A stretch of 61,537 nucleotides of DNA. Origin: Flavobacteriales bacterium. GTDB lineage: Bacteria > Bacteroidota > Bacteroidia > Flavobacteriales_E > Vicingaceae. Numbering within the stretch: the stretch's first letter is position 1; each line of letters opens with the position of its first letter. The notes under the pieces were generated by a model. The model was given only the letters and a program-made list of their open reading frames with translations. It searched no databases and was not told the origin of the DNA. The translations under genes were made by a program, and so were the position numbers. Location: the NCBI GenBank assembly GCA_002401955.1, contig NVUQ01000015.1, forward strand, positions 1-61,537. Reading direction: 5' to 3'. Below are positions 1 through 61,537 of the stretch, in pieces.

Positions 1-134
1 GCATTCTTTGTATAATCTGTATTATCATTTTTAAAAATTATATGTTACTGTATTTATATAAATATTAAATTGTTGTTTATAAACGTACTCCTTTTATTTT
101 TTTCACCCTTTATTTAAAGCATTTTTTTATTAGA

Positions 135-166
135 TGGTCGGTTTTTACAGTTTAGTGGTCGGTTTT
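135..166. repeat. Direct repeat of TGGTCGGTTTT, 21-bp period
   Basis: The 11-mer TGGTCGGTTTT occurs at 135-145 and again at 156-166, a shift of 21 bp or two helical turns. It lies about 70 bp upstream of a promoter-like element at 231-238. Two direct repeats spaced by two turns are typical of activator sites, for example of LytTR-type regulators. The regulator is not known and this role is inference. Confidence 0.4.
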
Positions 167-230
167 CGCATTTATATCATTAATTGGTCTCATATAAAAC
201 CTCAAATTTTTTCACGTTATCTAAACATAT

Positions 231-238
231 TAATTTTG
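231..238 (+). promoter_or_regulatory. Promoter -7 element TAATTTTG
   Basis: TAATTTTG matches the Bacteroidota -7 consensus TAnnTTTG. A TTTT stretch lies 20 bp upstream, where a weak -33 element would be. The ATG of the small gene at 256 begins 18 bp downstream. No other gene could use this promoter on the plus strand. Confidence 0.45.
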
Positions 239-255
239 ATTTCGTGATGTGAGGA

Positions 256-501
256 ATGTTTGCCAACATAATTATTGCTAGCATTTCAATGCGACTTAAA
301 TTGTGTTATACCAATTTAATTTCAAAACACCCAACAATGTTTTTGTATCATGCCGATAGAGATTCAAAGTCTGTGAATAAGTGTAAGGAAATTATAGAGA
401 ATTTTGATTACAAATCGGTATTAAACAAAGTTGGTGGTTTTTATAAGAAAGAAATAATTATTGTTGTTCCGAAAAATACAAACCTTGTTTATATAAAATA
501 A
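256..501 (+). CDS. Small hypothetical protein (81 aa)
   Basis: I do not recognise this protein. It is 81 residues long, rich in Lys, Ile and Asn, with no clear signal peptide and two hydrophobic stretches (about residues 3-9 and 66-72). Support for a real gene is a consensus -7 element 17 nt before the ATG, a purine-rich GAGGA just before the start, and a paired direct repeat further upstream. Against it are the short length and the lack of any known domain. Its stop overlaps the end of the convergent pgpA-like gene by 13 bp. It could be a chance reading frame or the remnant of a longer gene. Confidence 0.35.
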   Translation: MFANIIIASISMRLKLCYTNLISKHPTMFLYHADRDSKSVNKCKEIIENFDYKSVLNKVGGFYKKEIIIVVPKNTNLVYIK

Positions 502-953
502 AGGATTATTTGTAAAACAATATTGGCATAAATTCCTGCTAGCATATCATCTGCCATAACACCAACACCACCTTTTAGAGACTCTAGTTTTCTAATACCT
601 AAAGGCTTAGCAATATCAAAAAAACGAAATAAAATAAAGCCTATCAATACATTTAGGAATGTAAGTGGAACAAACATCATGGTAATCCACATGCCAATTA
701 CTTCATCTAAAACAACTTTAGAAGGGTCTTTCCCCCATTCTTCCTCTAATTTATCGGTAGCTATAATTCCCATAAGAGTTGTTACTATAATTAAACTTAT
801 AAACAAGAAAGGGGTAGTGGTGGTAGAAATTAGATTGTATTTTTCTAACAGCCACAAAGCTAAACAACCAACAATTGCTCCCGCTGTTCCTGGTGCAAAA
901 GGAGAGTAACCCGAACCAAGAGCTGTTGCTGTTAATTTGTAAATAAATTTCAT
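489..953 (-). CDS. PgpA-family phosphatase, probably of phosphatidylinositol phosphate
   Basis: The protein is a 154-residue membrane protein of the PgpA family, lipid phosphatases that remove the phosphate from phosphatidylglycerophosphate. Family marks are the N-terminal GSGYSPFAPGTAGA (about residues 13-26), the acidic DEVIGMW near residue 83 and a DD pair in the C-terminal VMADDMLAG segment. Three to four hydrophobic helices are visible. It is the last gene of a minus-strand cluster with inositol-3-phosphate synthase and a CDP-alcohol phosphotransferase. In gut Bacteroides a PgpA homologue in such a cluster acts on phosphatidylinositol phosphate, so that is the likely substrate here; housekeeping phosphatidylglycerol synthesis is the alternative. 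A hairpin terminator at 964-1002 separates it from the gene upstream, so it may be transcribed less. Confidence 0.85.
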   Translation of the reverse strand: MKFIYKLTATALGSGYSPFAPGTAGAIVGCLALWLLEKYNLISTTTTPFLFISLIIVTTLMGIIATDKLEEEWGKDPSKVVLDEVIGMWITMMFVPLTFLNVLIGFILFRFFDIAKPLGIRKLESLKGGVGVMADDMLAGIYANIVLQIILYFI

Positions 954-963
954 TAATGCAAAA

Positions 964-1002
964 ATAAAAAAAAGCTGCTATTTCAATGAATTAGCAGCTT
1001 TT
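964..1002 (-). terminator. Hairpin terminator after inositol-3-phosphate synthase
   Basis: The arms AAAAGCTGCTA (970-980) and TAGCAGCTTTT (992-1002) pair around an 11-nt loop. On the minus strand the hairpin is followed by a run of T. It lies in the 70-bp gap between the synthase and pgpA-like genes and may attenuate read-through into the phosphatase. Confidence 0.65.
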
Positions 1003-1023
1003 AAAGTATATTAAAATTAAAGT

Positions 1024-2352
1024 TTAGGCGTTAACCTTTACCTCTTCATTGTAATCTTGACCTAAATGTGTAATTAAATCTTCACCTTGTAAATAGCGTA
1101 AAGTGTTCTTTAATTTCATTTCTTGTTTAAAGATATCATGCATAGGCCTCATATCTTTAGTAGGTGTTTGAGGAGCTTTAAAGTAGAAAGATAACCACTC
1201 TTGAATTCCACTCATATTTGCTCTAGAAGCTAAATCTAAAAAGATAGCTAAATCTAAAACAAGTGGTGCAGCTAAAATAGAATCTCTACATAAGAAATCT
1301 ACTTTAATTTGCATTTTGTATCCTAGCCATCCAAAAATATCTATGTTATCCCAACCTTCTTTATTATCACCATGTGGTGGATAATAGTTTATTCTAACTT
1401 TGTGATATAAATCTTTGTATAAATCTGGATTTTTTTCTGGTTCTAAAATGCTATCTAAAACACTAAGTTTAGACATTTCTTTGGTTTTAAAACTTGCAGG
1501 GTCATCTAAAACCTCACCGTCTCTATTTCCTAAAATGTTAGTAGAAAACCATCCAGCAATTCCTAAAGATCTAGTTTTTAATCCTGGAGCTAAAATTGTT
1601 TTCATTAAAGTTTGACCAGTTTTAAAATCTTTACCACAAATTGGTACATTTTGTTGTTTAGCTAACTCAATTAAAGCAGGAATATCGGCAGATAAATTAG
1701 GTGCTCCATTTGCATAAGGCACACCCTCCATAATTGCAGCGTAAGCGTATAACATACTTGATGGAATGTTTTCATCATTGTTACGCATTCCTTCTTCTAA
1801 GCTTTCTATTGTTTGATGAACAGCAGATTCTTCAATGTAAATTTCTGTAGATCCACACCAAACCATTGCCAATCTGTCGCAATTGTTATTCGTTTTAAAA
1901 TCTCTAATATCTTGTCTTAGCATATCTGCTAACTCCATTTTAGTTGCGGCTTCTTTTTTGTAGCTTCCTTCTAATTTGGTAACATATTTTTTATCAAAAA
2001 CTGCTTTCATTGGTTTGATAGCTTCTAACTCAGGTTTTAACTGCTCTAAAAGATATCTGTCTAAAACACCAGCATGAGTTGCTGATTCATATACATTTTC
2101 TTCAAAAAGATCCCAACCTCCAAAAGCAATGTTACTAATATCAGCTAAAGGAATAAAATCTTTGATTAAAGGAGTATTATTTTCAGTTCTTTTACCAATA
2201 CGGATTGTTCCCATTTGAGATGTGGAACCTATTGGTTTAGAAATGCCTTTGTTTACAGCAAGCACTCCAGCAATTAGAGTTGTTGATACTGCACCCATTC
2301 CAGGTAATAAAATTCCTAATTTACCGTCAGCACTAGCTATGTTTTGACTCAT
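1024..2352 (-). CDS. ino1: Inositol-3-phosphate synthase
   Basis: This 442-residue cytosolic enzyme isomerises glucose 6-phosphate to 1L-myo-inositol 1-phosphate using NAD as an internal redox cofactor. The N-terminal Rossmann segment reads GILLPGMGAVSTTL (about residues 13-26). The conserved central region contains GKDFKTGQTLMKT (about 240-252), and it is followed by the DGEVLDDP and VRINYYPPHGDNKEGWDNIDI segments typical of the family (the last at about 318-338). The length fits bacterial homologues. A consensus promoter at 2385-2413 lies 32 bp upstream, so it can be transcribed separately from the two genes before it. With its neighbours it would supply the head group of inositol phospholipids. 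Confidence 0.95.
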   Translation of the reverse strand: MSQNIASADGKLGILLPGMGAVSTTLIAGVLAVNKGISKPIGSTSQMGTIRIGKRTENNTPLIKDFIPLADISNIAFGGWDLFEENVYESATHAGVLDRYLLEQLKPELEAIKPMKAVFDKKYVTKLEGSYKKEAATKMELADMLRQDIRDFKTNNNCDRLAMVWCGSTEIYIEESAVHQTIESLEEGMRNNDENIPSSMLYAYAAIMEGVPYANGAPNLSADIPALIELAKQQNVPICGKDFKTGQTLMKTILAPGLKTRSLGIAGWFSTNILGNRDGEVLDDPASFKTKEMSKLSVLDSILEPEKNPDLYKDLYHKVRINYYPPHGDNKEGWDNIDIFGWLGYKMQIKVDFLCRDSILAAPLVLDLAIFLDLASRANMSGIQEWLSFYFKAPQTPTKDMRPMHDIFKQEMKLKNTLRYLQGEDLITHLGQDYNEEVKVNA

Positions 2353-2384
2353 ATTTTTATCTTTTTAATTGAAATTTGAGACGG

Positions 2385-2413
2385 CAAATATAATAATTTC
2401 TTATGGTTATAAA
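2385..2413 (-). promoter_or_regulatory. Promoter for inositol-3-phosphate synthase
   Basis: On the minus strand TTTA (2413-2410) and TATATTTG (2392-2385) are spaced 17 bp apart, close to the Bacteroidota pattern TTTG-N19-TAnnTTTG. The ATG at 2352 lies 32 bp downstream of the -7 element. Confidence 0.6.
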
Positions 2414-2468
2414 CGTTAGTTTTATAACTATTAATTCTACTAAAAAAGTTTTGGAAGTACCTTGAAAA

Positions 2469-3029
2469 TTAATCCTTTACAATTTTCTCATAAATCAATT
2501 TCCCAGTCTTATAATCTCTACCAAAAAGCTCCATGGCATTTACACTATGTATTCTTTTTGAGTCGTCTACCATAACGTAAATACGCTCTAAACGAGCTAT
2601 TTGTCCTGATATTTTCATAAATACATTTGGTTTGCCTGTTTTAGTTTGAGTTACGTATAATTGTTTGCCTTTCATGGCTACGAGACTAAAAACATAGGTG
2701 TTTTCTTTATCTTTAACAGGCTTTACTTTAAAATCAAAAGCAAAAGTTTTTTCGAGCCACCCTAGTTCTTTTTTTATGCCATTTTCTTTTTCATACCTTC
2801 TCCAAAATACTTCCATAGGTTTTTTTGGATCTATTTTTCCATCGGCACCTAAATTTAAAGCATAAACAATTGTGTTTGGATTGATGTTTTTTTGGATGTA
2901 AAACATCATATTCGGATCATCTGGAATGGTATATCCGATAAAAACATCCTCTTTGTTTTGAGCAAAGGAAGTTTGGCTTATTACAGCAGTTAAAAAAATA
3001 GTAAGTATTAATAAAAGATATTTATGCAT
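2469..3029 (-). CDS. DUF4833 protein, exported, in inositol-lipid cluster
   Basis: The protein has 186 residues with an N-terminal signal peptide that ends near QTSFAQ (residues 1-24). The rest matches the DUF4833 pattern as I know it: an early segment YTIPDDPNMMFYIQKN, a central VFWRRYE, and a C-terminal IHSVNAMELFGRD. No catalytic motif is evident. It overlaps the upstream CDP-alcohol phosphotransferase by 8 bp, so the two are probably translationally coupled. The position suggests a periplasmic or outer-membrane role in handling inositol lipids, but the function is unknown. Confidence 0.8.
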   Translation of the reverse strand: MHKYLLLILTIFLTAVISQTSFAQNKEDVFIGYTIPDDPNMMFYIQKNINPNTIVYALNLGADGKIDPKKPMEVFWRRYEKENGIKKELGWLEKTFAFDFKVKPVKDKENTYVFSLVAMKGKQLYVTQTKTGKPNVFMKISGQIARLERIYVMVDDSKRIHSVNAMELFGRDYKTGKLIYEKIVKD

Positions 3030-3726
3030 TTTTATCTCTTTTATCTAATTCTCTTTTTACATGTAATAATCGTTGAAAAGCGGTGTAATTAGACATTATT
3101 GCTACAAATGTTACGGGTAATGTAAAGATAGAAATAGATTCAAAATAGGTAAAGTTTATAGCTTCAGATCGAAACATAAAAGCATCTGTAAAATAATAGG
3201 TAATTCCACAAAACATAGCCGAAGCACCAGTAATTACTACTCTTGCTGGTCTTTGCATCATACCTACGCTACAATCAATTCCTAATCCTTCAGCCCTAGC
3301 TCTAGTATAACTAACCATAATAGATCCAATTAAAGCAATAAAAGCGAATAATGAGCTTAAAAAATAATCTTGCGAAATCAGGTAAAAACAAATTCCTAAA
3401 AACATTACTAATTCACTGTAACGGTCAATAACAGAATCGTAAAAAGCACCAAAAGAGCTCGATAAATTTGCAATTCTTGCTAACCTACCATCCATCATAT
3501 CAAATAACCCAGCAATAAGAATGGTAAAACCTGCCCAACCAACATAAAACATATCTGTTCTTTCTGCCTCTTCAGCTCCTATAATAAAAATAATTGCCGC
3601 AACAATATTTAGAATAAACCCGAAAGAGGTAATCATATTAGGGGTAACTCCCAATTTATGCATGAGCATAATAAAAGGATTTAGGACTTTATAAATAAAA
3701 ATTTGTGCTTTACCTTCCTCTGCCAT
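3022..3726 (-). CDS. CDP-alcohol phosphatidyltransferase, probable phosphatidylinositol phosphate synthase
   Basis: This is a 234-residue integral membrane enzyme of the CDP-alcohol phosphatidyltransferase family. The metal-binding signature DG-x2-AR-x8-G-x3-D-x3-D is complete, running from DMMDGRLAR (about residue 80) through GAFYDSVID. Six hydrophobic segments are visible. The family transfers a phosphatidyl group from CDP-diacylglycerol to an alcohol. Next to inositol-3-phosphate synthase, the likely acceptor is inositol phosphate, giving phosphatidylinositol phosphate for the PgpA-like phosphatase to dephosphorylate. The acceptor cannot be proved from sequence alone. It is the first gene of the cluster, with a -7 element (3764-3771) 37 bp upstream. 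Confidence 0.88.
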   Translation of the reverse strand: MAEEGKAQIFIYKVLNPFIMLMHKLGVTPNMITSFGFILNIVAAIIFIIGAEEAERTDMFYVGWAGFTILIAGLFDMMDGRLARIANLSSSFGAFYDSVIDRYSELVMFLGICFYLISQDYFLSSLFAFIALIGSIMVSYTRARAEGLGIDCSVGMMQRPARVVITGASAMFCGITYYFTDAFMFRSEAINFTYFESISIFTLPVTFVAIMSNYTAFQRLLHVKRELDKRDKNA

Positions 3727-3763
3727 TTTACTCTTTTTGGAGTTCGTTATACATTAACAATGC

Positions 3764-3771
3764 CAAAAGTA
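3764..3771 (-). promoter_or_regulatory. Promoter -7 element TACTTTTG for the inositol-lipid cluster
   Basis: On the minus strand TACTTTTG matches TAnnTTTG exactly. It lies 37 bp before the ATG at 3726. I see no clear -33 TTTG at the right spacing. Confidence 0.5.
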
Positions 3772-3837
3772 GCCAAAAGTTTGAGTTGAGTTTTATGAAA
3801 TAGCATTTAGTTTATAAGGATGCAATTGTTAGAAACT

Positions 3838-4257
3838 TCATTCTAACTTCTGACTTCTTAACTTCTTAATTCTAACTCCTGTCTCCTGCCTCCTGTCTTC
3901 TGTTTCCTGTTTCTTGTCTCCTGTCTCCTGCCTCCTTACTCCTGTCTCCTGCCTCCTTACTCCTGTCTCCTTAACTCCTGCCTCCTTAACTCCTTAACTC
4001 CTGTTTCCTGTCTCCTGTCTCCTGTTTCCTGTCTTCTTAACTTCTGTCTCCTGCCTCCTGTCTCCTGCCTCCTTACTCCTGTCTCCTTAACTCCTGCCTC
4101 CTTAACTCCTTAACTCCTGTCTCCTGTCTCCTGTTTCCTGTCTCCTGTCTCCTTACTCCTGTCTCCTGTTTCTTGTCTCCTGTCTCCTGTTTCCTGTCTC
4201 CTTACTCCTTAACTTCTGTCTTCTTAACTTCTTAACTTCTGACCCCTTACTTCTTCA
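3838..4257. repeat. Degenerate pyrimidine-rich tandem array, about 420 bp
   Basis: The gap between the inositol-lipid cluster and ychF is filled by a degenerate array of short units such as TCTCCTGT, TCCTGCC, TTACTCC and TTAACTCC. The plus strand is almost all C and T with scattered G and A. Longer blocks recur, for example a stretch at about 3940-4010 that resembles 4060-4130. No reading frame, transposase or spacer structure is present. Comparable degenerate arrays in other word families lie at 11706-11790 and 55503-55652. Confidence 0.9.
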
Positions 4258-4268
4258 TTCTAAATCGT

Positions 4269-4276
4269 TACTTTTG
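4269..4276 (+). promoter_or_regulatory. Promoter -7 element TACTTTTG for ychF
   Basis: TACTTTTG matches TAnnTTTG exactly and lies 20 bp before the ychF ATG, just beyond the end of the pyrimidine-rich array. The -33 region therefore lies at the edge of that array. Confidence 0.6.
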
Positions 4277-4296
4277 CCACTCAAAAATTAAGAATT

Positions 4297-5394
4297 ATGG
4301 CTTTAAAGTGTGGTATTGTTGGATTACCTAATGTTGGAAAATCTACTTTGTTTAATTGTTTATCTAATGCTAAAGCACAATCGGCAAACTTTCCGTTTTG
4401 TACTATTGAACCAAATGTTGGTGTTATTACTGTTCCAGATGATAGACTAGAAAAGTTAGAATCTTTGGTTAACCCAGAAAAAGTGCAACCAACTACTATA
4501 GAGATTGTTGATATTGCAGGATTGGTAAAAGGAGCAAGTAAAGGTGAAGGATTAGGAAATAAATTTTTAGCAAACATAAGAGAAACAGATGCTATTATTC
4601 ATGTGTTAAGATGTTTTGATGATGATAACGTAGTGCATGTTGATGGGAAAGTTGATCCATTGAGCGATAAAGAGGTGATTGATTTTGAATTGCAATTAAA
4701 AGATTTAGAAACTATTCAAAAACAATTGGATGGAATTAAAAGGAAGGTAAAAACAGGAGACAAAGCTGTTGTTAAAGAACAAGAAGTTTTATTGCGTTAT
4801 GAATCCGCTTTAGAATCTGGTAAATCTGCAAGAACTGTAGAGGTAACAGAGGAAGAAATTGAACACGTTAAAGGCTTATGTTTATTAACAATTAAGCCAG
4901 TATTGTATGTGTGTAATGTTGATGAAATAGCTGTGGTTGATGGAAATGCTCATGTAGATGCTGTTAAAGCTGCAGTAAAAGATGAAAATGCTGAAGTGAT
5001 AATGATAGGAGCACAAATTGAAGCAGACATTGCAGAACTTGATTCTTATGAAGAAAGACAAGAGTTTTTACAAGATATGGGTTTAACAGAAGCTGGGGTA
5101 AACGTGTTGATTAGAGCTGCTTATAGATTATTAAATTTAGATACTTATTTTACTGCAGGTGTAAAAGAGGTTAGAGCTTGGACTATTAATAAAGGAATGA
5201 CAGCACCACAAGCAGCAGGAGTAATTCATACCGATTTTGAAAAAGGATTTATTAGAGCTGAAGTAATCAAGTACAACGATTTTGTAACATTAGGATCTGA
5301 ATCAGCATGTAAAGATGCAGGTAAGATGGGGGTGGAAGGAAAAGAGTATGTTGTGGAAGATGGAGATATTATGCACTTTAGATTTAACGTCTAA
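4297..5394 (+). CDS. ychF: YchF/Obg-family ATPase
   Basis: This is a 365-residue P-loop protein of the YchF branch of Obg GTPases, which bind ATP in preference to GTP, associate with ribosomes and take part in stress responses. The P-loop GLPNVGKST is at residues 9-17. The switch region DIAGLVKGASKGEGLGNKFL follows at about 67-86. The G4 position reads NVDE instead of the GTPase NKxD, as expected for YchF. A coiled-coil insertion lies in the middle and a TGS domain forms the last 90 or so residues. Length and order are canonical. It is probably monocistronic; the PLD gene starts 25 bp downstream and could be read through. Confidence 0.97.
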   Translation: MALKCGIVGLPNVGKSTLFNCLSNAKAQSANFPFCTIEPNVGVITVPDDRLEKLESLVNPEKVQPTTIEIVDIAGLVKGASKGEGLGNKFLANIRETDAIIHVLRCFDDDNVVHVDGKVDPLSDKEVIDFELQLKDLETIQKQLDGIKRKVKTGDKAVVKEQEVLLRYESALESGKSARTVEVTEEEIEHVKGLCLLTIKPVLYVCNVDEIAVVDGNAHVDAVKAAVKDENAEVIMIGAQIEADIAELDSYEERQEFLQDMGLTEAGVNVLIRAAYRLLNLDTYFTAGVKEVRAWTINKGMTAPQAAGVIHTDFEKGFIRAEVIKYNDFVTLGSESACKDAGKMGVEGKEYVVEDGDIMHFRFNV

Positions 5395-5419
5395 ATTAAA
5401 TAGCTATAAATTTTACTGA

Positions 5420-6463
5420 ATGAAGTTACTTATTAGCGATAATTTTTGGGCAGATCTTTATCATCGTTTAGATAATTGCAAAAAAGAGGTATGCATGCAA
5501 TTTATGACTTTCGAAGGAGATGCTACAGGCTTAAAACTTGCTGATAAGTTAATTACTCTCTCTAAAAAAGGCGTTAAAGTTCGAGTTATTATTGATTGTT
5601 TTACAGATATTTATGTAAGTGACACTTTATATACAAAACCACAAGTAAAAGAAGAAGTCGAGGCTACAAAAAAAATGATGGCCGACATGACTGAGGCTGG
5701 AATTGAGTTGAAAAGAACGAGACCTTTTGGGTTTTTATGGGTGAAAATTTTGGCTCGTAATCATAAAAAAATAGTGGTAATTGACGATTATGCTTATTTG
5801 GGCGGAATTAATATCAGTGACCATAATAAAGCCTGGTTTGATTTTATGATAGGAATCAATAATCAGAAAAATATAGAATCCATAAAGAATGATTTTGATG
5901 CTACTTTTTCTGGAAAAGAAATCAATTCATCTGAAAATGGGGTTTATACCACAAAAAAGCTGAAAGAAAAATATTTTGAGTTGATAAAAAATGCAAAAGA
6001 AGAAATAATCATTTCATCTCCTTATGTTCTAGATCGCTCTCTTCTTAAAGTTTTAGAAACAAAAAAAGATATTCGCAAAGAGGTTTACACTTTAAAACAA
6101 AATAATATTGGAATTGTAAACATTATCAGTCCTTATTTACTCGAAAAAATTCCTAAAACTGCCACAGATATTTATTTTTTCAAACAATTTTCTCACGCAA
6201 AATTTCTATTAATAGATAGAAAATATTTATTGATAGGGTCTTCTAATTTTAATGAACATAGTTTTTCTTTAATGCAAGAAATAGGTTTAGTAATAGAAGA
6301 TAAAGAATTTATTGATGATTTTTACAAACGTATAATTGGAGAATTTGAATTTGAAAAACCGCAAGCAGCGAAGAGTAATTTACTGAGTAATTGGGTAAAT
6401 TTTATGACAACTTATTTTCTTTGGTTAAATTCAAAAATTATATGTCCAAAAGTATTGAAGTGA
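5420..6463 (+). CDS. Phospholipase D-like / cardiolipin synthase-like protein
   Basis: The protein has 347 residues and two HKD motifs: HKKIVVID starting at His115 and HAKFLLID starting at His259. These are the paired catalytic motifs (HxKx4D) of the phospholipase D superfamily, which includes cardiolipin synthases and phosphatidyl-transferring enzymes. There is no N-terminal membrane segment as in classic cardiolipin synthase A, so it is probably cytoplasmic or peripheral. Its 3' end overlaps the next gene, a VTT-type membrane protein, by 22 bp. The two may work together on phospholipids. The exact substrate is unknown. Confidence 0.88.
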   Translation: MKLLISDNFWADLYHRLDNCKKEVCMQFMTFEGDATGLKLADKLITLSKKGVKVRVIIDCFTDIYVSDTLYTKPQVKEEVEATKKMMADMTEAGIELKRTRPFGFLWVKILARNHKKIVVIDDYAYLGGINISDHNKAWFDFMIGINNQKNIESIKNDFDATFSGKEINSSENGVYTTKKLKEKYFELIKNAKEEIIISSPYVLDRSLLKVLETKKDIRKEVYTLKQNNIGIVNIISPYLLEKIPKTATDIYFFKQFSHAKFLLIDRKYLLIGSSNFNEHSFSLMQEIGLVIEDKEFIDDFYKRIIGEFEFEKPQAAKSNLLSNWVNFMTTYFLWLNSKIICPKVLK

Positions 6464-7065
6464 GCAGCAAAACAAAAAAAGTATTCATAAAAGGAGGCAT
6501 CTATGTTTCTGTTTGTGTTGTTCTTTACTTATTTTCCTTAGTAATTGATTCAACTATTGTAGAGTATATCTCTCTTATGTTGTTGGCAGGAACTTTTTTA
6601 CCTATGCCAGCCGATACTTATGTGCTTTTTATTAGTGGCGATATAGATCCTATTGTAATTGGGGTAGTTGGAGGAATTGTTAATGCTGTAGCAATTATTT
6701 TTGAAAAGTATTGGCTAAAGGATGTAATGAAATTTGGTGCTTTAGAAAAGTTTTCTGTATTTTTTTCAAATAGTAAATTCACTAAATACATGAATAAAGG
6801 TATGTTTTTATCACTATTAATTAGTGGGTTTTCATTTTTTCCGCACGAGCCATTTCGTTTAGTAGCAGTTGTTAAAAACTATAACGATTTTAAATACTTT
6901 ATGGCTACTTTTTTAGGCAGGGGGTTTAGGTATTATTTGCTTGCTATTTTTGGAGATGAAATACGAAAGTATGATATGCTTGGCTTGGTTTTATTTTTAA
7001 GTTTGCTTGGTTTTTTCTGGGGAGTATTTAAAATGGCAAGAAAAAAATCAAATGAGGATAGCTAG
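6442..7065 (+). CDS. VTT/DedA-like membrane protein
   Basis: I chose the ATG at 6442 (207 residues) because the frame upstream (from 6391) lies wholly inside the PLD gene and gives a poor N-terminus. Five to six hydrophobic helices are visible. Segments such as LLAGTFLPMPADTYV and FLGRGFRYYLLAIFG resemble the proline-rich entry loop and the G-x-x-x-R-Y segment of the VTT (DedA/SNARE-associated) family, many members of which move phospholipids across membranes. The assignment is by pattern only. The 22-bp overlap with the PLD gene suggests translational coupling. In some bacteria, as I recall, PLD and VTT domains occur in one protein. Confidence 0.65.
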   Translation: MSKSIEVSSKTKKVFIKGGIYVSVCVVLYLFSLVIDSTIVEYISLMLLAGTFLPMPADTYVLFISGDIDPIVIGVVGGIVNAVAIIFEKYWLKDVMKFGALEKFSVFFSNSKFTKYMNKGMFLSLLISGFSFFPHEPFRLVAVVKNYNDFKYFMATFLGRGFRYYLLAIFGDEIRKYDMLGLVLFLSLLGFFWGVFKMARKKSNEDS

Positions 7066-7070
7066 TTTGC

Positions 7071-8135
7071 CTAAAATTTAGCATTCAGTTCAATTATCGC
7101 TTTCTCTTTATCAGCTAGTTTTCGTTTAGATTTACGGTATTTTTTAAGAATCTCTGGATAGGGTTTTAACAATTTAAACAAGGTTAAATCACCAACTACT
7201 TTTACTCGACCAGTTTTCGTATTAAGAATAATTGCTTTTTTTCTTTCAGTATTTAAAATTAGGCCTCCAGAATATCCGAAAAAATGACCACGAGAAGCGT
7301 TGGTTGGTATTTTGTTTGAAAAATAAATATATTTTCCATGATGTTTAGACTTAATAAAAATACTATTATTGTTAAAGCGGAGATAAATATTGGTGTCGTT
7401 AGAAACATATTGCACATATTTTGAATCAATATTTTTAAATTCGATATTATAGTATTGATTTGTCTTAGTTGTATTGTGAGAACTTATTTTAAAACTAGTA
7501 TCGGTTAAAGGTTGTTTTCTGGCAAGTTGACCATAACTTAGGTATATTCCTTTGGGTGGAACATTTTCAATGTCATAATTGTATTTTTGGTTGATATCTT
7601 CTATTAATATTCCTTCTTGATTTTCCCAATTTGTTTTATTAAATTTTTGAATACATTCTTCAAAACCTTTCAATATTTTTTTAGAATGATTTATTGTCTT
7701 TATATTAGTACTTCCTGATACAATATGAGAATCAAATATTCCAAGAGAAATTAGATTGGTATCAATTCTTTTAGCAAACTCAATTTCAATTTTGCAAAAT
7801 GCTTGTTCGGTTTGAGGGGCTGTAACTTCTGCAATAAATAAGTATCGAATAATAAAGACAAGTTGTGTTTCTTTATTTGGAATTAATTTGTCAAATGTTT
7901 TTTTTAAGTGAGAAGTGAATTCTCCCTCTAATTGAGCAGGAACTTGTTTTTTTACAAAATCTTTGTAAACAAAACCAATGTTTTGCTTGTTGTGTCTAGC
8001 ATCTATAACTTCACTACAAGAAAAATGAAGGCTCTCTAATACTGAGTTTGGCACCAAAGAAATGATGTAGTCATCTTTTTGGGCGTTGGATTGGTTAAAG
8101 GCAATGAGGAATAGTATTATTGTTAATAGTTTCAT
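7071..8135 (-). CDS. Secreted hypothetical protein (354 aa)
   Basis: I do not recognise a domain. A signal peptide (residues 1-19, ending SNAQ) is clear. The mature part has a mixed alpha/beta composition with a C-terminal positively charged stretch (KYRKSKRKLADKEK). One segment (IYFSNKIPTNASRGHFFGYSG) could be part of a beta-rich fold. It lies 15 bp downstream of priA on the same strand and ends 5 bp from the convergent VTT gene, so it may be co-transcribed with priA. It is probably periplasmic or outer-membrane associated. Confidence 0.7.
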   Translation of the reverse strand: MKLLTIILFLIAFNQSNAQKDDYIISLVPNSVLESLHFSCSEVIDARHNKQNIGFVYKDFVKKQVPAQLEGEFTSHLKKTFDKLIPNKETQLVFIIRYLFIAEVTAPQTEQAFCKIEIEFAKRIDTNLISLGIFDSHIVSGSTNIKTINHSKKILKGFEECIQKFNKTNWENQEGILIEDINQKYNYDIENVPPKGIYLSYGQLARKQPLTDTSFKISSHNTTKTNQYYNIEFKNIDSKYVQYVSNDTNIYLRFNNNSIFIKSKHHGKYIYFSNKIPTNASRGHFFGYSGGLILNTERKKAIILNTKTGRVKVVGDLTLFKLLKPYPEILKKYRKSKRKLADKEKAIIELNAKF

Positions 8136-8150
8136 AATTATTATTTATAG

Positions 8151-10640
8151 TTACATTGGGTCAACATCCACTGTGATTTTTACGCTTTTGTATTCACTAA
8201 AAGCTTCAAAATGGTTTTTCACTTCCATAACGAGTTCCCGTGTTTTTTTAACCGATATTTCACGCTCTATTTTTAGCATAGCGTTTTTAATGTATTGGTT
8301 TTTTATTCGAGAAATAGCAGGGAAATCGGGTCCAAGAACACGCTCTCCAAACTTTGTTTTTAATGCACTAACAAATTCACGAGCACCTTCATTTAATTTG
8401 TCTCTATCTCGGTGTTTTAATGTAAAATGTATGATACGCTGAAAAGGAGGGTATTTGAATTTTCTTCTTTGCCCTAATTCATCCTTGTACATTCCTACGT
8501 AATTATGATCAATTACCTGCCTAATAATAGGGTGATAGGGTTCATAAGATTGTATTAAAACCTTACCTCTTTTTTTATTTCTTCCGGCTCTACCACTTAC
8601 CTGACTCATTAATTGGTAAGATCGCTCAAAAGCTCTAAAATCAGGAAAATTTAGCATGTTATCTGCATTCATAATACCAACTACAGAAACATTATCAAAA
8701 TCTAATCCTTTGGTTACCATTTGTGTTCCAACTAAAACATCAATGTTTTTATCCTCAAAATCTGTAATTAAACGATGATAAGCGTTTTTAGTTTTTGTTG
8801 TGTCAGCATCCATTCTGGCTACTTTTATTTTAGGAAAAAAAAGCGATAGTTCTTCTTCAATTTGTTCTGTTCCAAAACCTTTAAGAGTTACTCTAGGGCT
8901 ACCACAAGCACCACATGTTGTTGGCATTGGTTTGTTGGTTCCACAATAATGACATTTTAGATGGTTGGGGAATTTATGATAAGTTAATGATACATCGCAG
9001 TTTTTACATTCAGGAACATGAGCACAATCTTCACACAATAAAAAAGGAGCATATCCTCTACGGTTTTGAAATAAAATAACTTGTTCTTTTTCCTTAAAAG
9101 CATCCTCCATTAATTCCATTAATAGTGGAGAAAAATGCGATTTCATTTTCTTTTTTCTAGTAGCTTCTTTTATATCAGAACAAAGGATTTCTGGCATTTG
9201 AACCCCACCGTGCCTTTTAGTAATTTCTACCAATCCATATTTTCCTTCTTGAGCATTCCAGTATGTTTCTACAGCAGGTGTTGCAGAACCCATTAACACT
9301 TTTGCTTTATGAATGTTCGCTAAAACAATAGATGCATCTCTGGCATTGTATCGTGGTGCAGGTTGATATTGTTTAAAGCTGTTTTCATGTTCTTCATCTA
9401 TAATTATTAATCCTAAATTACTATAAGGTAAAAACATGGAAGAACGGGCTCCCATCACAATTTGAAAACGAGAAGATTTTGTTTGCTCAAATTCTAACAC
9501 TTTATTCCAAACTTCAACGCGTTCGTTTTCATTAAATTTAGAATGATAAACCCCAATTACATCACCAAAAACCTTTTGTAAACGAGTAATTAGTTGTGTG
9601 GTTAGAGCAATTTCGGGTAATAAATAAAGTACTTGTTCACCTTTTGCTATAGCTTCTTGTATTAGCTTAATGTATATTTCTGTTTTACCAGAAGAGGTAA
9701 CCCCATGTAATAAAACAACATCTTTTTCTTTAAATGATTCTTTTATTTCAATAAGTGCTTTTTCTTGATGTATATTAAGCGTTTTATCTCCAATTAATTC
9801 TTTGCCGTATTTTCCAATTCGATCAACAGCTACATCATAAATATCAAAAATATTTTTCTTGATAAGCTCTGTTATAATTGATGATGAAACATTTGCAGCT
9901 TTCTGTAAATCAATTTTTTTAACCTCTTTAGGAGTTTCAGCATAACGGTCAGAAAACTTGATAAACAACATCAAAGTTTCTAATTGCTTTTTTGCCCGAC
10001 CAATATCATTAAATATTTGCTCTAAATTTTCCTCTTTATTAGCAAATTCGGTTAATCTTACATAAGGAATTAGCTTAGGTTTGTACTTTCTTTTTAAATC
10101 TTCTTCAACAATAATGGCTCTTTTTTCTATTAACGATTTAACCACTTTATGAACATTCTTAATATTAAGTATTTCAGAAATTTCTTGCAGACTTAAAATA
10201 TCTCTAACCTCAAGGGCTTCAAAAATGAGGTATTCATTATCTGTAAGAATAGAAATTTGTTCACTTTCAAATTCAGTGTCTAATAGTATTTTAGTTTCAC
10301 TTGCTAATTTTAATGCTCCAGGTAAAGCAGCATTAAAAACATCTCCAGGGTTAGCTATGTAATAATCTGCGATCCAATCCCAATGTTTTAACTGTTTTTT
10401 GTTTACAATTGGCTTTTCATCTAAAATAGATTCTACATATTTTGCAGTATATTCTGATGGGGGAGCATTATGGATGTGTTTAACCAAAGCCGAATACAAT
10501 TTTCCTCCTCTCCCGAAAGGAACAACTGCTCGCTGTCCAATTTGTATGTCATCCTCTAATTCAGTAGGTAAACGATAAGTGAACAAATTCGGTAAGGAAA
10601 GAGGTAAAATTACATCTATGAATTTGGTTTGCTTACTCAT
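8151..10640 (-). CDS. priA: Primosomal protein N' (replication restart helicase)
   Basis: This is an 829-residue helicase that reloads the replisome at stalled forks. An N-terminal DNA-binding region is followed by Walker A GVTSSGKT (residues 313-320), Walker B IIIDEEH, and the late helicase motif GTQMVTKGLDFDNV. Between the helicase lobes is the zinc-binding insertion with cysteine pairs CEDC, CKNC, CHYC and CGAC. The length and order are canonical for PriA of Bacteroidota. No unusual feature is seen. It may form a transcription unit with the secreted protein gene 15 bp downstream. Confidence 0.97.
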   Translation of the reverse strand: MSKQTKFIDVILPLSLPNLFTYRLPTELEDDIQIGQRAVVPFGRGGKLYSALVKHIHNAPPSEYTAKYVESILDEKPIVNKKQLKHWDWIADYYIANPGDVFNAALPGALKLASETKILLDTEFESEQISILTDNEYLIFEALEVRDILSLQEISEILNIKNVHKVVKSLIEKRAIIVEEDLKRKYKPKLIPYVRLTEFANKEENLEQIFNDIGRAKKQLETLMLFIKFSDRYAETPKEVKKIDLQKAANVSSSIITELIKKNIFDIYDVAVDRIGKYGKELIGDKTLNIHQEKALIEIKESFKEKDVVLLHGVTSSGKTEIYIKLIQEAIAKGEQVLYLLPEIALTTQLITRLQKVFGDVIGVYHSKFNENERVEVWNKVLEFEQTKSSRFQIVMGARSSMFLPYSNLGLIIIDEEHENSFKQYQPAPRYNARDASIVLANIHKAKVLMGSATPAVETYWNAQEGKYGLVEITKRHGGVQMPEILCSDIKEATRKKKMKSHFSPLLMELMEDAFKEKEQVILFQNRRGYAPFLLCEDCAHVPECKNCDVSLTYHKFPNHLKCHYCGTNKPMPTTCGACGSPRVTLKGFGTEQIEEELSLFFPKIKVARMDADTTKTKNAYHRLITDFEDKNIDVLVGTQMVTKGLDFDNVSVVGIMNADNMLNFPDFRAFERSYQLMSQVSGRAGRNKKRGKVLIQSYEPYHPIIRQVIDHNYVGMYKDELGQRRKFKYPPFQRIIHFTLKHRDRDKLNEGAREFVSALKTKFGERVLGPDFPAISRIKNQYIKNAMLKIEREISVKKTRELVMEVKNHFEAFSEYKSVKITVDVDPM

Positions 10641-10775
10641 TAAATTTACTCCAAGGTAGAAAGTCGTAAAGTTAAAAAGTTTGGATTGAATATGAGGTCA
10701 TTATGTTAGATAAAAAACTGAATACACACTAAATAAACCTTTGTTGAGTGAATTTGATGGACCTTACTCAGTGTT

Positions 10776-11174
10776 TTATGATGCAGTTAAATAACTACTA
10801 GGATCACAGCCTATGGTAGAATTAACCAGTTGAATTATGTTTTCATTAAGATTTGAAAAGAAATGATTTTCGCAATCAAATGACTTTATAACGCAATTAT
10901 ATTCTGCGTATTCTGGCGATATTACAAAAACCTGTGTGTTTTTAAATTTAGTAGTAATACTATCTATTATCATTCTATTGTTACCCTCGGTGTAATAATT
11001 ATCAATAATTATAGCATCTGGGGCATACGTTTCTAACTCAGTAATTGAAAATTTGTCAAAAGAAATATCTTTTATACTATCATTTTTTGAGAATAGAAAG
11101 AAGTCAGTTAATAAAGTTGTTTCGTTTTTGCATAACACGCAAAATTTTCTTTTAGTAAAGTGAGTAATATTCAT
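10776..11174 (-). CDS. Hypothetical protein, possible degenerate receiver-like fold
   Basis: The protein has 132 residues and no signal peptide. The alternation of hydrophobic strands, in particular PDAIIIDNYY and TQVFVISPEY, resembles the third and fourth strands of a response-regulator receiver. The usual N-terminal acidic pair and the TSKP-like lysine loop are not visible. It could therefore be a degenerate receiver or an unrelated alpha/beta protein. Two cysteines near the N-terminus (CVLC) are notable. It lies downstream of a small unknown gene on the same strand (117-bp gap). Confidence 0.5.
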   Translation of the reverse strand: MNITHFTKRKFCVLCKNETTLLTDFFLFSKNDSIKDISFDKFSITELETYAPDAIIIDNYYTEGNNRMIIDSITTKFKNTQVFVISPEYAEYNCVIKSFDCENHFFSNLNENIIQLVNSTIGCDPSSYLTAS

Positions 11175-11291
11175 GGTAAATAAAGTTAGTGTTAGAGAGG
11201 GGTAAAGTAAATTTAAAAAATGAATATTTGAAACAGGGATATTACTGCAAAATAAATGGTAATAAACTTAATTTTTAATAAGTAATATTAC

Positions 11292-11696
11292 TTAGTTCTT
11301 AGTGTTTTCGATATAGTTATCGTCTATTATTTGCTTAATCCTATTGTTTCTTTCCAGGGAGTAATCACTATCATTTTCGGTAAGATGATTCAACACTTCT
11401 AAAGTTATCTTTTTAAGATGATTATCGTTAGGGTTTAGCAAATGTTTGTGATAGAGTAGGTCTTCTAATATTTTGAAGTGATCTAAAGTAAAATTATTCT
11501 CTTTTATCAAATAGCCAATTAAGTTGTTTTTAATGGCTAAAATTTTCTCAAAGCTAATACCTAAATAATCTATAGAAAAATCATTTAGTTTTGATTCTGC
11601 TTCAACGGGTTTTAAATCATTTTTTAATTGTAAAACAGCAGCCAAAACTTTAGCCAATTCATCAAAATATCGTTGAATGTAATCTTTTCTAATCAT
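11292..11696 (-). CDS. Small helical protein, DUF6483-like
   Basis: The protein has 134 residues and appears all-helical. The opening MIRKDYIQRYFDELAKVL resembles the start of DUF6483 proteins, which begin with a similar basic/aromatic helix; I am going by memory of that pattern. No catalytic residues can be named and the function is unknown. Just upstream of its start (11706-11790) lies a degenerate AAAGTT array in the place where its promoter would be expected. Confidence 0.6.
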   Translation of the reverse strand: MIRKDYIQRYFDELAKVLAAVLQLKNDLKPVEAESKLNDFSIDYLGISFEKILAIKNNLIGYLIKENNFTLDHFKILEDLLYHKHLLNPNDNHLKKITLEVLNHLTENDSDYSLERNNRIKQIIDDNYIENTKN

Positions 11697-11705
11697 TAGT
11701 CTGTT

Positions 11706-11790
11706 GAAAGTTTATAAAGTAGAAAGTTAGAAAGTTCATAAAGTTAGAAAGTTCGTAAAGTTAGAAAGTTCATAAAGTTTAAAAGTTTAT
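11706..11790. repeat. Degenerate AAAGTTAGAAAGTTCATAAAG array
   Basis: About 85 bp consist of the words AAAGTT, AGAAAGTT and CATAAAGTT repeated with small changes. The unit is near 8-16 bp. It lies directly upstream of the DUF6483-like gene and next to the heptamer array at 11830. Confidence 0.85.
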
Positions 11791-11829
11791 TTATTGGTAG
11801 GTTTAGTTCAAAATATTTTTTTTCCTTAC

Positions 11830-11954
11830 AATCATCAATCATCAATCATCAATCATCAATCATCAATCATCAATCATCAATCATCAATCATCAATCATCA
11901 ATCATCAATCATCAATCATCAATCATCAATCACTTGTGCTGAGCGTAGCCGAAG
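11830..11954. repeat. Heptanucleotide AATCATC array with embedded GCTGAGCGTAGCCGAAG element
   Basis: From 11830 to about 11932 the 7-bp unit AATCATC repeats with almost no variation, about 14-15 copies. It is then interrupted by a segment containing GTGCTGAGCGTAGCCGAAG, after which ATCAATCATCAG resumes and merges with the 3' end of the RNA methyltransferase gene. A near-identical GTGCTGAGCGTAGTCGAA occurs at about 54959-54976, so the embedded piece is a dispersed repeat. Such perfect arrays change copy number by slippage. Confidence 0.92.
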
Positions 11955-11956
11955 TA

Positions 11957-13132
11957 TCAATCATCAGCCCTTTTCATTTTATGAACTTTCTTAGTCCCTT
12001 TATACATTTCATATTTCATAAAACGACATTCTAAACTTCCGTTAAAAAGTTTAATTTTTCTTGAAGGTCGTAATCCAACTTTCTTTAAAGCTCCCATATT
12101 AGAACTAATCAACCAAGCATTCCATCCGTCATATCTGGTCTTCAAATTATCTCCAAATTCAGTATATAAATCATCTACGTTTTCTCCAAGACGTTCTCCG
12201 TAAGGTGGATTACAAACGATAACTCCTTTTAATTCAGGAGCATCAAAATCTTTAAAGTCTTTTTTATGCAATTCAATTTTATCGGTTAATCCAGCAGCTT
12301 CAATGTTTGTTCGGCACATTCCCATTACACGTGCATCAATATCAATTCCAATAATTTTAAAATCGAATCTAATTTCTTGATCTAGCGCATGATCAATAAC
12401 TTCATTAAAAAGTTCTTCATCAAATGTTTTCCAGTTCATAAAACCAAAAATAGCTCTGTTAATATTAGGAGGTATGTTATTGGCAATCATTGCGGCTTCT
12501 ATTAATATAGTTCCCGAACCACAGAAGAAATCGATAAAATTTGATTTTTTATCCCAGCCACTTAATAATATCATTCCCGCAGCTAAATCTTCTTTAATTG
12601 GAGCTAAACTTCTACTTTCTCTGTAACCTCTTTTAAATAAAGGATCTCCAGAACTGTCTAAACTAACTGTAACCTCATCCTCTTTACTAATATGAAGGTT
12701 TATTCTAATGTGCGGTTGATCGGTATTTACATCTGGTCGCTTGTCAAATTTCTCTCTAAAACGATCTGCAATAGCATCTTTGGTTTTAAAAGCAGCAAAT
12801 TTTGTATGATTAAAAATCTCAGAAAAAACAGTTGAATCAATTGCAAAAGTTTGATCTATCGTAAAAATATCTTCCCAAGCAATCTCTTTAATTTTATCAT
12901 AAAGATCATCAGCATCCTTAATCTTAAAAGTTTTGATAGGAACAATTAAACGATTAGCCGAACGCAACCATAAGTTAGCTTTGTATAAAGTTTCTTTAGT
13001 TCCTTCAAACATAACCGCACGGGTTGCTAATTCAACTTCTGTAACTCCTAACTGTTTCAATTCTTCAACTAAAACTTCTTCTAAACCGTAAGACGTTTTA
13101 GCAATTATTTTCATTTTACTTTCTGATTTCAT
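11957..13132 (-). CDS. THUMP-domain class I SAM-dependent RNA methyltransferase (RlmL N-domain type)
   Basis: This 391-residue protein has an N-terminal THUMP RNA-binding domain (about residues 50-160) and a C-terminal methyltransferase domain. The SAM site reads DFFCGSGTILIEAA, and the catalytic NPPYGERLG is the NPPY motif of N2-guanine methyltransferases. It corresponds to the first half of the fused E. coli RlmL/RlmKL, which methylates 23S rRNA. Met7 gives MKIIAKTSYG and could be the true start. The last codons (Ala-Asp-Asp-stop) are part of the AATCATC repeat that follows, so slippage there could alter the C-terminus. Confidence 0.92.
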   Translation of the reverse strand: MKSESKMKIIAKTSYGLEEVLVEELKQLGVTEVELATRAVMFEGTKETLYKANLWLRSANRLIVPIKTFKIKDADDLYDKIKEIAWEDIFTIDQTFAIDSTVFSEIFNHTKFAAFKTKDAIADRFREKFDKRPDVNTDQPHIRINLHISKEDEVTVSLDSSGDPLFKRGYRESRSLAPIKEDLAAGMILLSGWDKKSNFIDFFCGSGTILIEAAMIANNIPPNINRAIFGFMNWKTFDEELFNEVIDHALDQEIRFDFKIIGIDIDARVMGMCRTNIEAAGLTDKIELHKKDFKDFDAPELKGVIVCNPPYGERLGENVDDLYTEFGDNLKTRYDGWNAWLISSNMGALKKVGLRPSRKIKLFNGSLECRFMKYEMYKGTKKVHKMKRADD

Positions 13133-13234
13133 CTTGCAAAGATAGTATAAAGTGATAAGCTCATAATAGTTATTTAGAGAAACAATATAGCTCTAAAAAA
13201 TGGTGTTAATTATTGTATATAGCTATTGAAAATA

Positions 13235-13266
13235 TTTGCTTTTTATCGACTAATACACTATATTTG
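13235..13266 (+). promoter_or_regulatory. Full consensus promoter for TonB receptor
   Basis: TTTG (13235-13238), a 20-bp spacer and TATATTTG (13259-13266) make a full match to the Bacteroidota housekeeping promoter. The ATG follows 24 bp downstream. Confidence 0.75.
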
Positions 13267-13290
13267 ATAATAAGATTAATTATATTGTAG

Positions 13291-15783
13291 ATGAACCCCT
13301 TAAAAAAAATTTTCAGGAGAATTATGATTTCAGTTTTATTATTGTCTTATAATTTTATGATACATGCTCAAGGGGCTCAAGAACCAATCGTTTTTATTGA
13401 AAACAATGATACATCGCTTATCAACAATAAACTAGATAAGCTGATTAAAATGTCCATTTTTGATTTGGCAAACATCCAAGTTTTAACCGCATCAAAAAAG
13501 ATGGAAAATATAAGAAAATCACCTTCAGCAATTTATGTGATTACAAAAGAGGATCTCCAGTTTTACGGAGTAAATAATTTAGGAGAGGCTTTAAAAATGA
13601 TACCTGGAGCTGAAGTGATACAAGGAGGAGATCAAAATTATGAGGTTGCGATTAGAGGAAGAAGCCGTTCTGAATATAATGTTAGTAGTAAGGTGTTGTG
13701 GTTAGTAGATGGACGATCGGTTTATAACGAATTGTTTGGAGGGGTTCGATTAGAGTCACTTGGATTATCTATTGATGATATAGAAAGAATTGAGGTGGTT
13801 AAAGGAGCAGGTTCAGCACTTTACGGGGCTAATGCCTATGAAGGAATTATACACATCATAACAAAAAACCATGTTAATATGAAGGGGTTTAATGTATCGG
13901 CATCTGGTGGTAATTTGGGGCAAATTTATTCTAACATAAGATATGGTGGCGGAAAGAAAAAGTTCCACTATAAGGTTGGGTTAGGTTTTGATAATATTGA
14001 TCAAAAACAATTGAGATTTGCAGGGTTAGATGCTGATACTATTGCAGCGTTAGAAGATCTTGGTTATCATGAAGGGTCAAAAAATGCTTTACATGCATAC
14101 AAAGCTAGTCTTGCATTACAATATGATATTAATGAAGATGCAGCAATTGAATTTAAAAGTAGTTTTTCAAAGAGTGGATCTTACCACTATTATTCACTTT
14201 CAGGAGAGCAAACACAAAAAGATGTTTTTACTCAATTAGAATATAGAGATAAAAAAAACAGACTTAGAACTTTTTATAATGGTTTGTATGATTTATCTTA
14301 TAGAACCGATCAAAATTTTAAAAGAGTAGAGGCTACCGACCCTTATTTGATGCAGAAAGGAAGAACACAATATTTTCCGGGTGGAAATTTATATGGGGAA
14401 TTCGAAACATTTGATATTGAATATCAACGTGAATTTAATCTAGGAGAAAAACTATCTTTTATAGCAGGAACGTCTTATCGGAAAAATTTTTCTGTGTCGA
14501 ATATAATTAGCATTGAAAAATCTTTTGTAGAGAAGAGAGAATCTTTTTATGCTGCATTTTTACAGGCCAATTATCAGTTGTCGAAAAAAATTGACATAGT
14601 AGCTGGGGGTAGGTTTGATCATCATAGTGTTTTTGGTAATAATATTAACCCAAGAGTTGCATTGTTATATGCTGTCAACCCTAAAAATTCTTTTCGATTA
14701 TCTTACGGAACATCAACTAAAAACCCCCTTTTTTATGATTTATACATTGATGAATCTATTAAGATCCAGAATTTAAAAGCAACAGGTTTAGATCCCGTTC
14801 TGAATTTAACAGCAAGTGGAGATTATGTTGTAGCTCGAGTTGTGGGTAATATTGATTTAAAAACTGAAAAATTAACTTCTTATGAAGCAGGTTATCAAAC
14901 TTTGCTGGGCGAAAAAGTTAGGATGTCTTTAGATGTATTTTATAATATTGAAAAAAATGCGATAGAATTAGGGCAAATTACACCCACTGAGGTAGTTGAA
15001 AAAATAGAAAATGTACATGGAATATTTGCAGCTCAAGGAGTAGATGTAACTGCTTTTTTGCCCAATGAAATGACTGAAATAGAAATGCAAAATGAAATTA
15101 CCACTTTTGAAGGTCAAATTGCGTTCTTGCAGGCTACTGACCCAGGGAATCCGCAAATACTTCAGCTTCAAGGATTAGTTTTGGCATTAAAAGGTGACGG
15201 TACAGACAGCAATCCTGGATTACTAGCGTTATATAATCTTCCTCTTGTAGCTGAATTGCCTGTGTATAATATTGAGGAAGATATCTATTTTTATGGGGGA
15301 GAACTTAACTTTACTTATATACCTCATAAAAATATTACCCTTACCGGAAATTATGCCTACCTAAAAGCATCAGATTCGTACAATGATGCAATATTTGGAG
15401 ACCCTTCCATAGAAATTAAAATAGTTAAGAGGATAAATCATCCTGAACATAAGTTTAATATGGGAATGAAATACCGGTTTAAGAAAATTTACACGGGTAT
15501 TATGTTTAATTATAGTAGTAAGTGGACTTCACGAGCAGATAATAATAAAAATGGAATATTTGATCTTAATGATTTGGAATTTGAAAATGGAGGGTTGTTA
15601 GAAATTGCACCAAGAGTTAATCTTAATGTGAACCTTGGATATATTTATAAATATTTTGATTTTTATATTACCGGAATAAATCTTGTTCAAAGAGATTATC
15701 GCCAGTTTCCAACATCTGTAGCTTCTGCTCAAAGCGATATTCTTAATTTGAGGGTTGTAGGAGGCGTTAAAGTTAATTTTTAG
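13291..15783 (+). CDS. TonB-dependent outer-membrane receptor
   Basis: The protein has 830 residues: a signal peptide (1-27, ending MIHAQ), a plug domain with SPSAIYVITKEDL and the VVKGAGSALYGANAYEG signature (about residues 75-195), and a long beta-barrel ending in phenylalanine. It lacks the carboxypeptidase-like N-terminal domain of SusC proteins. Residues near 50 (IFDLANIQVLTASKK) are typical of receptors that neighbour YfiR-domain proteins. The gene is followed after 128 bp by a hybrid histidine kinase with a YfiR-like sensor, suggesting a sensing pair. The substrate is not evident. A full consensus promoter precedes it. Confidence 0.93.
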   Translation: MNPLKKIFRRIMISVLLLSYNFMIHAQGAQEPIVFIENNDTSLINNKLDKLIKMSIFDLANIQVLTASKKMENIRKSPSAIYVITKEDLQFYGVNNLGEALKMIPGAEVIQGGDQNYEVAIRGRSRSEYNVSSKVLWLVDGRSVYNELFGGVRLESLGLSIDDIERIEVVKGAGSALYGANAYEGIIHIITKNHVNMKGFNVSASGGNLGQIYSNIRYGGGKKKFHYKVGLGFDNIDQKQLRFAGLDADTIAALEDLGYHEGSKNALHAYKASLALQYDINEDAAIEFKSSFSKSGSYHYYSLSGEQTQKDVFTQLEYRDKKNRLRTFYNGLYDLSYRTDQNFKRVEATDPYLMQKGRTQYFPGGNLYGEFETFDIEYQREFNLGEKLSFIAGTSYRKNFSVSNIISIEKSFVEKRESFYAAFLQANYQLSKKIDIVAGGRFDHHSVFGNNINPRVALLYAVNPKNSFRLSYGTSTKNPLFYDLYIDESIKIQNLKATGLDPVLNLTASGDYVVARVVGNIDLKTEKLTSYEAGYQTLLGEKVRMSLDVFYNIEKNAIELGQITPTEVVEKIENVHGIFAAQGVDVTAFLPNEMTEIEMQNEITTFEGQIAFLQATDPGNPQILQLQGLVLALKGDGTDSNPGLLALYNLPLVAELPVYNIEEDIYFYGGELNFTYIPHKNITLTGNYAYLKASDSYNDAIFGDPSIEIKIVKRINHPEHKFNMGMKYRFKKIYTGIMFNYSSKWTSRADNNKNGIFDLNDLEFENGGLLEIAPRVNLNVNLGYIYKYFDFYITGINLVQRDYRQFPTSVASAQSDILNLRVVGGVKVNF

Positions 15784-15911
15784 TTTTTACTTACCACTAT
15801 TCTAATTGTTTAAAGATGTTGTTTTATCTTTTAAAACGATATTTTGTCGATGATAAATAGTAATTTTAACTGGCTACTTGCGTTAGTTAATTTAGTTTAT
15901 GTTAGATTGTT

Positions 15912-18662
15912 ATGAGTGTTAATCAAAGGTCGGATTATGTTATAATGAGAAAAAAGAGTTCTCTTTTTGATGTCTGGTCTATCCTAATTTATCCTGTATT
16001 ATTCTTTTTGTTCTTTATTCCACTAAAAGGACATTCACAAAAAACAACAGATACAGAACTTAAAGTGGCTTATACATTTAATTTCACAAAATATATTACT
16101 TGGAAAAACGAATCTACTTTTTCAAATTTTCAGATTATACAATTAGGATCAGATAATACTTTATTTAAAGAGCTAAGTCAGTTGTCAAGGTATAAAGCAA
16201 AAGAAGGTAAGTCAATTACAGTTACCCAAGCGGCTAATTTATCAAAAATCAATATTAGTAGCACTAGAATTATATATGTAACTACTAATCAGAGTGTTAA
16301 TTTAAGTGAGATTTTAGATAAAATAAGGGGGACGAATATATTATTGGTATCTGATAATGCTACAATGTATAAGTCGACTATGATCAATTTTTTAACCAAT
16401 AAGGATGGTAGGGTTGAAATAGAGGTGAATACAAAAAACATTAACAATCAACAATTAATAGTCTCGCCAGAAATTGTGGTTATGGGAGGTACTAATATGG
16501 ATGTAGCTAAAGTTTATGAAGAATCTTTAGCTGAAGAAAAAGAAAAGGTAAAAGATCAAGAAGAAAGGATAGTAAAACAGCAAGAGGAAATTAAAAAACA
16601 AGAAGATGAATTGGTAAATCAAAAACAAGAAATTCTTAATCAAGAACAAAAAATAACTTTTCAAAAAAAGAAAATAAATAAGCAAGTTGTTAAGATTAAT
16701 GAGCAGGATAAAAGATTGTTAAATCAACAAAAAGTATTGGAAGAAGGTGTAGAGGATTTAAAAATCCTTTCTATTAAGCTTGACAAAAGAGAAGAAATCT
16801 ATAAAGGGCAATTAAGTCGATTAATGACTCAAAGAGAAGAAATTAAAAGCTCTGAGAAGAGAATTAGCGATTATAATACATTAATGGAAGATCAGGAAGG
16901 TGAAATTGAGCAACAAAAGAAAAATATTAGTTCTCAGCAAAAGCGAATAGATGTTCAACAAACTGTTTTAATTTTTTCTTTTATCTCTTTGTTTTTAGCG
17001 TTAATTTCAGGTTTCCTTGTTTATCGAAATAATAAATTTAAGAAAAAGGCTAACCTTAAACTTCAAGAAAAAAATAAAGCCTTAGAATTTCAAAAAATAA
17101 AAATTACCGAGCAAAGCGAAACAATTAAACAAAATGCAATTCTTCATGAACAGTTTTTAGCGAATACAAGTCATGAGCTTAGAACTCCAATGAATGCAAT
17201 AAAAGGTTTTGTAGATTTAATTAACGAGTCGGATAGTACGGATAAGAAAAAAGAATACTTAGAATATATAAAACTTTCAGCTTTAAATGTACTTACTATA
17301 AGTAATGATATTTTGGATATTTCTAAAATTGAATCGGGGAAAATAGTATTTGAAAAAATACCATTTAGTTTAAACTATATAGTTAATAATGCTATAAAAA
17401 TAAATGAAGTAAAAGCGAATGAACGAAATTTAGTATTAAAAGTAAATTGGAAAAATAATAATCCAGGATTTTTAATAGGAGATCCTACAAGGTTAAGTCA
17501 GATTTTTATTAATTTATTAACTAATGCCATTAAATTTACAAAAGTAGGCGGTGTTATAATGAGTATTGATTGGGTTCCTCAGCTTGTAAATGGGGTAAAA
17601 AAAATTGAACTATTTGTAGAGGTAAAAGATACTGGTATTGGTATAACAGAGGATAGATTAGATTACATTTTCGAGAAATTTACACAATCTGGAAGCGATA
17701 TCAATAGAAAGTATGGAGGTACTGGATTAGGACTCCCAATAACGAAACAATTGGTGGAACTACAGCAAGGAACCATTAATGTAGAAAGTGAATTAGGGAA
17801 AGGTTCTGTTTTTAGCTTTTTTATTCCTTATGAAATAAGTACTAAAAAACAGTTAGTAGATGAGGTTTCTAAATTTGAAGATTATAGTGAATATAAATGG
17901 TTAAATAATTTAAAAGTTTTAATGGTGGATGATAATCATTTAAATAGAATTATGGCTAAAGAGACATTGATGTCTATGAATAAAAATATTTTGTTAGATA
18001 TTGCCAATAATGGCAAAAAAGCAATTGATATGTTTAAGGAACATGATGTTATTTTTATGGATTTACACATGCCGTTAATGGATGGAATTGAAACCACAGA
18101 ATACATTAGAGCGAACTTAAAAGGAGGGCAACAAGTTTATATTGTAGGAACATCTGTAACCAATAGCAAGAAAGAAAAAGAGGCATGCTCTGTAGCCGGC
18201 ATGAATGATTATATTTCTAAACCCTTTAAGAAAGAAGAAATATTATTGATGGCAGCAAAATCTCTTAAAATTTCTCTCGATAAAAAAAATATTAGTGAAG
18301 AGACTCAAACGGAAAAGTTAATGTCGGTTAAGGAGTCTTTAGTGTTACAATTTCCAGATAAAAAAGATCAATTAGATGTTGCAAACATACTACTAGATGA
18401 AATTCCTGAAGAATTAGAAAATATTCAAAATTCTTATGACCTAAAGGATTGGAAAAGATTTATAGATGCTATTCATAGTATAAATAATAAATCATCATAC
18501 ACAGGGTCTTTAGAGTTTAAAACAATAGCACAAAAAATTGAAAAGATTGCTAGAGGAGATAAAAATGAAAAAGAAATAGAAGGTTTATTAACTAAAAAAA
18601 CACAAGTTTGGGATAAGCTTAAAGAAGAGATAGAAACATTTATAAAAATGAACAAAAAGTAA
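15912..18662 (+). CDS. Hybrid histidine kinase with periplasmic YfiR-like (DUF4154) sensor
   Basis: The frame gives 916 residues; Met12 (15945) opens a better signal peptide ending GHSQ and is the likelier start. Then come a YfiR/DUF4154-like domain (about 48-190, beginning with AYTFNFTKYITW), a long Gln/Glu/Lys-rich coiled coil (about 195-350), a membrane helix (about 352-372), a second short coiled coil, HisKA with His421 in SHELRTP, HATPase with DTGIGI and GGTGLGL, a receiver with Asp717 in FMDLHMPLMDG, and a C-terminal Hpt-like domain with His855 in IHSINNKSS. All phosphorelay residues are present. YfiR proteins are periplasmic modulators of signalling enzymes; here the domain is fused to the kinase. 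No DNA-binding output is present, so a separate regulator must be used. Confidence 0.93.
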   Translation: MSVNQRSDYVIMRKKSSLFDVWSILIYPVLFFLFFIPLKGHSQKTTDTELKVAYTFNFTKYITWKNESTFSNFQIIQLGSDNTLFKELSQLSRYKAKEGKSITVTQAANLSKINISSTRIIYVTTNQSVNLSEILDKIRGTNILLVSDNATMYKSTMINFLTNKDGRVEIEVNTKNINNQQLIVSPEIVVMGGTNMDVAKVYEESLAEEKEKVKDQEERIVKQQEEIKKQEDELVNQKQEILNQEQKITFQKKKINKQVVKINEQDKRLLNQQKVLEEGVEDLKILSIKLDKREEIYKGQLSRLMTQREEIKSSEKRISDYNTLMEDQEGEIEQQKKNISSQQKRIDVQQTVLIFSFISLFLALISGFLVYRNNKFKKKANLKLQEKNKALEFQKIKITEQSETIKQNAILHEQFLANTSHELRTPMNAIKGFVDLINESDSTDKKKEYLEYIKLSALNVLTISNDILDISKIESGKIVFEKIPFSLNYIVNNAIKINEVKANERNLVLKVNWKNNNPGFLIGDPTRLSQIFINLLTNAIKFTKVGGVIMSIDWVPQLVNGVKKIELFVEVKDTGIGITEDRLDYIFEKFTQSGSDINRKYGGTGLGLPITKQLVELQQGTINVESELGKGSVFSFFIPYEISTKKQLVDEVSKFEDYSEYKWLNNLKVLMVDDNHLNRIMAKETLMSMNKNILLDIANNGKKAIDMFKEHDVIFMDLHMPLMDGIETTEYIRANLKGGQQVYIVGTSVTNSKKEKEACSVAGMNDYISKPFKKEEILLMAAKSLKISLDKKNISEETQTEKLMSVKESLVLQFPDKKDQLDVANILLDEIPEELENIQNSYDLKDWKRFIDAIHSINNKSSYTGSLEFKTIAQKIEKIARGDKNEKEIEGLLTKKTQVWDKLKEEIETFIKMNKK

Positions 18663-18929
18663 GGTTAAACTATTTTAATACTATAGTACAGATTATGAAG
18701 TTTGGAATGATACCTATGGATAAATTCTTCGAACTTAGTCTTTCTTTAGATGGAATCGCCCTAATGTTTTTAACCAAAACTGCCCACGAATTACCTAAGC
18801 TTTACAAGTTCGAGTTATTCCGAATGTTATACTGAGTTTCTAGAAAGATAAATCGGAATTGTATCGAGAACATAGATTTTTAATCTGATTAGAAAAGATT
18901 ACTTTCGTTTAATCTAAATTGAAATTGCT
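18663..18929. other. Intergenic region with REP-like remnant and doubtful 46-codon frame
   Basis: This 267-bp gap holds a plus-strand frame of 46 codons (18695-18835) with no recognisable domain or ribosome site. Near its end, ATTCCGA and TCGGAAT flank about 30 bp, and the sequence ATCGAGAACA follows, as in dispersed palindromic repeats of this genome type. I consider the frame doubtful. Confidence 0.3.
18900..18907 (+). promoter_or_regulatory. Near-consensus -7 element TACTTTCG
   Basis: TACTTTCG differs from TAnnTTTG at one position and lies 22 bp before the DinB gene. No clear -33 element is seen. Confidence 0.35.
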
Positions 18930-19391
18930 ATGAAATACCATTTTGAAACTTTAAACATTACCAGAAACAACATCATAAACGCTATTGAAGGATTATCGTT
19001 AGAAGATTTAAACACTGTTCCTAAAGGCTTTAATAATAATGTTATTTGGAATGTAGGTCATGTTGTTGCAACTCAGCAATTGTTGTGCTATAAATTTTCA
19101 GGATTAAAAATGTCTTTAGACTCAGATTTTATTACAAAGTACATGAAAGGAAGTGCGGCTGATAATGATATATCTCAAGAAGAAGTTGATTATATTCTTA
19201 AGCAATTAAAGGTATTGCCAGCTAAGTTGGAAAATGATTATACTAATGGAGTTTTTGAAAATTACAATACTTACACTACCAGCTATAACATTACATTAAG
19301 TGCTATATCGGAAGCTATCCAATTTAATAATGTACATGAAGGATTACATTTTGGATATATAATGGCTTTAAAAAAGTTGATTAAAAAATAA
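18930..19391 (+). CDS. DinB-family metal-binding protein
   Basis: The protein has 153 residues and is predicted all-helical. DinB-like four-helix proteins carry three histidines that bind a metal, usually nickel or zinc. Here His48 lies in NVGHVVATQ, and two more histidines lie in VHEGLHFGYI near residue 140, four apart as expected. Many members are thiol-dependent transferases or are induced by stress, and the exact role is unknown. It appears to be a single-gene unit. Confidence 0.85.
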   Translation: MKYHFETLNITRNNIINAIEGLSLEDLNTVPKGFNNNVIWNVGHVVATQQLLCYKFSGLKMSLDSDFITKYMKGSAADNDISQEEVDYILKQLKVLPAKLENDYTNGVFENYNTYTTSYNITLSAISEAIQFNNVHEGLHFGYIMALKKLIKK

Positions 19392-19436
19392 TTGACAGTT
19401 TAACACTTTTCTGATGCAATAAAATGGAATAAAGAT

Positions 19437-19444
19437 TAGTTTTG
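19437..19444 (+). promoter_or_regulatory. Promoter -7 element TAGTTTTG overlapping an upstream TTG codon
   Basis: TAGTTTTG matches TAnnTTTG. Its final TTG (19442-19444) is also the first possible start codon of the following frame. A start inside the -7 element would lie upstream of transcription, which argues for the GTG at 19463 as the real start. Confidence 0.6.
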
Positions 19445-19462
19445 TATGACAAAATTTATGAC

Positions 19463-21820
19463 GTGAAAAACAGTTTGCTCTTTCTTTTTTTTTCTCTTTT
19501 TATTTTGAGCGTTTCTGCTCAACAAAAATATACCGTTAGTGGTTATGTAAAAGATAAAACTAACGGTGAGAGTTCTTTAGGTGCAACCGTTTACATCAAA
19601 GAAATTTTAAAAGGAACCACTACAAATTCTTCTGGGTTTTACTCTATAACAATAGAAGAAGGAGAATATACTTTAGCTATATCTTACATCGGTTTTAAAA
19701 CAATAGAACAGAAGATTATTCTCAATAAAAATATTCGTTTAAATTATGAAATTGAACCAGATGTAATTACAACTGATGAACTTACTGTAATAGGGGAAAG
19801 AAAGGACGGAAATGTTGATGAAACCGTAATGAGTACGGTAGAATTAGATATCAAAAAGATTAAATCTTTACCTGCTTTTTTTGGAGAGATAGATGTTTTA
19901 AAAACAATACAATTATTACCAGGGGTTCAGGCAGCGGGAGAAGGGAATGCTGGTTTTTATGTGAGAGGTGGAGGGCTTGACCAAAATTTAATTTTATTAG
20001 ATGGAGCAACAGTTTACAATGCTTCTCATTTAGCAGGATTTGTTTCTGTTTTTAATAGTGATGCCATTAAAGATGTAAAATTGATTAAAGGAGGAATGCC
20101 AGCAGAATACGGAGGGAGACTCTCATCTGTTTTAGATATTACTATGAATGATGGAAATATGAAAAAATATGAAGCTGAAGGAGGAATAGGAATCATGTCC
20201 TCTCGTTTAACACTTCAAGGTCCAATTAAAAAAGATACAGCTTCTTTTATCATATCTTATCGAAGGTTTTATTTGGGTGATATACTTCAACCTTTTATTA
20301 GTGATTCTTCAAATTTAAAAGGAACTAACTATTATTTCTATGATTTAAATGCTAAGCTGAATTGGATTATATCCGAAAAAGATAGGTTGTATTTGAGTGG
20401 CTATATGGGGGAAGATGTTATGACGTATGTAAATAATAAAGATGGCTTTGCAACGAATATACCCTCAGGAAATGCTATTGTTTCTTTACGATGGAATCAT
20501 TTATTTAATGATAAATTGTTTTCGAATACAACACTTAGCTATACTCGTTATAAATTTGAATTAGGTCTAGAACAAGGTCAAATTGAATTTAAATTGTTTT
20601 CAGGAATTTACGATTGGAATGCTAAAATGGATTTTAATTATTTACCATCAATACTTCATAGTGTTAAGTTTGGATTAGATTATACTTTCCACAAATTTGT
20701 TCCTAGTAATGTGTCAATAAAATCAGATGAGGTTTATTTTAATACGGGTGATATTATTAAAAATTATGCAAATGATGCTGCTTTTTATTTGTCTGATGAT
20801 TGGGATATTAATGAAAGACTAAGAGTTCACGTAGGGTTGCGTTATTCTTTGTTTCAGCATGTAGGTCCTTTTAAACGTTACAAGAATAATCAGTTTGGTA
20901 GTCCCGTAGATACAGTGGTGTATGATAATTTTGAAACCGTAAAATTGTATCAAGGATTAGAGCCTAGATTAACTGCTAGATATACTTTAAATAATACATC
21001 TTCTGTTAAAGCATCTTATACTCAGAATTACCAATATTTACATTTGGTAAACTTTGCATCTGTATCTTTACCTATGGATGTGTGGGCACCAAGTACGGAT
21101 GAAGTAAAACCTCAGTTTGCAAGACAGTACGCTGCAGGATATTTTAAAAACTTTAAGGATAACAAATTTGAAACTTCTGTTGAGGTGTATTATAAAACAA
21201 TGGATAATCAGGTAGAATATAAAGATGGAGCTGTACCACAAGATAATGCTGGCAACAATGTAGATCATCAATTTACCTATGGTAAAGGCTGGTCTTATGG
21301 TGCAGAATTTTTTGTGAAAAAACGTTTCGGTAAAGTTAATGGTTGGATTGGATATACACTTTCGTGGACCAACAAGCAATTTGAAGAATTGAATGATGGA
21401 AATGTCTTTCCTGCTAAATATGATAGAAGGCATGATGCTTCTGTGGTGTTAACTTATAACCCTTCTAAGCGTTGGGTGATAGGAGCAGTTTGGGTTTATG
21501 CAACAGGAAGTGCGTTAACTTTACCAGAACAGCGATATACAATACAGGGACAAATAGTGAGTGATTATGGGAATAGAAATTCATTTAGAATGGATGCGTA
21601 TCACAGGATGGATTTATCCCTAACCTTAAAAGGAAAAGAAGAAAAGAAATTTAAATCGGATTGGGTATTATCTATATACAACGTATACAATAGAATGAAC
21701 CCCTCCTTTATTTATTTTGCAACAGAAGGGAGTGTTTATGATGGGACATTGGAAATACAAGCTAAACAAGTTTCCTTTTTCGGAATATTACCATCAATAT
21801 CCTGGAACTTTAAATTTTGA
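19463..21820 (+). CDS. TonB-dependent receptor with carboxypeptidase-like N-terminal domain
   Basis: I place the start at GTG 19463 (785 residues): it gives a standard signal peptide ending SVSAQ, and the alternative TTG at 19442 lies in the promoter element. Next are a carboxypeptidase-regulatory-like beta domain (about residues 22-95), a plug domain with GEIDVLKTIQLLPGVQ and VRGGGLDQNLILLDGA, and a barrel ending NFKF. This is the receptor type that pairs with a DUF4249 lipoprotein in Bacteroidota, and such a gene starts 2 bp downstream. The pair probably imports an organic or metal-chelate nutrient; the ligand is unknown. Confidence 0.92.
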   Translation: MKNSLLFLFFSLFILSVSAQQKYTVSGYVKDKTNGESSLGATVYIKEILKGTTTNSSGFYSITIEEGEYTLAISYIGFKTIEQKIILNKNIRLNYEIEPDVITTDELTVIGERKDGNVDETVMSTVELDIKKIKSLPAFFGEIDVLKTIQLLPGVQAAGEGNAGFYVRGGGLDQNLILLDGATVYNASHLAGFVSVFNSDAIKDVKLIKGGMPAEYGGRLSSVLDITMNDGNMKKYEAEGGIGIMSSRLTLQGPIKKDTASFIISYRRFYLGDILQPFISDSSNLKGTNYYFYDLNAKLNWIISEKDRLYLSGYMGEDVMTYVNNKDGFATNIPSGNAIVSLRWNHLFNDKLFSNTTLSYTRYKFELGLEQGQIEFKLFSGIYDWNAKMDFNYLPSILHSVKFGLDYTFHKFVPSNVSIKSDEVYFNTGDIIKNYANDAAFYLSDDWDINERLRVHVGLRYSLFQHVGPFKRYKNNQFGSPVDTVVYDNFETVKLYQGLEPRLTARYTLNNTSSVKASYTQNYQYLHLVNFASVSLPMDVWAPSTDEVKPQFARQYAAGYFKNFKDNKFETSVEVYYKTMDNQVEYKDGAVPQDNAGNNVDHQFTYGKGWSYGAEFFVKKRFGKVNGWIGYTLSWTNKQFEELNDGNVFPAKYDRRHDASVVLTYNPSKRWVIGAVWVYATGSALTLPEQRYTIQGQIVSDYGNRNSFRMDAYHRMDLSLTLKGKEEKKFKSDWVLSIYNVYNRMNPSFIYFATEGSVYDGTLEIQAKQVSFFGILPSISWNFKF

Positions 21821-21822
21821 TT

Positions 21823-22851
21823 ATGAAAAATTTTAAAAAAACACGTCATTTCGAGTGTCCCTTGAGTTCGTTTTTCGAAAGCAAAAGCTTCGAAAGGAAG
21901 CGAAGCAACCCCATAAATAAATCACTATTGTTAATAATTGGAATTATTTCCTTAACCCTTTTTTCTTGCGAAAAAGATATAGATATAGATTTGCCAGATT
22001 CTGAGAGAAAGTTAGTGGTAGAAGGAAGTATTGAACCAGGGCTTCCACCTTTTATTATGCTAACTAAAACTGAAGGATACTTTAATCCTGTAGATATTAA
22101 TTCTTTACAAAACGCTTTTATACATAATGCTATAATCTTTGTAAATAATGGAACAAACAATGTTCAACTAACTGAAATCTGTACCAGCGACTTAGATACT
22201 TCATTATTACCTTCTGTAGCACAACTAATAGGTGTATCATTAGAGAATGTGAAGAATTTCGGGTTTTGTTTGTACACAACTTTAGATCCTTTAATGTTTG
22301 GAGAAGTAGGTAAAACATATTCTTTATCAATTCAGGCCGAGGGTAAAATATTAACATCTACAACAACAATTCCATCACCTGTAGTAATGGATAGTTATTG
22401 GTATGAAGATCAACCAGGATATACCGATTACGGTTATTTATGGTTTAAATTAAATGATCCTCAACCTTTAGGAACAGCATATAGAATATATACTCAGCGA
22501 TTGGGTAAAGATGATCGTTTACTTCCGGCTAATGGCTCTGTATTTGACGATAAATTCTTTAATGGTATAAGTTTTGAAGCTTTTATTTTTAGAGGTCACG
22601 AAATAAATTCACAACACCCCCAAGATATTGGAGGTCTTAGAGATTATTTCGAACAAGGAGATACGATTATAATTAAATTTTGTACAATAGATCAACCTCA
22701 TTTTCAGTTTTTAAACACTTTCGAAATAGCTTCTTTTAATAATGGAAATCCTTTTACAGCTCCAATATCCATCAAATCAAATATAGAAGGTGGTTTGGGT
22801 ATTTGGGGTGGTTATGGTGTAAGCTACGATACCTTGATTGCTGTGGATTAA
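21823..22851 (+). CDS. DUF4249 lipoprotein with a repeat-derived N-terminal extension
   Basis: The first suitable start is ATG 21823 (342 residues). DUF4249 proteins are outer-membrane lipoproteins that act with a TonB receptor, which here ends just upstream. The expected lipoprotein signal is present (SLLLIIGIISLTLFSC, with the acceptor Cys near residue 49), but about 30 residues of basic, unusual sequence precede it. That extension is encoded by a dispersed repeat-like element (21843-21908) beginning CGTCATTTCGAGTG, which keeps the frame open. No alternative start lies between the element and the signal. Either the long leader still works, or export is impaired. Confidence 0.82.
   Translation: MKNFKKTRHFECPLSSFFESKSFERKRSNPINKSLLLIIGIISLTLFSCEKDIDIDLPDSERKLVVEGSIEPGLPPFIMLTKTEGYFNPVDINSLQNAFIHNAIIFVNNGTNNVQLTEICTSDLDTSLLPSVAQLIGVSLENVKNFGFCLYTTLDPLMFGEVGKTYSLSIQAEGKILTSTTTIPSPVVMDSYWYEDQPGYTDYGYLWFKLNDPQPLGTAYRIYTQRLGKDDRLLPANGSVFDDKFFNGISFEAFIFRGHEINSQHPQDIGGLRDYFEQGDTIIIKFCTIDQPHFQFLNTFEIASFNNGNPFTAPISIKSNIEGGLGIWGGYGVSYDTLIAVD
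21843..21908. repeat. REP-like element inside the DUF4249 gene
   Basis: The sequence from CGTCATTTCGAGTG to GGAAGCGAAGCAAC has the look of intergenic CGTCATTTCGAG-type palindromic repeats of Bacteroidota, with internal CTTTTGCTTTCGAA / TTCGAAAG-like complementarity. It sits seven codons after the ATG of the DUF4249 gene. A related CGTCATTC start occurs at about 49682. Confidence 0.6.
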
Positions 22852-22879
22852 GAATCCAACAATAAGCTTCAAAAATCTC

Positions 22880-22910
22880 TTTGCAAAGCAATCAAATAAG
22901 TTTACTTTTA
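22880..22910 (+). promoter_or_regulatory. Promoter for trxB
   Basis: TTTG (22880-22883), a 19-bp spacer and TACTTTTA (22903-22910) match the Bacteroidota promoter with one change in the -7 element. The ATG lies 20 bp downstream. Confidence 0.6.
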
Positions 22911-22930
22911 TCTTCTCAAAAAAATAGAAT

Positions 22931-23884
22931 ATGTCAGAAGAAATAGAAAAAGTAAAGTGTTTGATTATAGGTTCAGGTCCCGCAGGATATACTGCAGCAA
23001 TTTATGCAGCAAGAGCAAATATGGCTCCAGTATTATACCAAGGAATGCAGCCTGGTGGTCAATTAACTACAACCAATGAAGTAGAAAACTTTCCTGGTTA
23101 TGCTGATGGTGTAACAGGTCCAGAAATGATGATGCAATTAGAAGCACAAGCAAAACGTTTTGATTCAGATATTAGAAACGGTTGGGTAACTAAAGTAGAC
23201 TTTTCAGGAGATATACATAAGGTTTGGATTAACGAAACCAAAGAAATTCATGCAGAAACAATTGTTATTTCTACGGGTGCTTCGGCAAGATATTTAGGGT
23301 TAGATTCTGAACAACATTATTTAAAAGCCGGAGGTGGAGTTTCTGCCTGTGCTATTTGTGATGGTTTCTTTTACAGGGGACAAGAAACAATTATTGTTGG
23401 AGCAGGAGATTCTGCTTGCGAAGAAGCACACTACTTATCTAATATTTGTAAAAAAGTTACCATGTTAGTTAGAAGAGATGAGTTTAGAGCATCTAAAATA
23501 ATGGCAGAAAGAGTTAAGAATACTGCCAATATTGAAATAATTTTTAACACAAATACTGTTGAAGTATTGGGTGAGAATGATTTGGTAACAGGAGTAAAAG
23601 TGAAAAATAATGTAACCGGAGATGAAAAAGAAATTCCTTGTACAGGATTTTTTGTTGCGATTGGGCATAATCCAAATACAGAAATATTTAAGGATTACAT
23701 TAATTTAGATGATGCTGGATATATTGAATATGCAGAACCTGGTACAGCTAAAACAAATGTTCCAGGAGTATTTGTTAGTGGTGATGCTGCCGATAAAACA
23801 TACAGACAAGCAGTTACTGCTGCAGGAACAGGCTGTATGGCAGCCTTAGAAGCAGAAAGATATTTAGCAGCTAAGCACGGTTAA
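22931..23884 (+). CDS. trxB: Thioredoxin-disulfide reductase
   Basis: This is a 317-residue flavoprotein that reduces thioredoxin with NADPH. The FAD-binding GSGPAGYTAAIYAARA is at residues 14-29, the redox disulfide is in CAICDGF, the NADPH-binding motif is GAGDSACEEA, and the C-terminal FAD motif is VFVSGDAAD. Length and order are canonical for low-molecular-weight thioredoxin reductases. It has its own promoter and is separated from the next gene by a short palindrome. Confidence 0.97.
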   Translation: MSEEIEKVKCLIIGSGPAGYTAAIYAARANMAPVLYQGMQPGGQLTTTNEVENFPGYADGVTGPEMMMQLEAQAKRFDSDIRNGWVTKVDFSGDIHKVWINETKEIHAETIVISTGASARYLGLDSEQHYLKAGGGVSACAICDGFFYRGQETIIVGAGDSACEEAHYLSNICKKVTMLVRRDEFRASKIMAERVKNTANIEIIFNTNTVEVLGENDLVTGVKVKNNVTGDEKEIPCTGFFVAIGHNPNTEIFKDYINLDDAGYIEYAEPGTAKTNVPGVFVSGDAADKTYRQAVTAAGTGCMAALEAERYLAAKHG

Positions 23885-23895
23885 AACTCATTGTC

Positions 23896-23916
23896 ATCCT
23901 GAACTTGATTCAGGAT
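23896..23916. repeat. Palindrome ATCCTGAA-CTTGA-TTCAGGAT
   Basis: Perfect 8-bp arms flank a 5-nt loop in the 51-bp gap between trxB and the dehydrogenase. The sequence is of a dispersed type; a degraded relative (ATCCTGAACTCAGGA) is at about 41187-41201. It may act as an mRNA-processing or stabilising hairpin. Confidence 0.7.
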
Positions 23917-23935
23917 CTAATAAAAAAGATATAAA

Positions 23936-24823
23936 ATGAAAAAAGTAGCAGTAATAGGAGCAGGAACAATGGGTAATGGAATTGCTCATACATTTGCTCA
24001 AAGTGGAATAAAAGTAAATTTAATTGATATTTCTCAAGAAGCGTTAGATAAAGCTATCGCAACCATCACTAAAAATTTAGGTAGAATGGTGGCTAAAGAG
24101 AAAATATCAGAAGACGATAAAAATAATACCATAGCAAACATAACAACACATACAGATATGAATACTGGTGTTGCTGACGTGCAGTTAGTGGTAGAAGCAG
24201 CAACAGAAAACGTTGATTTAAAATTGAAGATTTTTAAATCTATGGATGAAGCAACAAGTGATGATGTTATTTTGGCAACAAATACATCTTCAATTTCTAT
24301 TACGCAAATTGCAGCTGTAACTAGCCGCCCAGACAAAGTAATAGGAATGCATTTTATGAATCCTGTACCCATTATGAAACTGGTAGAAATTATTAGAGGA
24401 TATTCTACTTCTGATGAGGTTACGAATACAATTATGGAATTATCTAAGAAATTAGGTAAAACTCCAACAGAGGTAAATGATTATCCTGGTTTTGTAGCAA
24501 ACAGAATTTTAATGCCAATGATTAACGAGGCAATAATTACTTTGCATGAAGGAGTTGCTGGAGTTTCAGAAATTGATACAGTAATGAAATTAGGGATGGC
24601 TCACCCAATGGGACCATTACAATTAGCAGACTTTATTGGATTAGATGTTTGTTTATCTATTCTTAATGTGATGCACGAAGGTTTTGGAAACCCTAAATAT
24701 GCACCATGTCCATTATTAGTTAATATGGTTGCAGCTAGCAAAATGGGAATTAAATCTGGAGAAGGGTTTTATTCTTGGGGTCACGGAACAAAAGAATTAA
24801 TTGTTTCAGATCAATTTAAATAA
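23936..24823 (+). CDS. hbd: 3-hydroxyacyl-CoA (3-hydroxybutyryl-CoA) dehydrogenase
   Basis: The protein has 295 residues. The N-terminal NAD-binding Rossmann motif is VIGAGTMGNGIAHTFAQSG (residues 5-23). The catalytic region has NTSSISIT and GMHFMNPVPIM, the latter holding the catalytic His, and the C-terminal dimerisation domain includes DYPGFVANRILMPM. The enzyme oxidises 3-hydroxyacyl-CoA to 3-ketoacyl-CoA in fatty acid breakdown, or the reverse in butyrate or polyester metabolism. It is a single-domain protein without a fused hydratase. A terminator follows at 24844-24875. Confidence 0.93.
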   Translation: MKKVAVIGAGTMGNGIAHTFAQSGIKVNLIDISQEALDKAIATITKNLGRMVAKEKISEDDKNNTIANITTHTDMNTGVADVQLVVEAATENVDLKLKIFKSMDEATSDDVILATNTSSISITQIAAVTSRPDKVIGMHFMNPVPIMKLVEIIRGYSTSDEVTNTIMELSKKLGKTPTEVNDYPGFVANRILMPMINEAIITLHEGVAGVSEIDTVMKLGMAHPMGPLQLADFIGLDVCLSILNVMHEGFGNPKYAPCPLLVNMVAASKMGIKSGEGFYSWGHGTKELIVSDQFK

Positions 24824-24843
24824 AAAGTAATTTATTATTATAG

Positions 24844-24875
24844 AATCGCGACTTCATTTGAAGTGGCGATTTTTT
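24844..24875 (+). terminator. Terminator after the hydroxyacyl-CoA dehydrogenase gene
   Basis: AATCGCGACTTC and GAAGTGGCGATT pair with one mismatch around ATTT, followed by a run of six T. Confidence 0.85.
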
Positions 24876-24931
24876 GTTTATTACAAAATACTTTTATGAG
24901 TTGAGCGTTAGTCATACCAATATGGAATAAC

Positions 24932-24939
24932 TATATTTG
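24932..24939 (+). promoter_or_regulatory. Promoter -7 element TATATTTG for the envelope block
   Basis: TATATTTG is a perfect -7 element; TTAG 20 bp upstream (24908-24911) is a weak -33. The GTG start lies only 17 nt downstream, so the leader would be very short. Confidence 0.6.
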
Positions 24940-24956
24940 CTTCAATCAAAAAATAC

Positions 24957-26393
24957 GTGAAAAAACTAACCAAATTTCTACTTCTTTCTTTCATAGGCCC
25001 CTTTGTCCTTACTTTTTTTATAGCCGTTTTTGTGCTATTAATGCAATTTATATGGCTGTGGGTAGATGAAATGTTGGGCAAAGGAATTAAGTGGTATATC
25101 ATTGCTGAGTTCTTAATGTATTCCGCAGCCAATATCGTTCCCTTAGCATTACCTCTTTCAGTATTATTAGCATCCTTAATGACTTTTGGGAATTTAGGCG
25201 AACACTTTGAATTGGTTTCATGTAAATCTGCAGGTATTTCTTTACAGCGTATAATGCGACCATTAGCAATATTTGTTTTATTAATTAGTTTGGGTGCTTT
25301 TGCTTTCTCAAACTATGTAATACCTGTAGCAAATCTTAAATTTTATTCGTTGTTACACGATATCAGAAACAAAAAACCAGCAGTAGATATTAAACCAGGC
25401 ATTTTTTATAATAGAATAGAAGGTTATACAATTCGAGTAATGAAAAAAACACCAATGGAAAATGGTGATGAAATGTTGAAGGATGTAATGATTTATAACC
25501 ATTCAAATAATATTGTTGGTAATCGTAAACTAACCGTTGCAGATTCTGCCATTATGAAAATGTCTGATGATAAAACTTATTTCTCCATTAATTTGTTTCA
25601 TGGTACTGATTATCGGGATGAGACAGAAACAACAATAAATAAAGTGTATCCATTATCACGTTTTTCGTTTGATGAGCATGCAATACGAATAAATTTAGAT
25701 GGTTTTAACTTTAGCAGAACAGATGAAGACGCTTTTAAGCATGATTACAGATTGTTTAATTTACAACAATTAGAAGATAATATAGATACCTTAACAAGAC
25801 AGAATAAAGGACATATTTTAAATTTCACTAATTTAATTGCTAGTAACTATCTTTTTAATGATACCATTTTTAATATAGAAAAAGATAGCGGGAGAATCGA
25901 TTTGTCTATGGCTGATTATATGTCGGAATTAAAGAAACCAGATATCGATCATGTATATAGCATTGCAATAAACAATGCAAGAACCAATAAAGGAAGATCT
26001 GGAGCAGCAGCAACACAAACCGTAATTAAAAGTAGGGATATTGCAAGAATGGGAGTAGAATGGCATCGGAAGTATGCATATTCAATAGCATGTTTTATTA
26101 TGTTTTTGATAGGCGCACCATTAGGAGCTATTGTTAAAAAGGGAGGTTTAGGAATGCCTGTTGTTATTTCTGTAATTTTCTTTGTTACATTTTGGATAAC
26201 ATCTATTATGGGAGAAAAAATGGTGAAAGAAATGGTATTACATCCTTATCAAGGAATGTGGTTATCAATAGTGTTGTTATTGCCTTTAGGAATATTTTTT
26301 ACTTATAAAGCAACAACAGATTCTGCTATGTTTAACTTTACTGCTTATACCAGTTTTTTTGCTAAAATATTTAAGAAGAAAGTCTTAGAATGA
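24957..26393 (+). CDS. LptF/LptG-family permease
   Basis: The protein has 478 residues and starts with GTG. N-terminal membrane helices (about residues 12-30, 55-75, 98-118) and C-terminal helices (about 375-395, 402-425, 432-452) flank a large periplasmic domain, as in YjgP/YjgQ proteins. These permeases form the LPS export complex with LptB. Bacteroidota often have a single longer LptF/G homologue, which fits here. It overlaps the next glycosyltransferase gene by 4 bp, opening an envelope polysaccharide block. Which of LptF or LptG it matches cannot be decided by eye. Confidence 0.9.
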   Translation: MKKLTKFLLLSFIGPFVLTFFIAVFVLLMQFIWLWVDEMLGKGIKWYIIAEFLMYSAANIVPLALPLSVLLASLMTFGNLGEHFELVSCKSAGISLQRIMRPLAIFVLLISLGAFAFSNYVIPVANLKFYSLLHDIRNKKPAVDIKPGIFYNRIEGYTIRVMKKTPMENGDEMLKDVMIYNHSNNIVGNRKLTVADSAIMKMSDDKTYFSINLFHGTDYRDETETTINKVYPLSRFSFDEHAIRINLDGFNFSRTDEDAFKHDYRLFNLQQLEDNIDTLTRQNKGHILNFTNLIASNYLFNDTIFNIEKDSGRIDLSMADYMSELKKPDIDHVYSIAINNARTNKGRSGAAATQTVIKSRDIARMGVEWHRKYAYSIACFIMFLIGAPLGAIVKKGGLGMPVVISVIFFVTFWITSIMGEKMVKEMVLHPYQGMWLSIVLLLPLGIFFTYKATTDSAMFNFTAYTSFFAKIFKKKVLE

Positions 26394-27583
26394 AAATTTT
26401 ACAAATATGTTTAAAACCTCCTTTTCCAGAAGTAGATGGAGGATGTAAAGCAATGCATGCGATTACCCAAGGTTTTTTGGATAAAAACATAGAGATTAAA
26501 GTACTAACGATTAGCACCCCTAAACATCCTTTTCAAAAAGAAAAGATGCCTACTTCTTATTTAGAAAAAACAAAAATAGAGCATGTATTTATAAATACAA
26601 AGGTTACCCTGTTAGGATCAATTTTAAATCTATTTTCTTCAAAATCATATAATTTAGAACGTTTTTATAGTAAAGAGTTTGAAAATCTTATCGTTAAGAC
26701 TTTAAAAGAAAATGCATATGATGTTGTTTTGTTGGAGACTTTTTTTGTTACAGGATATATTGAAGTGATAAGAGAAAATTGTAGTGCTAAGATTGTTTAT
26801 CAGGCTCAAAATATAGAACATGATATTTGGAGTTTGAATGCTCAAAAAGAAAAAGGATTAAAAAGATGGTATTTTAAATTCTTAGCAAAGCGTTTAAAAA
26901 TTGCAGAAATAGAAAATATTCAGAAAGTAGACGGAATTGCTCCAATTACGGATATGGATAAAAAACGTTTTACTGAGTTAGGAGCTACAGTACCTATGAT
27001 AACAATTCCTTTTGGAATAAATCTGTCAGGTTATAAATATGAGCTGCCACACTCTGGAAATAAGGTTTTTCACATAGGTAGTATGGATTGGTCGCCAAAT
27101 CAGATAGGCATAAAATGGTTGTTGGATAATGTTTGGAAAGATGTTTATAAAAAGAACCCTAATGCCCAATTGAACTTGGCAGGAAGAAGAATGCCAGCCT
27201 GGTTAAAAAGTGATAACAATCAAAATTTGAACGTTGTTGGAGAAGTAGATAGTGCCATTGATTTTATTAATGCCAATAATATAATGGTTGTTCCTTTGCT
27301 TACAGGCAGCGGAATGCGAATTAAGATAATTGAAGGAATGGTGTTGGGTAAAATGGTAATTACAACTTCTATTGGAGCAGAAGGAATTAGCTATACCGAT
27401 AAAAAGAATATTGTTATTGCCAATACACCACAAGAATTTAAAGAAGCTATTATTTATTATTTGGATAATGAAGAAGAGCAAATCGTTATTGGAAAAGCTG
27501 CTAGAAAATTGATAGAAAAAGATTATGATAATAAAATGATTGTAAATAAAATAATGAACTTTTGTAAAGAACTAATGAACTAA
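26390..27583 (+). CDS. Glycosyltransferase family 4 protein
   Basis: The protein has 397 residues with a GT-B fold. It has the N-terminal acceptor domain pattern KPPFPEVDGGCKAMHAI and a C-terminal donor-binding region including VFHIGSMDWSPNQIGIKW and VVPLLTGSGMRIKIIEGM, where the Glu is the nucleotide-sugar contact of the family. It is expected to transfer a sugar to a lipopolysaccharide or related glycan on the cytoplasmic side. It overlaps the permease before it (4 bp) and the next transferase (1 bp), so the three are translationally coupled. Confidence 0.9.
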   Translation: MKILQICLKPPFPEVDGGCKAMHAITQGFLDKNIEIKVLTISTPKHPFQKEKMPTSYLEKTKIEHVFINTKVTLLGSILNLFSSKSYNLERFYSKEFENLIVKTLKENAYDVVLLETFFVTGYIEVIRENCSAKIVYQAQNIEHDIWSLNAQKEKGLKRWYFKFLAKRLKIAEIENIQKVDGIAPITDMDKKRFTELGATVPMITIPFGINLSGYKYELPHSGNKVFHIGSMDWSPNQIGIKWLLDNVWKDVYKKNPNAQLNLAGRRMPAWLKSDNNQNLNVVGEVDSAIDFINANNIMVVPLLTGSGMRIKIIEGMVLGKMVITTSIGAEGISYTDKKNIVIANTPQEFKEAIIYYLDNEEEQIVIGKAARKLIEKDYDNKMIVNKIMNFCKELMN

Positions 27584-28752
27584 TGAAAATTTTTGTTTTA
27601 GTTTCTCGGTTTCCTTATCCCCTTGAAAAAGGAGATAAATTGCGTGTGTTTAATCAGATTAAAGAACTATCTAAAAAGCACGAAATAATACTTTGCGCAT
27701 TATCTGCCGAAAAAGTAAAAAAATCTTCTATTGACGTACTCTCAAAATATTGCTCAAAAATAGAGGTGATTAAACTTCCTAAAATTAAAATATATTGGAA
27801 CTTATTAAAGTGTTTATTATTTACCGATCAATCATTACAAGTAGCTTATTTTTATAACTCATCTGCACAAAAAAAGATAGATCAATTTCTTTTAAAGTAT
27901 CAACCAGATCACATTTACTGTCAGTTAATTAGAGTTACAGAATACGTTCGTAAATCTAAAATAAAAAAGACTCTAGATTATATGGATGCACTAGCAAGAG
28001 GTATGGAAAGAAGGGTAGAATATGCTCCGTTTTATTTAAAATGGTTTTTAAAAACAGAGACTATAAGGCTAAAAAAATACGAGCATTTTATTTATGATGA
28101 TTTTGACCATCATACCGTTATTTCAGAGCAAGACAGAGAGTTAATCGTTAACATTAACAATGATGATATTGTTGTTGTAAAAAATGGAGTTGATTACGAT
28201 ACCTACAAACACAACGAAATTGAAAAAGAATACGATTTAATATTTACCGGAAATATGGGCTATCCTCCTAATGTTGATAGTGTTGTATATTTGGTAAACA
28301 ATGTAATGCCTTTGGTTTGGAAACAGCAGCCAAATATGAAATTAGCAATTGTTGGAGCTCAACCATCGACCAAAGTGTTAAAATTAAAATCTGAAAAGGT
28401 TCTTGTTACAGGATGGGTAGATGATATGTCGGAGTATTACTTAAAATCGAACATATTTATTGCTCCAATGCAAATTGGAACAGGTTTACAGAATAAATTG
28501 TTAGAAGCTATGGCTATGAAATTGCCTTGCATTACTTCCGATTTGGCGAATAATGCTTTAGGGGCAACTCATAATGAAAACATCCTAATAGGAACTAATA
28601 GCGAAGAATATACACAGCACATTATCAATTTGATAGGAGATGTACATTTGCAAAAAAAAATAGCTGCAAATGGTTATCTTTTTGTTAAAGAAAATTATAC
28701 ATGGGAGGGAAGTACTTCAATTTTAGAGAAATTAATAACTTCGTCTTCTTAA
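27583..28752 (+). CDS. Glycosyltransferase family 4 protein (TIGR03087-like)
   Basis: The protein has 389 residues, and its N-terminus VSRFPYPLEKGDKLRVFNQI resembles glycosyltransferases of exopolysaccharide clusters. The donor-binding half contains IFTGNMGYPPNVDSV and APMQIGTGLQNKLLEAMAM, the latter with the conserved Glu. It is related to the preceding transferase, so the two may have arisen by duplication and act in succession. Its start codon overlaps the stop of the gene before (TAATG). Confidence 0.9.
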   Translation: MKIFVLVSRFPYPLEKGDKLRVFNQIKELSKKHEIILCALSAEKVKKSSIDVLSKYCSKIEVIKLPKIKIYWNLLKCLLFTDQSLQVAYFYNSSAQKKIDQFLLKYQPDHIYCQLIRVTEYVRKSKIKKTLDYMDALARGMERRVEYAPFYLKWFLKTETIRLKKYEHFIYDDFDHHTVISEQDRELIVNINNDDIVVVKNGVDYDTYKHNEIEKEYDLIFTGNMGYPPNVDSVVYLVNNVMPLVWKQQPNMKLAIVGAQPSTKVLKLKSEKVLVTGWVDDMSEYYLKSNIFIAPMQIGTGLQNKLLEAMAMKLPCITSDLANNALGATHNENILIGTNSEEYTQHIINLIGDVHLQKKIAANGYLFVKENYTWEGSTSILEKLITSSS

Positions 28753-28773
28753 GAATTTAAAAATATTTTAAGA

Positions 28774-29589
28774 ATGGAACATTTAAAAGGCAAGATTGAA
28801 GAAGCATGGAACAATAGAGAACTTCTAAAATCGGAAGGTACTCAGAAAACCATAAGAGAAGTAATAGAGCTGTTAGATAAAGGTAAGCTTAGAGTTGCTG
28901 AACCCGATGGAGACAATTGGAAGGTTAATGAATGGGTAAAAAAAGCAGTAGTATTGTATTTTCCAATTCAAAAAATGGAAACTATAGAAGTTGGCCCTTT
29001 TGAGTTTCATGATAAAATGAAATTAAAAACGAACTATGCTGATTTAGGAGTAAGAGTAGTGCCCCATGCAGTTGCTAGATACGGAGCATATCTTTCTAAA
29101 GGAGTAATTATGATGCCTTCTTATGTAAATATTGGAGCTTATGTAGATGCCGGAACAATGGTGGATACTTGGGCTACAGTTGGCTCTTGTGCCCAAATTG
29201 GTAAAGATGTACATTTGAGTGGTGGTGTTGGTATTGGAGGTGTTTTAGAACCTTTACAAGCTGCTCCAGTTGTAATAGAAGATGGTTGCTTTATTGGCTC
29301 AAGATGTATAGTTGTTGAAGGGATAAGAGTAAGAAAAGAAGCTGTTTTAGGTGCTAATGTAGTGTTAACAAAATCAACTAAAATAATTGATGTAAGTGGA
29401 AGTGAACCAATAGAATATAAGGGAGAGGTTCCAGAACGTTCAGTAGTAATTCCTGGTTCTTATACAAAAGAATTTAGTGCAGGAAAATACAATGTACCGT
29501 GTGCCTTAATTATTGGGAAAAGAAAAGCAAGTACAGATTTGAAAACATCTTTGAATGATGCTTTAAGAGAATATGATGTAGCTGTGTAA
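28774..29589 (+). CDS. dapD: 2,3,4,5-tetrahydropyridine-2,6-dicarboxylate N-succinyltransferase
   Basis: The protein has 271 residues. The enzyme acts in the succinylase branch of lysine and diaminopimelate synthesis, adding a succinyl group from succinyl-CoA. The hexapeptide repeat left-handed beta-helix runs from about residue 105 to 215 (for example VNIGAYVDAGTMVDTWATVG and GVGIGGVLEPLQAAPVVIED), preceded by a helical N-terminal domain and followed by a lysine-rich tail. The length is usual. It lies 21 bp after a glycosyltransferase gene, so cell-wall precursor and glycan genes share a transcription unit. Confidence 0.97.
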   Translation: MEHLKGKIEEAWNNRELLKSEGTQKTIREVIELLDKGKLRVAEPDGDNWKVNEWVKKAVVLYFPIQKMETIEVGPFEFHDKMKLKTNYADLGVRVVPHAVARYGAYLSKGVIMMPSYVNIGAYVDAGTMVDTWATVGSCAQIGKDVHLSGGVGIGGVLEPLQAAPVVIEDGCFIGSRCIVVEGIRVRKEAVLGANVVLTKSTKIIDVSGSEPIEYKGEVPERSVVIPGSYTKEFSAGKYNVPCALIIGKRKASTDLKTSLNDALREYDVAV

Positions 29590-29624
29590 AACATTAATCC
29601 TCACAATGACGTAAAGAGAATAAT

Positions 29625-30587
29625 TTGAATAAAATCTTAATCATACAAACCGCTTTTATTGGTGATGTTATTTTAGCAACAGCCGTTGTAGAAAAATTGA
29701 ATCAATTCTACCCTGAAAGTAAAATAGACTTTTTACTTAGAAAAGGAAATGAGGGGTTGTTAGAAAATCATCCTATCATTAATGAGGTGCTTATTTGGGA
29801 TAAAAAGAATAAGAAATATGATAACCTTAAAGCAATATCACGAAGTGTAAAAAGAATGCAATATGATGTTATTGTTAATTTACAACGCTATGCATCAAGT
29901 GGACTAATTACTGCTTTTTCTGGAGCTAATCAAAAGTTGGGCTTTAAGAAGAACCCCCTGTCGTTTTCGTTTTCAAAAAAGTTTGAACATAAAATTGGAG
30001 ATGGAACACATGAAGTAGAACGAAACCAGCAATTAATAACCCATTTAACAGATAAACAAAGCTCAAAACCTAAGCTGTATCCTTCTAATAAGGATTATGC
30101 AGATGTGGAGAAATATAAAAAGAAAGATTACGTATGCATGGCTCCAACTTCTGTTTGGGCAACCAAAGAACTACCTCAAGAACAATGGATCAAATTAATT
30201 TCAAAAATAAATGATCAACAAAATATTTATTTATTAGGAGGAGATGTAGATTTTGATAAGTGTGAAGAAATAAAACAATTATCTAAAAATAAAAATGTAA
30301 TTAACTTATCAGGAAAATTATCTTTTTTAGCTTCGGCAGCACTAATGCAACATGCAAAAATGAATTATGTAAATGATTCTGCTCCTTTGCATATTACATC
30401 GGCAATGAATGCTCCTGTTACTGCATATTTTTGTTCTACTAAACCTTCTTTTGGTTTTGGTCCGTTATCAGATAATCAAACTATTGTTGAGGTAAAAGAA
30501 AAATTAGAGTGTAGGCCTTGTGGTTTGCATGGCAAGAAAAAATGTCCTGAAGATCATTTTGATTGTGGTTTTAATATAGAGGTATAA
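29625..30587 (+). CDS. Glycosyltransferase family 9 (heptosyltransferase-like)
   Basis: The protein has 320 residues and starts with TTG; this start is required because the family's N-terminus KILIIQTAFIGDVILATAVV begins right there. The C-terminal half includes VCMAPTSVWATKELP, IYLLGG and the NDSAPLHITSAMNAPV nucleotide-sugar site. The family adds heptose to the LPS core. Four cysteines near the C-terminus (CRPCGLHGKKKC) are common in such enzymes. It continues the envelope block begun by the LptF/G permease. Confidence 0.92.
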   Translation: MNKILIIQTAFIGDVILATAVVEKLNQFYPESKIDFLLRKGNEGLLENHPIINEVLIWDKKNKKYDNLKAISRSVKRMQYDVIVNLQRYASSGLITAFSGANQKLGFKKNPLSFSFSKKFEHKIGDGTHEVERNQQLITHLTDKQSSKPKLYPSNKDYADVEKYKKKDYVCMAPTSVWATKELPQEQWIKLISKINDQQNIYLLGGDVDFDKCEEIKQLSKNKNVINLSGKLSFLASAALMQHAKMNYVNDSAPLHITSAMNAPVTAYFCSTKPSFGFGPLSDNQTIVEVKEKLECRPCGLHGKKKCPEDHFDCGFNIEV

Positions 30588-30688
30588 AGGAGGAAATTCA
30601 ATTGGCTGTATTTCTATTTTATTGTCCTGTAGAGGAGTATATTATTAATTAATGTACATTTAGAAAAACAAATAAACTCACATATACT

Positions 30689-31036
30689 ATGAAAAAAATA
30701 ATATTAATTTTTGGGATGCTTCTTATTGTCAGCCTTTCATTTGGAAGAGATTTCATTTATGAACTGGAAAAGTCTATAGCAAGAGCACAAAAAGGCAGTA
30801 AGGTCGAATACGTACTTCATCTACCAGGAGGAGATGAAAAGACTTTTACAGGGAAGGATTTTACAAGTGGAAATCTTGTTAAATCGGGAGAGACTCCATT
30901 ATATTTTGAATTATTTAAAGGAGAAGGTGATAAAAAATATAATATTATGGTAAATCTTAGAACCCCTATTTATTATAAGCTTGATATTGAGAAAGTTAAT
31001 GAGGTTTGGAATTATTCTTTCCATTTTTATTATTAG
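30689..31036 (+). CDS. Small exported protein (115 aa)
   Basis: I do not recognise this protein. It has a signal peptide (residues 1-19, ending SLSFG) and a mature part of about 96 residues, rich in charged residues, with probable beta strands (KVEYVLHLPGG, YNIMVNLRTPIYYKL). A weak -7 like TACATTTA is 26 bp upstream. It is probably periplasmic. No neighbour suggests a role. Confidence 0.6.
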   Translation: MKKIILIFGMLLIVSLSFGRDFIYELEKSIARAQKGSKVEYVLHLPGGDEKTFTGKDFTSGNLVKSGETPLYFELFKGEGDKKYNIMVNLRTPIYYKLDIEKVNEVWNYSFHFYY

Positions 31037-31091
31037 AAGATGGTATTATTCAATACCCTCATTGAAACGAGTTTCACTCGTTACTGAAAAT

Positions 31092-31120
31092 AAAAAAAAC
31101 CAAAGCATTGCTTTGGTTTT
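31092..31120 (-). terminator. Terminator after tRNA-Arg
   Basis: AAACCAAAGC and GCTTTGGTTT form a perfect stem with a 3-nt loop. On the minus strand it is followed by a run of eight T, and it lies 12 bp beyond the tRNA. A T-rich stretch on the plus side could also serve the small exported-protein gene. Confidence 0.85.
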
Positions 31121-31131
31121 CCTTTCTTATG

Positions 31132-31205
31132 TGACCCTGTAGGGATTCGAACCCCAAATCTCCTCGGCCGTAACGAGGTGCAGTATCCAGTTATGCTACA
31201 AGGCC
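31132..31205 (-). tRNA. tRNA-Arg (anticodon ACG)
   Basis: The minus-strand transcript begins GGCCTTG and ends CAGGGTC-A, pairing as an acceptor stem with two G-U pairs. The anticodon arm is CCTCG-TTACGGC-CGAGG, so the anticodon is ACG (plus-strand 31169-31171), reading CGT after adenosine deamination. The T-arm carries GGGGTTCGAATCCC. The total is 74 nt. The 3' CCA is not encoded. Confidence 0.96.
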
Positions 31206-31288
31206 AAATTTTAAGAGTGCAAATATAGAAATAAGCTTTTTATTAAACCTAAAATTTGTCGTAAAAATCAAAGCTTAATTTTAATACT

Positions 31289-31759
31289 TTACTTCAGTAC
31301 CAAAGGAACATTTCTGCTAAACCCTGCATTAAAAGCAATAGAGGTATTTGTTTCTTCTATGCCCTTAATAGGGTGTATTTTTTCATATAAAATGGTTCTG
31401 AAATGATCATTATTAAAAGCGTAAGTTTTAATAAGTAACGCATGTTTCCCAGTAACGTTTAAGCATTCTACAACTTCAGGTATTTGTTTTAATGCATTTA
31501 CTACCTGATCAACATACCTCGATTCTTTTAAAACAATACCAGTGCTGGCAATAGTTGTGTACCCTAAAGTTGTTGGGTCAATTTCGTAATGAGCATTTTT
31601 TAAAACCCCCATTTTTTTTAACCTATTAATTCGCTGATGAGTTAAAGAATTTGAAATTTTAAGAATTTTAGCCAGTTGGATGTATGGGATTCTTGCATCT
31701 TTAGTAAGTTTTCGGAGCAACTCAATATCTAAGCTGTCAAGTTGATTATTTACATTCAT
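31289..31759 (-). CDS. Lrp/AsnC-family transcriptional regulator
   Basis: The protein has 156 residues. The N-terminal helix-turn-helix runs from LDIELLRKLTKDARIPYIQLAKIL to LTHQRINRLKKMG (about residues 9-50), and a RAM ligand-binding domain follows (about 70-150), with TGKHALLIKTY in its core. Lrp/AsnC proteins sense amino acids. It is divergent from the DUF1338 and FAD dehydrogenase genes 159 bp away and is their likely regulator, though no operator can be named from sequence. There is no terminator between it and the tRNA that follows. Confidence 0.95.
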   Translation of the reverse strand: MNVNNQLDSLDIELLRKLTKDARIPYIQLAKILKISNSLTHQRINRLKKMGVLKNAHYEIDPTTLGYTTIASTGIVLKESRYVDQVVNALKQIPEVVECLNVTGKHALLIKTYAFNNDHFRTILYEKIHPIKGIEETNTSIAFNAGFSRNVPLVLK

Positions 31760-31879
31760 TTTAAACTATTAAAAAGTCATATTGATTATTTAAATTACAA
31801 TAACCTATTATAATGAAACAATATTAATCATTAATATATTATTATGATTCTTAAAATAGCTATTAATAATTATACAAAT

Positions 31880-31887
31880 TAATTTTG
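31880..31887 (+). promoter_or_regulatory. Promoter -7 element TAATTTTG for the DUF1338 operon
   Basis: TAATTTTG matches TAnnTTTG and lies 31 bp before the ATG at 31919. It is in the divergent gap with the Lrp-type regulator. Confidence 0.6.
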
Positions 31888-31918
31888 AGCTTTCTAAACT
31901 CGAAAAAAATATAAAACA

Positions 31919-32728
31919 ATGGAAAAAGAATTGCTATTTGATACGCTATGGAAAGATTATGTTACTCAAACTCCATCAGCATCAAAAATTAATGAATTAT
32001 TGCAACAACATGGTGAAACTGTAAAGAATGACCATATTGCTTTAAGAACAGTTAATTTGCCAGAAGTTGGTATTGATAAATTGGCGGTACTATTTATACA
32101 AGTCGGTTATGTAGAAAAAGAAAGTTACTATTTCTCAGAAAAAAAACTGAGAGCAAAACATTTCGAACATGTTAGTGATTTATCTGCACCAAAAGTATTT
32201 ATTAGTGAGTTGTTGTTAGAAGAGTTTAGTGAAGAGCTTCAAGAAACGGTAAAATCATTTATTAGTAAAATTCCGAAAGGAATATTAGAATTAGATGCGT
32301 TGTTGGTTTCTGGTAGAACTTGGGGTACGGTTTCATATCAGACTTACGAATCGCTAAGAAAAGAATCGGAGTATGCTGCGTGGTTATATATTTATGGTTT
32401 TTGTGCCAATCATTTTACGATTAATGTAAATGAATTAAAAAACATAGAAGATATCAATGATATGAACGTTTTTTTAAAATTTAATTCTTTTCAAATGAAT
32501 GAATCTGGAGGAGAAATTAAAGGAAGTTCAGATTTGATGCTGGAGCAATCAAGTATCTTAGCGGATAAAAAAGAAGTAGCGTTTATAGAAGGAAATTATT
32601 TAATACCTTCGTGTTATTACGAATTTGCAAAAAGATACAAACAGTCAAATGGAGAATTGTTTCAGGGATTTGTTACAAATTCAGCAGATAAAATTTTTGA
32701 AAGTACAGATTTAGTTCTTCAACACTAG
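31919..32728 (+). CDS. DUF1338 metalloenzyme (possible 2-oxoadipate dioxygenase/decarboxylase)
   Basis: The protein has 269 residues. DUF1338 enzymes such as P. putida HglS use iron to turn 2-oxoadipate into D-2-hydroxyglutarate. The HglS metal residues His, His, Glu correspond by spacing to His39 (NDHIALRT), His165 (CANHFT) and Glu235 (SCYYEF); Arg43, four after the first His, fits the keto-acid contact. It is much shorter than HglS, as is usual for the short branch, whose substrate is not established to my knowledge. The next gene, 6 bp on, encodes an FAD dehydrogenase of the 2-hydroxyacid type, and an amino acid regulator is divergent. A link to lysine breakdown is therefore inferred. Confidence 0.85.
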   Translation: MEKELLFDTLWKDYVTQTPSASKINELLQQHGETVKNDHIALRTVNLPEVGIDKLAVLFIQVGYVEKESYYFSEKKLRAKHFEHVSDLSAPKVFISELLLEEFSEELQETVKSFISKIPKGILELDALLVSGRTWGTVSYQTYESLRKESEYAAWLYIYGFCANHFTINVNELKNIEDINDMNVFLKFNSFQMNESGGEIKGSSDLMLEQSSILADKKEVAFIEGNYLIPSCYYEFAKRYKQSNGELFQGFVTNSADKIFESTDLVLQH

Positions 32729-32734
32729 GTAATT

Positions 32735-34138
32735 ATGAAATACAATATTGTTACAGATCCAATTATTAATCACTTAAAGAGTATAGTTGGCGATACCTAT
32801 GTTTTGTTTGATAAGGAAGCTTTTGAAAAGTACGGAAGAGACGAAACAGAAGACTTAGTCTTTTACCCAGAGGTGGTTGTAAAACCAAGAACTCCAGAAG
32901 AGATATCGTTAATATTAAAATTATGTAATAAGGAAAATATTCCCGTGACTCCACGTGGAGCAGGAACAGGTTTAAGTGGAGGTGCTTTGCCAGTTAATAA
33001 AGGGGTATTACTTTCTATGGAGCGTTTTAATGCTATTTTAGAAATTGATGAACGAAATTTACAAGCAACAATTGAACCTGGAGTTATTACTCAAGTTTTT
33101 CAAGAAGCTGTAGAAGAAAAAGGATTGTTTTATCCACCTGACCCTTCAAGTAAAGGAAGTTGCTTTATTGGAGGGAATTTAGCTGAAAATTCTGGCGGAC
33201 CAAAAGCTGTTAAATATGGTGTAACAAAAGATTATGTGCTTAATCTTGAAGTGGTTTTACCTACTGGTGATATTATATGGACTGGAGCAAATGTATTAAA
33301 AAACTCTACAGGATATAATCTAACCCAGTTAATGGTTGGTAGTGAAGGAACATTAGGTATTATTACAAAAGCAGTATTTCGATTAATTCCTTATCCTAAA
33401 CATGACTTATTAATGTTAGTGCCGTTTTACTCTGCTGAAGAGGCATGTAAAGCAGTTTCCGCTATTTTTAGAGCAGGTGTAACACCTTCGGGAATGGAAT
33501 TTATGGAAAGAGAAGCATTGATTTGGGGAGGAGAGTATATCGGTGATGAATCATTACAAATACCTGATGATATTCAAGCACATCTTTTAATTGAGGTAGA
33601 TGGAAATAATAAAGAAGTGCTTTTTAATGATTGTGAAACCATATATAAAGTGTTAGAAGACTTTAATTGTGGTGAAGTTCTGTTTGCTGAAGATTCAGTT
33701 CAAAAGGAAAAATTATGGAAAATTAGAAGGGTTGTTGGAGAAGCAGTAAAATCAAAATCTATTTATAAAGAAGAAGATACTGTTGTTCCAAGAGCAGAGT
33801 TGCCAATTCTTTTAAAAGGTGTAAAAGAAATAGGCAAACAATATGGCTTTAAATCGGTGTGTTATGGTCATGCAGGCGATGGAAATTTACACATCAATAT
33901 TATAAAAGGAGAAATGTCTGATGATGATTGGAATAATAAACTGTCAGGAGGGATTCGTGAAATATTTGAATTGTGCATCCAATTAAAAGGAACTATATCT
34001 GGAGAGCATGGAATTGGCTATGTACAAAAAGAATATATGGAGATTCCTTTTAGTACTACTGAAATAAACCTTCAAAAAGATATAAAGCGATTGTTCGATC
34101 CTAGAATAATTCTGAACCCAAATAAGGTTTTTTTATAA
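32735..34138 (+). CDS. FAD-linked D-2-hydroxyacid dehydrogenase (GlcD/D-LDH/D-2HG dehydrogenase family)
   Basis: The protein has 467 residues. The FAD-binding PCMH domain has the PRGAGTGLSGGALP loop (about residues 73-86) and GGNLAENSGGPKAVKYG; the C-terminal FAD-oxidase domain contains YGHAGDGNLHINI and GEHGIGYVQKEYM with the conserved metal/substrate His and Glu residues. Members oxidise glycolate, D-lactate or D-2-hydroxyglutarate and pass electrons to the respiratory chain. With the DUF1338 gene directly before it (6 bp), D-2-hydroxyglutarate is a plausible substrate; sequence alone cannot distinguish these. A terminator follows immediately. Confidence 0.92.
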   Translation: MKYNIVTDPIINHLKSIVGDTYVLFDKEAFEKYGRDETEDLVFYPEVVVKPRTPEEISLILKLCNKENIPVTPRGAGTGLSGGALPVNKGVLLSMERFNAILEIDERNLQATIEPGVITQVFQEAVEEKGLFYPPDPSSKGSCFIGGNLAENSGGPKAVKYGVTKDYVLNLEVVLPTGDIIWTGANVLKNSTGYNLTQLMVGSEGTLGIITKAVFRLIPYPKHDLLMLVPFYSAEEACKAVSAIFRAGVTPSGMEFMEREALIWGGEYIGDESLQIPDDIQAHLLIEVDGNNKEVLFNDCETIYKVLEDFNCGEVLFAEDSVQKEKLWKIRRVVGEAVKSKSIYKEEDTVVPRAELPILLKGVKEIGKQYGFKSVCYGHAGDGNLHINIIKGEMSDDDWNNKLSGGIREIFELCIQLKGTISGEHGIGYVQKEYMEIPFSTTEINLQKDIKRLFDPRIILNPNKVFL

Positions 34139-34139
34139 A

Positions 34140-34167
34140 AAAGTCCCGTTTAAAACGGGACTTTAAT
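34140..34167 (+). terminator. Terminator of the DUF1338 operon
   Basis: AAAGTCCCGTTT and AAACGGGACTTT form a near-perfect palindrome directly after the stop codon. The T-run is short. The remaining gap to the next gene (34168-34394) holds only a promoter-like motif and an ACTAACTA-rich leader. Confidence 0.75.
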
Positions 34168-34323
34168 ATTCAAAGGCATGGAGACTTTATTTACATTTAA
34201 CTACCTATCTAATTAACTTTAAAACTGTCTCCAAACATAAGACGGGTTACAAGTTAAAAAGGTTGCTTAAGGTGTAATGTTAAAAATAATATCTTAGACT
34301 TTCAATATTGATAAAAATATTGT

Positions 34324-34354
34324 TTTGAGAATATCATCTTAATAGTTAATTTAG
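34324..34354 (+). promoter_or_regulatory. Promoter-like element for M43 protease
   Basis: TTTG (34324-34327) is spaced 19 bp from TAATTTAG (34347-34354), which differs slightly from TAnnTTTG. The ATG lies 40 bp downstream. Confidence 0.4.
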
Positions 34355-34394
34355 AAACCTCAAATTAAAAACTAACTAAACTAACTAAATTAAC

Positions 34395-36530
34395 ATGAAA
34401 AAAATTACTTTACTTATTTCAGGGTTGCTTATAATTGGCTCTGGAATATTTGCACAAAAGCATTTAAATAGAAGTTCAAGTACTATCTCTAATCCTAATG
34501 GAAATAGATGCAGTACTACTGAGGCTATGAAAATGCTAAGAGATAAGAACCCTGCTGCTTTCGATGAAAGAAAAATTAAGAAAGAACTAGAATTACAGAA
34601 TTGGATAGCTAATAATTATGACGCTCAAGCTAAAAAAGCAATTATTACTATACCAGTTGTAGTTCAAATTTGGGCAAATACAAGTACAGTGCCTGATTCA
34701 AAGGTGACAGAACAAATCCAGCGTTTAAATGATGATTTTGGAAGAACAAACTCTGATGCTGGAAACACTCCTGGAGTATTTTCAGCAGTAGATTGCGAAA
34801 TACAATTTTGCTTAGCTACGGTTGATCCTGGAGGAAGCCCAACTACTGGTATTGTAAGAAAGACAGCAGGTGGCAGTCCAGTCAATTTAACAGTTGATTT
34901 ATGGAATACAAGTAAATATTTAAATCTATATGTTTATAGTATTGGAGGCGGAATTTTAGGATTCGCTTACTTATCATCTCAAGCTCCTAATAATGCCGTA
35001 CATATTGATAAGGATAATTTTGGAAACGGGAGTGGGCCATATAATTTAGGACGAACAGCTACTCATGAGGTAGGTCATTTTTTAAACTTAGAACATATTT
35101 GGGGAGATGCAACTTGTGGAAATGATTTTGTTTCTGATACACCACCAGCAGAACAGAATAATTATGGTTGTAAATCTCACCCATGGAGATTAGGAACTTG
35201 TCCTGGGAACACTACGGGTGAAATGTATATGAATTACATGGATTATGTAAATGATAACTGTATGAATGCTTTTACAGCAGGTCAAAAAACTAGAATGATT
35301 GCTGCTATTAATAATCATAGAGCAGGCTTATTAACATCTAATGCGGCCAATTGTTCTGCATTACCAGTAGATGCAATTTTTAGCGCCAATGTTACTACAA
35401 TTAATGCTGGTCAAACAGTTACGTTTACGGATGCATCAACAAGTTCAAATACGATTAACAGTTGGACTTGGGATTTTGATGTTGCTGGTTTAGGTGGAGT
35501 TTCTCCTGGTACAATGGGGAGTCAAGGACCTCATGTTGTTACTTATAATAATCCTGGACTATATACTATATCATTATTAGTAGGAGATGGATCAGGAACA
35601 GATACAGAAACAAAAACGGGATATATTGTAGTTAATCCAGTAGGAACAGTTAATTGTGATTCTACTGCTGCTGATTGGGATTGGGTTTCTGAAAGTTTTG
35701 GGCCTGCAAATTGGGCGCCTGATTGTAATGGTACAGCTACATCTGGTTATATTATGGGAGCTAACTGTTATGATGATTTTCAATGGTCATCTAAAGTTTC
35801 TTTTTCTGCTTCTGGTAAAGAATTAACAGATGTAATGTATATTTTTGTTCAATCTACAGGTACAGGAGTCACTAACTTAAGAGTGTGGGATGCCGATGGT
35901 GCAGGTCAAGATTTAAATGGAACAAATGTTTCTACAGCTCCAGGAACAATATTGTCATCTACTACTACTATTTCAGGAGCTTATTCTGCAAACTTAAATC
36001 AATTAATTAGCGTGCCAATTTCTCCAGCTGTTGCATTAACTGGTGATTTTTATATAGGTCATGATCACCCTACAAATCCAAGTGCCGGTGATACTTTAGC
36101 ATTGGGAACTGCAGTTGGTACTTCTGGTAATACCATTTGGGCTAATGAAGGTGGTGCTATTGGATGGAGAGATGTAGAGTATTGGGGTTCTGGTGCTGGA
36201 GGTGTATCTCCTTTTACTCCTTTAAACTATAAAGGAACAGTTGTAGCTGTTATTTGTGATATTGCTTCAGGAGAAAAAGAAATCTTAGGAGATCTTTCTC
36301 ATATTTCAATATATCCAAACCCTTCTTTAGGAACAATAAATATTGCCTTAACAGAAAAAGTAAATACTACTATTTCGGTTTACAATATGTTAGGAGAAGA
36401 AGTTTACATTATGACTAAAAACACGCAGTTGTTTACAGTAGACATGAACAAGCAACCTAACGGAGTTTATTTTGTGAAAATAAAGTCTGGAGATAATATT
36501 ACTACTAAAAAGATAATATTATCTAAGTAA
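34395..36530 (+). CDS. Secreted M43-family metalloprotease with PKD domain and T9SS tail
   Basis: The protein has 711 residues: a signal peptide (1-20, ending GIFAQ), a propeptide, a pappalysin-type (M43) protease domain with HEVGHFLNLEH (His224, Glu225, His228, His234 bind zinc) and the Met-turn MNYMDY, a PKD domain (about 328-418, with SWTWDFD), a beta-sandwich of about 200 residues, and a C-terminal type IX sorting tail starting ISIYPNPSLG and ending TTKKIILSK. It would cross the outer membrane by T9SS and be anchored or released outside. A second M43 protein begins at 56691. A terminator follows at 36552. Confidence 0.93.
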   Translation: MKKITLLISGLLIIGSGIFAQKHLNRSSSTISNPNGNRCSTTEAMKMLRDKNPAAFDERKIKKELELQNWIANNYDAQAKKAIITIPVVVQIWANTSTVPDSKVTEQIQRLNDDFGRTNSDAGNTPGVFSAVDCEIQFCLATVDPGGSPTTGIVRKTAGGSPVNLTVDLWNTSKYLNLYVYSIGGGILGFAYLSSQAPNNAVHIDKDNFGNGSGPYNLGRTATHEVGHFLNLEHIWGDATCGNDFVSDTPPAEQNNYGCKSHPWRLGTCPGNTTGEMYMNYMDYVNDNCMNAFTAGQKTRMIAAINNHRAGLLTSNAANCSALPVDAIFSANVTTINAGQTVTFTDASTSSNTINSWTWDFDVAGLGGVSPGTMGSQGPHVVTYNNPGLYTISLLVGDGSGTDTETKTGYIVVNPVGTVNCDSTAADWDWVSESFGPANWAPDCNGTATSGYIMGANCYDDFQWSSKVSFSASGKELTDVMYIFVQSTGTGVTNLRVWDADGAGQDLNGTNVSTAPGTILSSTTTISGAYSANLNQLISVPISPAVALTGDFYIGHDHPTNPSAGDTLALGTAVGTSGNTIWANEGGAIGWRDVEYWGSGAGGVSPFTPLNYKGTVVAVICDIASGEKEILGDLSHISIYPNPSLGTINIALTEKVNTTISVYNMLGEEVYIMTKNTQLFTVDMNKQPNGVYFVKIKSGDNITTKKIILSK

Positions 36531-36551
36531 TAGTTAAATTAATTAGTTCAT

Positions 36552-36583
36552 AAAGAGTCTCGAGAAATCGAGGCTCTTTTTTT
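36552..36583 (+). terminator. Terminator after M43 protease
   Basis: AAAGAGTCTCG and CGAGGCTCTTT pair with one G-T wobble around AGAAAT and end in a run of T. Confidence 0.88.
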
Positions 36584-36595
36584 ATGGATATTAGT

Positions 36596-36603
36596 TACAT
36601 TTG
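36596..36603 (+). promoter_or_regulatory. Promoter -7 element TACATTTG for mqnE
   Basis: TACATTTG matches TAnnTTTG and lies 21 bp before the mqnE ATG, just after the preceding terminator. Confidence 0.6.
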
Positions 36604-36624
36604 CTTAATATAAATATCTGATAG

Positions 36625-37767
36625 ATGGCCATAGAATTATTAAAAGAATCAATTACCGATACTACTTTATTGAGTATTGTTGATAAAGTAAAGAATGAAG
36701 AAAGAATTACTTCTGAAGAAGGTATTTATTTATATGAAAATGCTGAAGTAAGTTATTTAGGGACTCTTGCAAATTTCATTAGAGAAAGAAGACACGGAAA
36801 TAAAACTTACTTCAATAAGAATTTTCATATAGAACCAACAAATATTTGCGTTTTTGATTGTAAATTTTGTGCCTACTCTAAATTCTTACGTAATAAAGAT
36901 GATTTTGATGCTTGGGAGTTGAGTGAAGAAGAAATTATTGAAGCGATAAAAGCTTATGAAGGAAAAGATATAACCGAAGTTCATATTGTTGGGGGAGTTC
37001 ATCCTAAGATGGGATTAGAATATTTTAAAAATCTAATTAGTAAGATAAAAGAAATTAGGCCAGATTTGCATGTTAAAGCATTTACAGCTGTTGAGTTAGA
37101 TTATATGGCAAGAAAAGCCAAAGTTGGTTATGAGGAGTGTTTACAAATATTAAAAGATGCAGGGCAAGGATCTTTACCAGGTGGAGGAGCAGAGATATTT
37201 GATAAATCAGTAAGAGACCAAATATGTAAAGATAAATGTACGGGTGAAGAATGGTTAGAAATGCATGAAGCAGCTCACAATGTAGGAATGCCTTCTAATG
37301 CCACAATTTTGTACGGACATGTAGAAGAGCCCAAACATTTAATTGATCACATGAATCGATTAAGAGAGTTGCAAGATAAAACGGGAGGGTTTAATGCTTT
37401 TATTCCATTAAAATTTAGAAATGGAAACAATCAAATGTCTCACATTGAAGAGGTTAGTGTTGTTGAAGATTTGAAAATGTATGCCATTGCCAGAATATTT
37501 TTAGACAACTTTAACCACATTAAAGCATATTGGCCTATGATTGGTAGAAAAACTACTCAATTATTACTTTCTTTCGGAGTAAATGATATTGATGGAACGG
37601 TAGATGATTCTACAAAAATATATAGTATGGCTGGAGTAGAAGAACAAAAACCTGTAATGACTTCAGATCAAATGGTAGCCTTGATTAAAGGCGTTAACCG
37701 ACAACCAATTGAGAGAGACAGTGTTTACAATGAATTGAAAGATTATTCTGAAATGGAGTTGGCATAA
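36625..37767 (+). CDS. mqnE: Aminofutalosine synthase
   Basis: The protein has 380 residues. This radical SAM enzyme makes aminofutalosine in the futalosine route to menaquinone. The iron-sulfur motif is CVFDCKFC (Cys75, Cys79, Cys82), with the family's HIEPTNIC before it and CAYSK after it. Later family segments include QGSLPGGGAEIFD, NATILYGHVEE and AFIPLKFRNGNNQM. Length and order are canonical. Its presence implies menaquinone as the respiratory quinone. No other mqn gene is in the window. Confidence 0.96.
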   Translation: MAIELLKESITDTTLLSIVDKVKNEERITSEEGIYLYENAEVSYLGTLANFIRERRHGNKTYFNKNFHIEPTNICVFDCKFCAYSKFLRNKDDFDAWELSEEEIIEAIKAYEGKDITEVHIVGGVHPKMGLEYFKNLISKIKEIRPDLHVKAFTAVELDYMARKAKVGYEECLQILKDAGQGSLPGGGAEIFDKSVRDQICKDKCTGEEWLEMHEAAHNVGMPSNATILYGHVEEPKHLIDHMNRLRELQDKTGGFNAFIPLKFRNGNNQMSHIEEVSVVEDLKMYAIARIFLDNFNHIKAYWPMIGRKTTQLLLSFGVNDIDGTVDDSTKIYSMAGVEEQKPVMTSDQMVALIKGVNRQPIERDSVYNELKDYSEMELA

Positions 37768-37773
37768 AATCAC

Positions 37774-37781
37774 TATATTTG
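37774..37781 (+). promoter_or_regulatory. Promoter -7 element TATATTTG
   Basis: TATATTTG is a perfect -7 element 27 bp before the SRPBCC/GyrI gene and just after the mqnE stop. Confidence 0.6.
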
Positions 37782-37808
37782 AAACACTTAATTTAAAACT
37801 GAAATTAG

Positions 37809-38822
37809 ATGATTAAAAAAATAGGAATAGGATTAGTTGTGTTAATTGCGATGTATGTCGTATTGGCTATGCTAGGGCCATCAAATTATAAGGTAGAAAG
37901 ATCAATTAAAATTGCATCTGCTGTTGAGAATGTATATAACCAGACATCTATTTATGCTAATTGGGCAGTTTGGTCTCCATTCAAAAAAGCTGATCCTGAA
38001 GCTAAATATGAATTAGGAGATGATAATCAGAAAATCGGAGGATCATTAAGTTGGTCAGGTAATCTTTCTGGAAAAGGGTCGATGACTACGATTAAGGTTA
38101 CTCCAAATGAAAAATTCTTGTATAAGTTAGAGTTTGTTGAACCATGGTATATGGCAATGACTTCAAGTGGTGGATTTATTTATGAAGAACAAGAAGATTC
38201 AGTTTTGGTAACATGGTTTAATGAAGGTGATTTAGGATTTATGTCTAGACCAATGGTGTTGTTTAGGAGTCTTGAAGATCAAATTGGACCTCAATTTGAA
38301 CAAGGACTAGTAGCAATTAAAGAGATATGTGAAAATATGAAGCCTACATTAGTAGTCTCAGAAGAAACAGTTGAATCAAAATCTATTTTATATGTTTCGG
38401 AAAGTTCTAGTTTAATGTCTTCTGAAATAGGTGCGAAAATTGGAGCTGCTTATGGAGAGATTATGTCATTAGTAGGGATAGCTCAGTTAGAAATGGTTGG
38501 AGCACCTATGTCTATTACCAGAAAATTTTCTTTAGCAGAAATGATGGTAGAGTTTGATGCGGCAATTGTTGTAGATGAAATACCTGAAGGATTAGAAATC
38601 TCAGGAAGAATAGAAAAAGGAGATACTTATGCCGGAAAAGCACTTAAAACAGTTCATGTTGGACCATCCACTAATTTGAAAGCTACTTATGATGGTTTAA
38701 TCGCATATATTAAAGATAACGGTTACGAAATAAATGGTAATAGTTGGGAAGAGTATATTGATGATCCAACAAAAGTTCCTTCAGAAGAAGTGAGAACAAA
38801 TATTTATTTTCCTGTAAAATAA
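37809..38822 (+). CDS. SRPBCC domain protein fused to a GyrI-like domain
   Basis: The protein has 337 residues with one N-terminal membrane segment (about 5-22). A START/SRPBCC-type domain follows (about 28-175, including YANWAVWSPFKKADPEA), and the rest resembles a GyrI-like effector-binding domain (about 185-330, containing ETVESKSILYVSE and GPSTNLKATYDGLIAYI). Such two-domain proteins are common in Bacteroidota; they bind small hydrophobic ligands, but no reaction is known. It abuts the GDPD gene without a gap, so the two are translationally coupled. Confidence 0.85.
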   Translation: MIKKIGIGLVVLIAMYVVLAMLGPSNYKVERSIKIASAVENVYNQTSIYANWAVWSPFKKADPEAKYELGDDNQKIGGSLSWSGNLSGKGSMTTIKVTPNEKFLYKLEFVEPWYMAMTSSGGFIYEEQEDSVLVTWFNEGDLGFMSRPMVLFRSLEDQIGPQFEQGLVAIKEICENMKPTLVVSEETVESKSILYVSESSSLMSSEIGAKIGAAYGEIMSLVGIAQLEMVGAPMSITRKFSLAEMMVEFDAAIVVDEIPEGLEISGRIEKGDTYAGKALKTVHVGPSTNLKATYDGLIAYIKDNGYEINGNSWEEYIDDPTKVPSEEVRTNIYFPVK

Positions 38823-39584
38823 TTGGGAACCAACAATAAAATTACAGTAACAGGTCATCGTGGAGCAGGAGGTTTAGCTCCTGAAAATACATTGGCCTCT
38901 ATTCAATTAGCATTAGATTTAGGTGTTGATCGTATAGAAATTGATGTGCAACAAACTAAAGATAATGTTGTAATAGTTTTGCATGATCGTACGTTGCGTA
39001 GAACTACTACCGGTATTGGTTATGTAAAAGCAAAGACTTATGAAGAAATTTTAAAGCACAGTGCTGGTTACAAATACAATAAGTATTACATTAAAGAAAA
39101 AGTACCAACCTTAGATGAGGTAATTAAACTAATTGATGGTAAAGCTGAATTATTGATAGAAACCAAATACAGCTTTATGTATTATCCAAACATTGAGCGC
39201 CACATTGTTAATGTAATTAAGAGTAACAATGCTAAAAAATGGTGTAAAGTTATTTCGTTTAATGATAGAGCAATTTTTAGGGTTCATAAACTAGATCCAG
39301 AAATTAGAATAGGGAAATTGTTTGTTGGTAAACATGCTAATTTGCCTTTGTCATGGGATAAAGGGATGAATATGAAGCCTTTGAGACGGTATCATTTTGT
39401 AGATGAAATTATTGTAAAACATGTTTATGCTACGAAGAATATAATTGATAGAGTCCATGCAATGGGTAAGGAGCTACACGTGTGGACAGTTAATGACATA
39501 GAAACCATTGAAAAGTTAGTAGAACGAGGAGTTGATGGGATTATCTCAGATTATCCTAACTTGTTGATGAAGTATAAGAGGTAA
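38823..39584 (+). CDS. Glycerophosphodiester phosphodiesterase
   Basis: The protein has 253 residues, starting at TTG directly after the stop of the previous gene. No ATG exists before the catalytic GHRGAGGLAPENTL (about residues 11-24), so this start is forced. EIDVQQTKDNVVIVLHDRTL carries the second His and acidic metal ligands, and ELLIETKYS the catalytic acid. The family cleaves glycerophosphodiesters into glycerol 3-phosphate and an alcohol. No signal peptide is seen, so it is probably cytosolic. It may recycle lipid head groups. Confidence 0.93.
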   Translation: MGTNNKITVTGHRGAGGLAPENTLASIQLALDLGVDRIEIDVQQTKDNVVIVLHDRTLRRTTTGIGYVKAKTYEEILKHSAGYKYNKYYIKEKVPTLDEVIKLIDGKAELLIETKYSFMYYPNIERHIVNVIKSNNAKKWCKVISFNDRAIFRVHKLDPEIRIGKLFVGKHANLPLSWDKGMNMKPLRRYHFVDEIIVKHVYATKNIIDRVHAMGKELHVWTVNDIETIEKLVERGVDGIISDYPNLLMKYKR

Positions 39585-39639
39585 TCCCTTTTTTATTAAG
39601 TAGAATATAATGAGTATTCTTGTGTAAAATGACAGATAT

Positions 39640-41127
39640 ATGAAAAAAACAACTCTTATTTTTTTAGCGACAATAATGCATGTAGTAGTTTATGCTCAAG
39701 AACTTTTTAAAACTTCTGAGGCAATTGATAAAACAACTTCGATTACACTTGCGCAAATTATAGATCCAGGGTTTGAGGATTATGTTTTGTATAGAGTGGC
39801 AGAAGGTGCGACAATGGTTAGTCAAAAAAAATATTTTCTGAAAGTTGATAGAACTTCCTTAGAAGTAAAAGAAATAATTCAATTAGAAAAGAACAAATCT
39901 ATTAAGTTGAAAAAATCTTACCAAGAACTTATTGCAGGACCAAAATGTATTTATTTAACAGGTTATTCGGAGGATAAAGTTGAAAAAACTATTGATTTCT
40001 ATTGTAGTAAACTAGATGATACATTTGATAATACAAAGCCTCCAGTTAAACTTTTTACAGGACCTATACCTAAAGCTTCAGGAAGTGTTGCACTTTGTGA
40101 GAATACGAGTTTAAAATTAAATTTTGGAGGAAATATCATGTTTCTTCAAAATGAGACTAAAGACTTAATTACAATAAAATACACGGAACGTCTAAAAAGA
40201 GGTAAGCAAAAAATAGATGTTTATCACTGTAGAGTATTTGATTCGAATTTTAAAGAACTTTATAAAACAACTTGTGAAGAGAGGGCGGGGATGAGACTTG
40301 ATAATTTTAGTTATTTCCATTTTGATTATTTAGCTTGGAGTGATGGGGTTATTTCCGTTGACCCTCAAGATAAGTTTACACTTAAAATTATGAACGTTAA
40401 AAAAACTTCAGAACATTCTATTGCCTTAAAAAATGATAAAATGCACAATATTGAGGCAGTTAAAAATATGGGGAATGGAAAAATGATAGTTTGCGGAGCA
40501 TATTTGTCTGCAGAAAAAAGACATGAAGAGGGTGTCTTTAGAGCCGAAATTGATTTAAAGACAAATAAGCTTCTAAGTTATGAGAGACAAGAGATGACAC
40601 AAATCAAAAAACATAATAATCCAAGAGTTGCTGATTCATTTATTTCTGATGAGGGAAATGTTTATTTTTTATCTTGTTTTACTTTATTAGGAATAGGACA
40701 AAATTATGCTGTTTATTTTATTTCTAACACAGGAGAAGTATGGAGTAAACATGTTCCAATCCCGGTCCAAAATGTTGCAGTAGCAGGGTATTTACAAACA
40801 ATTAAACAGAGAGTATTTTTAAAGGATAATAATTTATGTATTTTATATAATGATCATAAAAAATCGCAAGAAATTGAGCCTAATAGTTTTGTGATGGGGG
40901 AGAAAATAGGGTCGATAAATTTACAGAAGCCATCGGGTTTGATTTCTATGCTTAAAATTGATAATAAAGGTGAGCTTAAACGAAAATCCTTTAAAATTGA
41001 AACTGGAGAGTTTATAACAGGTTTTTCTTCTAATGATGGCTATAATTTGTATTCTCCATCTAGAAAAGTTAGTGGAATTTCCTATAGTAAATCACGAGTG
41101 ATAAAATTTGATTTTAGTAAGTTCTAA
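39640..41127 (+). CDS. Secreted hypothetical protein (495 aa)
   Basis: I do not recognise a family. A signal peptide ends at about residue 19 (VVYAQ). The mature part is dominated by short beta-strand patterns (for example IYLTGYSEDKVEKTIDFY and MIVCGAYLSAEKRHEEG) that suggest a beta-propeller or similar repeated sheet fold. There is no T9SS tail. It precedes the GldN-like gene (141-bp gap, which holds a degraded ATCCTGAA repeat). It is probably periplasmic. Confidence 0.7.
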   Translation: MKKTTLIFLATIMHVVVYAQELFKTSEAIDKTTSITLAQIIDPGFEDYVLYRVAEGATMVSQKKYFLKVDRTSLEVKEIIQLEKNKSIKLKKSYQELIAGPKCIYLTGYSEDKVEKTIDFYCSKLDDTFDNTKPPVKLFTGPIPKASGSVALCENTSLKLNFGGNIMFLQNETKDLITIKYTERLKRGKQKIDVYHCRVFDSNFKELYKTTCEERAGMRLDNFSYFHFDYLAWSDGVISVDPQDKFTLKIMNVKKTSEHSIALKNDKMHNIEAVKNMGNGKMIVCGAYLSAEKRHEEGVFRAEIDLKTNKLLSYERQEMTQIKKHNNPRVADSFISDEGNVYFLSCFTLLGIGQNYAVYFISNTGEVWSKHVPIPVQNVAVAGYLQTIKQRVFLKDNNLCILYNDHKKSQEIEPNSFVMGEKIGSINLQKPSGLISMLKIDNKGELKRKSFKIETGEFITGFSSNDGYNLYSPSRKVSGISYSKSRVIKFDFSKF

Positions 41128-41268
41128 AGTTGGTTTACTAAGTCGAAAAAAGAAGTGAATTCCATTGAAGGATTTGCTTTATCTTATCCTGAACTCAGGA
41201 ACCCTATAAAAACAACAAATTACAATAGTTTACGTTAAGTCAATATTCACTTAATTTATTTAAACAAA

Positions 41269-42075
41269 ATGAAGGTAGTTAGCTATTTTTCATGTGTTCT
41301 AATTTTTCAGTTTTTCTTTAGTCTGAGAACAACTGCTCAAAATTGTTCTGATATTAAGGTTTTAGGGTTGAAGAAGATGTACCCTGTTAAACAACTTTCA
41401 ATAATAGATGAGAGAGATGTGATGTGGCACAGGAGGCTGTGGCGCGAAATAGATGTGACAGAAAAAATTAACCAATATTTATATTTTGGAAATGAAAAAG
41501 AAAAAAGAAATTGTTCATTTTATGATATGCTTTATAATGATTTGAGGAAAGGCTATATAAAAGCTTACGATCCTAAAAATGATCAGTTTACCAAAGAATT
41601 AACCGTAAATGAATTGATAAATTTAGTTGGAGATTCTGTTTATGATGAAAATGAAAAACTAATTTACAAGAAACTAGATAGCAGGAGTGTGGTCAAATAT
41701 TGGTTAAAAGAAGATTGGTTTTTTGATGGGAAATACTCAAAAATAGATGTTAGAATTATTGGGATTTGTCCTGTTAAAATAACGCTAGATAAGAATGGGA
41801 ATGTGTTGGGTTATAAACAGCTATTTTGGTTATATTTTCCTAATGTAAGAGGTGTGCTTACCAGTATGGAAGCCTTTAAAAAAGAAATAGATAAATCTAG
41901 AATTTCATTTGATGATGTATTTATTAATAGAATGTTTGATAGCTATATTATTCAAAAAGAGGGAGAACAAACGCAACATGTAAGAAGTCATAAAACAGAA
42001 TTAGACATTAAACTCGAAAATGAAAAAACAAAACAATATTCTTATAAAAGAGAAGTTGGTTTATGGGGGAATTAA
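41269..42075 (+). CDS. GldN/PorN-like protein outside a gldKLMN operon
   Basis: The protein has 268 residues and a signal peptide (1-24, ending TTAQN). The signature DVMWHRRLWREIDVTEKIN (about residues 46-64) is the hallmark of GldN/PorN, the periplasmic component of the type IX secretion core complex. Later parts (FYDMLYNDLRKGYIKAYD; VRIIGICPV) also follow GldN order. In GldN the gene lies after gldK, gldL and gldM; none of these is here, so this is an isolated or extra copy. It might replace or modify GldN in certain conditions, or serve a different secretion role. Confidence 0.82.
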   Translation: MKVVSYFSCVLIFQFFFSLRTTAQNCSDIKVLGLKKMYPVKQLSIIDERDVMWHRRLWREIDVTEKINQYLYFGNEKEKRNCSFYDMLYNDLRKGYIKAYDPKNDQFTKELTVNELINLVGDSVYDENEKLIYKKLDSRSVVKYWLKEDWFFDGKYSKIDVRIIGICPVKITLDKNGNVLGYKQLFWLYFPNVRGVLTSMEAFKKEIDKSRISFDDVFINRMFDSYIIQKEGEQTQHVRSHKTELDIKLENEKTKQYSYKREVGLWGN

Positions 42076-42079
42076 ACAA

Positions 42080-42113
42080 AAAAAGCTCTCCGTAATGTGA
42101 CGGAGAGCTTTTT
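42080..42113. terminator. Bidirectional terminator
   Basis: AAAAAGCTCTCCGT and ACGGAGAGCTTTTT pair perfectly around AATGTG. It lies between the convergent GldN-like and beta-propeller genes and has T-runs on both strands. Confidence 0.92.
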
Positions 42114-42136
42114 GTATTTAAGTTATGTTCTTTCTG

Positions 42137-44203
42137 TTAGTGTTGAACTACTACTTTCTGAGTAGAAGAATGTGTATCATTTGACATATGAACTTGGTAA
42201 ATTCCATTTGTCCATTCTTTAGTATTTACAAGAGTCGTATTATTTTTCATGAGAGTCGTGTAAACTAGTTTTCCTGTTACATCATAAACATTAACGTTTA
42301 TGTCATTTACTAAAGCTCCTTTTAAATTAATAGAGAAATTATCTTTAGCTGGATTAGGATAAATACTTAAAGTGTTTTCTAACTCTACGTTATCAACTCC
42401 TACAGTAGTACCCTCAATTCTGTTTACAGTGTTTGCATCATAATCAACATACCAAATTTTACCATTAGGTCCAATTTTAATACCCATAATTCCTGATGCT
42501 CCAGTAGCTATTCTTCCTAATTCTGTAGCAGGCATAGAGGTAATGTCATAAATTATTACATCTCCAGTAGAGTAATCACTTACAATCATTCTATCGTCAA
42601 CAATATCAATTCCTGCAGGTTCAACTAGTCCAGTAGTAACTACATTTTCTTGTGTATATCCTGTAATAATAGCATGTTCAGCAATGGATTCATAACCAAT
42701 AATGTTAGATCCTAAAGTACCTGAATTTAATTGAATTCTAAATACTCTATTATTTCCATAATCAGTACTATATACCCATCCATCATGTACTACCATGTGA
42801 CTTACCACTTTGTTGTTAGGGTCTTTAGCTACAGAGTTATCGCTATATCTATGGATAATAGCATCACCATGGTAAGAGTTTCCTGGTCCATGATCTTCTA
42901 CAAAATCATATCTTACTAGATCACTACTGTTTCCATCAAATACCCAAAAGACATTGTCTTCTTCATTTGCGATTCCTCTAGCATAAGGAGATTCGTGTAG
43001 CATATCTAAATGACTTCCATTAGTTCCTGGCCCAAAATTTTGTGCAAAAATGGATAAATCGCTCGACCATAGTGATGGACCAGTAAATGGAGCACCTCCA
43101 TTGTGGTTTGCATCGTATACTCCAGGAGAGTTTGCAAAATTTCCATTCTTACTAAAAGCAATTCCACTTGGTAATGACATAAAGTGCCATGCATTTCCAT
43201 CTACTTTTTGTTGATCTGTCTGACCTGGTTCTCCAGCATCATCATAAATTACAACACTTCCTCCATTTCCTTCAAGCCTTTGATTAATTACCCATAATTC
43301 TTTTCTAGCTAAAGCAGGGTGAAAATCTAAATCAGTTGGTTTATCTAATTGATCTGATACATTACCAATTTGTGTTATAACAGGAGTTACGCCTATATAA
43401 GAACTAATAATGTTTGGAATACTAGGTCCAACTTCAAAAGCTTTTGTTGTAGTATCATTAGATGCATCCCCATCAATATTTCCATTAATATTAGATGTCC
43501 ATACTTTTATTGTATGGGAACCTAAAGTTGCATTCCATTGAATAGGGTGCGTAAAATTATCAGCTTGACCATTTGCAATACTAAGGCCTGTTAAATTTGA
43601 GGTTTGAGTAGAGCCATTATCAACTTGGTAGTTTATATCAAGAGAGGTGATTGTGGTTAGTCCATAATTGAATAGCTTTCCTTTTACATCTTTTAACCCC
43701 ATATCGTCAAAAAGAGCAGGAGAAGAAATTGATGTTACACCAGCATCAAATGCAGAAGGCTGTGTTGCACAGAAAGTGAAAGTAGAGCCACTACCAGCCC
43801 CTACAAAAGTGTTGATACTAAAACCATTTACCTTAACATCAAAATCAGCACCACCATCGCCATAGTCATCAACAAAAATGATGTCATAACAAGCTCCGTC
43901 AGTTAAACACCAAGGGCCTTCATTATAAGTCTGGTTGTTTGCATATCCACCCGCAGGGTTATTTTGATTACCACCACCATTACAACCTACAGATGCGTTT
44001 CCTCCAGTAAAAATTGTTCCTGTCCCACAATTATTTCCTGTAGGAACCAATTCCCAATATATTTCTGACCCCCAGTTGTCAGTACCAACATCAATGGTTA
44101 CTTCTACTTGTCCAGTAGGGCATGGTTGGGCAAAAGCAAAATTTGCTGTAAATAATAGTGTAAATATTACTGTTAAGTTTCTTAATAGGTTAGTTTTTTT
44201 CAT
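42137..44203 (-). CDS. Secreted beta-propeller protein with T9SS tail
   Basis: The protein has 688 residues: a signal peptide (1-26, ending FAFAQ); a beta-rich N-terminal domain with acidic turns (about 28-150, including DDYGDGGADFDV); a CARDB-like sandwich (about 155-260); an NHL/SMP-type beta-propeller region (about 275-595); and a T9SS tail (about 608-688, from LSIYPNPAKDNF to QKVVVQH). It is expected on the cell surface. The function may be adhesion or carbohydrate or protein binding; no catalytic motif is seen. A promoter lies at 44224-44231. Confidence 0.85.
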   Translation of the reverse strand: MKKTNLLRNLTVIFTLLFTANFAFAQPCPTGQVEVTIDVGTDNWGSEIYWELVPTGNNCGTGTIFTGGNASVGCNGGGNQNNPAGGYANNQTYNEGPWCLTDGACYDIIFVDDYGDGGADFDVKVNGFSINTFVGAGSGSTFTFCATQPSAFDAGVTSISSPALFDDMGLKDVKGKLFNYGLTTITSLDINYQVDNGSTQTSNLTGLSIANGQADNFTHPIQWNATLGSHTIKVWTSNINGNIDGDASNDTTTKAFEVGPSIPNIISSYIGVTPVITQIGNVSDQLDKPTDLDFHPALARKELWVINQRLEGNGGSVVIYDDAGEPGQTDQQKVDGNAWHFMSLPSGIAFSKNGNFANSPGVYDANHNGGAPFTGPSLWSSDLSIFAQNFGPGTNGSHLDMLHESPYARGIANEEDNVFWVFDGNSSDLVRYDFVEDHGPGNSYHGDAIIHRYSDNSVAKDPNNKVVSHMVVHDGWVYSTDYGNNRVFRIQLNSGTLGSNIIGYESIAEHAIITGYTQENVVTTGLVEPAGIDIVDDRMIVSDYSTGDVIIYDITSMPATELGRIATGASGIMGIKIGPNGKIWYVDYDANTVNRIEGTTVGVDNVELENTLSIYPNPAKDNFSINLKGALVNDINVNVYDVTGKLVYTTLMKNNTTLVNTKEWTNGIYQVHMSNDTHSSTQKVVVQH

Positions 44204-44223
44204 AGTTTTAAGGTTAGTTTCTT

Positions 44224-44231
44224 CAAAAATA
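44224..44231 (-). promoter_or_regulatory. Promoter -7 element TATTTTTG
   Basis: On the minus strand TATTTTTG matches TAnnTTTG, 20 bp before the ATG at 44203. Confidence 0.55.
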
Positions 44232-44280
44232 GTTATTAATTAATTAGTTTCTATATGTTTATAAGGCTCATTGTTGGAAT

Positions 44281-45222
44281 CTAAACAGCTTCTACTATTT
44301 CATGTTTTTCTAAGTTGGTAATTCCCCAGTTTTCTATTTCATCTTCACTCCATAATTCTGGAAAGAAAATTCTTTTTTGATATTTTGGGTGCATGTATTT
44401 TTGCCATTCACTTCCGCCTGTTGCTTCAACACTTTCTTTACCACTATTTAAATATTTTTTAGCAGCATTCAAATGAGCCATCACCCATAACACATTTACG
44501 GTATGGTCATAATGCCTCATGGCATTAATTAATTTGGTGTCTTGTTGGGTAGCTTCGGGTAAAGATTTAAATTTAGTCCACAAATTAAGTGTGTTGTACT
44601 TTTTCATGAAAGTAATAAAGTCTTCCATGTACCTGTTTTCAAAATTAAAAAGTAATGCAGACTTTTCTCCTGTTTTATAGTTTTTTCCAGCAGCTTGCCA
44701 ATATAAATGTTCAAAAGCATGAGAAAATGGAGTATCTCTATCAATAGTTTCTCTAAAACGAATATCTATTAGATTAATTAATTCTGTAGAAGCAAATTCT
44801 ATCATTCTATATTGTGCACTTTGGAAACCACTTGCAGGAGTTAACGTATCTCTAAACTTCATGTATTGTTCAACTTCCATTCCGTCACCCATAATGGTAA
44901 AAGAAGAAGAAAGCATATCAAAGTAACGACTAATTCTATCTAAACGTTCAGCAAAAAAATCTGGAGTTAACTCTTCGTTATCAGCAATTTGTTCAATTTC
45001 CCAAAGAATCATTTTAAATAACAATTCATTAATTTGGTGGTACATTATAAATACCATTTCGTCAGGCTGATTAGTCCGTTGTGTTTGTAAACCTAATAAG
45101 GCGTCAGTTTGGATATAATCCCAGTATGTGATAGGTTTTGAATGTAGTAATCCTTTAAGGTGGACATCCACATCTTGTCCTATTGCGCTGTATTTCTCTT
45201 TTAACTGCTCGTAAATTTCCAT
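44281..45222 (-). CDS. kynA: Tryptophan 2,3-dioxygenase
   Basis: The protein has 313 residues. This heme enzyme opens the indole ring of tryptophan to N-formylkynurenine. Family marks are YIQTDALLGLQ, MYHQINELLFK, the substrate loop FRDTLTPASGFQSAQYR, and ATGGSEWQKYM near the C-terminus. A heme-ligand His is expected in MRHYDHTVNVLWVMAHLNAA. The length is usual for bacterial enzymes. It is divergent from an aromatic amino acid decarboxylase gene 145 bp away, linking two routes of tryptophan use. Confidence 0.95.
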   Translation of the reverse strand: MEIYEQLKEKYSAIGQDVDVHLKGLLHSKPITYWDYIQTDALLGLQTQRTNQPDEMVFIMYHQINELLFKMILWEIEQIADNEELTPDFFAERLDRISRYFDMLSSSFTIMGDGMEVEQYMKFRDTLTPASGFQSAQYRMIEFASTELINLIDIRFRETIDRDTPFSHAFEHLYWQAAGKNYKTGEKSALLFNFENRYMEDFITFMKKYNTLNLWTKFKSLPEATQQDTKLINAMRHYDHTVNVLWVMAHLNAAKKYLNSGKESVEATGGSEWQKYMHPKYQKRIFFPELWSEDEIENWGITNLEKHEIVEAV

Positions 45223-45343
45223 TCTGCTTGCATTTTTAAGAATGTAAATTTAATCATCTTAACTTAAAAAGATGTTGTTCTTAAGAATGATTTTTGTTAA
45301 AGAAACTTATTAAGTTTAGAACCTATTTTTAAATACAATCAAC

Positions 45344-45351
45344 TATCTTTG
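45344..45351 (+). promoter_or_regulatory. Promoter -7 element TATCTTTG
   Basis: TATCTTTG matches TAnnTTTG, 16 bp before the ATG at 45368. Confidence 0.55.
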
Positions 45352-45367
45352 GTAACGAAATTTTGAT

Positions 45368-46831
45368 ATGGAAAATTTAAAAGAAAAAATAAGAGAGTTA
45401 GGGGTTATTTCTAATCAGTTGGAACCATCTAAAGATGAGCGAGATAGTTTGAATAAAGAAATTCAGGATTATGCTAATAATTTTATCGATACCTTAGAAT
45501 CAAAACCATCTTATTATAAAGGTAAATTAGATGAAAGTAAGTTGGCTATTAAAGATCAAAAACAATCGTTATCAGATTTGTTAGATGTTTATACCTCTGA
45601 AGTAGTTGATCATGGGATAAAAACTGCTTCAGGCGGACATATAGGTTATATACCAGGAGGAGGAATTTATACAGCTGCTTTAGCAGATTTTATGGCTGCA
45701 GTTACTAATAAATATGCAGGAATGCATTTTGGGTCTCCAGGTGCGGTAGCGATAGAAAATGAGTTGCTAGATTGGATGAAAGGAATATTTGGATTTCCTA
45801 AAAATGCAGTTGGAAACTTAACATCAGGAGGTTCAATAGCTAATTTAATTGCTTTTACATCCGCAAGGGATAAGCATCAAATAAAAAACGAAAATGTAGT
45901 AAAAAGTGTTGTTTACATAAGTTCTCAAATACATCATTGTATTCATAAGGCTATCCGAATAACAGGAATGGAAGATGTGCAAATTCGTATATTAGAACTG
46001 GATGAATTACACCGAATTAATGCCCAAAAATTAGAGCAAACAATACAAGATGATTTAGCTAAAGGGTTAAATCCGTTTATGGTTATTGCTTCTGCAGGAA
46101 CTACCGATACGGGTGCAGTTGATCCACTTCAAAAAATTGGAGAAATATCAAAGCAACATAATTTGTGGTATCATATAGATGGCGCTTATGGAGGATTCTT
46201 TATATTAAGTGAAAGTAAAAAAGAGTTGTTTAAAGGAATTGAAATGGCAGATTCTTTAGCAATTGACCCACACAAAGGCTTGTTTTTGCCTTACGGTTTA
46301 GGAGCTGTTTTAATAAAAGATAAAAAGGCTGTTTTTCACTCACACCATTATACAGCAAATTACATGCAAGATGCTACAGATGATATGTTAATTAACCCTG
46401 CCGATGTATCGCCTGAATTAACCAAACATTTTAGAGGCCTAAGGTTGTGGCTTCCACTCCAGTTGCACGGAATAGAACCGTTTGTTGCCTGCTTAGATGA
46501 GAAACTATTGTTAACCACCTATTTTAGAAATCGATTAACTGATATTGGTTTTGATATTGGTCCAGAACCAGATTTGTCGGTCAGTTATTTTTGGTATTCT
46601 ACTTCGGATGCAGATGAAAATGAATTTAATCAAAAATTGATGGAATTTATACATCAAGATGGAAGTGTATTTTTAAGTTCTACTAAAATTAATGGCAAAT
46701 ACGTAATTAGAATTGCTGTACTTTCTTTTAGAACAAAAATAGAAACCGTAGATAAAGCAATTAATATGCTTGAAAATTGTTTAGTAAAAACCAAAGAGTA
46801 TTTTAAATGTAATTTAGAAGTTTCTGCGTAA
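45368..46831 (+). CDS. PLP-dependent aromatic amino acid decarboxylase family protein
   Basis: The protein has 487 residues of the group II decarboxylase fold. The PLP-binding lysine is Lys303 in IDPHKGLFLP; before it come TSGGSIANLIAF, the AGTTDTGAVDPL segment and HIDGAYGGFF, whose Asp pairs with the PLP ring nitrogen. The N-terminal KTASGGHIGYIPGGGI region shapes the active site. Members decarboxylate tryptophan, tyrosine, DOPA or related acids. The substrate cannot be read directly; the divergent tryptophan 2,3-dioxygenase gene suggests tryptophan. A 104-bp palindromic element lies 19 bp downstream. Confidence 0.92.
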   Translation: MENLKEKIRELGVISNQLEPSKDERDSLNKEIQDYANNFIDTLESKPSYYKGKLDESKLAIKDQKQSLSDLLDVYTSEVVDHGIKTASGGHIGYIPGGGIYTAALADFMAAVTNKYAGMHFGSPGAVAIENELLDWMKGIFGFPKNAVGNLTSGGSIANLIAFTSARDKHQIKNENVVKSVVYISSQIHHCIHKAIRITGMEDVQIRILELDELHRINAQKLEQTIQDDLAKGLNPFMVIASAGTTDTGAVDPLQKIGEISKQHNLWYHIDGAYGGFFILSESKKELFKGIEMADSLAIDPHKGLFLPYGLGAVLIKDKKAVFHSHHYTANYMQDATDDMLINPADVSPELTKHFRGLRLWLPLQLHGIEPFVACLDEKLLLTTYFRNRLTDIGFDIGPEPDLSVSYFWYSTSDADENEFNQKLMEFIHQDGSVFLSSTKINGKYVIRIAVLSFRTKIETVDKAINMLENCLVKTKEYFKCNLEVSA

Positions 46832-46850
46832 GGTTATTGTTTTAGGGAGT

Positions 46851-46954
46851 GTCATTCCGATTGGAGTGTAACTCGTAAAGCGAAAGCTTTAGCAAGGAAT
46901 CTTTGAGAACAGTGCTGTAAAGTCAAAAGATGCCTCCGCTGCGGTCGGTATGAC
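46851..46954. repeat. About 104-bp palindromic element, upstream copy
   Basis: It begins GTCATTCCGATTGGA and ends TCGGTATGAC; the ends are 10-bp inverted repeats with one mismatch. The inner part includes AAAGCGAAAGCTTT and AAAAGATGCCTC. A relative of nearly the same length and orientation is at 48056-48158, so the two flank moaA. They look like non-coding palindromic repeats of the REP/MITE type. Confidence 0.8.
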
Positions 46955-47043
46955 AAAAAATAGCCAAACGTTAGACACCGTTACCTTCGCGAGTAAGGAT
47001 TATTCGTTAGAAAAAAGAGCAGATAAAAAATGAAAGAACAAAG

Positions 47044-48048
47044 TTGAAAACTCCAGAAAACATAAAAGACCAATTTGGTAGGATACACAATTATCTTAGA
47101 ATTTCGTTAACAGAAAGGTGTAATCTAAGATGTTTTTATTGTATGCCAGAAGAAGGTATACAGCTTTCAGAAAAAGCAAATGTGTTAACCCATGAAGAAG
47201 TCATCTTTTTAGCCAAAGAATTTGTTGCACTTGGTGTAAATAAAATTCGATTAACAGGAGGAGAGCCACTCATAAAAAAAAATATTGAAAAAATAATTAG
47301 AGAATTAACTGCTTTACCAATATCCTTAGGTATAACAACTAACGGAATATTGTTGGATAAATACATTGATTTATTTAAAGAATGTGGAGTTAAAGACATC
47401 AACATTAGTTTAGATACGCTGGATAAAGAAAAGTTTGAACTCATGACTCGAAGAGATTATTACGATAGAGTGATGAGTAACATATATCAGTGTATTTTGG
47501 CAGGATTCAATGTGAAGATAAATGCCGTACTGATAAAGGGAACTAATGATAATGAGATTATTGATTTCATAGAATTTACGAAAGATAAAAATGTTTCATT
47601 TCGATTTATAGAATTTATGCCTTTTGATGGAAATAAATGGGATACCTCTAAAGTGGTGAGTCTAGAAGATGTTTTGAAAAAGGTAAATGAGAACTATGCT
47701 CAACATCAAATCATCAAATTAGAAGATAAGAAAAACGATACTACAAAGAACTATAGAATAAAAGGATATCAAGGTTCATTTGGTGTTATTAGCACGGTTT
47801 CTAATCCTTTTTGTGATAGTTGCAATAGAATACGCCTTACAGCAAACGGGAGAATTAAAAACTGTCTGTTTTCTGCTACGGAAACCAACTTGTTAGAACC
47901 ATTAAGAAAAGGAGAAGATGTAGTTCCTCATATACTAGAAGCAGTTTACCCTAAAAAGAAATCGCGTGGAGGTATGATTTCAGATAAAGATTTCTTTGAC
48001 AAAGAAAAAAACACCAAGAATAGAGCAATGATAAGTATTGGGGGGTAA
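47044..48048 (+). CDS. moaA: GTP 3',8-cyclase MoaA
   Basis: The protein has 334 residues from a TTG start. This radical SAM enzyme makes the first committed intermediate of molybdenum cofactor from GTP. The N-terminal cluster is CNLRCFYC (Cys26, Cys30, Cys33), and the C-terminal cluster has Cys257, Cys260 and Cys274 in CDSCNRIRL and RIKNC. RLTGGEPL is the SAM-binding region. An ATG 14 bp upstream (47030) is one base out of frame and stops within the gene start. The last 55 codons are repeated at 49507-49671. Unlike the other moco genes it is separated from the cluster by an ATPase cassette and an S41 protease. Confidence 0.93.
   Translation: MKTPENIKDQFGRIHNYLRISLTERCNLRCFYCMPEEGIQLSEKANVLTHEEVIFLAKEFVALGVNKIRLTGGEPLIKKNIEKIIRELTALPISLGITTNGILLDKYIDLFKECGVKDINISLDTLDKEKFELMTRRDYYDRVMSNIYQCILAGFNVKINAVLIKGTNDNEIIDFIEFTKDKNVSFRFIEFMPFDGNKWDTSKVVSLEDVLKKVNENYAQHQIIKLEDKKNDTTKNYRIKGYQGSFGVISTVSNPFCDSCNRIRLTANGRIKNCLFSATETNLLEPLRKGEDVVPHILEAVYPKKKSRGGMISDKDFFDKEKNTKNRAMISIGG
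47882..48046 (+). repeat. moaA 3' end, copy A of a 165-bp direct repeat
   Basis: This stretch matches 49507-49671 at an offset of 1,625 bp with six base differences (47964, 47973, 47991, 47994, 48000, 48043), and a seventh in the stop codon (48048). The first five are silent in the moaA frame; the sixth changes Gly to Arg. Confidence 0.95.
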
Positions 48049-48055
48049 CTAAATT

Positions 48056-48158
48056 GTCATTCCGATTGGATCCTGATTTTTTTATCGGGAGGAACAGAGG
48101 TATCTTTTGACTTTTGTACTGCAAATTAAAAAGATACCTCGACTGTGCTCGGTATTAC
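48056..48158. repeat. About 103-bp palindromic element, downstream copy
   Basis: It begins GTCATTCCGATTGGA, the same 15 bp as the copy at 46851, and ends TCGGTATTAC. Inside, GAGGTATCTTTT (48097-48108) and AAAAGATACCTC (48129-48140) form a perfect 12-bp stem. It lies just after the moaA stop, within the putative inserted segment. Confidence 0.8.
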
Positions 48159-48216
48159 AAAAACTTACAAATTGAAGTGATGAATCTATAGGAAATTCAT
48201 AATAAAGTATTATTTT

Positions 48217-48263
48217 TTTTACGTTGAAAATTTAAAACTAAATTTTAATATTTCAACGTAAAA
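48217..48263 (+). promoter_or_regulatory. Inverted repeat operator candidate before the ATPase
   Basis: TTTTACGTTGAAA (48217-48229) and TTTCAACGTAAAA (48251-48263) are perfect 13-bp inverted repeats with 21 bp between. The right arm occupies the spacer between a -33 TTTA (48244-48247) and the -7 element (48268-48275), where a bound protein would block polymerase. Confidence 0.6.
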
Positions 48264-48267
48264 TGTG

Positions 48268-48275
48268 TATTTTTG
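48268..48275 (+). promoter_or_regulatory. Promoter -7 element TATTTTTG with almost no leader
   Basis: TATTTTTG matches TAnnTTTG, with TTTA 20 bp upstream. The GTG start at 48280 lies 4 nt after it, so the transcript would be leaderless or nearly so unless a later start is used. Confidence 0.6.
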
Positions 48276-48279
48276 AATT

Positions 48280-49437
48280 GTGATAAAAAGAAGTGTAATA
48301 AATGATGTTTTAGAGCTAATCAGCTTTTTTCCAGTAACTGGCTTGCTTGGGGCAAGACAAGTTGGTAAAACAACATTTGCAAAAGAATTAATATCATTAA
48401 TAGATAAAGAGTGTATTTATATAGATTTAGAATATCCAGACGATTTAGCGAAACTAACTGAACCAAGCATTTTTTTTAAGCAAAATGAAGGCAAGTGTAT
48501 CATTATAGATGAAGTGCAACGAATGCCTTCATTGTTTCCAATTTTAAGAGCTGTTGTAGATCAAAAAAGAGAAGCAGGAAGATTTATTTTGTTAGGGTCA
48601 GCATCTCCCGACTTAATTAGAGATTCATCAGAATCGTTAGCAGGAAGAATTGCTTACAGAGAAATAGCAACACTCAATTTATTAGAAATAGAGTCTGTAA
48701 ATACTCAAGAATATCACTGGATAACAGGAGGATTTCCTGAAGTATTTCTATCTAAAAAAGATAAGTTTAAAGCCTTGTGGTATCAAAATTTTATTCAAAC
48801 TTATATTGAGAAAGATTTGCCGCAATTAGGCTTAAGAGTTGATAGTTTATTGCTGCGAAATTTTTTAATGATGTTAGCACACAATAATGGAAACATTTGG
48901 AATGCTTCTACCATTGCAAAATCGTTAGGAGTAACAAGTCCAACAGTACAGAAATACTTAAGTTTTTTAGAAAATTCTTTTATGATAACGGTGTTGCCAT
49001 CGTTTCATATTAATGTGAAAAAGCGAATAGTAAAAGCGCCAAAAATATATTACAGAGATACAGGTATTTTACATTATTTGCATAAAACTCCTTCTTTAGA
49101 AGATTTACAAGGTCATCCAGTAATTGGAAGCTCTTGGGAAGCTTATGTAATTGAGCAAATAAAACAATTAGTACAGAATAAGTATGGTATGTACTTTTAT
49201 AGAACACACAGAGGTGCTGAGTGTGATTTGCTATTGGTAGATGGAACAAAAGTGGTTTACAGTATAGAAATAAAATATTCTTCTGCACCTAAAGTAACTA
49301 AAGGACATCTTATTTCTATTGAGGATGTAAACGCTGAACAAAACTTTATGATTACACCCAATTCTGATGAGTATTTAATAAAAGAACATATTAGAGTTTG
49401 TTCTTTAAAAGTGTTTTTGAAAAACTATTTAAAATAA
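48280..49437 (+). CDS. AAA-type ATPase with DUF4143 C-terminal domain
   Basis: The protein has 385 residues. The P-loop is GARQVGKTTF (about residues 23-32), Walker B is CIIIDEVQRMP, and LGSASPDLIRDSSESLAGR is the sensor segment typical of these ATPases. The C-terminal DUF4143 part includes YYRDTGILHYL, WEAYVIEQI and YFYRTHRGAECDLLL, the last with the E-x-D-L pattern of a PD-(D/E)xK-like fold. This family is widely scattered by transfer and its role is unknown. It lies between two copies of the moaA 3' end and has its own promoter and operator-like inverted repeat. The start is a GTG close to the promoter. Confidence 0.92.
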   Translation: MIKRSVINDVLELISFFPVTGLLGARQVGKTTFAKELISLIDKECIYIDLEYPDDLAKLTEPSIFFKQNEGKCIIIDEVQRMPSLFPILRAVVDQKREAGRFILLGSASPDLIRDSSESLAGRIAYREIATLNLLEIESVNTQEYHWITGGFPEVFLSKKDKFKALWYQNFIQTYIEKDLPQLGLRVDSLLLRNFLMMLAHNNGNIWNASTIAKSLGVTSPTVQKYLSFLENSFMITVLPSFHINVKKRIVKAPKIYYRDTGILHYLHKTPSLEDLQGHPVIGSSWEAYVIEQIKQLVQNKYGMYFYRTHRGAECDLLLVDGTKVVYSIEIKYSSAPKVTKGHLISIEDVNAEQNFMITPNSDEYLIKEHIRVCSLKVFLKNYLK

Positions 49438-49673
49438 AAGCATTAAAATACATATTACTAATCATTGTCGCCCTGAGTTTGATGATGGATAAACAATGCT
49501 TTTCTCAAACCAACTTGTTAGAACCATTAAGAAAAGGAGAAGATGTAGTTCCTCATATACTAGAAGCAGTTTACCCTAAAAAGAAATCTCGTGGAGGAAT
49601 GATTTCAGATAAAGACTTTTTTGATAAAGAAAAAAACACCAAGAATAGAGCAATGATAAGTATTGGGAGGTAG
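49434..49673 (+). pseudogene. In-frame remnant: signal-peptide-like start joined to a moaA tail
   Basis: The reading frame encodes KALKYILLIIVALS followed by QCFSQ, which resembles a Bacteroidota signal peptide, and then runs at 49507 directly into the MoaA C-terminus from TNLLEPLRKGED to ISIGR, ending TAG. There is no ATG before the signal-like part (ATA at the expected place). The moaA part is copy B of the duplication. It looks like a recombination junction and is probably not translated. The short leader overlaps the ATPase stop codon. Confidence 0.8.
49507..49671 (+). repeat. moaA 3' end, copy B of the 165-bp direct repeat
   Basis: Copy B is identical to 47882-48046 except at six positions, five of them silent third-codon changes. 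That pattern points to past selection on the protein rather than decay after a simple local duplication. Confidence 0.95.
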
Positions 49674-49697
49674 CACAAACACGTCATTCAGAACGAT

Positions 49698-49729
49698 ATT
49701 TTGTCCAAACCGTAGTTTGGTAACAAAAT
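49698..49729. repeat. Hairpin ATTTTGTCCAAAC...GTTTGGTAACAAAAT
   Basis: The arms pair around CGTA with a 2-nt bulge. A relative with the same ATTTTGTCCAAA core is at 53763-53797. It follows CGTCATTCAGAACG, as in dispersed repeats of this kind. Confidence 0.75.
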
Positions 49730-49771
49730 GAAGTGTGGAATCTGTTTGATTAATAACGAAAAACAAAAATT

Positions 49772-49858
49772 ATAAAAAACCTAAAATACATATTACTCTT
49801 TTCATTTTCATTTTTTTTAAAATGTGTTACAGCAATTCTCTTAAGGATAAGAAGATGA
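49772..49858 (+). pseudogene. Signal-peptide-like remnant (29 codons)
   Basis: The frame ATA AAA AAC CTA AAA TAC ATA gives KNLKYILLFSFSFF and stops at TGA 49856-49858. It shares TAAAATACATATTACT (49782-49797) with the other remnant (49444-49459) and likewise has ATA where ATG would be expected. It may be the decayed 5' end of a secreted-protein gene. The rest of the gap to 50001 holds only the promoter and hairpin listed below. Confidence 0.35.
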
Positions 49859-49939
49859 TGATTGTGTAATAGGAAATAAGGGTGTAAGATTGAAAAACAC
49901 AATAAATCATAAAATCAAAAGAGGCTAATATTCTTTATC

Positions 49940-49947
49940 TAATTTTG
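49940..49947 (+). promoter_or_regulatory. Promoter -7 element TAATTTTG for S41-moeA operon
   Basis: TAATTTTG matches TAnnTTTG, 54 bp before the ATG at 50002. A 12-bp inverted repeat begins 8 bp downstream. Confidence 0.55.
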
Positions 49948-49955
49948 AGCAATAC

Positions 49956-49982
49956 TTTCATTAAAACTCGGTTTTAATGAAA
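49956..49982 (+). promoter_or_regulatory. Perfect 12-bp inverted repeat in the 5' leader
   Basis: TTTCATTAAAAC and GTTTTAATGAAA flank TCG. It sits about 8 bp after the -7 element, so it begins near the transcript start and would form a 5' hairpin or bind a dimeric regulator. No terminator T-run follows. Confidence 0.6.
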
Positions 49983-50001
49983 ATAAAAATCGAATTTAAA
50001 A

Positions 50002-51756
50002 ATGAAAAGAATATCCATTATTACAATTATTTTACTGTGTTGTGTAACTGCTTTAAAAGCTAAATCTAATATTGATTCGCTCCAAATTGCTGGTTTGTGT
50101 AAGGTTTGGGGATTAGCAAAGCATTATCACCCCAGTGTAACAAAAAAGAAAGTTGATTGGGATAAGGCCTTAATTGATAGATATCCAGAATTTAAAGAGG
50201 AGAATGATTTTGAAGCATATAATCAGAAAATTGGAGAAATACTGAATGCTCTTGGAAATAATAAGGAAACTAAAATAGTAACCGAAGAGTTATTTCAAAA
50301 TATCATTGATAATGATTTGAGTGAATTGGAAAGTTTTAAATTTCTATCTGACACGAATAAATATGTTAATCGTATCTCTTTTTCTTGGATTAACGACTCT
50401 ATTTTTTCAAAAGAAATTAAATATAGGCTGTGTAAAATTTTAACTAATTACAAACCTTATAAGAGTAAGTTTCTTAAAGGGGGTATGGTGTTAAAACATC
50501 CAGAAAACAAATTTGAGGAGTTAGATTCTATTACTGAGCCTTATAGAATGCTAGGATTGTTTAGGTATTGGAATACGATTAACTATTATTTTCCATACAA
50601 ACATTTATCAGATAATAATTGGGATTCAGTATTAGTTAATGCAGTTTCAAAATTTTCAGAAGCAGATAGTTATTTGAAATATATTCGTGAATTAATGCAG
50701 TTATCATCTAAGATAAACGACTCTCACGGTTATTATAATTACACCACACATAAGTATTTTAAAAAGAAAACGGAGGTTAATGATTCTCTAAAAAAGAAGG
50801 AGGGATACATTCCTTATAATTTTAAATTGTTTGATAGTACTGTGGTCATTAGTAAAGTTTTATTAGATTCTTCAGCCTTATGCATAGGGGATACGGTAAT
50901 AAAGATTAATAAAACAGAGTTGAAAAAATATTGGAGAATTTATGGTGACTACAATAGTCACTCAACAGAAAACCGTAAAGTTAGTTTATGCGAATCGGGG
51001 TTGTCTAATTTTTATAATTCAGAATTTAGTTTTAAAATTTTCAAAAATAATGACACTACAATTATTACTGAAAGTAGAGTTGTAGATCGGGAAACTAAAG
51101 TAGCATCTAAATACAGAAAACCACCATTTTCATATTCTATTAACGAGAATGTTGGGTTTGTAGATTTAACTCAAATAAAATTCGGTAAACTTGAAAAAGC
51201 TCTAAAAGAATTTAAAAATAAAGAAACTGTTATTTTTGATATGAGAGGATATCCTGAGAGTATGGCTCCGTTGGCTTTACCTCATTTGTTAAGCAGAAAT
51301 AAGCAAGATGTAGCAAGTTTTTATTCTCCGAATAAAAAATACCCAGGTGTTTTTGTCAAACAACCTACTAAAAGTCAACATTATCGTTTTGCGATAGCAA
51401 AACCTTTTCTTTTTCTACGAAAACAATTTAAAGGTAAAGTAGTTGTGTTGATTAATGCGGAGGCTATATCTTATTCAGAAACGGTATGCATGATATTTAA
51501 AGCATATTGTGATGATGTTACTTTTGTTGGAACACCTACTACTGGGGCGAATGGAAATATTTCTACCATTTATGTTCCTGGAGGAATGGCTTTTAATTTT
51601 ACATCTTTAGATTGGCATTTTCCTAATGGAGATCAATTACAAAGAATTGGAATTATTCCCGATATTTACGTTCAAGAAACCATTGAAGGAATTAAGTTGG
51701 GTAAAGATGAAATTTTAGAAGCGGCAATAGAATACGCTAAGAAAAGTAAGCAATGA
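50002..51756 (+). CDS. Exported S41-family peptidase
   Basis: The protein has 584 residues. A signal peptide ends near residue 20 (TALKA). The C-terminal half is the S41 catalytic core: VVVLINAEAISYSETVCMIF carries the likely nucleophile Ser, FVGTPTTGANGNIST follows, and GIIPDIYVQ is the usual closing segment. It lacks the GKGTVQ lysine of CtpA proteins and so resembles the tricorn-core branch. It is probably periplasmic or attached to the outer membrane. Its stop overlaps the moeA start (ATGA), so it is co-translated with moeA although no link to molybdenum cofactor is known. Confidence 0.9.
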   Translation: MKRISIITIILLCCVTALKAKSNIDSLQIAGLCKVWGLAKHYHPSVTKKKVDWDKALIDRYPEFKEENDFEAYNQKIGEILNALGNNKETKIVTEELFQNIIDNDLSELESFKFLSDTNKYVNRISFSWINDSIFSKEIKYRLCKILTNYKPYKSKFLKGGMVLKHPENKFEELDSITEPYRMLGLFRYWNTINYYFPYKHLSDNNWDSVLVNAVSKFSEADSYLKYIRELMQLSSKINDSHGYYNYTTHKYFKKKTEVNDSLKKKEGYIPYNFKLFDSTVVISKVLLDSSALCIGDTVIKINKTELKKYWRIYGDYNSHSTENRKVSLCESGLSNFYNSEFSFKIFKNNDTTIITESRVVDRETKVASKYRKPPFSYSINENVGFVDLTQIKFGKLEKALKEFKNKETVIFDMRGYPESMAPLALPHLLSRNKQDVASFYSPNKKYPGVFVKQPTKSQHYRFAIAKPFLFLRKQFKGKVVVLINAEAISYSETVCMIFKAYCDDVTFVGTPTTGANGNISTIYVPGGMAFNFTSLDWHFPNGDQLQRIGIIPDIYVQETIEGIKLGKDEILEAAIEYAKKSKQ

Positions 51757-52925
51757 TATCAGTAGAACAAGCAAAAGAACTCGTAAATAAAAATGTATTT
51801 CCATTAGCAATAATAGAGGTAGGCGTTATTGATGCGTTAGGTTTTTATTTGGCTAAAAATATAATAGCGCCAATTTCAGTTCCTTCATTTAATCAATCTG
51901 CAATGGATGGTTATGCTTTTTCTTTCGATAGCATAAAAGAACAATTACCAATAGTGGAGGAGGTTGCCGCTGGAGATACTCGACACATTGAGATTAAGAA
52001 TACAGAGGCAGTAAGAATATTTACAGGATCTAATGTTCCGAGTTCTTGTGATACAGTTGTAATGCAAGAATTAACTGAAGTAGTTGATGGTAAATTGATT
52101 GTAAAAGATGCTGGTTTAAAACTTGGAGGGAATATCCGATTTAAAGGCTCTCAAATAGAAGGGGGAAGCATTGCTTTAGAAAAAGGAACCAAGATTAACG
52201 CTGCTACAGTAGGTTTCTTATCTACCTTAGGAATTACTAAAGTCAACGTTTATCAGTCTCCAAGAGTGACTATAATTGCTACTGGTGATGAGTTGGTAAA
52301 GCCGGGAAATAAATTAGAAGTAGGTCAAATATATGAGTCCAATACCTTTATGCTCAAAGCAGCGTTAAATAAGCTAAATATTGATCCCGATATCATTTTA
52401 GTAGAAGATAATAAAGAGGCAACCCAGAAAGCTGTTTCAATTGGATTGAATAAAAGTGATTTACTATTGTTATCTGGTGGAATTTCTGTTGGAGATTATG
52501 ATTTTGTTAAAGAAGCATTAGAAAAAAATGGGGTAGAAGAAGTCTTTTATAAAGTAAAACAAAAACCAGGAAAGCCTTTGTATTTCGGAAATACTAAGAG
52601 TTGTTATGTGTTTGCATTGCCAGGAAATCCAGCAGCAGCATTAACATGCTTTTATCAATATGTGAGTGTTGCTATTAATAAGATGAAAGGCTCTCAGAAT
52701 GCAGGATTATCTAGATTAAATTTACCTATAAAAAGAGAGTTAACAAAAAAAGAAGGTAGAGCAGTTTTTTATAAAGCTTATACAGATTTAAAATCTGTCT
52801 CAATACTAGAAGGTCAAGGTTCAGACGTTTTAAAGTCTTTTTCTTTGGCTAATTGTTTTGTTTACGTAAAAGAAGAAATAACTTTAATAAAAGAAAATGA
52901 AGTAGTAGAAGTATATTTGATTTAA
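51753..52925 (+). CDS. moeA: Molybdopterin molybdenumtransferase MoeA
   Basis: The protein has 390 residues. The enzyme inserts molybdate into adenylated molybdopterin. Conserved segments are NQSAMDGYAF (about residues 47-56), FTGSNVPSSCDTVVMQE, VTIIATGDELVKPG, ISVGDYDFVKEAL and CYVFALPGNPAAALTCFYQY. Length and order are canonical. It starts inside the stop codon of the S41 gene and is followed after 1 bp by mobA. Confidence 0.96.
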   Translation: MISVEQAKELVNKNVFPLAIIEVGVIDALGFYLAKNIIAPISVPSFNQSAMDGYAFSFDSIKEQLPIVEEVAAGDTRHIEIKNTEAVRIFTGSNVPSSCDTVVMQELTEVVDGKLIVKDAGLKLGGNIRFKGSQIEGGSIALEKGTKINAATVGFLSTLGITKVNVYQSPRVTIIATGDELVKPGNKLEVGQIYESNTFMLKAALNKLNIDPDIILVEDNKEATQKAVSIGLNKSDLLLLSGGISVGDYDFVKEALEKNGVEEVFYKVKQKPGKPLYFGNTKSCYVFALPGNPAAALTCFYQYVSVAINKMKGSQNAGLSRLNLPIKRELTKKEGRAVFYKAYTDLKSVSILEGQGSDVLKSFSLANCFVYVKEEITLIKENEVVEVYLI

Positions 52926-52926
52926 G

Positions 52927-53475
52927 GTGTGTAAAACAGGAATTATATTAGCAGGAGGAAAAAGTTCTCGAATGAATGAGGATAAAGGTTTGATGTTGTT
53001 GAATGGGAGACCAATGATTCAATATGTTATAGATGTTCTTGAAAAAGTTATAGATCAAATTATCATCATATCTAATAACACAGATTATGAGCAGTTTGGA
53101 CATCCAGTTTATTCCGATTTAATTAAAGAGAAAGGACCATTAGCAGGAATTTATACAGGGTTATATTATTCAACATCCGAAAAAAATATAGTTTTAAGTT
53201 GTGATGTACCTTATGTAAATGAAGAATTGATTTCCTTTTTAATTTCAGAACACCAGAATCATCAAATAACCATTCCTGTTAAAGAAGATAGAACACATCA
53301 ATTAATTGGGATATTTTCTAAATCTTGCGAAGTTAACTTTTCACTTTCAATAGAAAAGAATGAATTAAAATTGATGGATGCATTCAAAAACTTAAATTTG
53401 AATATTGTTAATGCAAATCATTTTGATAAGCAGCTTTTTATGAATATAAATTCTCCAAGTGACATTAATGATTAA
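52927..53475 (+). CDS. mobA: Molybdenum cofactor guanylyltransferase MobA
   Basis: The protein has 182 residues from a GTG start. The GTP-binding loop is ILAGGKSSRMNEDKG (about residues 7-21), LIKEKGPLAGIYTGL and VVLSCDVPYV-like segments follow (here VLSCDVPYVN). The enzyme attaches GMP to molybdopterin, indicating that bis-MGD type enzymes are used. The start lies 1 bp after the moeA stop, and the 3' end overlaps moaD by 8 bp. Confidence 0.92.
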   Translation: MCKTGIILAGGKSSRMNEDKGLMLLNGRPMIQYVIDVLEKVIDQIIIISNNTDYEQFGHPVYSDLIKEKGPLAGIYTGLYYSTSEKNIVLSCDVPYVNEELISFLISEHQNHQITIPVKEDRTHQLIGIFSKSCEVNFSLSIEKNELKLMDAFKNLNLNIVNANHFDKQLFMNINSPSDIND

Positions 53476-53695
53476 ATATTTTGGGATGATTGCTGAAGCT
53501 ACTGAGAAAGTAGATGAAGAATTGAATGTCCAATACTCTTCTGTTCTAGGATTAAAAGAAGATCTAGTAAATAGATATCCAAAGTTAATAGACATGAATT
53601 TTAAGATAGCTGTTAATCAACAAATAGTTACAGATGATTACAATTTAATAGGAAATGAAGAAATAGCTTTGTTGCCACCATTTGCAGGAGGTTAA
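53468..53695 (+). CDS. moaD: Molybdopterin synthase sulfur carrier subunit MoaD
   Basis: The protein has 75 residues with a ubiquitin-like fold. The C-terminus ends PPFAGG, the di-glycine that is thiocarboxylated. I chose ATG 53468 (MIKYFG...) over a GTG at 53459 because it gives the usual MoaD start; both overlap mobA. It works with MoaE, encoded at 55053. MoeB (53826) activates its C-terminus. Confidence 0.95.
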   Translation: MIKYFGMIAEATEKVDEELNVQYSSVLGLKEDLVNRYPKLIDMNFKIAVNQQIVTDDYNLIGNEEIALLPPFAGG

Positions 53696-53744
53696 GAAAT
53701 TATTAATGTTGAATTTTGAGTTGTGATTTTAAACAAAATGAATT

Positions 53745-53797
53745 CCCCTTTTGAAAGGGGCAGATTTTGTCCAAATCTTTGATTTGGTTTCAAAATC
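53745..53797. repeat. Double-hairpin repeat between moaD and moeB
   Basis: CCCCTTTTGAAAGGGG (53745-53760) is followed by GATTTTGTCCAAATC-TTT-GATTTGGTTTCAAAATC (53763-53797), which shares the ATTTTGTCCAAA core with the hairpin at 49698. It fills most of the 130-bp gap inside the moco operon and may shape mRNA processing. Confidence 0.75.
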
Positions 53798-53825
53798 AGG
53801 GGTATGTTTTTTTTAAGAATAAGTA

Positions 53826-54938
53826 ATGAGCCTAACAGACCAAGAAAAAAATAGATATAGTAGACACATCTTACTTGATAAAGTAGGATTAGAAGGACAA
53901 GAAAAGCTAAAATCTGCTAAAGTTTTGGTTGTTGGTGCTGGAGGTTTGGGATGCCCTGTTTTACAATATTTAACAGCCGCTGGAGTTGGAACAATTGGTA
54001 TTATTGATTTCGACAGAGTAGATGCTACCAATTTACAGCGACAGGTATTGTATACTGTTGCAGATATTGGAGAGAACAAAGCTGTTACAGCCAAAAACAG
54101 ATTAACACAATTAAACCCTCACATTAATTTTGATGTTTATCCAGAAAAGTTAACAACTAAAAATGCCCTAAATTTATTTTCCAATTATGATATTGTTGTA
54201 GATGGAACGGATAATTTTTCTACACGTTACCTAGTAAATGATGCTTGCGTTATTACGAATAAACCGTTGATTTATGGAGCTATCTATAAGTTTGAAGGAC
54301 AAGTAAGTGTTTTTAATTATAAAAATGGACCAACTTACCGCTGCTTGTTTCCAGAACCACCAAAAGCAGGAAGCGTTCCTAATTGTTCCGAAATAGGCGT
54401 GTTAGGCGTATTGCCAGGTTTAATTGGAGCACAGCAAGCAAACGAAGTTATTAAGCTTATATTAGAAATTGGGGAACCCTTATCAGGAAAACTGCTGACT
54501 TATGATTCTCTTAATAATTCCTTTTTGACCCTTAAGATTAATCGTTCTGAAGAAGAGGTTTTAAAAGTGTTGAATAATTCAGCTGATTTTGAAAATATAG
54601 ATTACGATTTCTTTTGTGGAATAAAAACGAATAATGATTTAAAAGAAATTTCTGTAGAAGGATTAAAATCAATGTTGGAGAGTTCTGAAGATTTTCAAAT
54701 CTTAGATGTTAGAGGAGAATGGGAGCAGCCAAGAATTGACGTTTCTACTTCGGTTAACGGACAATTATTGGTAGCGCCATTAAATGAACTTGAAAATTTT
54801 ATAGATAAAATATCAAAAGATAAAAAAGTGGTTGTTGTTTGTCAGCATGGCATAAGAAGTGTCGCGGCAATTGAACACTTAGAAAATAATTATGATTTTG
54901 AGAATTTAATTAATCTCGAAAATGGATTAGCAAATTAA
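53826..54938 (+). CDS. moeB: MoeB-type adenylyltransferase with rhodanese domain
   Basis: The protein has 370 residues. The N-terminal ThiF/MoeB domain has the ATP-binding VVGAGGLGCPVLQYL (about residues 36-50) and IIDFDRVDATNLQRQ; the typical Cys of the E1 family lies in CSEIGVLG. The C-terminal rhodanese domain (about 275-370) has the active-site Cys in VVCQHGIRS. It adenylates the MoaD C-terminus and the rhodanese domain can deliver sulfur. The zinc cysteine pairs of classical MoeB are not obvious. Confidence 0.94.
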   Translation: MSLTDQEKNRYSRHILLDKVGLEGQEKLKSAKVLVVGAGGLGCPVLQYLTAAGVGTIGIIDFDRVDATNLQRQVLYTVADIGENKAVTAKNRLTQLNPHINFDVYPEKLTTKNALNLFSNYDIVVDGTDNFSTRYLVNDACVITNKPLIYGAIYKFEGQVSVFNYKNGPTYRCLFPEPPKAGSVPNCSEIGVLGVLPGLIGAQQANEVIKLILEIGEPLSGKLLTYDSLNNSFLTLKINRSEEEVLKVLNNSADFENIDYDFFCGIKTNNDLKEISVEGLKSMLESSEDFQILDVRGEWEQPRIDVSTSVNGQLLVAPLNELENFIDKISKDKKVVVVCQHGIRSVAAIEHLENNYDFENLINLENGLAN

Positions 54939-54944
54939 ACTCCC

Positions 54945-55030
54945 CTCTTGAGACTCTGTGCTGAGCGTAGTCGAATGTAGGGGTAAGAAGTTCTTTGTAA
55001 CTTGTTGCTTAGAAATTCTCGGGGGTGTGT
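54945..55030. repeat. REP-like spacer with GTGCTGAGCGTAGTCGAA
   Basis: The gap between moeB and moaE has CCCCTCTTGAGA, then GTGCTGAGCGTAGTCGAATG and CGGGGGTG. The central part recurs, with one change, in the heptamer array at 11937-11955. These are dispersed palindromic repeats rather than coding sequence. Confidence 0.6.
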
Positions 55031-55052
55031 TGTTATAAATAGAAAGAATAAA

Positions 55053-55502
55053 ATGACTGAAAAAAAGAAAAAGATTAAAAATTCATTGGTAGAAGGACCA
55101 ATTACTCCAGAAAAGATAGCAACATCAATTGCACATCACCAAGTTAAAACTAATATTGGTGGGCATGATATATTTTTAGGACAAGTTAGGGCAGATGAGA
55201 TTGATGGAAAAACAGTAACAGCAATTGATTATTCTGCTTATGATGAAATGGCAAATAAGGTTTTTGATGAAATTAGAGAGGCCGCTTTTGAAAAATTTGA
55301 TTTAACTTGTGGTCATATTTATCACAGTAAAGGAATTGTAAAAGCAGGAGAATTGTGTTTGTTTGTATTCACATCATCAAAGCATAGAGCAATGGCGTTT
55401 GATGCAACAAGGTATATTACAGAAGAAATTAAAGCAAAAGCACCTGTTTTTGGAAAAGAGTTATTTGAGGATGGTGAATATGTTTGGAAAGAGAATAAGT
55501 AG
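55053..55502 (+). CDS. moaE: Molybdopterin synthase catalytic subunit MoaE
   Basis: The protein has 149 residues from ATG 55053; a TTG upstream (55002) would read through the REP-like spacer and is unlikely. It has FLGQVRADEIDGKTVTAIDYSAY near the N-terminus, HIYHSKGIVKAGELCLFVF, the catalytic SSKHRAMAFDAT, and KAPVFGKELFEDGEYVWKEN at the end, with conserved Lys residues. With MoaD it converts cyclic pyranopterin monophosphate to molybdopterin. Confidence 0.95.
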   Translation: MTEKKKKIKNSLVEGPITPEKIATSIAHHQVKTNIGGHDIFLGQVRADEIDGKTVTAIDYSAYDEMANKVFDEIREAAFEKFDLTCGHIYHSKGIVKAGELCLFVFTSSKHRAMAFDATRYITEEIKAKAPVFGKELFEDGEYVWKENK

Positions 55503-55652
55503 GTAATAAGTGATCAGGAGTAAGTAGTCAGGAGTAAGTAATTAGTAAACAGTAAAAAAAGTACTAACTACTATATATTAAATACTATATACTGACTACT
55601 AACTACTAAATACTAACTACTATATACTGACTACTAAATACTATCAACTAAA
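55503..55652. repeat. Degenerate AGTAGTCAGG / ACTACTAAATACT array
   Basis: The 150-bp gap between moaE and moaCB starts with AGTGATCAGGAGTAAGTAG repeated with changes and continues as ACTAACTACTATATACTG units, as though one word family inverts halfway. It is of the same general kind as the arrays at 3838-4257 and 11706-11790. Confidence 0.8.
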
Positions 55653-55654
55653 GA

Positions 55655-56572
55655 ATGATTGACATAACACATAAAACAAACACCCTCAGAATTGCTACAG
55701 CTCAAGCAATTGTTAAGGTAAGTAAGCAAGAAACCATTGATGCTATTAATAATGGTACAGTTCCTAAAGGAGATGTATTTGCCATGTGCAGAGCAGTAGG
55801 CTTACTTGGTGTAAAACAAACCCCCTTAATTTTGGCCGACTGTCATCCAATGCCCATAGAATATACTGGTATTGATTATGAGATTGACGGTTTAGAAATT
55901 ACCATTAAGGTGACGGTTAAAACTATTTATAAAACTGGTGTTGAGGTTGAAGCAATGCACGGAGCAAGTGTAGTCGCTCTAAATATGTATGATATGCTTA
56001 AGCCAATAGATAAAGGAGTTGAAATACAGCACATTAAATTACTCAATAAAAAAGGTGGTAAATCTGATTTTACTGATCGATTTAGTAAAAATTTAACAGC
56101 TGCAGTTATCGTTTGTTCAGATACCATTGCTGCAGGACAAAAAGAAGATAAAGCAGGAAAAGCAATAATCACTAAACTTGAGGAATGTGAAATTAAGGTA
56201 GTTGATTATCTAGTTATTCCTGACGAAAAAGATCAAATTCAATCAACAGCCATAGCCCAAATTGAGCAAAAAACGAACCTTGTTATCTTTACGGGAGGTA
56301 CCGGATTATCATCTAGAGACGTTACTCCTGAAGCTTTGGCGTCCATAATTGACAGAAAAATCCCAGGAATTGAAGAAGCAATTCGATCATATGGACAAAA
56401 TCGCACACCTTTTTCTATGCTTTCTAGAAGTGTTGCTGGAGTAAAAAATGGCACTTTAATTCTCGCATTGCCAGGTTCTACGAACGGGGCAAAAGAATCG
56501 ATGAATGCCATTTTTCCTTCTATAATGCACATTTTCAGGGTGTTGCAAGGGGCTCGTCATGACGAAAAATAA
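55655..56572 (+). CDS. moaCB: Bifunctional MoaC/MogA protein (MoaCB)
   Basis: The protein has 305 residues. The N-terminal half is MoaC: KGDVFAMCRAVGLLGVKQT, LADCHPMPIEYTGIDYEI and VEVEAMHGASVVALNMYDM with the catalytic Lys in MLKPIDKG, making cyclic pyranopterin monophosphate. The C-terminal half (about 148-305) is MogA/MoaB: VIVCSDTIAAGQKEDKAG, FTGGTGLSSRDVTPEAL and ILALPGSTNGAKESM, adenylating molybdopterin. The fusion combines an early and a late step. It is the last gene of the moco cluster. Confidence 0.95.
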   Translation: MIDITHKTNTLRIATAQAIVKVSKQETIDAINNGTVPKGDVFAMCRAVGLLGVKQTPLILADCHPMPIEYTGIDYEIDGLEITIKVTVKTIYKTGVEVEAMHGASVVALNMYDMLKPIDKGVEIQHIKLLNKKGGKSDFTDRFSKNLTAAVIVCSDTIAAGQKEDKAGKAIITKLEECEIKVVDYLVIPDEKDQIQSTAIAQIEQKTNLVIFTGGTGLSSRDVTPEALASIIDRKIPGIEEAIRSYGQNRTPFSMLSRSVAGVKNGTLILALPGSTNGAKESMNAIFPSIMHIFRVLQGARHDEK

Positions 56573-56626
56573 ATCCATTTTAATTAACATTTGCTTATTA
56601 ATAACTATTGTTTTATTCCTAAAAAA

Positions 56627-56658
56627 TTTGGATTAGATTGTTAGATGTGTTACTTTGG
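56627..56658 (+). promoter_or_regulatory. Promoter for the giant M43 protein
   Basis: TTTG (56627-56630), a 20-bp spacer and TACTTTGG (56651-56658) fit the Bacteroidota promoter with one change in the -7 element. The ATG follows 32 bp downstream. Confidence 0.5.
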
Positions 56659-56690
56659 TAATCGATTATTGCACTAAAACTAACTTATTT

Positions 56691-59600
56691 ATGAAATCTT
56701 TTTTAATCTTAGCGTTATCGCTATTGATATCCATGGCATCATTTTGCCAAAAATCTAATAACAATTCCATTGTAAAAATTCCGAAGACTCAAGTGGTTGG
56801 AGATTATAAAGGCCAACCCAATGTCGTGAAAAATGGAGTAAAAACTCCTACCTCGGCTCAAATGTCCGGGTCTTATGAAATAAAACCACGATCACAAAGT
56901 AAAAAGGTGTCGAATGCTTCATTAAATCAAGGGAAACCTATCGTTAATAATTTAAGCAAACAAAATATAGTTAAAAAGAACAACAATAATAATAATAATA
57001 ATAATAATACCAGTGCTGTTTCGAATAAGCATTTAGCAAACCCTAAAAATAACCCAAGAAATTTACCCTTAAATAGTAAAGGAAATTTAATTTCTGTTGA
57101 TGGGTATGAGGTTACGTTTGATGTTCCCAATAGTTCTAAAACATCAAATGTTTGTTCTACGCCAATGCCTACAATGATAGATGGTAATAAAAATGCAGCT
57201 TGTGGATTTATTGTGCCAAGAGACAATCCGGCTAGTAGAGATGTGTCGACTTTCAATACTGTAAAGTACTTCCAGTTAAGATGGTTGGTTTTTACAGATG
57301 GTGGGCCGGCAACAAATATTGATCAAACTAGAATTAATGCCTTGATGAATGAATTGAATGCTGATTATGCTGCTTACAACATGGTTTTTTGTGCAGATCC
57401 TGCCACCTTCTTAGAAAGCTCTACTTGGTACACACACAATTCAAATACCGATGAATTTCCGATGAAAGATGCTAATAATGTTACTCCAACTCAGGTCATT
57501 AATATATATGTAGTAGGAAGTATGACTGCTGGAGGATATGCGCGTATGCCGTATGATCCAAATGGAGGAACTGATGCCCATGGAGGAATCGTGCTAAATA
57601 AAGGAAACTGTAGTGTAGGTACACACACTTTAGCGCACGAAATGGGGCACACATTTGGCTTATTCCATACCTTTAATGGGGTTGCTGAGCAAGGTGGCCC
57701 AGGTTCTTGTAGTAATTGTTACGAAAGGGTTAGAAATACCAATGGTTCAAGTAATGCCTCTGGTGTACCAACGCCATTAGGAGGCCCTTATACTTCAGAG
57801 GGAGATCAAGAAGGCGATTGGTGTAGTGATACCCATCCACATGATCAAGATAGCTATCAATGTCCTGGCCCTGCTGGAGCAACGGGTGGTTGTGATTTGT
57901 TCGGAAGAGTTCCAGCAAATTTCCCGGTCGATAATCACATGTCTTACTCATTTTGTACAAGCACTTTTACGGATCAACAAAGTAGAAGAATGCACGGTAT
58001 GGTCGATGATTATCTAGGGTCATGGGTTAACTATGGTGGAGGTATATGTGGATCTCTGCCTCCAGTGGCAGAATTTGTTGGAACACCAACTAATTGGCAA
58101 TCGCCAAGTACAGTAAACTTTACAGACCTATCTCAGCCTACGGCTATCATAACAGGTTGGACTTGGGATTTTAATTCAGCCGGTCAGGCAGGTACGGTTA
58201 CACCGGCAACCTTTGTTGGTCAAACCCCACCTCCAGTTGTTTATGATATTGGTGGAGCAGGAGGTTGTTTGGATTATGAAGTTACCTTAACCATTACAGG
58301 TAATGGTGGTGATACAGAGGTGAAAACAAGTTACATCAATGTTTGCCCAGCTTCGGGCGATTGTGATACCTTGGATTTATATTGGACAACACCAGCTTCA
58401 AGCCCAACTTGGTATAATTATGCTGGTGGTTATTTAACAGGTGTTCAGGATCCAGGAAATCAAGTAACGCCGGCAACAGATATAAAGGGAATGTATGAAC
58501 GTTATATTACCCCTAATCCTGGTGTCTCCACGGTTGGAGCCATTCGAGTAGGATTGGGAAATTTAAATGATGCTGACGGGGACATGCGCTTCCAAGTGGC
58601 CGTTTACGATGACGATGGAACAGGTGCTCCTGGTGCTTTACTTGGAGGTCGAGGAGGGTTGGATCCGAATAACATTGGAGTTCCTGGATGGGGATTTTAT
58701 AATGAAATATGGATTCCATTGTTAACACCGCTCACACCGACTACAGGAAGTTTTCACGTGGCAGTTGAAATTTTACCGCAAGATGCTACTGATTCAATGT
58801 TAGTGATTAGTTCAGTGGCTCCTCAAGGTCAAGGAAATGGGCTAAATCATATCTTTACTACCGGTTGGGGCATGGAAAACTTGCTAGGAGTTTATGGGGT
58901 AGACATCGATTTAGATATTGTACCTATGATGGGAGAGTGGGCTCCATTACCATTGATTACTGGTTTTACCGAAAATGTGGTTTGTGACACTACTTTTGTA
59001 ACGCTATTTGATACCATATTATATACCGATTATGCTGGAACAGCCTTAACTGGTTTGTCATTTACTTTTGCGGATGGAACGGTTGTTACGGGGCCACCAG
59101 ATCCAGGAACCATAAACCGAACTTATACCCAAGCTGGTCCCGACACCGTTACCATTGTTGCAATTAACGATTGTGGAAGAGCAGATACCACAGTGTGGTA
59201 TATACCCTATAATTTCTTATCAACACCAGATGCAGAATTTACTAAAGTTCAGGGTGATCCAATATGTATGGGAGCTCCTGGTGTAGATTTTAATGCCAAT
59301 ACCAGTGGTTACCAAGATTATACTTGGGATTTTGGGGATGGTGCAGTTCAATCATCAGGAGATACTGCTTCGGTTAATCATGTGTATAATATACCTGGAT
59401 TGTATTATACTTCATTAACTGTAACCTCAACAGGATATCAACCGATAGACATTTTACATTTTGAGGATTTTGAATCTGGTTGGCCTGCTGGTTATTTAAG
59501 GTTTAATAATGATGTTTTCACTCCTAATGTGGCGGTTAATCCTCCATTTACTGGCTCGAATGCCACCGCATGGTTGGACATGGATGTTTACGGTGATGGT

Positions 59601-61537
59601 AACACCACCGCATCAAGTACGTCATTCAATACTTTACCTACAGAACAAGCCGATGATTGGATGATTACTTCAGGGATCGGTCCTCTTCCAGCTAATCAGA
59701 TGTTAACTTGGGATGCCATAGCAGAGGCCGCACCAAACTTTCCTGATGGTTATGAAGTAAGGATTTCTACCACCCAACTTCCAGCCAATGTTGGAAATTA
59801 TGCTACGGTTTTATTTTCTACTGCTGCCGAGAACGGTTTTACAACACAACGTAGTGTTTCATTAGCATCATACGCTGGGCAAACAGTATACATCGCTTTT
59901 AGAAATAATTCAACCGATGAATTTATTTTATCCATCGATGATATATGGGTTGGTACTACTGGTCCTGGTTGCACCGCAACAATAACAAAAACCGATTTCG
60001 TTGAAATTATCAATTGTACCGTATTGCCTCCTGTTGCAGATTTAAATGCAACAGATTCAACAGGGTGTGCACCATTAACGATTACTTTTACAGATGCAAC
60101 TGTCTCTGGTGATCCTGCAACTTCATGGTTGTGGAACTTTGGAGATGGAAATTTCTCTACATCACAAAACCCACCAACACATGTTTATACGGTACCTAAT
60201 ACTTATTTTGTAAGTTTTCAGGCGTGTAATTCAGGTGGTTGTACAACTGATTATATAACAGTTTTAGTAGGTACTGGCGTAACAGCAATTGCTGGAGCTG
60301 CTCAGAATATATGTGGAACAACAGCAACATTAGCTGGTAATGATCCAGCACCTGATACTGGACTATGGTCAGTACTTGCTGGTACAGGTTCTGTAACTAC
60401 TCCAACAGCTTTTAATTCTGGAGTCACTGGACTTTCTCCAGGCTTAAATCAGTTTGTTTGGACAGTTACAGGAACAGGTTGTGTATCTATTGATACAGTT
60501 GATATAACGGTTGCAGCTACACCAACAACATCCAATGCTGGAGCTGCTCAGAATGTATGTGGAACAACAGCGACCTTAGCAGGTAATGTCGCTGCTTCAG
60601 GAACAGGAACATGGACTTTAATTAGTGGAGCAGGAACAATCACCACACCAGGTTCAGCTACATCAGGTATTACTGGATTGGGAGTAGGAGCGAATGTATT
60701 TGAGTGGAGCATAGCGAATCTACCATGTGCCGCTTCAATGAGTCAGGTAACCATAACAGGAGTAGCTACACCAACAACATCCAATGCTGGAACTGCTCAA
60801 AATGTATGTGGAACAACAGCGACCTTAGCAGGTAATGTTCCTGCCATAGGAACAGGAACATGGACTTTAATTAGTGGAGCAGGAACGATAACCACTCCAG
60901 GTTCAGCCACTTCTGGATTAACTGGATTGGGAGTAGGAGCCAATGTATTTGAGTGGAGTATAGCCAATGCACCATGTGCTGCTTCAACGAGTCAGGTAAC
61001 CATAACAGGAGTAGCTACACCAACAACATCTAATGCAGGAGCTGCTCAAAATGTATGTGGAACAACAGCGACCTTAGCAGGTAATGTTCCTGCTTCAGGA
61101 ACAGGAACATGGACTTTAATTAGTGGAACAGGAACAATTACTACACCAGGTTCAGCCACATCAGGTATTACTGGATTGGGAGTAGGAGCCAATGTGTTTG
61201 AGTGGAGCATAGCGAATCTGCCATGTGCTGCCTCAACGAGTCAGGTAACTATAACAGGAGTCACACCTGCCAACGCTGGAACTTCGAATGTTTTTGGAAT
61301 TTGTGCAACTGCACTAGCTACAGATTTATTTCCTCTTTTAGGAGGAGCAGATCTGGGAGGAGCATGGACAGGAGGTCCACCTCCATTGACAGGAGGTGAT
61401 CAAGGAACATTTGATCCATCCACCAATATAGCGGGAGTATATACCTATACGGTAACAGGAGTAACACCATGTGCCAATGCCGTATCTACGGTAACAGTAA
61501 CGATAACAGCAGGAGATGATCCAACTTTTGTTTACCC
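56691..61537 (+). CDS. Giant secreted M43 metalloprotease/adhesin (partial, open at window end)
   Basis: The frame is open for at least 1,615 codons to the window edge; start ATG 56691. A signal peptide (1-20, ending ASFCQ) precedes a propeptide with a run of ten Asn (57-kb region). The M43 protease domain has HEMGHTFGLFH (His316, Glu317, His320, His326) and Met-turn HMSYSF near residue 418. Then come a PKD domain (TGWTWDFNSAG), beta-sandwich regions, a second PKD (DYTWDFGDGAVQ), a cleaved-adhesin-like domain (about 920-1110, FEDFESGWPAGY), a third PKD (SWLWNFGDGNFS) and a run of Ig-like repeats, three of which are near-identical (60516-61259). A T9SS tail is expected beyond the window. Confidence 0.92.
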   Translation, partial: MKSFLILALSLLISMASFCQKSNNNSIVKIPKTQVVGDYKGQPNVVKNGVKTPTSAQMSGSYEIKPRSQSKKVSNASLNQGKPIVNNLSKQNIVKKNNNNNNNNNNTSAVSNKHLANPKNNPRNLPLNSKGNLISVDGYEVTFDVPNSSKTSNVCSTPMPTMIDGNKNAACGFIVPRDNPASRDVSTFNTVKYFQLRWLVFTDGGPATNIDQTRINALMNELNADYAAYNMVFCADPATFLESSTWYTHNSNTDEFPMKDANNVTPTQVINIYVVGSMTAGGYARMPYDPNGGTDAHGGIVLNKGNCSVGTHTLAHEMGHTFGLFHTFNGVAEQGGPGSCSNCYERVRNTNGSSNASGVPTPLGGPYTSEGDQEGDWCSDTHPHDQDSYQCPGPAGATGGCDLFGRVPANFPVDNHMSYSFCTSTFTDQQSRRMHGMVDDYLGSWVNYGGGICGSLPPVAEFVGTPTNWQSPSTVNFTDLSQPTAIITGWTWDFNSAGQAGTVTPATFVGQTPPPVVYDIGGAGGCLDYEVTLTITGNGGDTEVKTSYINVCPASGDCDTLDLYWTTPASSPTWYNYAGGYLTGVQDPGNQVTPATDIKGMYERYITPNPGVSTVGAIRVGLGNLNDADGDMRFQVAVYDDDGTGAPGALLGGRGGLDPNNIGVPGWGFYNEIWIPLLTPLTPTTGSFHVAVEILPQDATDSMLVISSVAPQGQGNGLNHIFTTGWGMENLLGVYGVDIDLDIVPMMGEWAPLPLITGFTENVVCDTTFVTLFDTILYTDYAGTALTGLSFTFADGTVVTGPPDPGTINRTYTQAGPDTVTIVAINDCGRADTTVWYIPYNFLSTPDAEFTKVQGDPICMGAPGVDFNANTSGYQDYTWDFGDGAVQSSGDTASVNHVYNIPGLYYTSLTVTSTGYQPIDILHFEDFESGWPAGYLRFNNDVFTPNVAVNPPFTGSNATAWLDMDVYGDGNTTASSTSFNTLPTEQADDWMITSGIGPLPANQMLTWDAIAEAAPNFPDGYEVRISTTQLPANVGNYATVLFSTAAENGFTTQRSVSLASYAGQTVYIAFRNNSTDEFILSIDDIWVGTTGPGCTATITKTDFVEIINCTVLPPVADLNATDSTGCAPLTITFTDATVSGDPATSWLWNFGDGNFSTSQNPPTHVYTVPNTYFVSFQACNSGGCTTDYITVLVGTGVTAIAGAAQNICGTTATLAGNDPAPDTGLWSVLAGTGSVTTPTAFNSGVTGLSPGLNQFVWTVTGTGCVSIDTVDITVAATPTTSNAGAAQNVCGTTATLAGNVAASGTGTWTLISGAGTITTPGSATSGITGLGVGANVFEWSIANLPCAASMSQVTITGVATPTTSNAGTAQNVCGTTATLAGNVPAIGTGTWTLISGAGTITTPGSATSGLTGLGVGANVFEWSIANAPCAASTSQVTITGVATPTTSNAGAAQNVCGTTATLAGNVPASGTGTWTLISGTGTITTPGSATSGITGLGVGANVFEWSIANLPCAASTSQVTITGVTPANAGTSNVFGICATALATDLFPLLGGADLGGAWTGGPPPLTGGDQGTFDPSTNIAGVYTYTVTGVTPCANAVSTVTVTITAGDDPTFVY
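56979..57008 (+). repeat. Poly-asparagine codon run
   Basis: Ten Asn codons in a row (2 AAC, then 8 AAT) lie in the propeptide region of the giant M43 protein. The AAT run is a perfect trinucleotide microsatellite; copy changes would not shift the frame. Confidence 0.95.
60516..61259 (+). repeat. Three near-identical tandem domain repeats of about 249 bp (83 aa)
   Basis: Units begin at 60516, 60765 and 61014, each starting GCTACACCAACAACATC and encoding an Ig-like domain with AQNVCGTTATLAGNV, GTGTWTLISG and GLGVGANVFEWSIAN. A more diverged unit precedes them (about 60287-60515). Near identity at the DNA level suggests recent duplication or gene conversion. Confidence 0.95.

What the first reader, a model, noticed from the sequence alone, without database searches (positions are those of the whole stretch)
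47882..49673. DUF4143 ATPase cassette bounded by a 165-bp duplication of the moaA 3' end
The last 165 bp of moaA (47882-48046) recur at 49507-49671, exactly 1,625 bp away, with only six differences inside the repeat. Five are silent third-position changes and just one, in the penultimate codons, alters a residue. A local duplication followed by decay should show random changes; mostly silent changes mean both copies were ends of working moaA genes when they diverged. The simplest reading is that a foreign segment of about 1.6 kb, carrying a moaA 3' end and the ATPase, joined here and rebuilt moaA while leaving the resident end downstream. DUF4143 ATPases are widely transferred, but I know of no described mechanism with this footprint.
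Basis: partly seen in the sequence, partly recalled or inferred. Interest (0 to 1): 0.78.

Follow-up and report, generated by a model that had tools for sequence, protein, structure and literature searches.

The report
Orphan gene end beside imported ATPase
A bacterium appears to have picked up an accessory gene together with the tail of a neighbouring gene, leaving a spare tail behind as a scrap, and similar scraps turn up beside other added genes in related bacteria.

Summary
Confirmed: the last 165 bp of moaA recur 1,625 bp away with six differences, five silent. Between them sits a DUF4143 ATPase (PADLOC PDC-S01, candidate phage defence) and, just before copy B, the 5' scrap of a TPR/SpoIIE gene like those following moaA in relatives. 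The footprint recurs: flanking direct repeats at 31 of 98 DUF4143 loci (7 are duplicated 3' gene ends) and 8 of 29 YhcG loci, against 0 of 81 ordinary genes. A scan of 1.26 Mb found 8 gene-end cases, 6 in 0.86 Mb of this genome. Over 18 gene-end pairs 113 of 175 differences are at third positions; duplicate-then-decay is rejected for the two sets simulated, though this locus alone gives p = 0.065. So the silent-change logic holds in general. But copies A and B are sisters (99/98), so any donor was a near strain; the footprint is not ATPase-specific; and single crossover of a recircularised fragment is a described mechanism (PMC3240628). Specific to the ATPase: a private promoter palindrome (68 of 97, against 7 of 207 and 1 of 29).

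The parts
47044..48048 (+). moaA, intact (334 aa, TTG start as listed)
   Evidence: Radical_SAM, Mob_synth_C
47882..48048 (+). copy A: 3' end of the working moaA, stop TAA
48054..48162 (.). dispersed intergenic repeat (GTCATTCCGATTGGA type), many partial copies elsewhere in the genome
48217..48263 (.). 47-bp palindrome (21-bp arms), 16 bp before the ATPase start; presumed operator over the promoter; single copy in the assembly at up to 3 mismatches
48280..49437 (+). DUF4143 ATPase (AAA_14 + HTH-like stretch + DUF4143), GTG start, 385 aa; PADLOC candidate PDC-S01
49434..49506 (+). 5' end of a TPR/SpoIIE-type gene (signal peptide ..ALKYILLIIVALSLMMDKQCFSQ), start codon ATA, cut off at the junction
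   Evidence: 79% DNA matches to starts of TPR genes in G010 and G011 and 73% in G007
49504..49509 (+). junction TPR scrap | moaA copy B, with a 3-nt shared AAA
   Evidence: A side, junction and TPR starts printed together
49507..49673 (+). copy B: orphan moaA 3' end, stop TAG
49683..49757 (.). second dispersed intergenic repeat (GTCATTCAGAACGA type)
49771..49797 (+). second TPR start-like scrap
   Evidence: (D3)
49853..49890 (+). scrap of a TPR/SpoIIE 3' end (DDxCVIG-type ending)
   Evidence: 20-25 bp matches near the 3' ends of TPR genes in L159 (twice), L011, L160 and L161; E-values 6e-5 to 1.4, so the consistent position matters more than the score
50002..51756 (+). S41-type peptidase, next intact gene
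51753..52925 (+). moeA, which follows moaA directly in 4 congeners

Best explanation
The locus is the scar of a small import from a closely related strain. The resident chromosome had moaA, then a spacer and a TPR/SpoIIE gene, as in relatives. A DNA piece from a near strain, reading moaA 3' end - spacer - ATPase with its promoter palindrome - start of a TPR gene, entered by homologous recombination through the moaA end on one side only. Its other end was closed by an end-joining step, seen as the junction of the TPR scrap to the inside of moaA. Either the piece recircularised and went in by one crossover within the 165 bp, or it recombined at moaA and joined illegitimately at the far end. The result keeps one complete moaA and leaves an orphan moaA end downstream. 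The cargo is a solo candidate phage-defence ATPase with its own operator-like palindrome. Shown: the structure, the recurrence of the footprint, its absence at ordinary genes, and the excess of silent differences in the pooled sets. Inferred: the direction of transfer, the near-strain donor, the recombination route and that the palindrome is an operator.
For: Repeat, junction and scraps. Same-genus loci examined around moaA (9 of 13 congeners): no ORF of 80 aa or more there resembles the ATPase; moeA follows moaA directly in G001, G004, G005 and G008; TPR genes follow in G007 (three), G011, G012 and G013. Recurrence: 20 of 58 and 11 of 40 DUF4143 loci, 8 of 29 YhcG loci, 0 of 81 controls; Fisher p 6e-10 and 1e-5. 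Scan of 1,258,437 bases: 8 cases, 6 of them in 858,437 bases of this genome, at the 3' ends of alaS, rnr, a 7TM-HD gene, a polysaccharide deacetylase gene and moaA and at the 5' end of a DUF2461 gene. Silent excess: 20/8/50, 8/3/23 and 14/9/40 at codon positions 1/2/3; duplicate-and-decay gives P(third positions as many) at most 0.0013 and 0.0043. In L334 the orphan carB end has frame-breaking gaps, yet 12 of 13 changed codons are silent. Described precedent: PMC3240628.
Against: A and B are sisters (99/98), as plain local duplication predicts; this locus alone gives p = 0.065. Some recurrent cases look like ordinary decay: alaS in C89 (3/2/0, no silent change) and L225 (6/1/3, 1 silent codon of 8); C139, C12, L206 and L336 are even or nearly so. 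Trees for the urocanase and E1-E2 ATPase ends do not settle the matter (AU p 0.47 and 0.14). No donor strain and no strain of the same species without the ATPase was found: only one genome per species is held. Competence genes were not looked for. The junction microhomology is only 3 nt.
Confidence: 0.6

Rival explanations
1. Local tandem duplication. A stretch from inside moaA to inside the TPR gene's signal peptide was duplicated in place by a 3-nt microhomology; the ATPase entered the first spacer before or after, and the TPR gene in the second unit was later lost.
For: A and B are sisters with 99/98 support. Both units hold moaA end - spacer with a GTCATTC repeat - TPR start-like sequence in the same order. 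This locus alone does not reject decay (p = 0.065).
Against: The two TPR starts share only about 26 bp at 85% and then differ, although the moaA ends are 96% identical. B carries few changes for a neutral copy: of six differences only one is clearly B's. The same process would have to explain the pooled silent excess.
Confidence: 0.25
2. Self-moving cassette. The ATPase/nuclease itself cuts and inserts the unit at gene ends, capturing or duplicating the end, with the palindrome as its site.
For: Flanking repeats at 31 of 98 loci. In 13 of these the repeat is the palindromic region itself, next to start and stop (two of the 13 only weakly palindromic). In 8 of 10 non-palindromic cases examined the downstream repeat begins within 70 bp of the ATPase stop.
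Against: YhcG genes without the palindrome (1 of 29) show the same gene-end repeats, and so do unrelated inserts. The window's junction lies inside a TPR scrap, not at the ATPase end. The window palindrome has no second copy in the assembly.
Confidence: 0.08
3. Assembly chimera of two strain variants in a metagenome bin (83% complete, 150 contigs).
For: The genome behaves as a bin of moderate completeness, and A and B differ as two strains might.
Against: The join needs only a 3-nt overlap, which an assembler would not use (inference), and the longest identical stretch of the two copies is 82 bp. The same structure occurs at 7 other places in the scan and in other genomes rated 97-99% complete, such as G384 and G015.
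Confidence: 0.07

Closest known systems
Single crossover of a recircularised, trimmed linear molecule; homology-facilitated illegitimate recombination (PMC3240628, passages and abstract; PMC5361080, passages)
   Same: Foreign gene anchored by homology to a gene end, with that gene end duplicated on the far side. In E. coli 56 of 60 clones had such a duplication, 109-950 bp in the 14 sequenced. Small microhomology at the join.
   Different: There it was measured on designed plasmids within hours, and true HFIR usually deletes resident DNA. Here it is inferred from old scars in environmental Bacteroidota, with copies that had diverged before they met. Entry route not tested.
Elements that integrate in the 3' end of a gene and carry a spare end, such as e14 in icd (recalled; one search gave only a paper listing)
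   Same: The gene stays whole, the old end is left behind as an orphan, and the two ends differ mainly silently (recalled).
   Different: No integrase was found between the repeats here, and the target gene differs at almost every locus.
PDC-S01 phage-defence candidate (PADLOC; PMC12988326 and PMC13356809, passages)
   Same: The window ATPase matches PDC-S01 profiles, best E 6e-80. The paper describes PDC-S01 as an ATPase fused to a PD-(D/E)XK domain; it calls experimental validation pending for most such candidates.
   Different: The promoter palindrome reported here is not mentioned in the passages seen; the whole papers were not read.
Rhs / T6SS displaced 3' ends (PMC5361080, passages)
   Same: Orphan 3' gene parts left behind by one-sided insertion.
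   Different: There the insert replaces the variable end of a toxin gene; here the host genes are housekeeping genes that are kept whole.

Membership tests
DUF4143 / AAA_14 ATPase (PADLOC PDC-S01) | AAA_14 and DUF4143 domains over curated cut-off | tested here: met
   PF13635 144.6 bits (cut-off 28.1), PF13173 93.1 bits (cut-off 27)
DUF4143 / AAA_14 ATPase (PADLOC PDC-S01) | PDC-S01 profile match | tested here: met
   seven PDC-S01 models match, best E 6e-80
DUF4143 / AAA_14 ATPase (PADLOC PDC-S01) | Conserved Walker A/B and PD-(D/E)XK-like residues | tested here: met
   G.RQ.GKTT, DE, SWE, G.E.D and E.K largely conserved in an alignment of 71 proteins; assignment of the last three to PD-(D/E)XK is recalled and supported by the passage
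DUF4143 / AAA_14 ATPase (PADLOC PDC-S01) | Protects against phage | not testable with these tools
   needs a plaque assay
One-sided / single-crossover import scar | Gene end duplicated in direct orientation around the insert | tested here: met
One-sided / single-crossover import scar | Copies diverged while both were coding (silent excess) | tested here: inconclusive
   window alone p = 0.065; met for the pooled sets
One-sided / single-crossover import scar | One copy traceable to another lineage | tested here: not met
   A and B are sisters; a strain-level donor cannot be seen with one genome per species
One-sided / single-crossover import scar | Competence or other DNA uptake in the host | not tested
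   no search made
Integrase-borne gene-3'-end element (e14/icd type) | Integrase gene in the element | tested here: not met
   the only ORF of 100 aa or more wholly between the copies is the ATPase
Self-moving palindrome-bounded cassette | Palindrome at both ends | tested here: not met
   window has the upstream palindrome only; 13 of 98 loci have the region on both sides

The most novel reading that the evidence does not exclude
PDC-S01 / DUF4143 ATPases of Bacteroidia are self-contained defence cassettes defined by a private palindrome that evolves with the protein. The palindrome is at once the operator and the recognition or cutting site of the protein, and in some loci it bounds the gene on both sides as a recombination site. 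Apart from this, orphan gene ends with silent divergence are a general fossil of solo-gene import in these bacteria, several per megabase, from which the donor's allele can be read.
Probability: 0.15. Interest if true: 0.75.

Novelty: new variant of a known kind. Interest (0 to 1): 0.52.

Why it matters
If the general reading is right, orphan gene ends are a readable record of how single accessory genes enter Bacteroidota chromosomes. Each scar keeps one end from the incoming DNA and one from the host, so time and relatedness of donor can be estimated without an integrase or transposase. It would also warn annotators that short moaA-, alaS- or rnr-like ORFs beside accessory genes are import scars. 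Separately, a palindrome tied to PDC-S01, which one paper calls the fourth most common defence across prokaryotes (PMC12988326, passage) with validation pending for most such candidates, gives a direct experimental handle on what this protein binds.

Tried and rejected
Rejected as the main account: a DUF4143-specific insertion mechanism, because the YhcG control family (chosen as another solo, widely spread gene) gave 8 of 29 and unrelated inserts gave more. Rejected: 'both copies must have been functional' as a proof from this locus alone (p = 0.065).

Led nowhere: plasmid search (no match); viral contigs (no relative confirmed); solved structures (none); NCBIfam gave no name for the ATPase. 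Papers: searches for DUF4143 (one paper, listing only), Pfam numbers (irrelevant hits), palindrome and mobile terms (none), single-gene cassettes and partial duplication (nothing that described this footprint in Bacteroidota in the listings). Only passages were seen of PMC3240628, PMC5361080, PMC12988326 and PMC13356809.

Limits. The 98 DUF4143 loci are 29 of 30 loci (L158 gave no match in tblastn and was dropped), 29, and 40 more; 12 of the 81 non-own matches listed there were not fetched. Some flanks are cut by contig ends. One search included the last 12 coding bases, one search did not. Of the 31 repeats, 7 are 3' gene ends, 13 the palindromic region, and 11 other (5' ends, TPR starts, dispersed repeats or unclassified). 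The ten loci whose distances were listed were picked by hand. YhcG upstream flanks were mostly shorter (about 600-1,500 bp, one of 71 bp), and 1 of 30 loci was dropped for want of an ORF. TPR pairs may be paralogues rather than copies. Gene names: urocanase, RadA, NhaD, AlaS, RNase R, DUF2461, polysaccharide deacetylase, 7TM-HD and the carbamoyl-phosphate synthase large chain rest; 'fixI' and 'ABC' are my labels (one search shows an E1-E2 ATPase for the first; the second was not scanned). That the C-terminal Gly-Gly of MoaA is needed is recalled.
Full report
Observation. The repeat is real: 47882-48047 against 49507-49672, spacing 1,625, 96% identity, with six differences in 165 bp and different stop codons. 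Five changed codons are silent; the sixth changes the last residue from Gly to Arg. Nothing else like it is in the window.

What is in between. The ATPase (48280-49437) has AAA_14 and DUF4143 domains over cut-off and matches PADLOC's PDC-S01 profiles. In passages of PMC12988326 PDC-S01 is an ATPase fused to a PD-(D/E)XK domain, the fourth most common defence across prokaryotes, with validation pending for most such candidates. Its likely catalytic residues are largely conserved among 71 relatives. Sixteen bases before its start lies a 47-bp palindrome. After its stop come 70 bp that align with the signal-peptide starts of TPR/SpoIIE genes (79% to G010 and G011, 73% to G007), with ATA in place of ATG, ending exactly where moaA copy B begins; the two sides share AAA. 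After copy B lie a second TPR start-like scrap and a TPR 3'-end scrap.

Relatives. In 9 of 13 congeners whose moaA neighbourhood I read, no ORF of 80 aa or more near moaA resembles the ATPase. In G001, G004, G005 and G008 moeA follows moaA directly; in G007, G011, G012 and G013 one or more TPR genes follow; G006 has other genes. So the interval is variable, and moaA - spacer - TPR gene is a natural ancestor. In G013, the nearest relative, a dispersed-repeat spacer and a TPR gene follow moaA, as after copy B; but the spacer match is partly a dispersed repeat, so this is not proof of descent.

Sisters. A and B form a clade with 99/98 support: 95.8% identical, against 87.4% and 88.0% to G013's gene. 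At third positions A and B differ at 6 of 55 (stop included), A and B from G013's gene at 13 and 11. Polarised on seven relatives, codon 37 (TTC) is A's alone and codon 30 (GGT) is shared with one relative only; codon 54 (Arg) is B's alone; the rest are ambiguous. B's stop TAG is also G013's. A therefore carries most of the clear changes, which is odd if B has been free of selection since a local duplication, but the numbers are small: in simulation such a model gives five or more third-position changes of six with p = 0.065.

The footprint recurs. I tested other DUF4143 loci for same-strand direct repeats of 30 bp or more with one copy on each side of the ATPase within 1.5 kb: 20 of 58, then 11 of 40 in a fresh set. 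Ordinary genes of similar length from 20-kb stretches of 20 of these genomes gave 0 of 81. Of the 31, seven are duplicated 3' gene ends: moaA (window), NhaD (L252), urocanase (L138), a TPR/SpoIIE gene (L145), an E1-E2 ATPase (L147), an ABC-type gene (L197) and an unnamed gene (L206). Thirteen are the palindromic promoter region, present again at the stop codon (L242 and L260 only weakly palindromic). Eleven are other kinds.

But it is not the ATPase. As a control for mobile single genes I took YhcG (PF06250): 8 of 29 loci have flanking repeats, including a carB-like 3' end starting 6 bp after the YhcG stop (L334), another 3' end (L336) and two 5' ends (L338, L345). An unbiased scan of 1,258,437 bases for a gene end with an orphan copy 0.5-6 kb away gave eight cases. 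Six are in 858,437 bases of this genome: moaA, alaS, RNase R, a 7TM-HD gene, a polysaccharide deacetylase gene and the 5' end of a DUF2461 gene (names). Inserts include a WG-repeat protein, a lipoprotein-like plus TPR-like pair, a 162-aa protein and an unnamed 575-aa protein; at the deacetylase gene no ORF of 100 aa lies between.

Silent excess. Differences between the two copies by codon position 1/2/3: seven DUF4143 loci 20/8/50, four YhcG loci 8/3/23, seven further scan cases 14/9/40; in all 42/20/113. I simulated identical copies, one under selection (omega 0.05) and one free, run to the observed number of differences, with three transition biases. For the DUF4143 set the observed third-position count was reached in at most 0.13% of runs and the low second-position count in none of 1,500; without the E1-E2 ATPase and L206 loci 0.4% and 0.13%. 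For the YhcG set at most 0.43% and 0.7%. The third set was not simulated. Exceptions exist: alaS (3/2/0, no silent codon) and L225 (1 silent of 8 codons) look like decay; C139, C12 and L206 are even and L336 has 3 silent and 4 replacements. So most but not all scars hold two ends that diverged as working genes before they met.

Where did the second end come from? For the urocanase and E1-E2 ATPase ends the two copies are no closer to each other than to congeners (urocanase U-D 87.7%, U-G004 89.0%; E1-E2 U-D 81.7%, U-G016 85.9%), but the trees do not exclude sisterhood (AU p 0.47 and 0.14). For moaA they are sisters. So donors range from near strains to members of the same genus; none has been identified.

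Mechanism. PMC3240628 (passages) introduced linear DNA with homology at one end into E. coli; 56 of 60 clones had a duplication of the gene end, 109-950 bp in the 14 sequenced, which the authors explain by single crossover of a recircularised, trimmed molecule. That is this footprint. HFIR is the close alternative. On either route the junction TPR scrap | moaA is the end-joining point and the moaA end the anchor. What I cannot show is the route of entry.

The palindrome. Within 100 bp of the start a palindrome of score 10 or more occurs in 34 of 57 and 34 of 40 DUF4143 loci, in 7 of 207 control genes and in 1 of 29 YhcG loci. Half-sites resemble ATCCYTGNAAATYTAAAA, and the right arm often holds a TAnnTTTG-like box (the Bacteroidota -7 element, recalled). 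Palindromes of more similar proteins are more similar (59 loci, Mantel r 0.25, p 0.0002); shared ancestry of the flanks could add to this. The window's palindrome is unique in the assembly at up to 3 mismatches. I read it as the ATPase's own operator; binding is untested.

Verdict. The new parts are the recurrence of silently diverged orphan gene ends around solo genes, and the private palindrome of the PDC-S01 ATPases.

Noticed in passing
L159 (G007:C96:15000-25000): Three TPR/SpoIIE genes in a row lie between moaA and moeA; G011, G012 and G013 have one there. The interval is a variable spot in the genus.
   Followed up: partly
window 48054-48162 and 49683-49757: Two families of dispersed intergenic repeats beginning GTCATTC, with many partial copies in this genome and its congeners.
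   Followed up: no
L198, about 2674-2887: Three spaced copies of the ATPase's palindrome follow the gene like a small array.
   Followed up: no
L218, 61 bp after the ATPase stop: A palindrome of a different DUF4143 subtype (like those of L132-L134) follows this ATPase, perhaps the trace of a lost neighbour cassette.
   Followed up: no
G004:C327:4740-4883: A decayed urocanase tail (67% identity, two stops) on a contig other than that of the main urocanase gene.
   Followed up: no
G000:C89:121095-122738, C110:36015-37397, C139:38021-39337, C8:11274-12852, C12:3548-5540: Five more orphan gene ends around inserts in this genome, at alaS, a polysaccharide deacetylase gene, the RNase R gene, a 7TM-HD gene and a DUF2461 gene.
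   Followed up: yes
L157 (G000:C103): A second, distant DUF4143 ATPase of this genome (29% identity) is flanked by a 140-bp repeat of 97% identity that is not a gene end.
   Followed up: partly
window 3859-4268, 11815-11947, 60266-61261: Tandem repeats: 14-bp based, a CAATCAT run, and units of about 249 bp.
   Followed up: no
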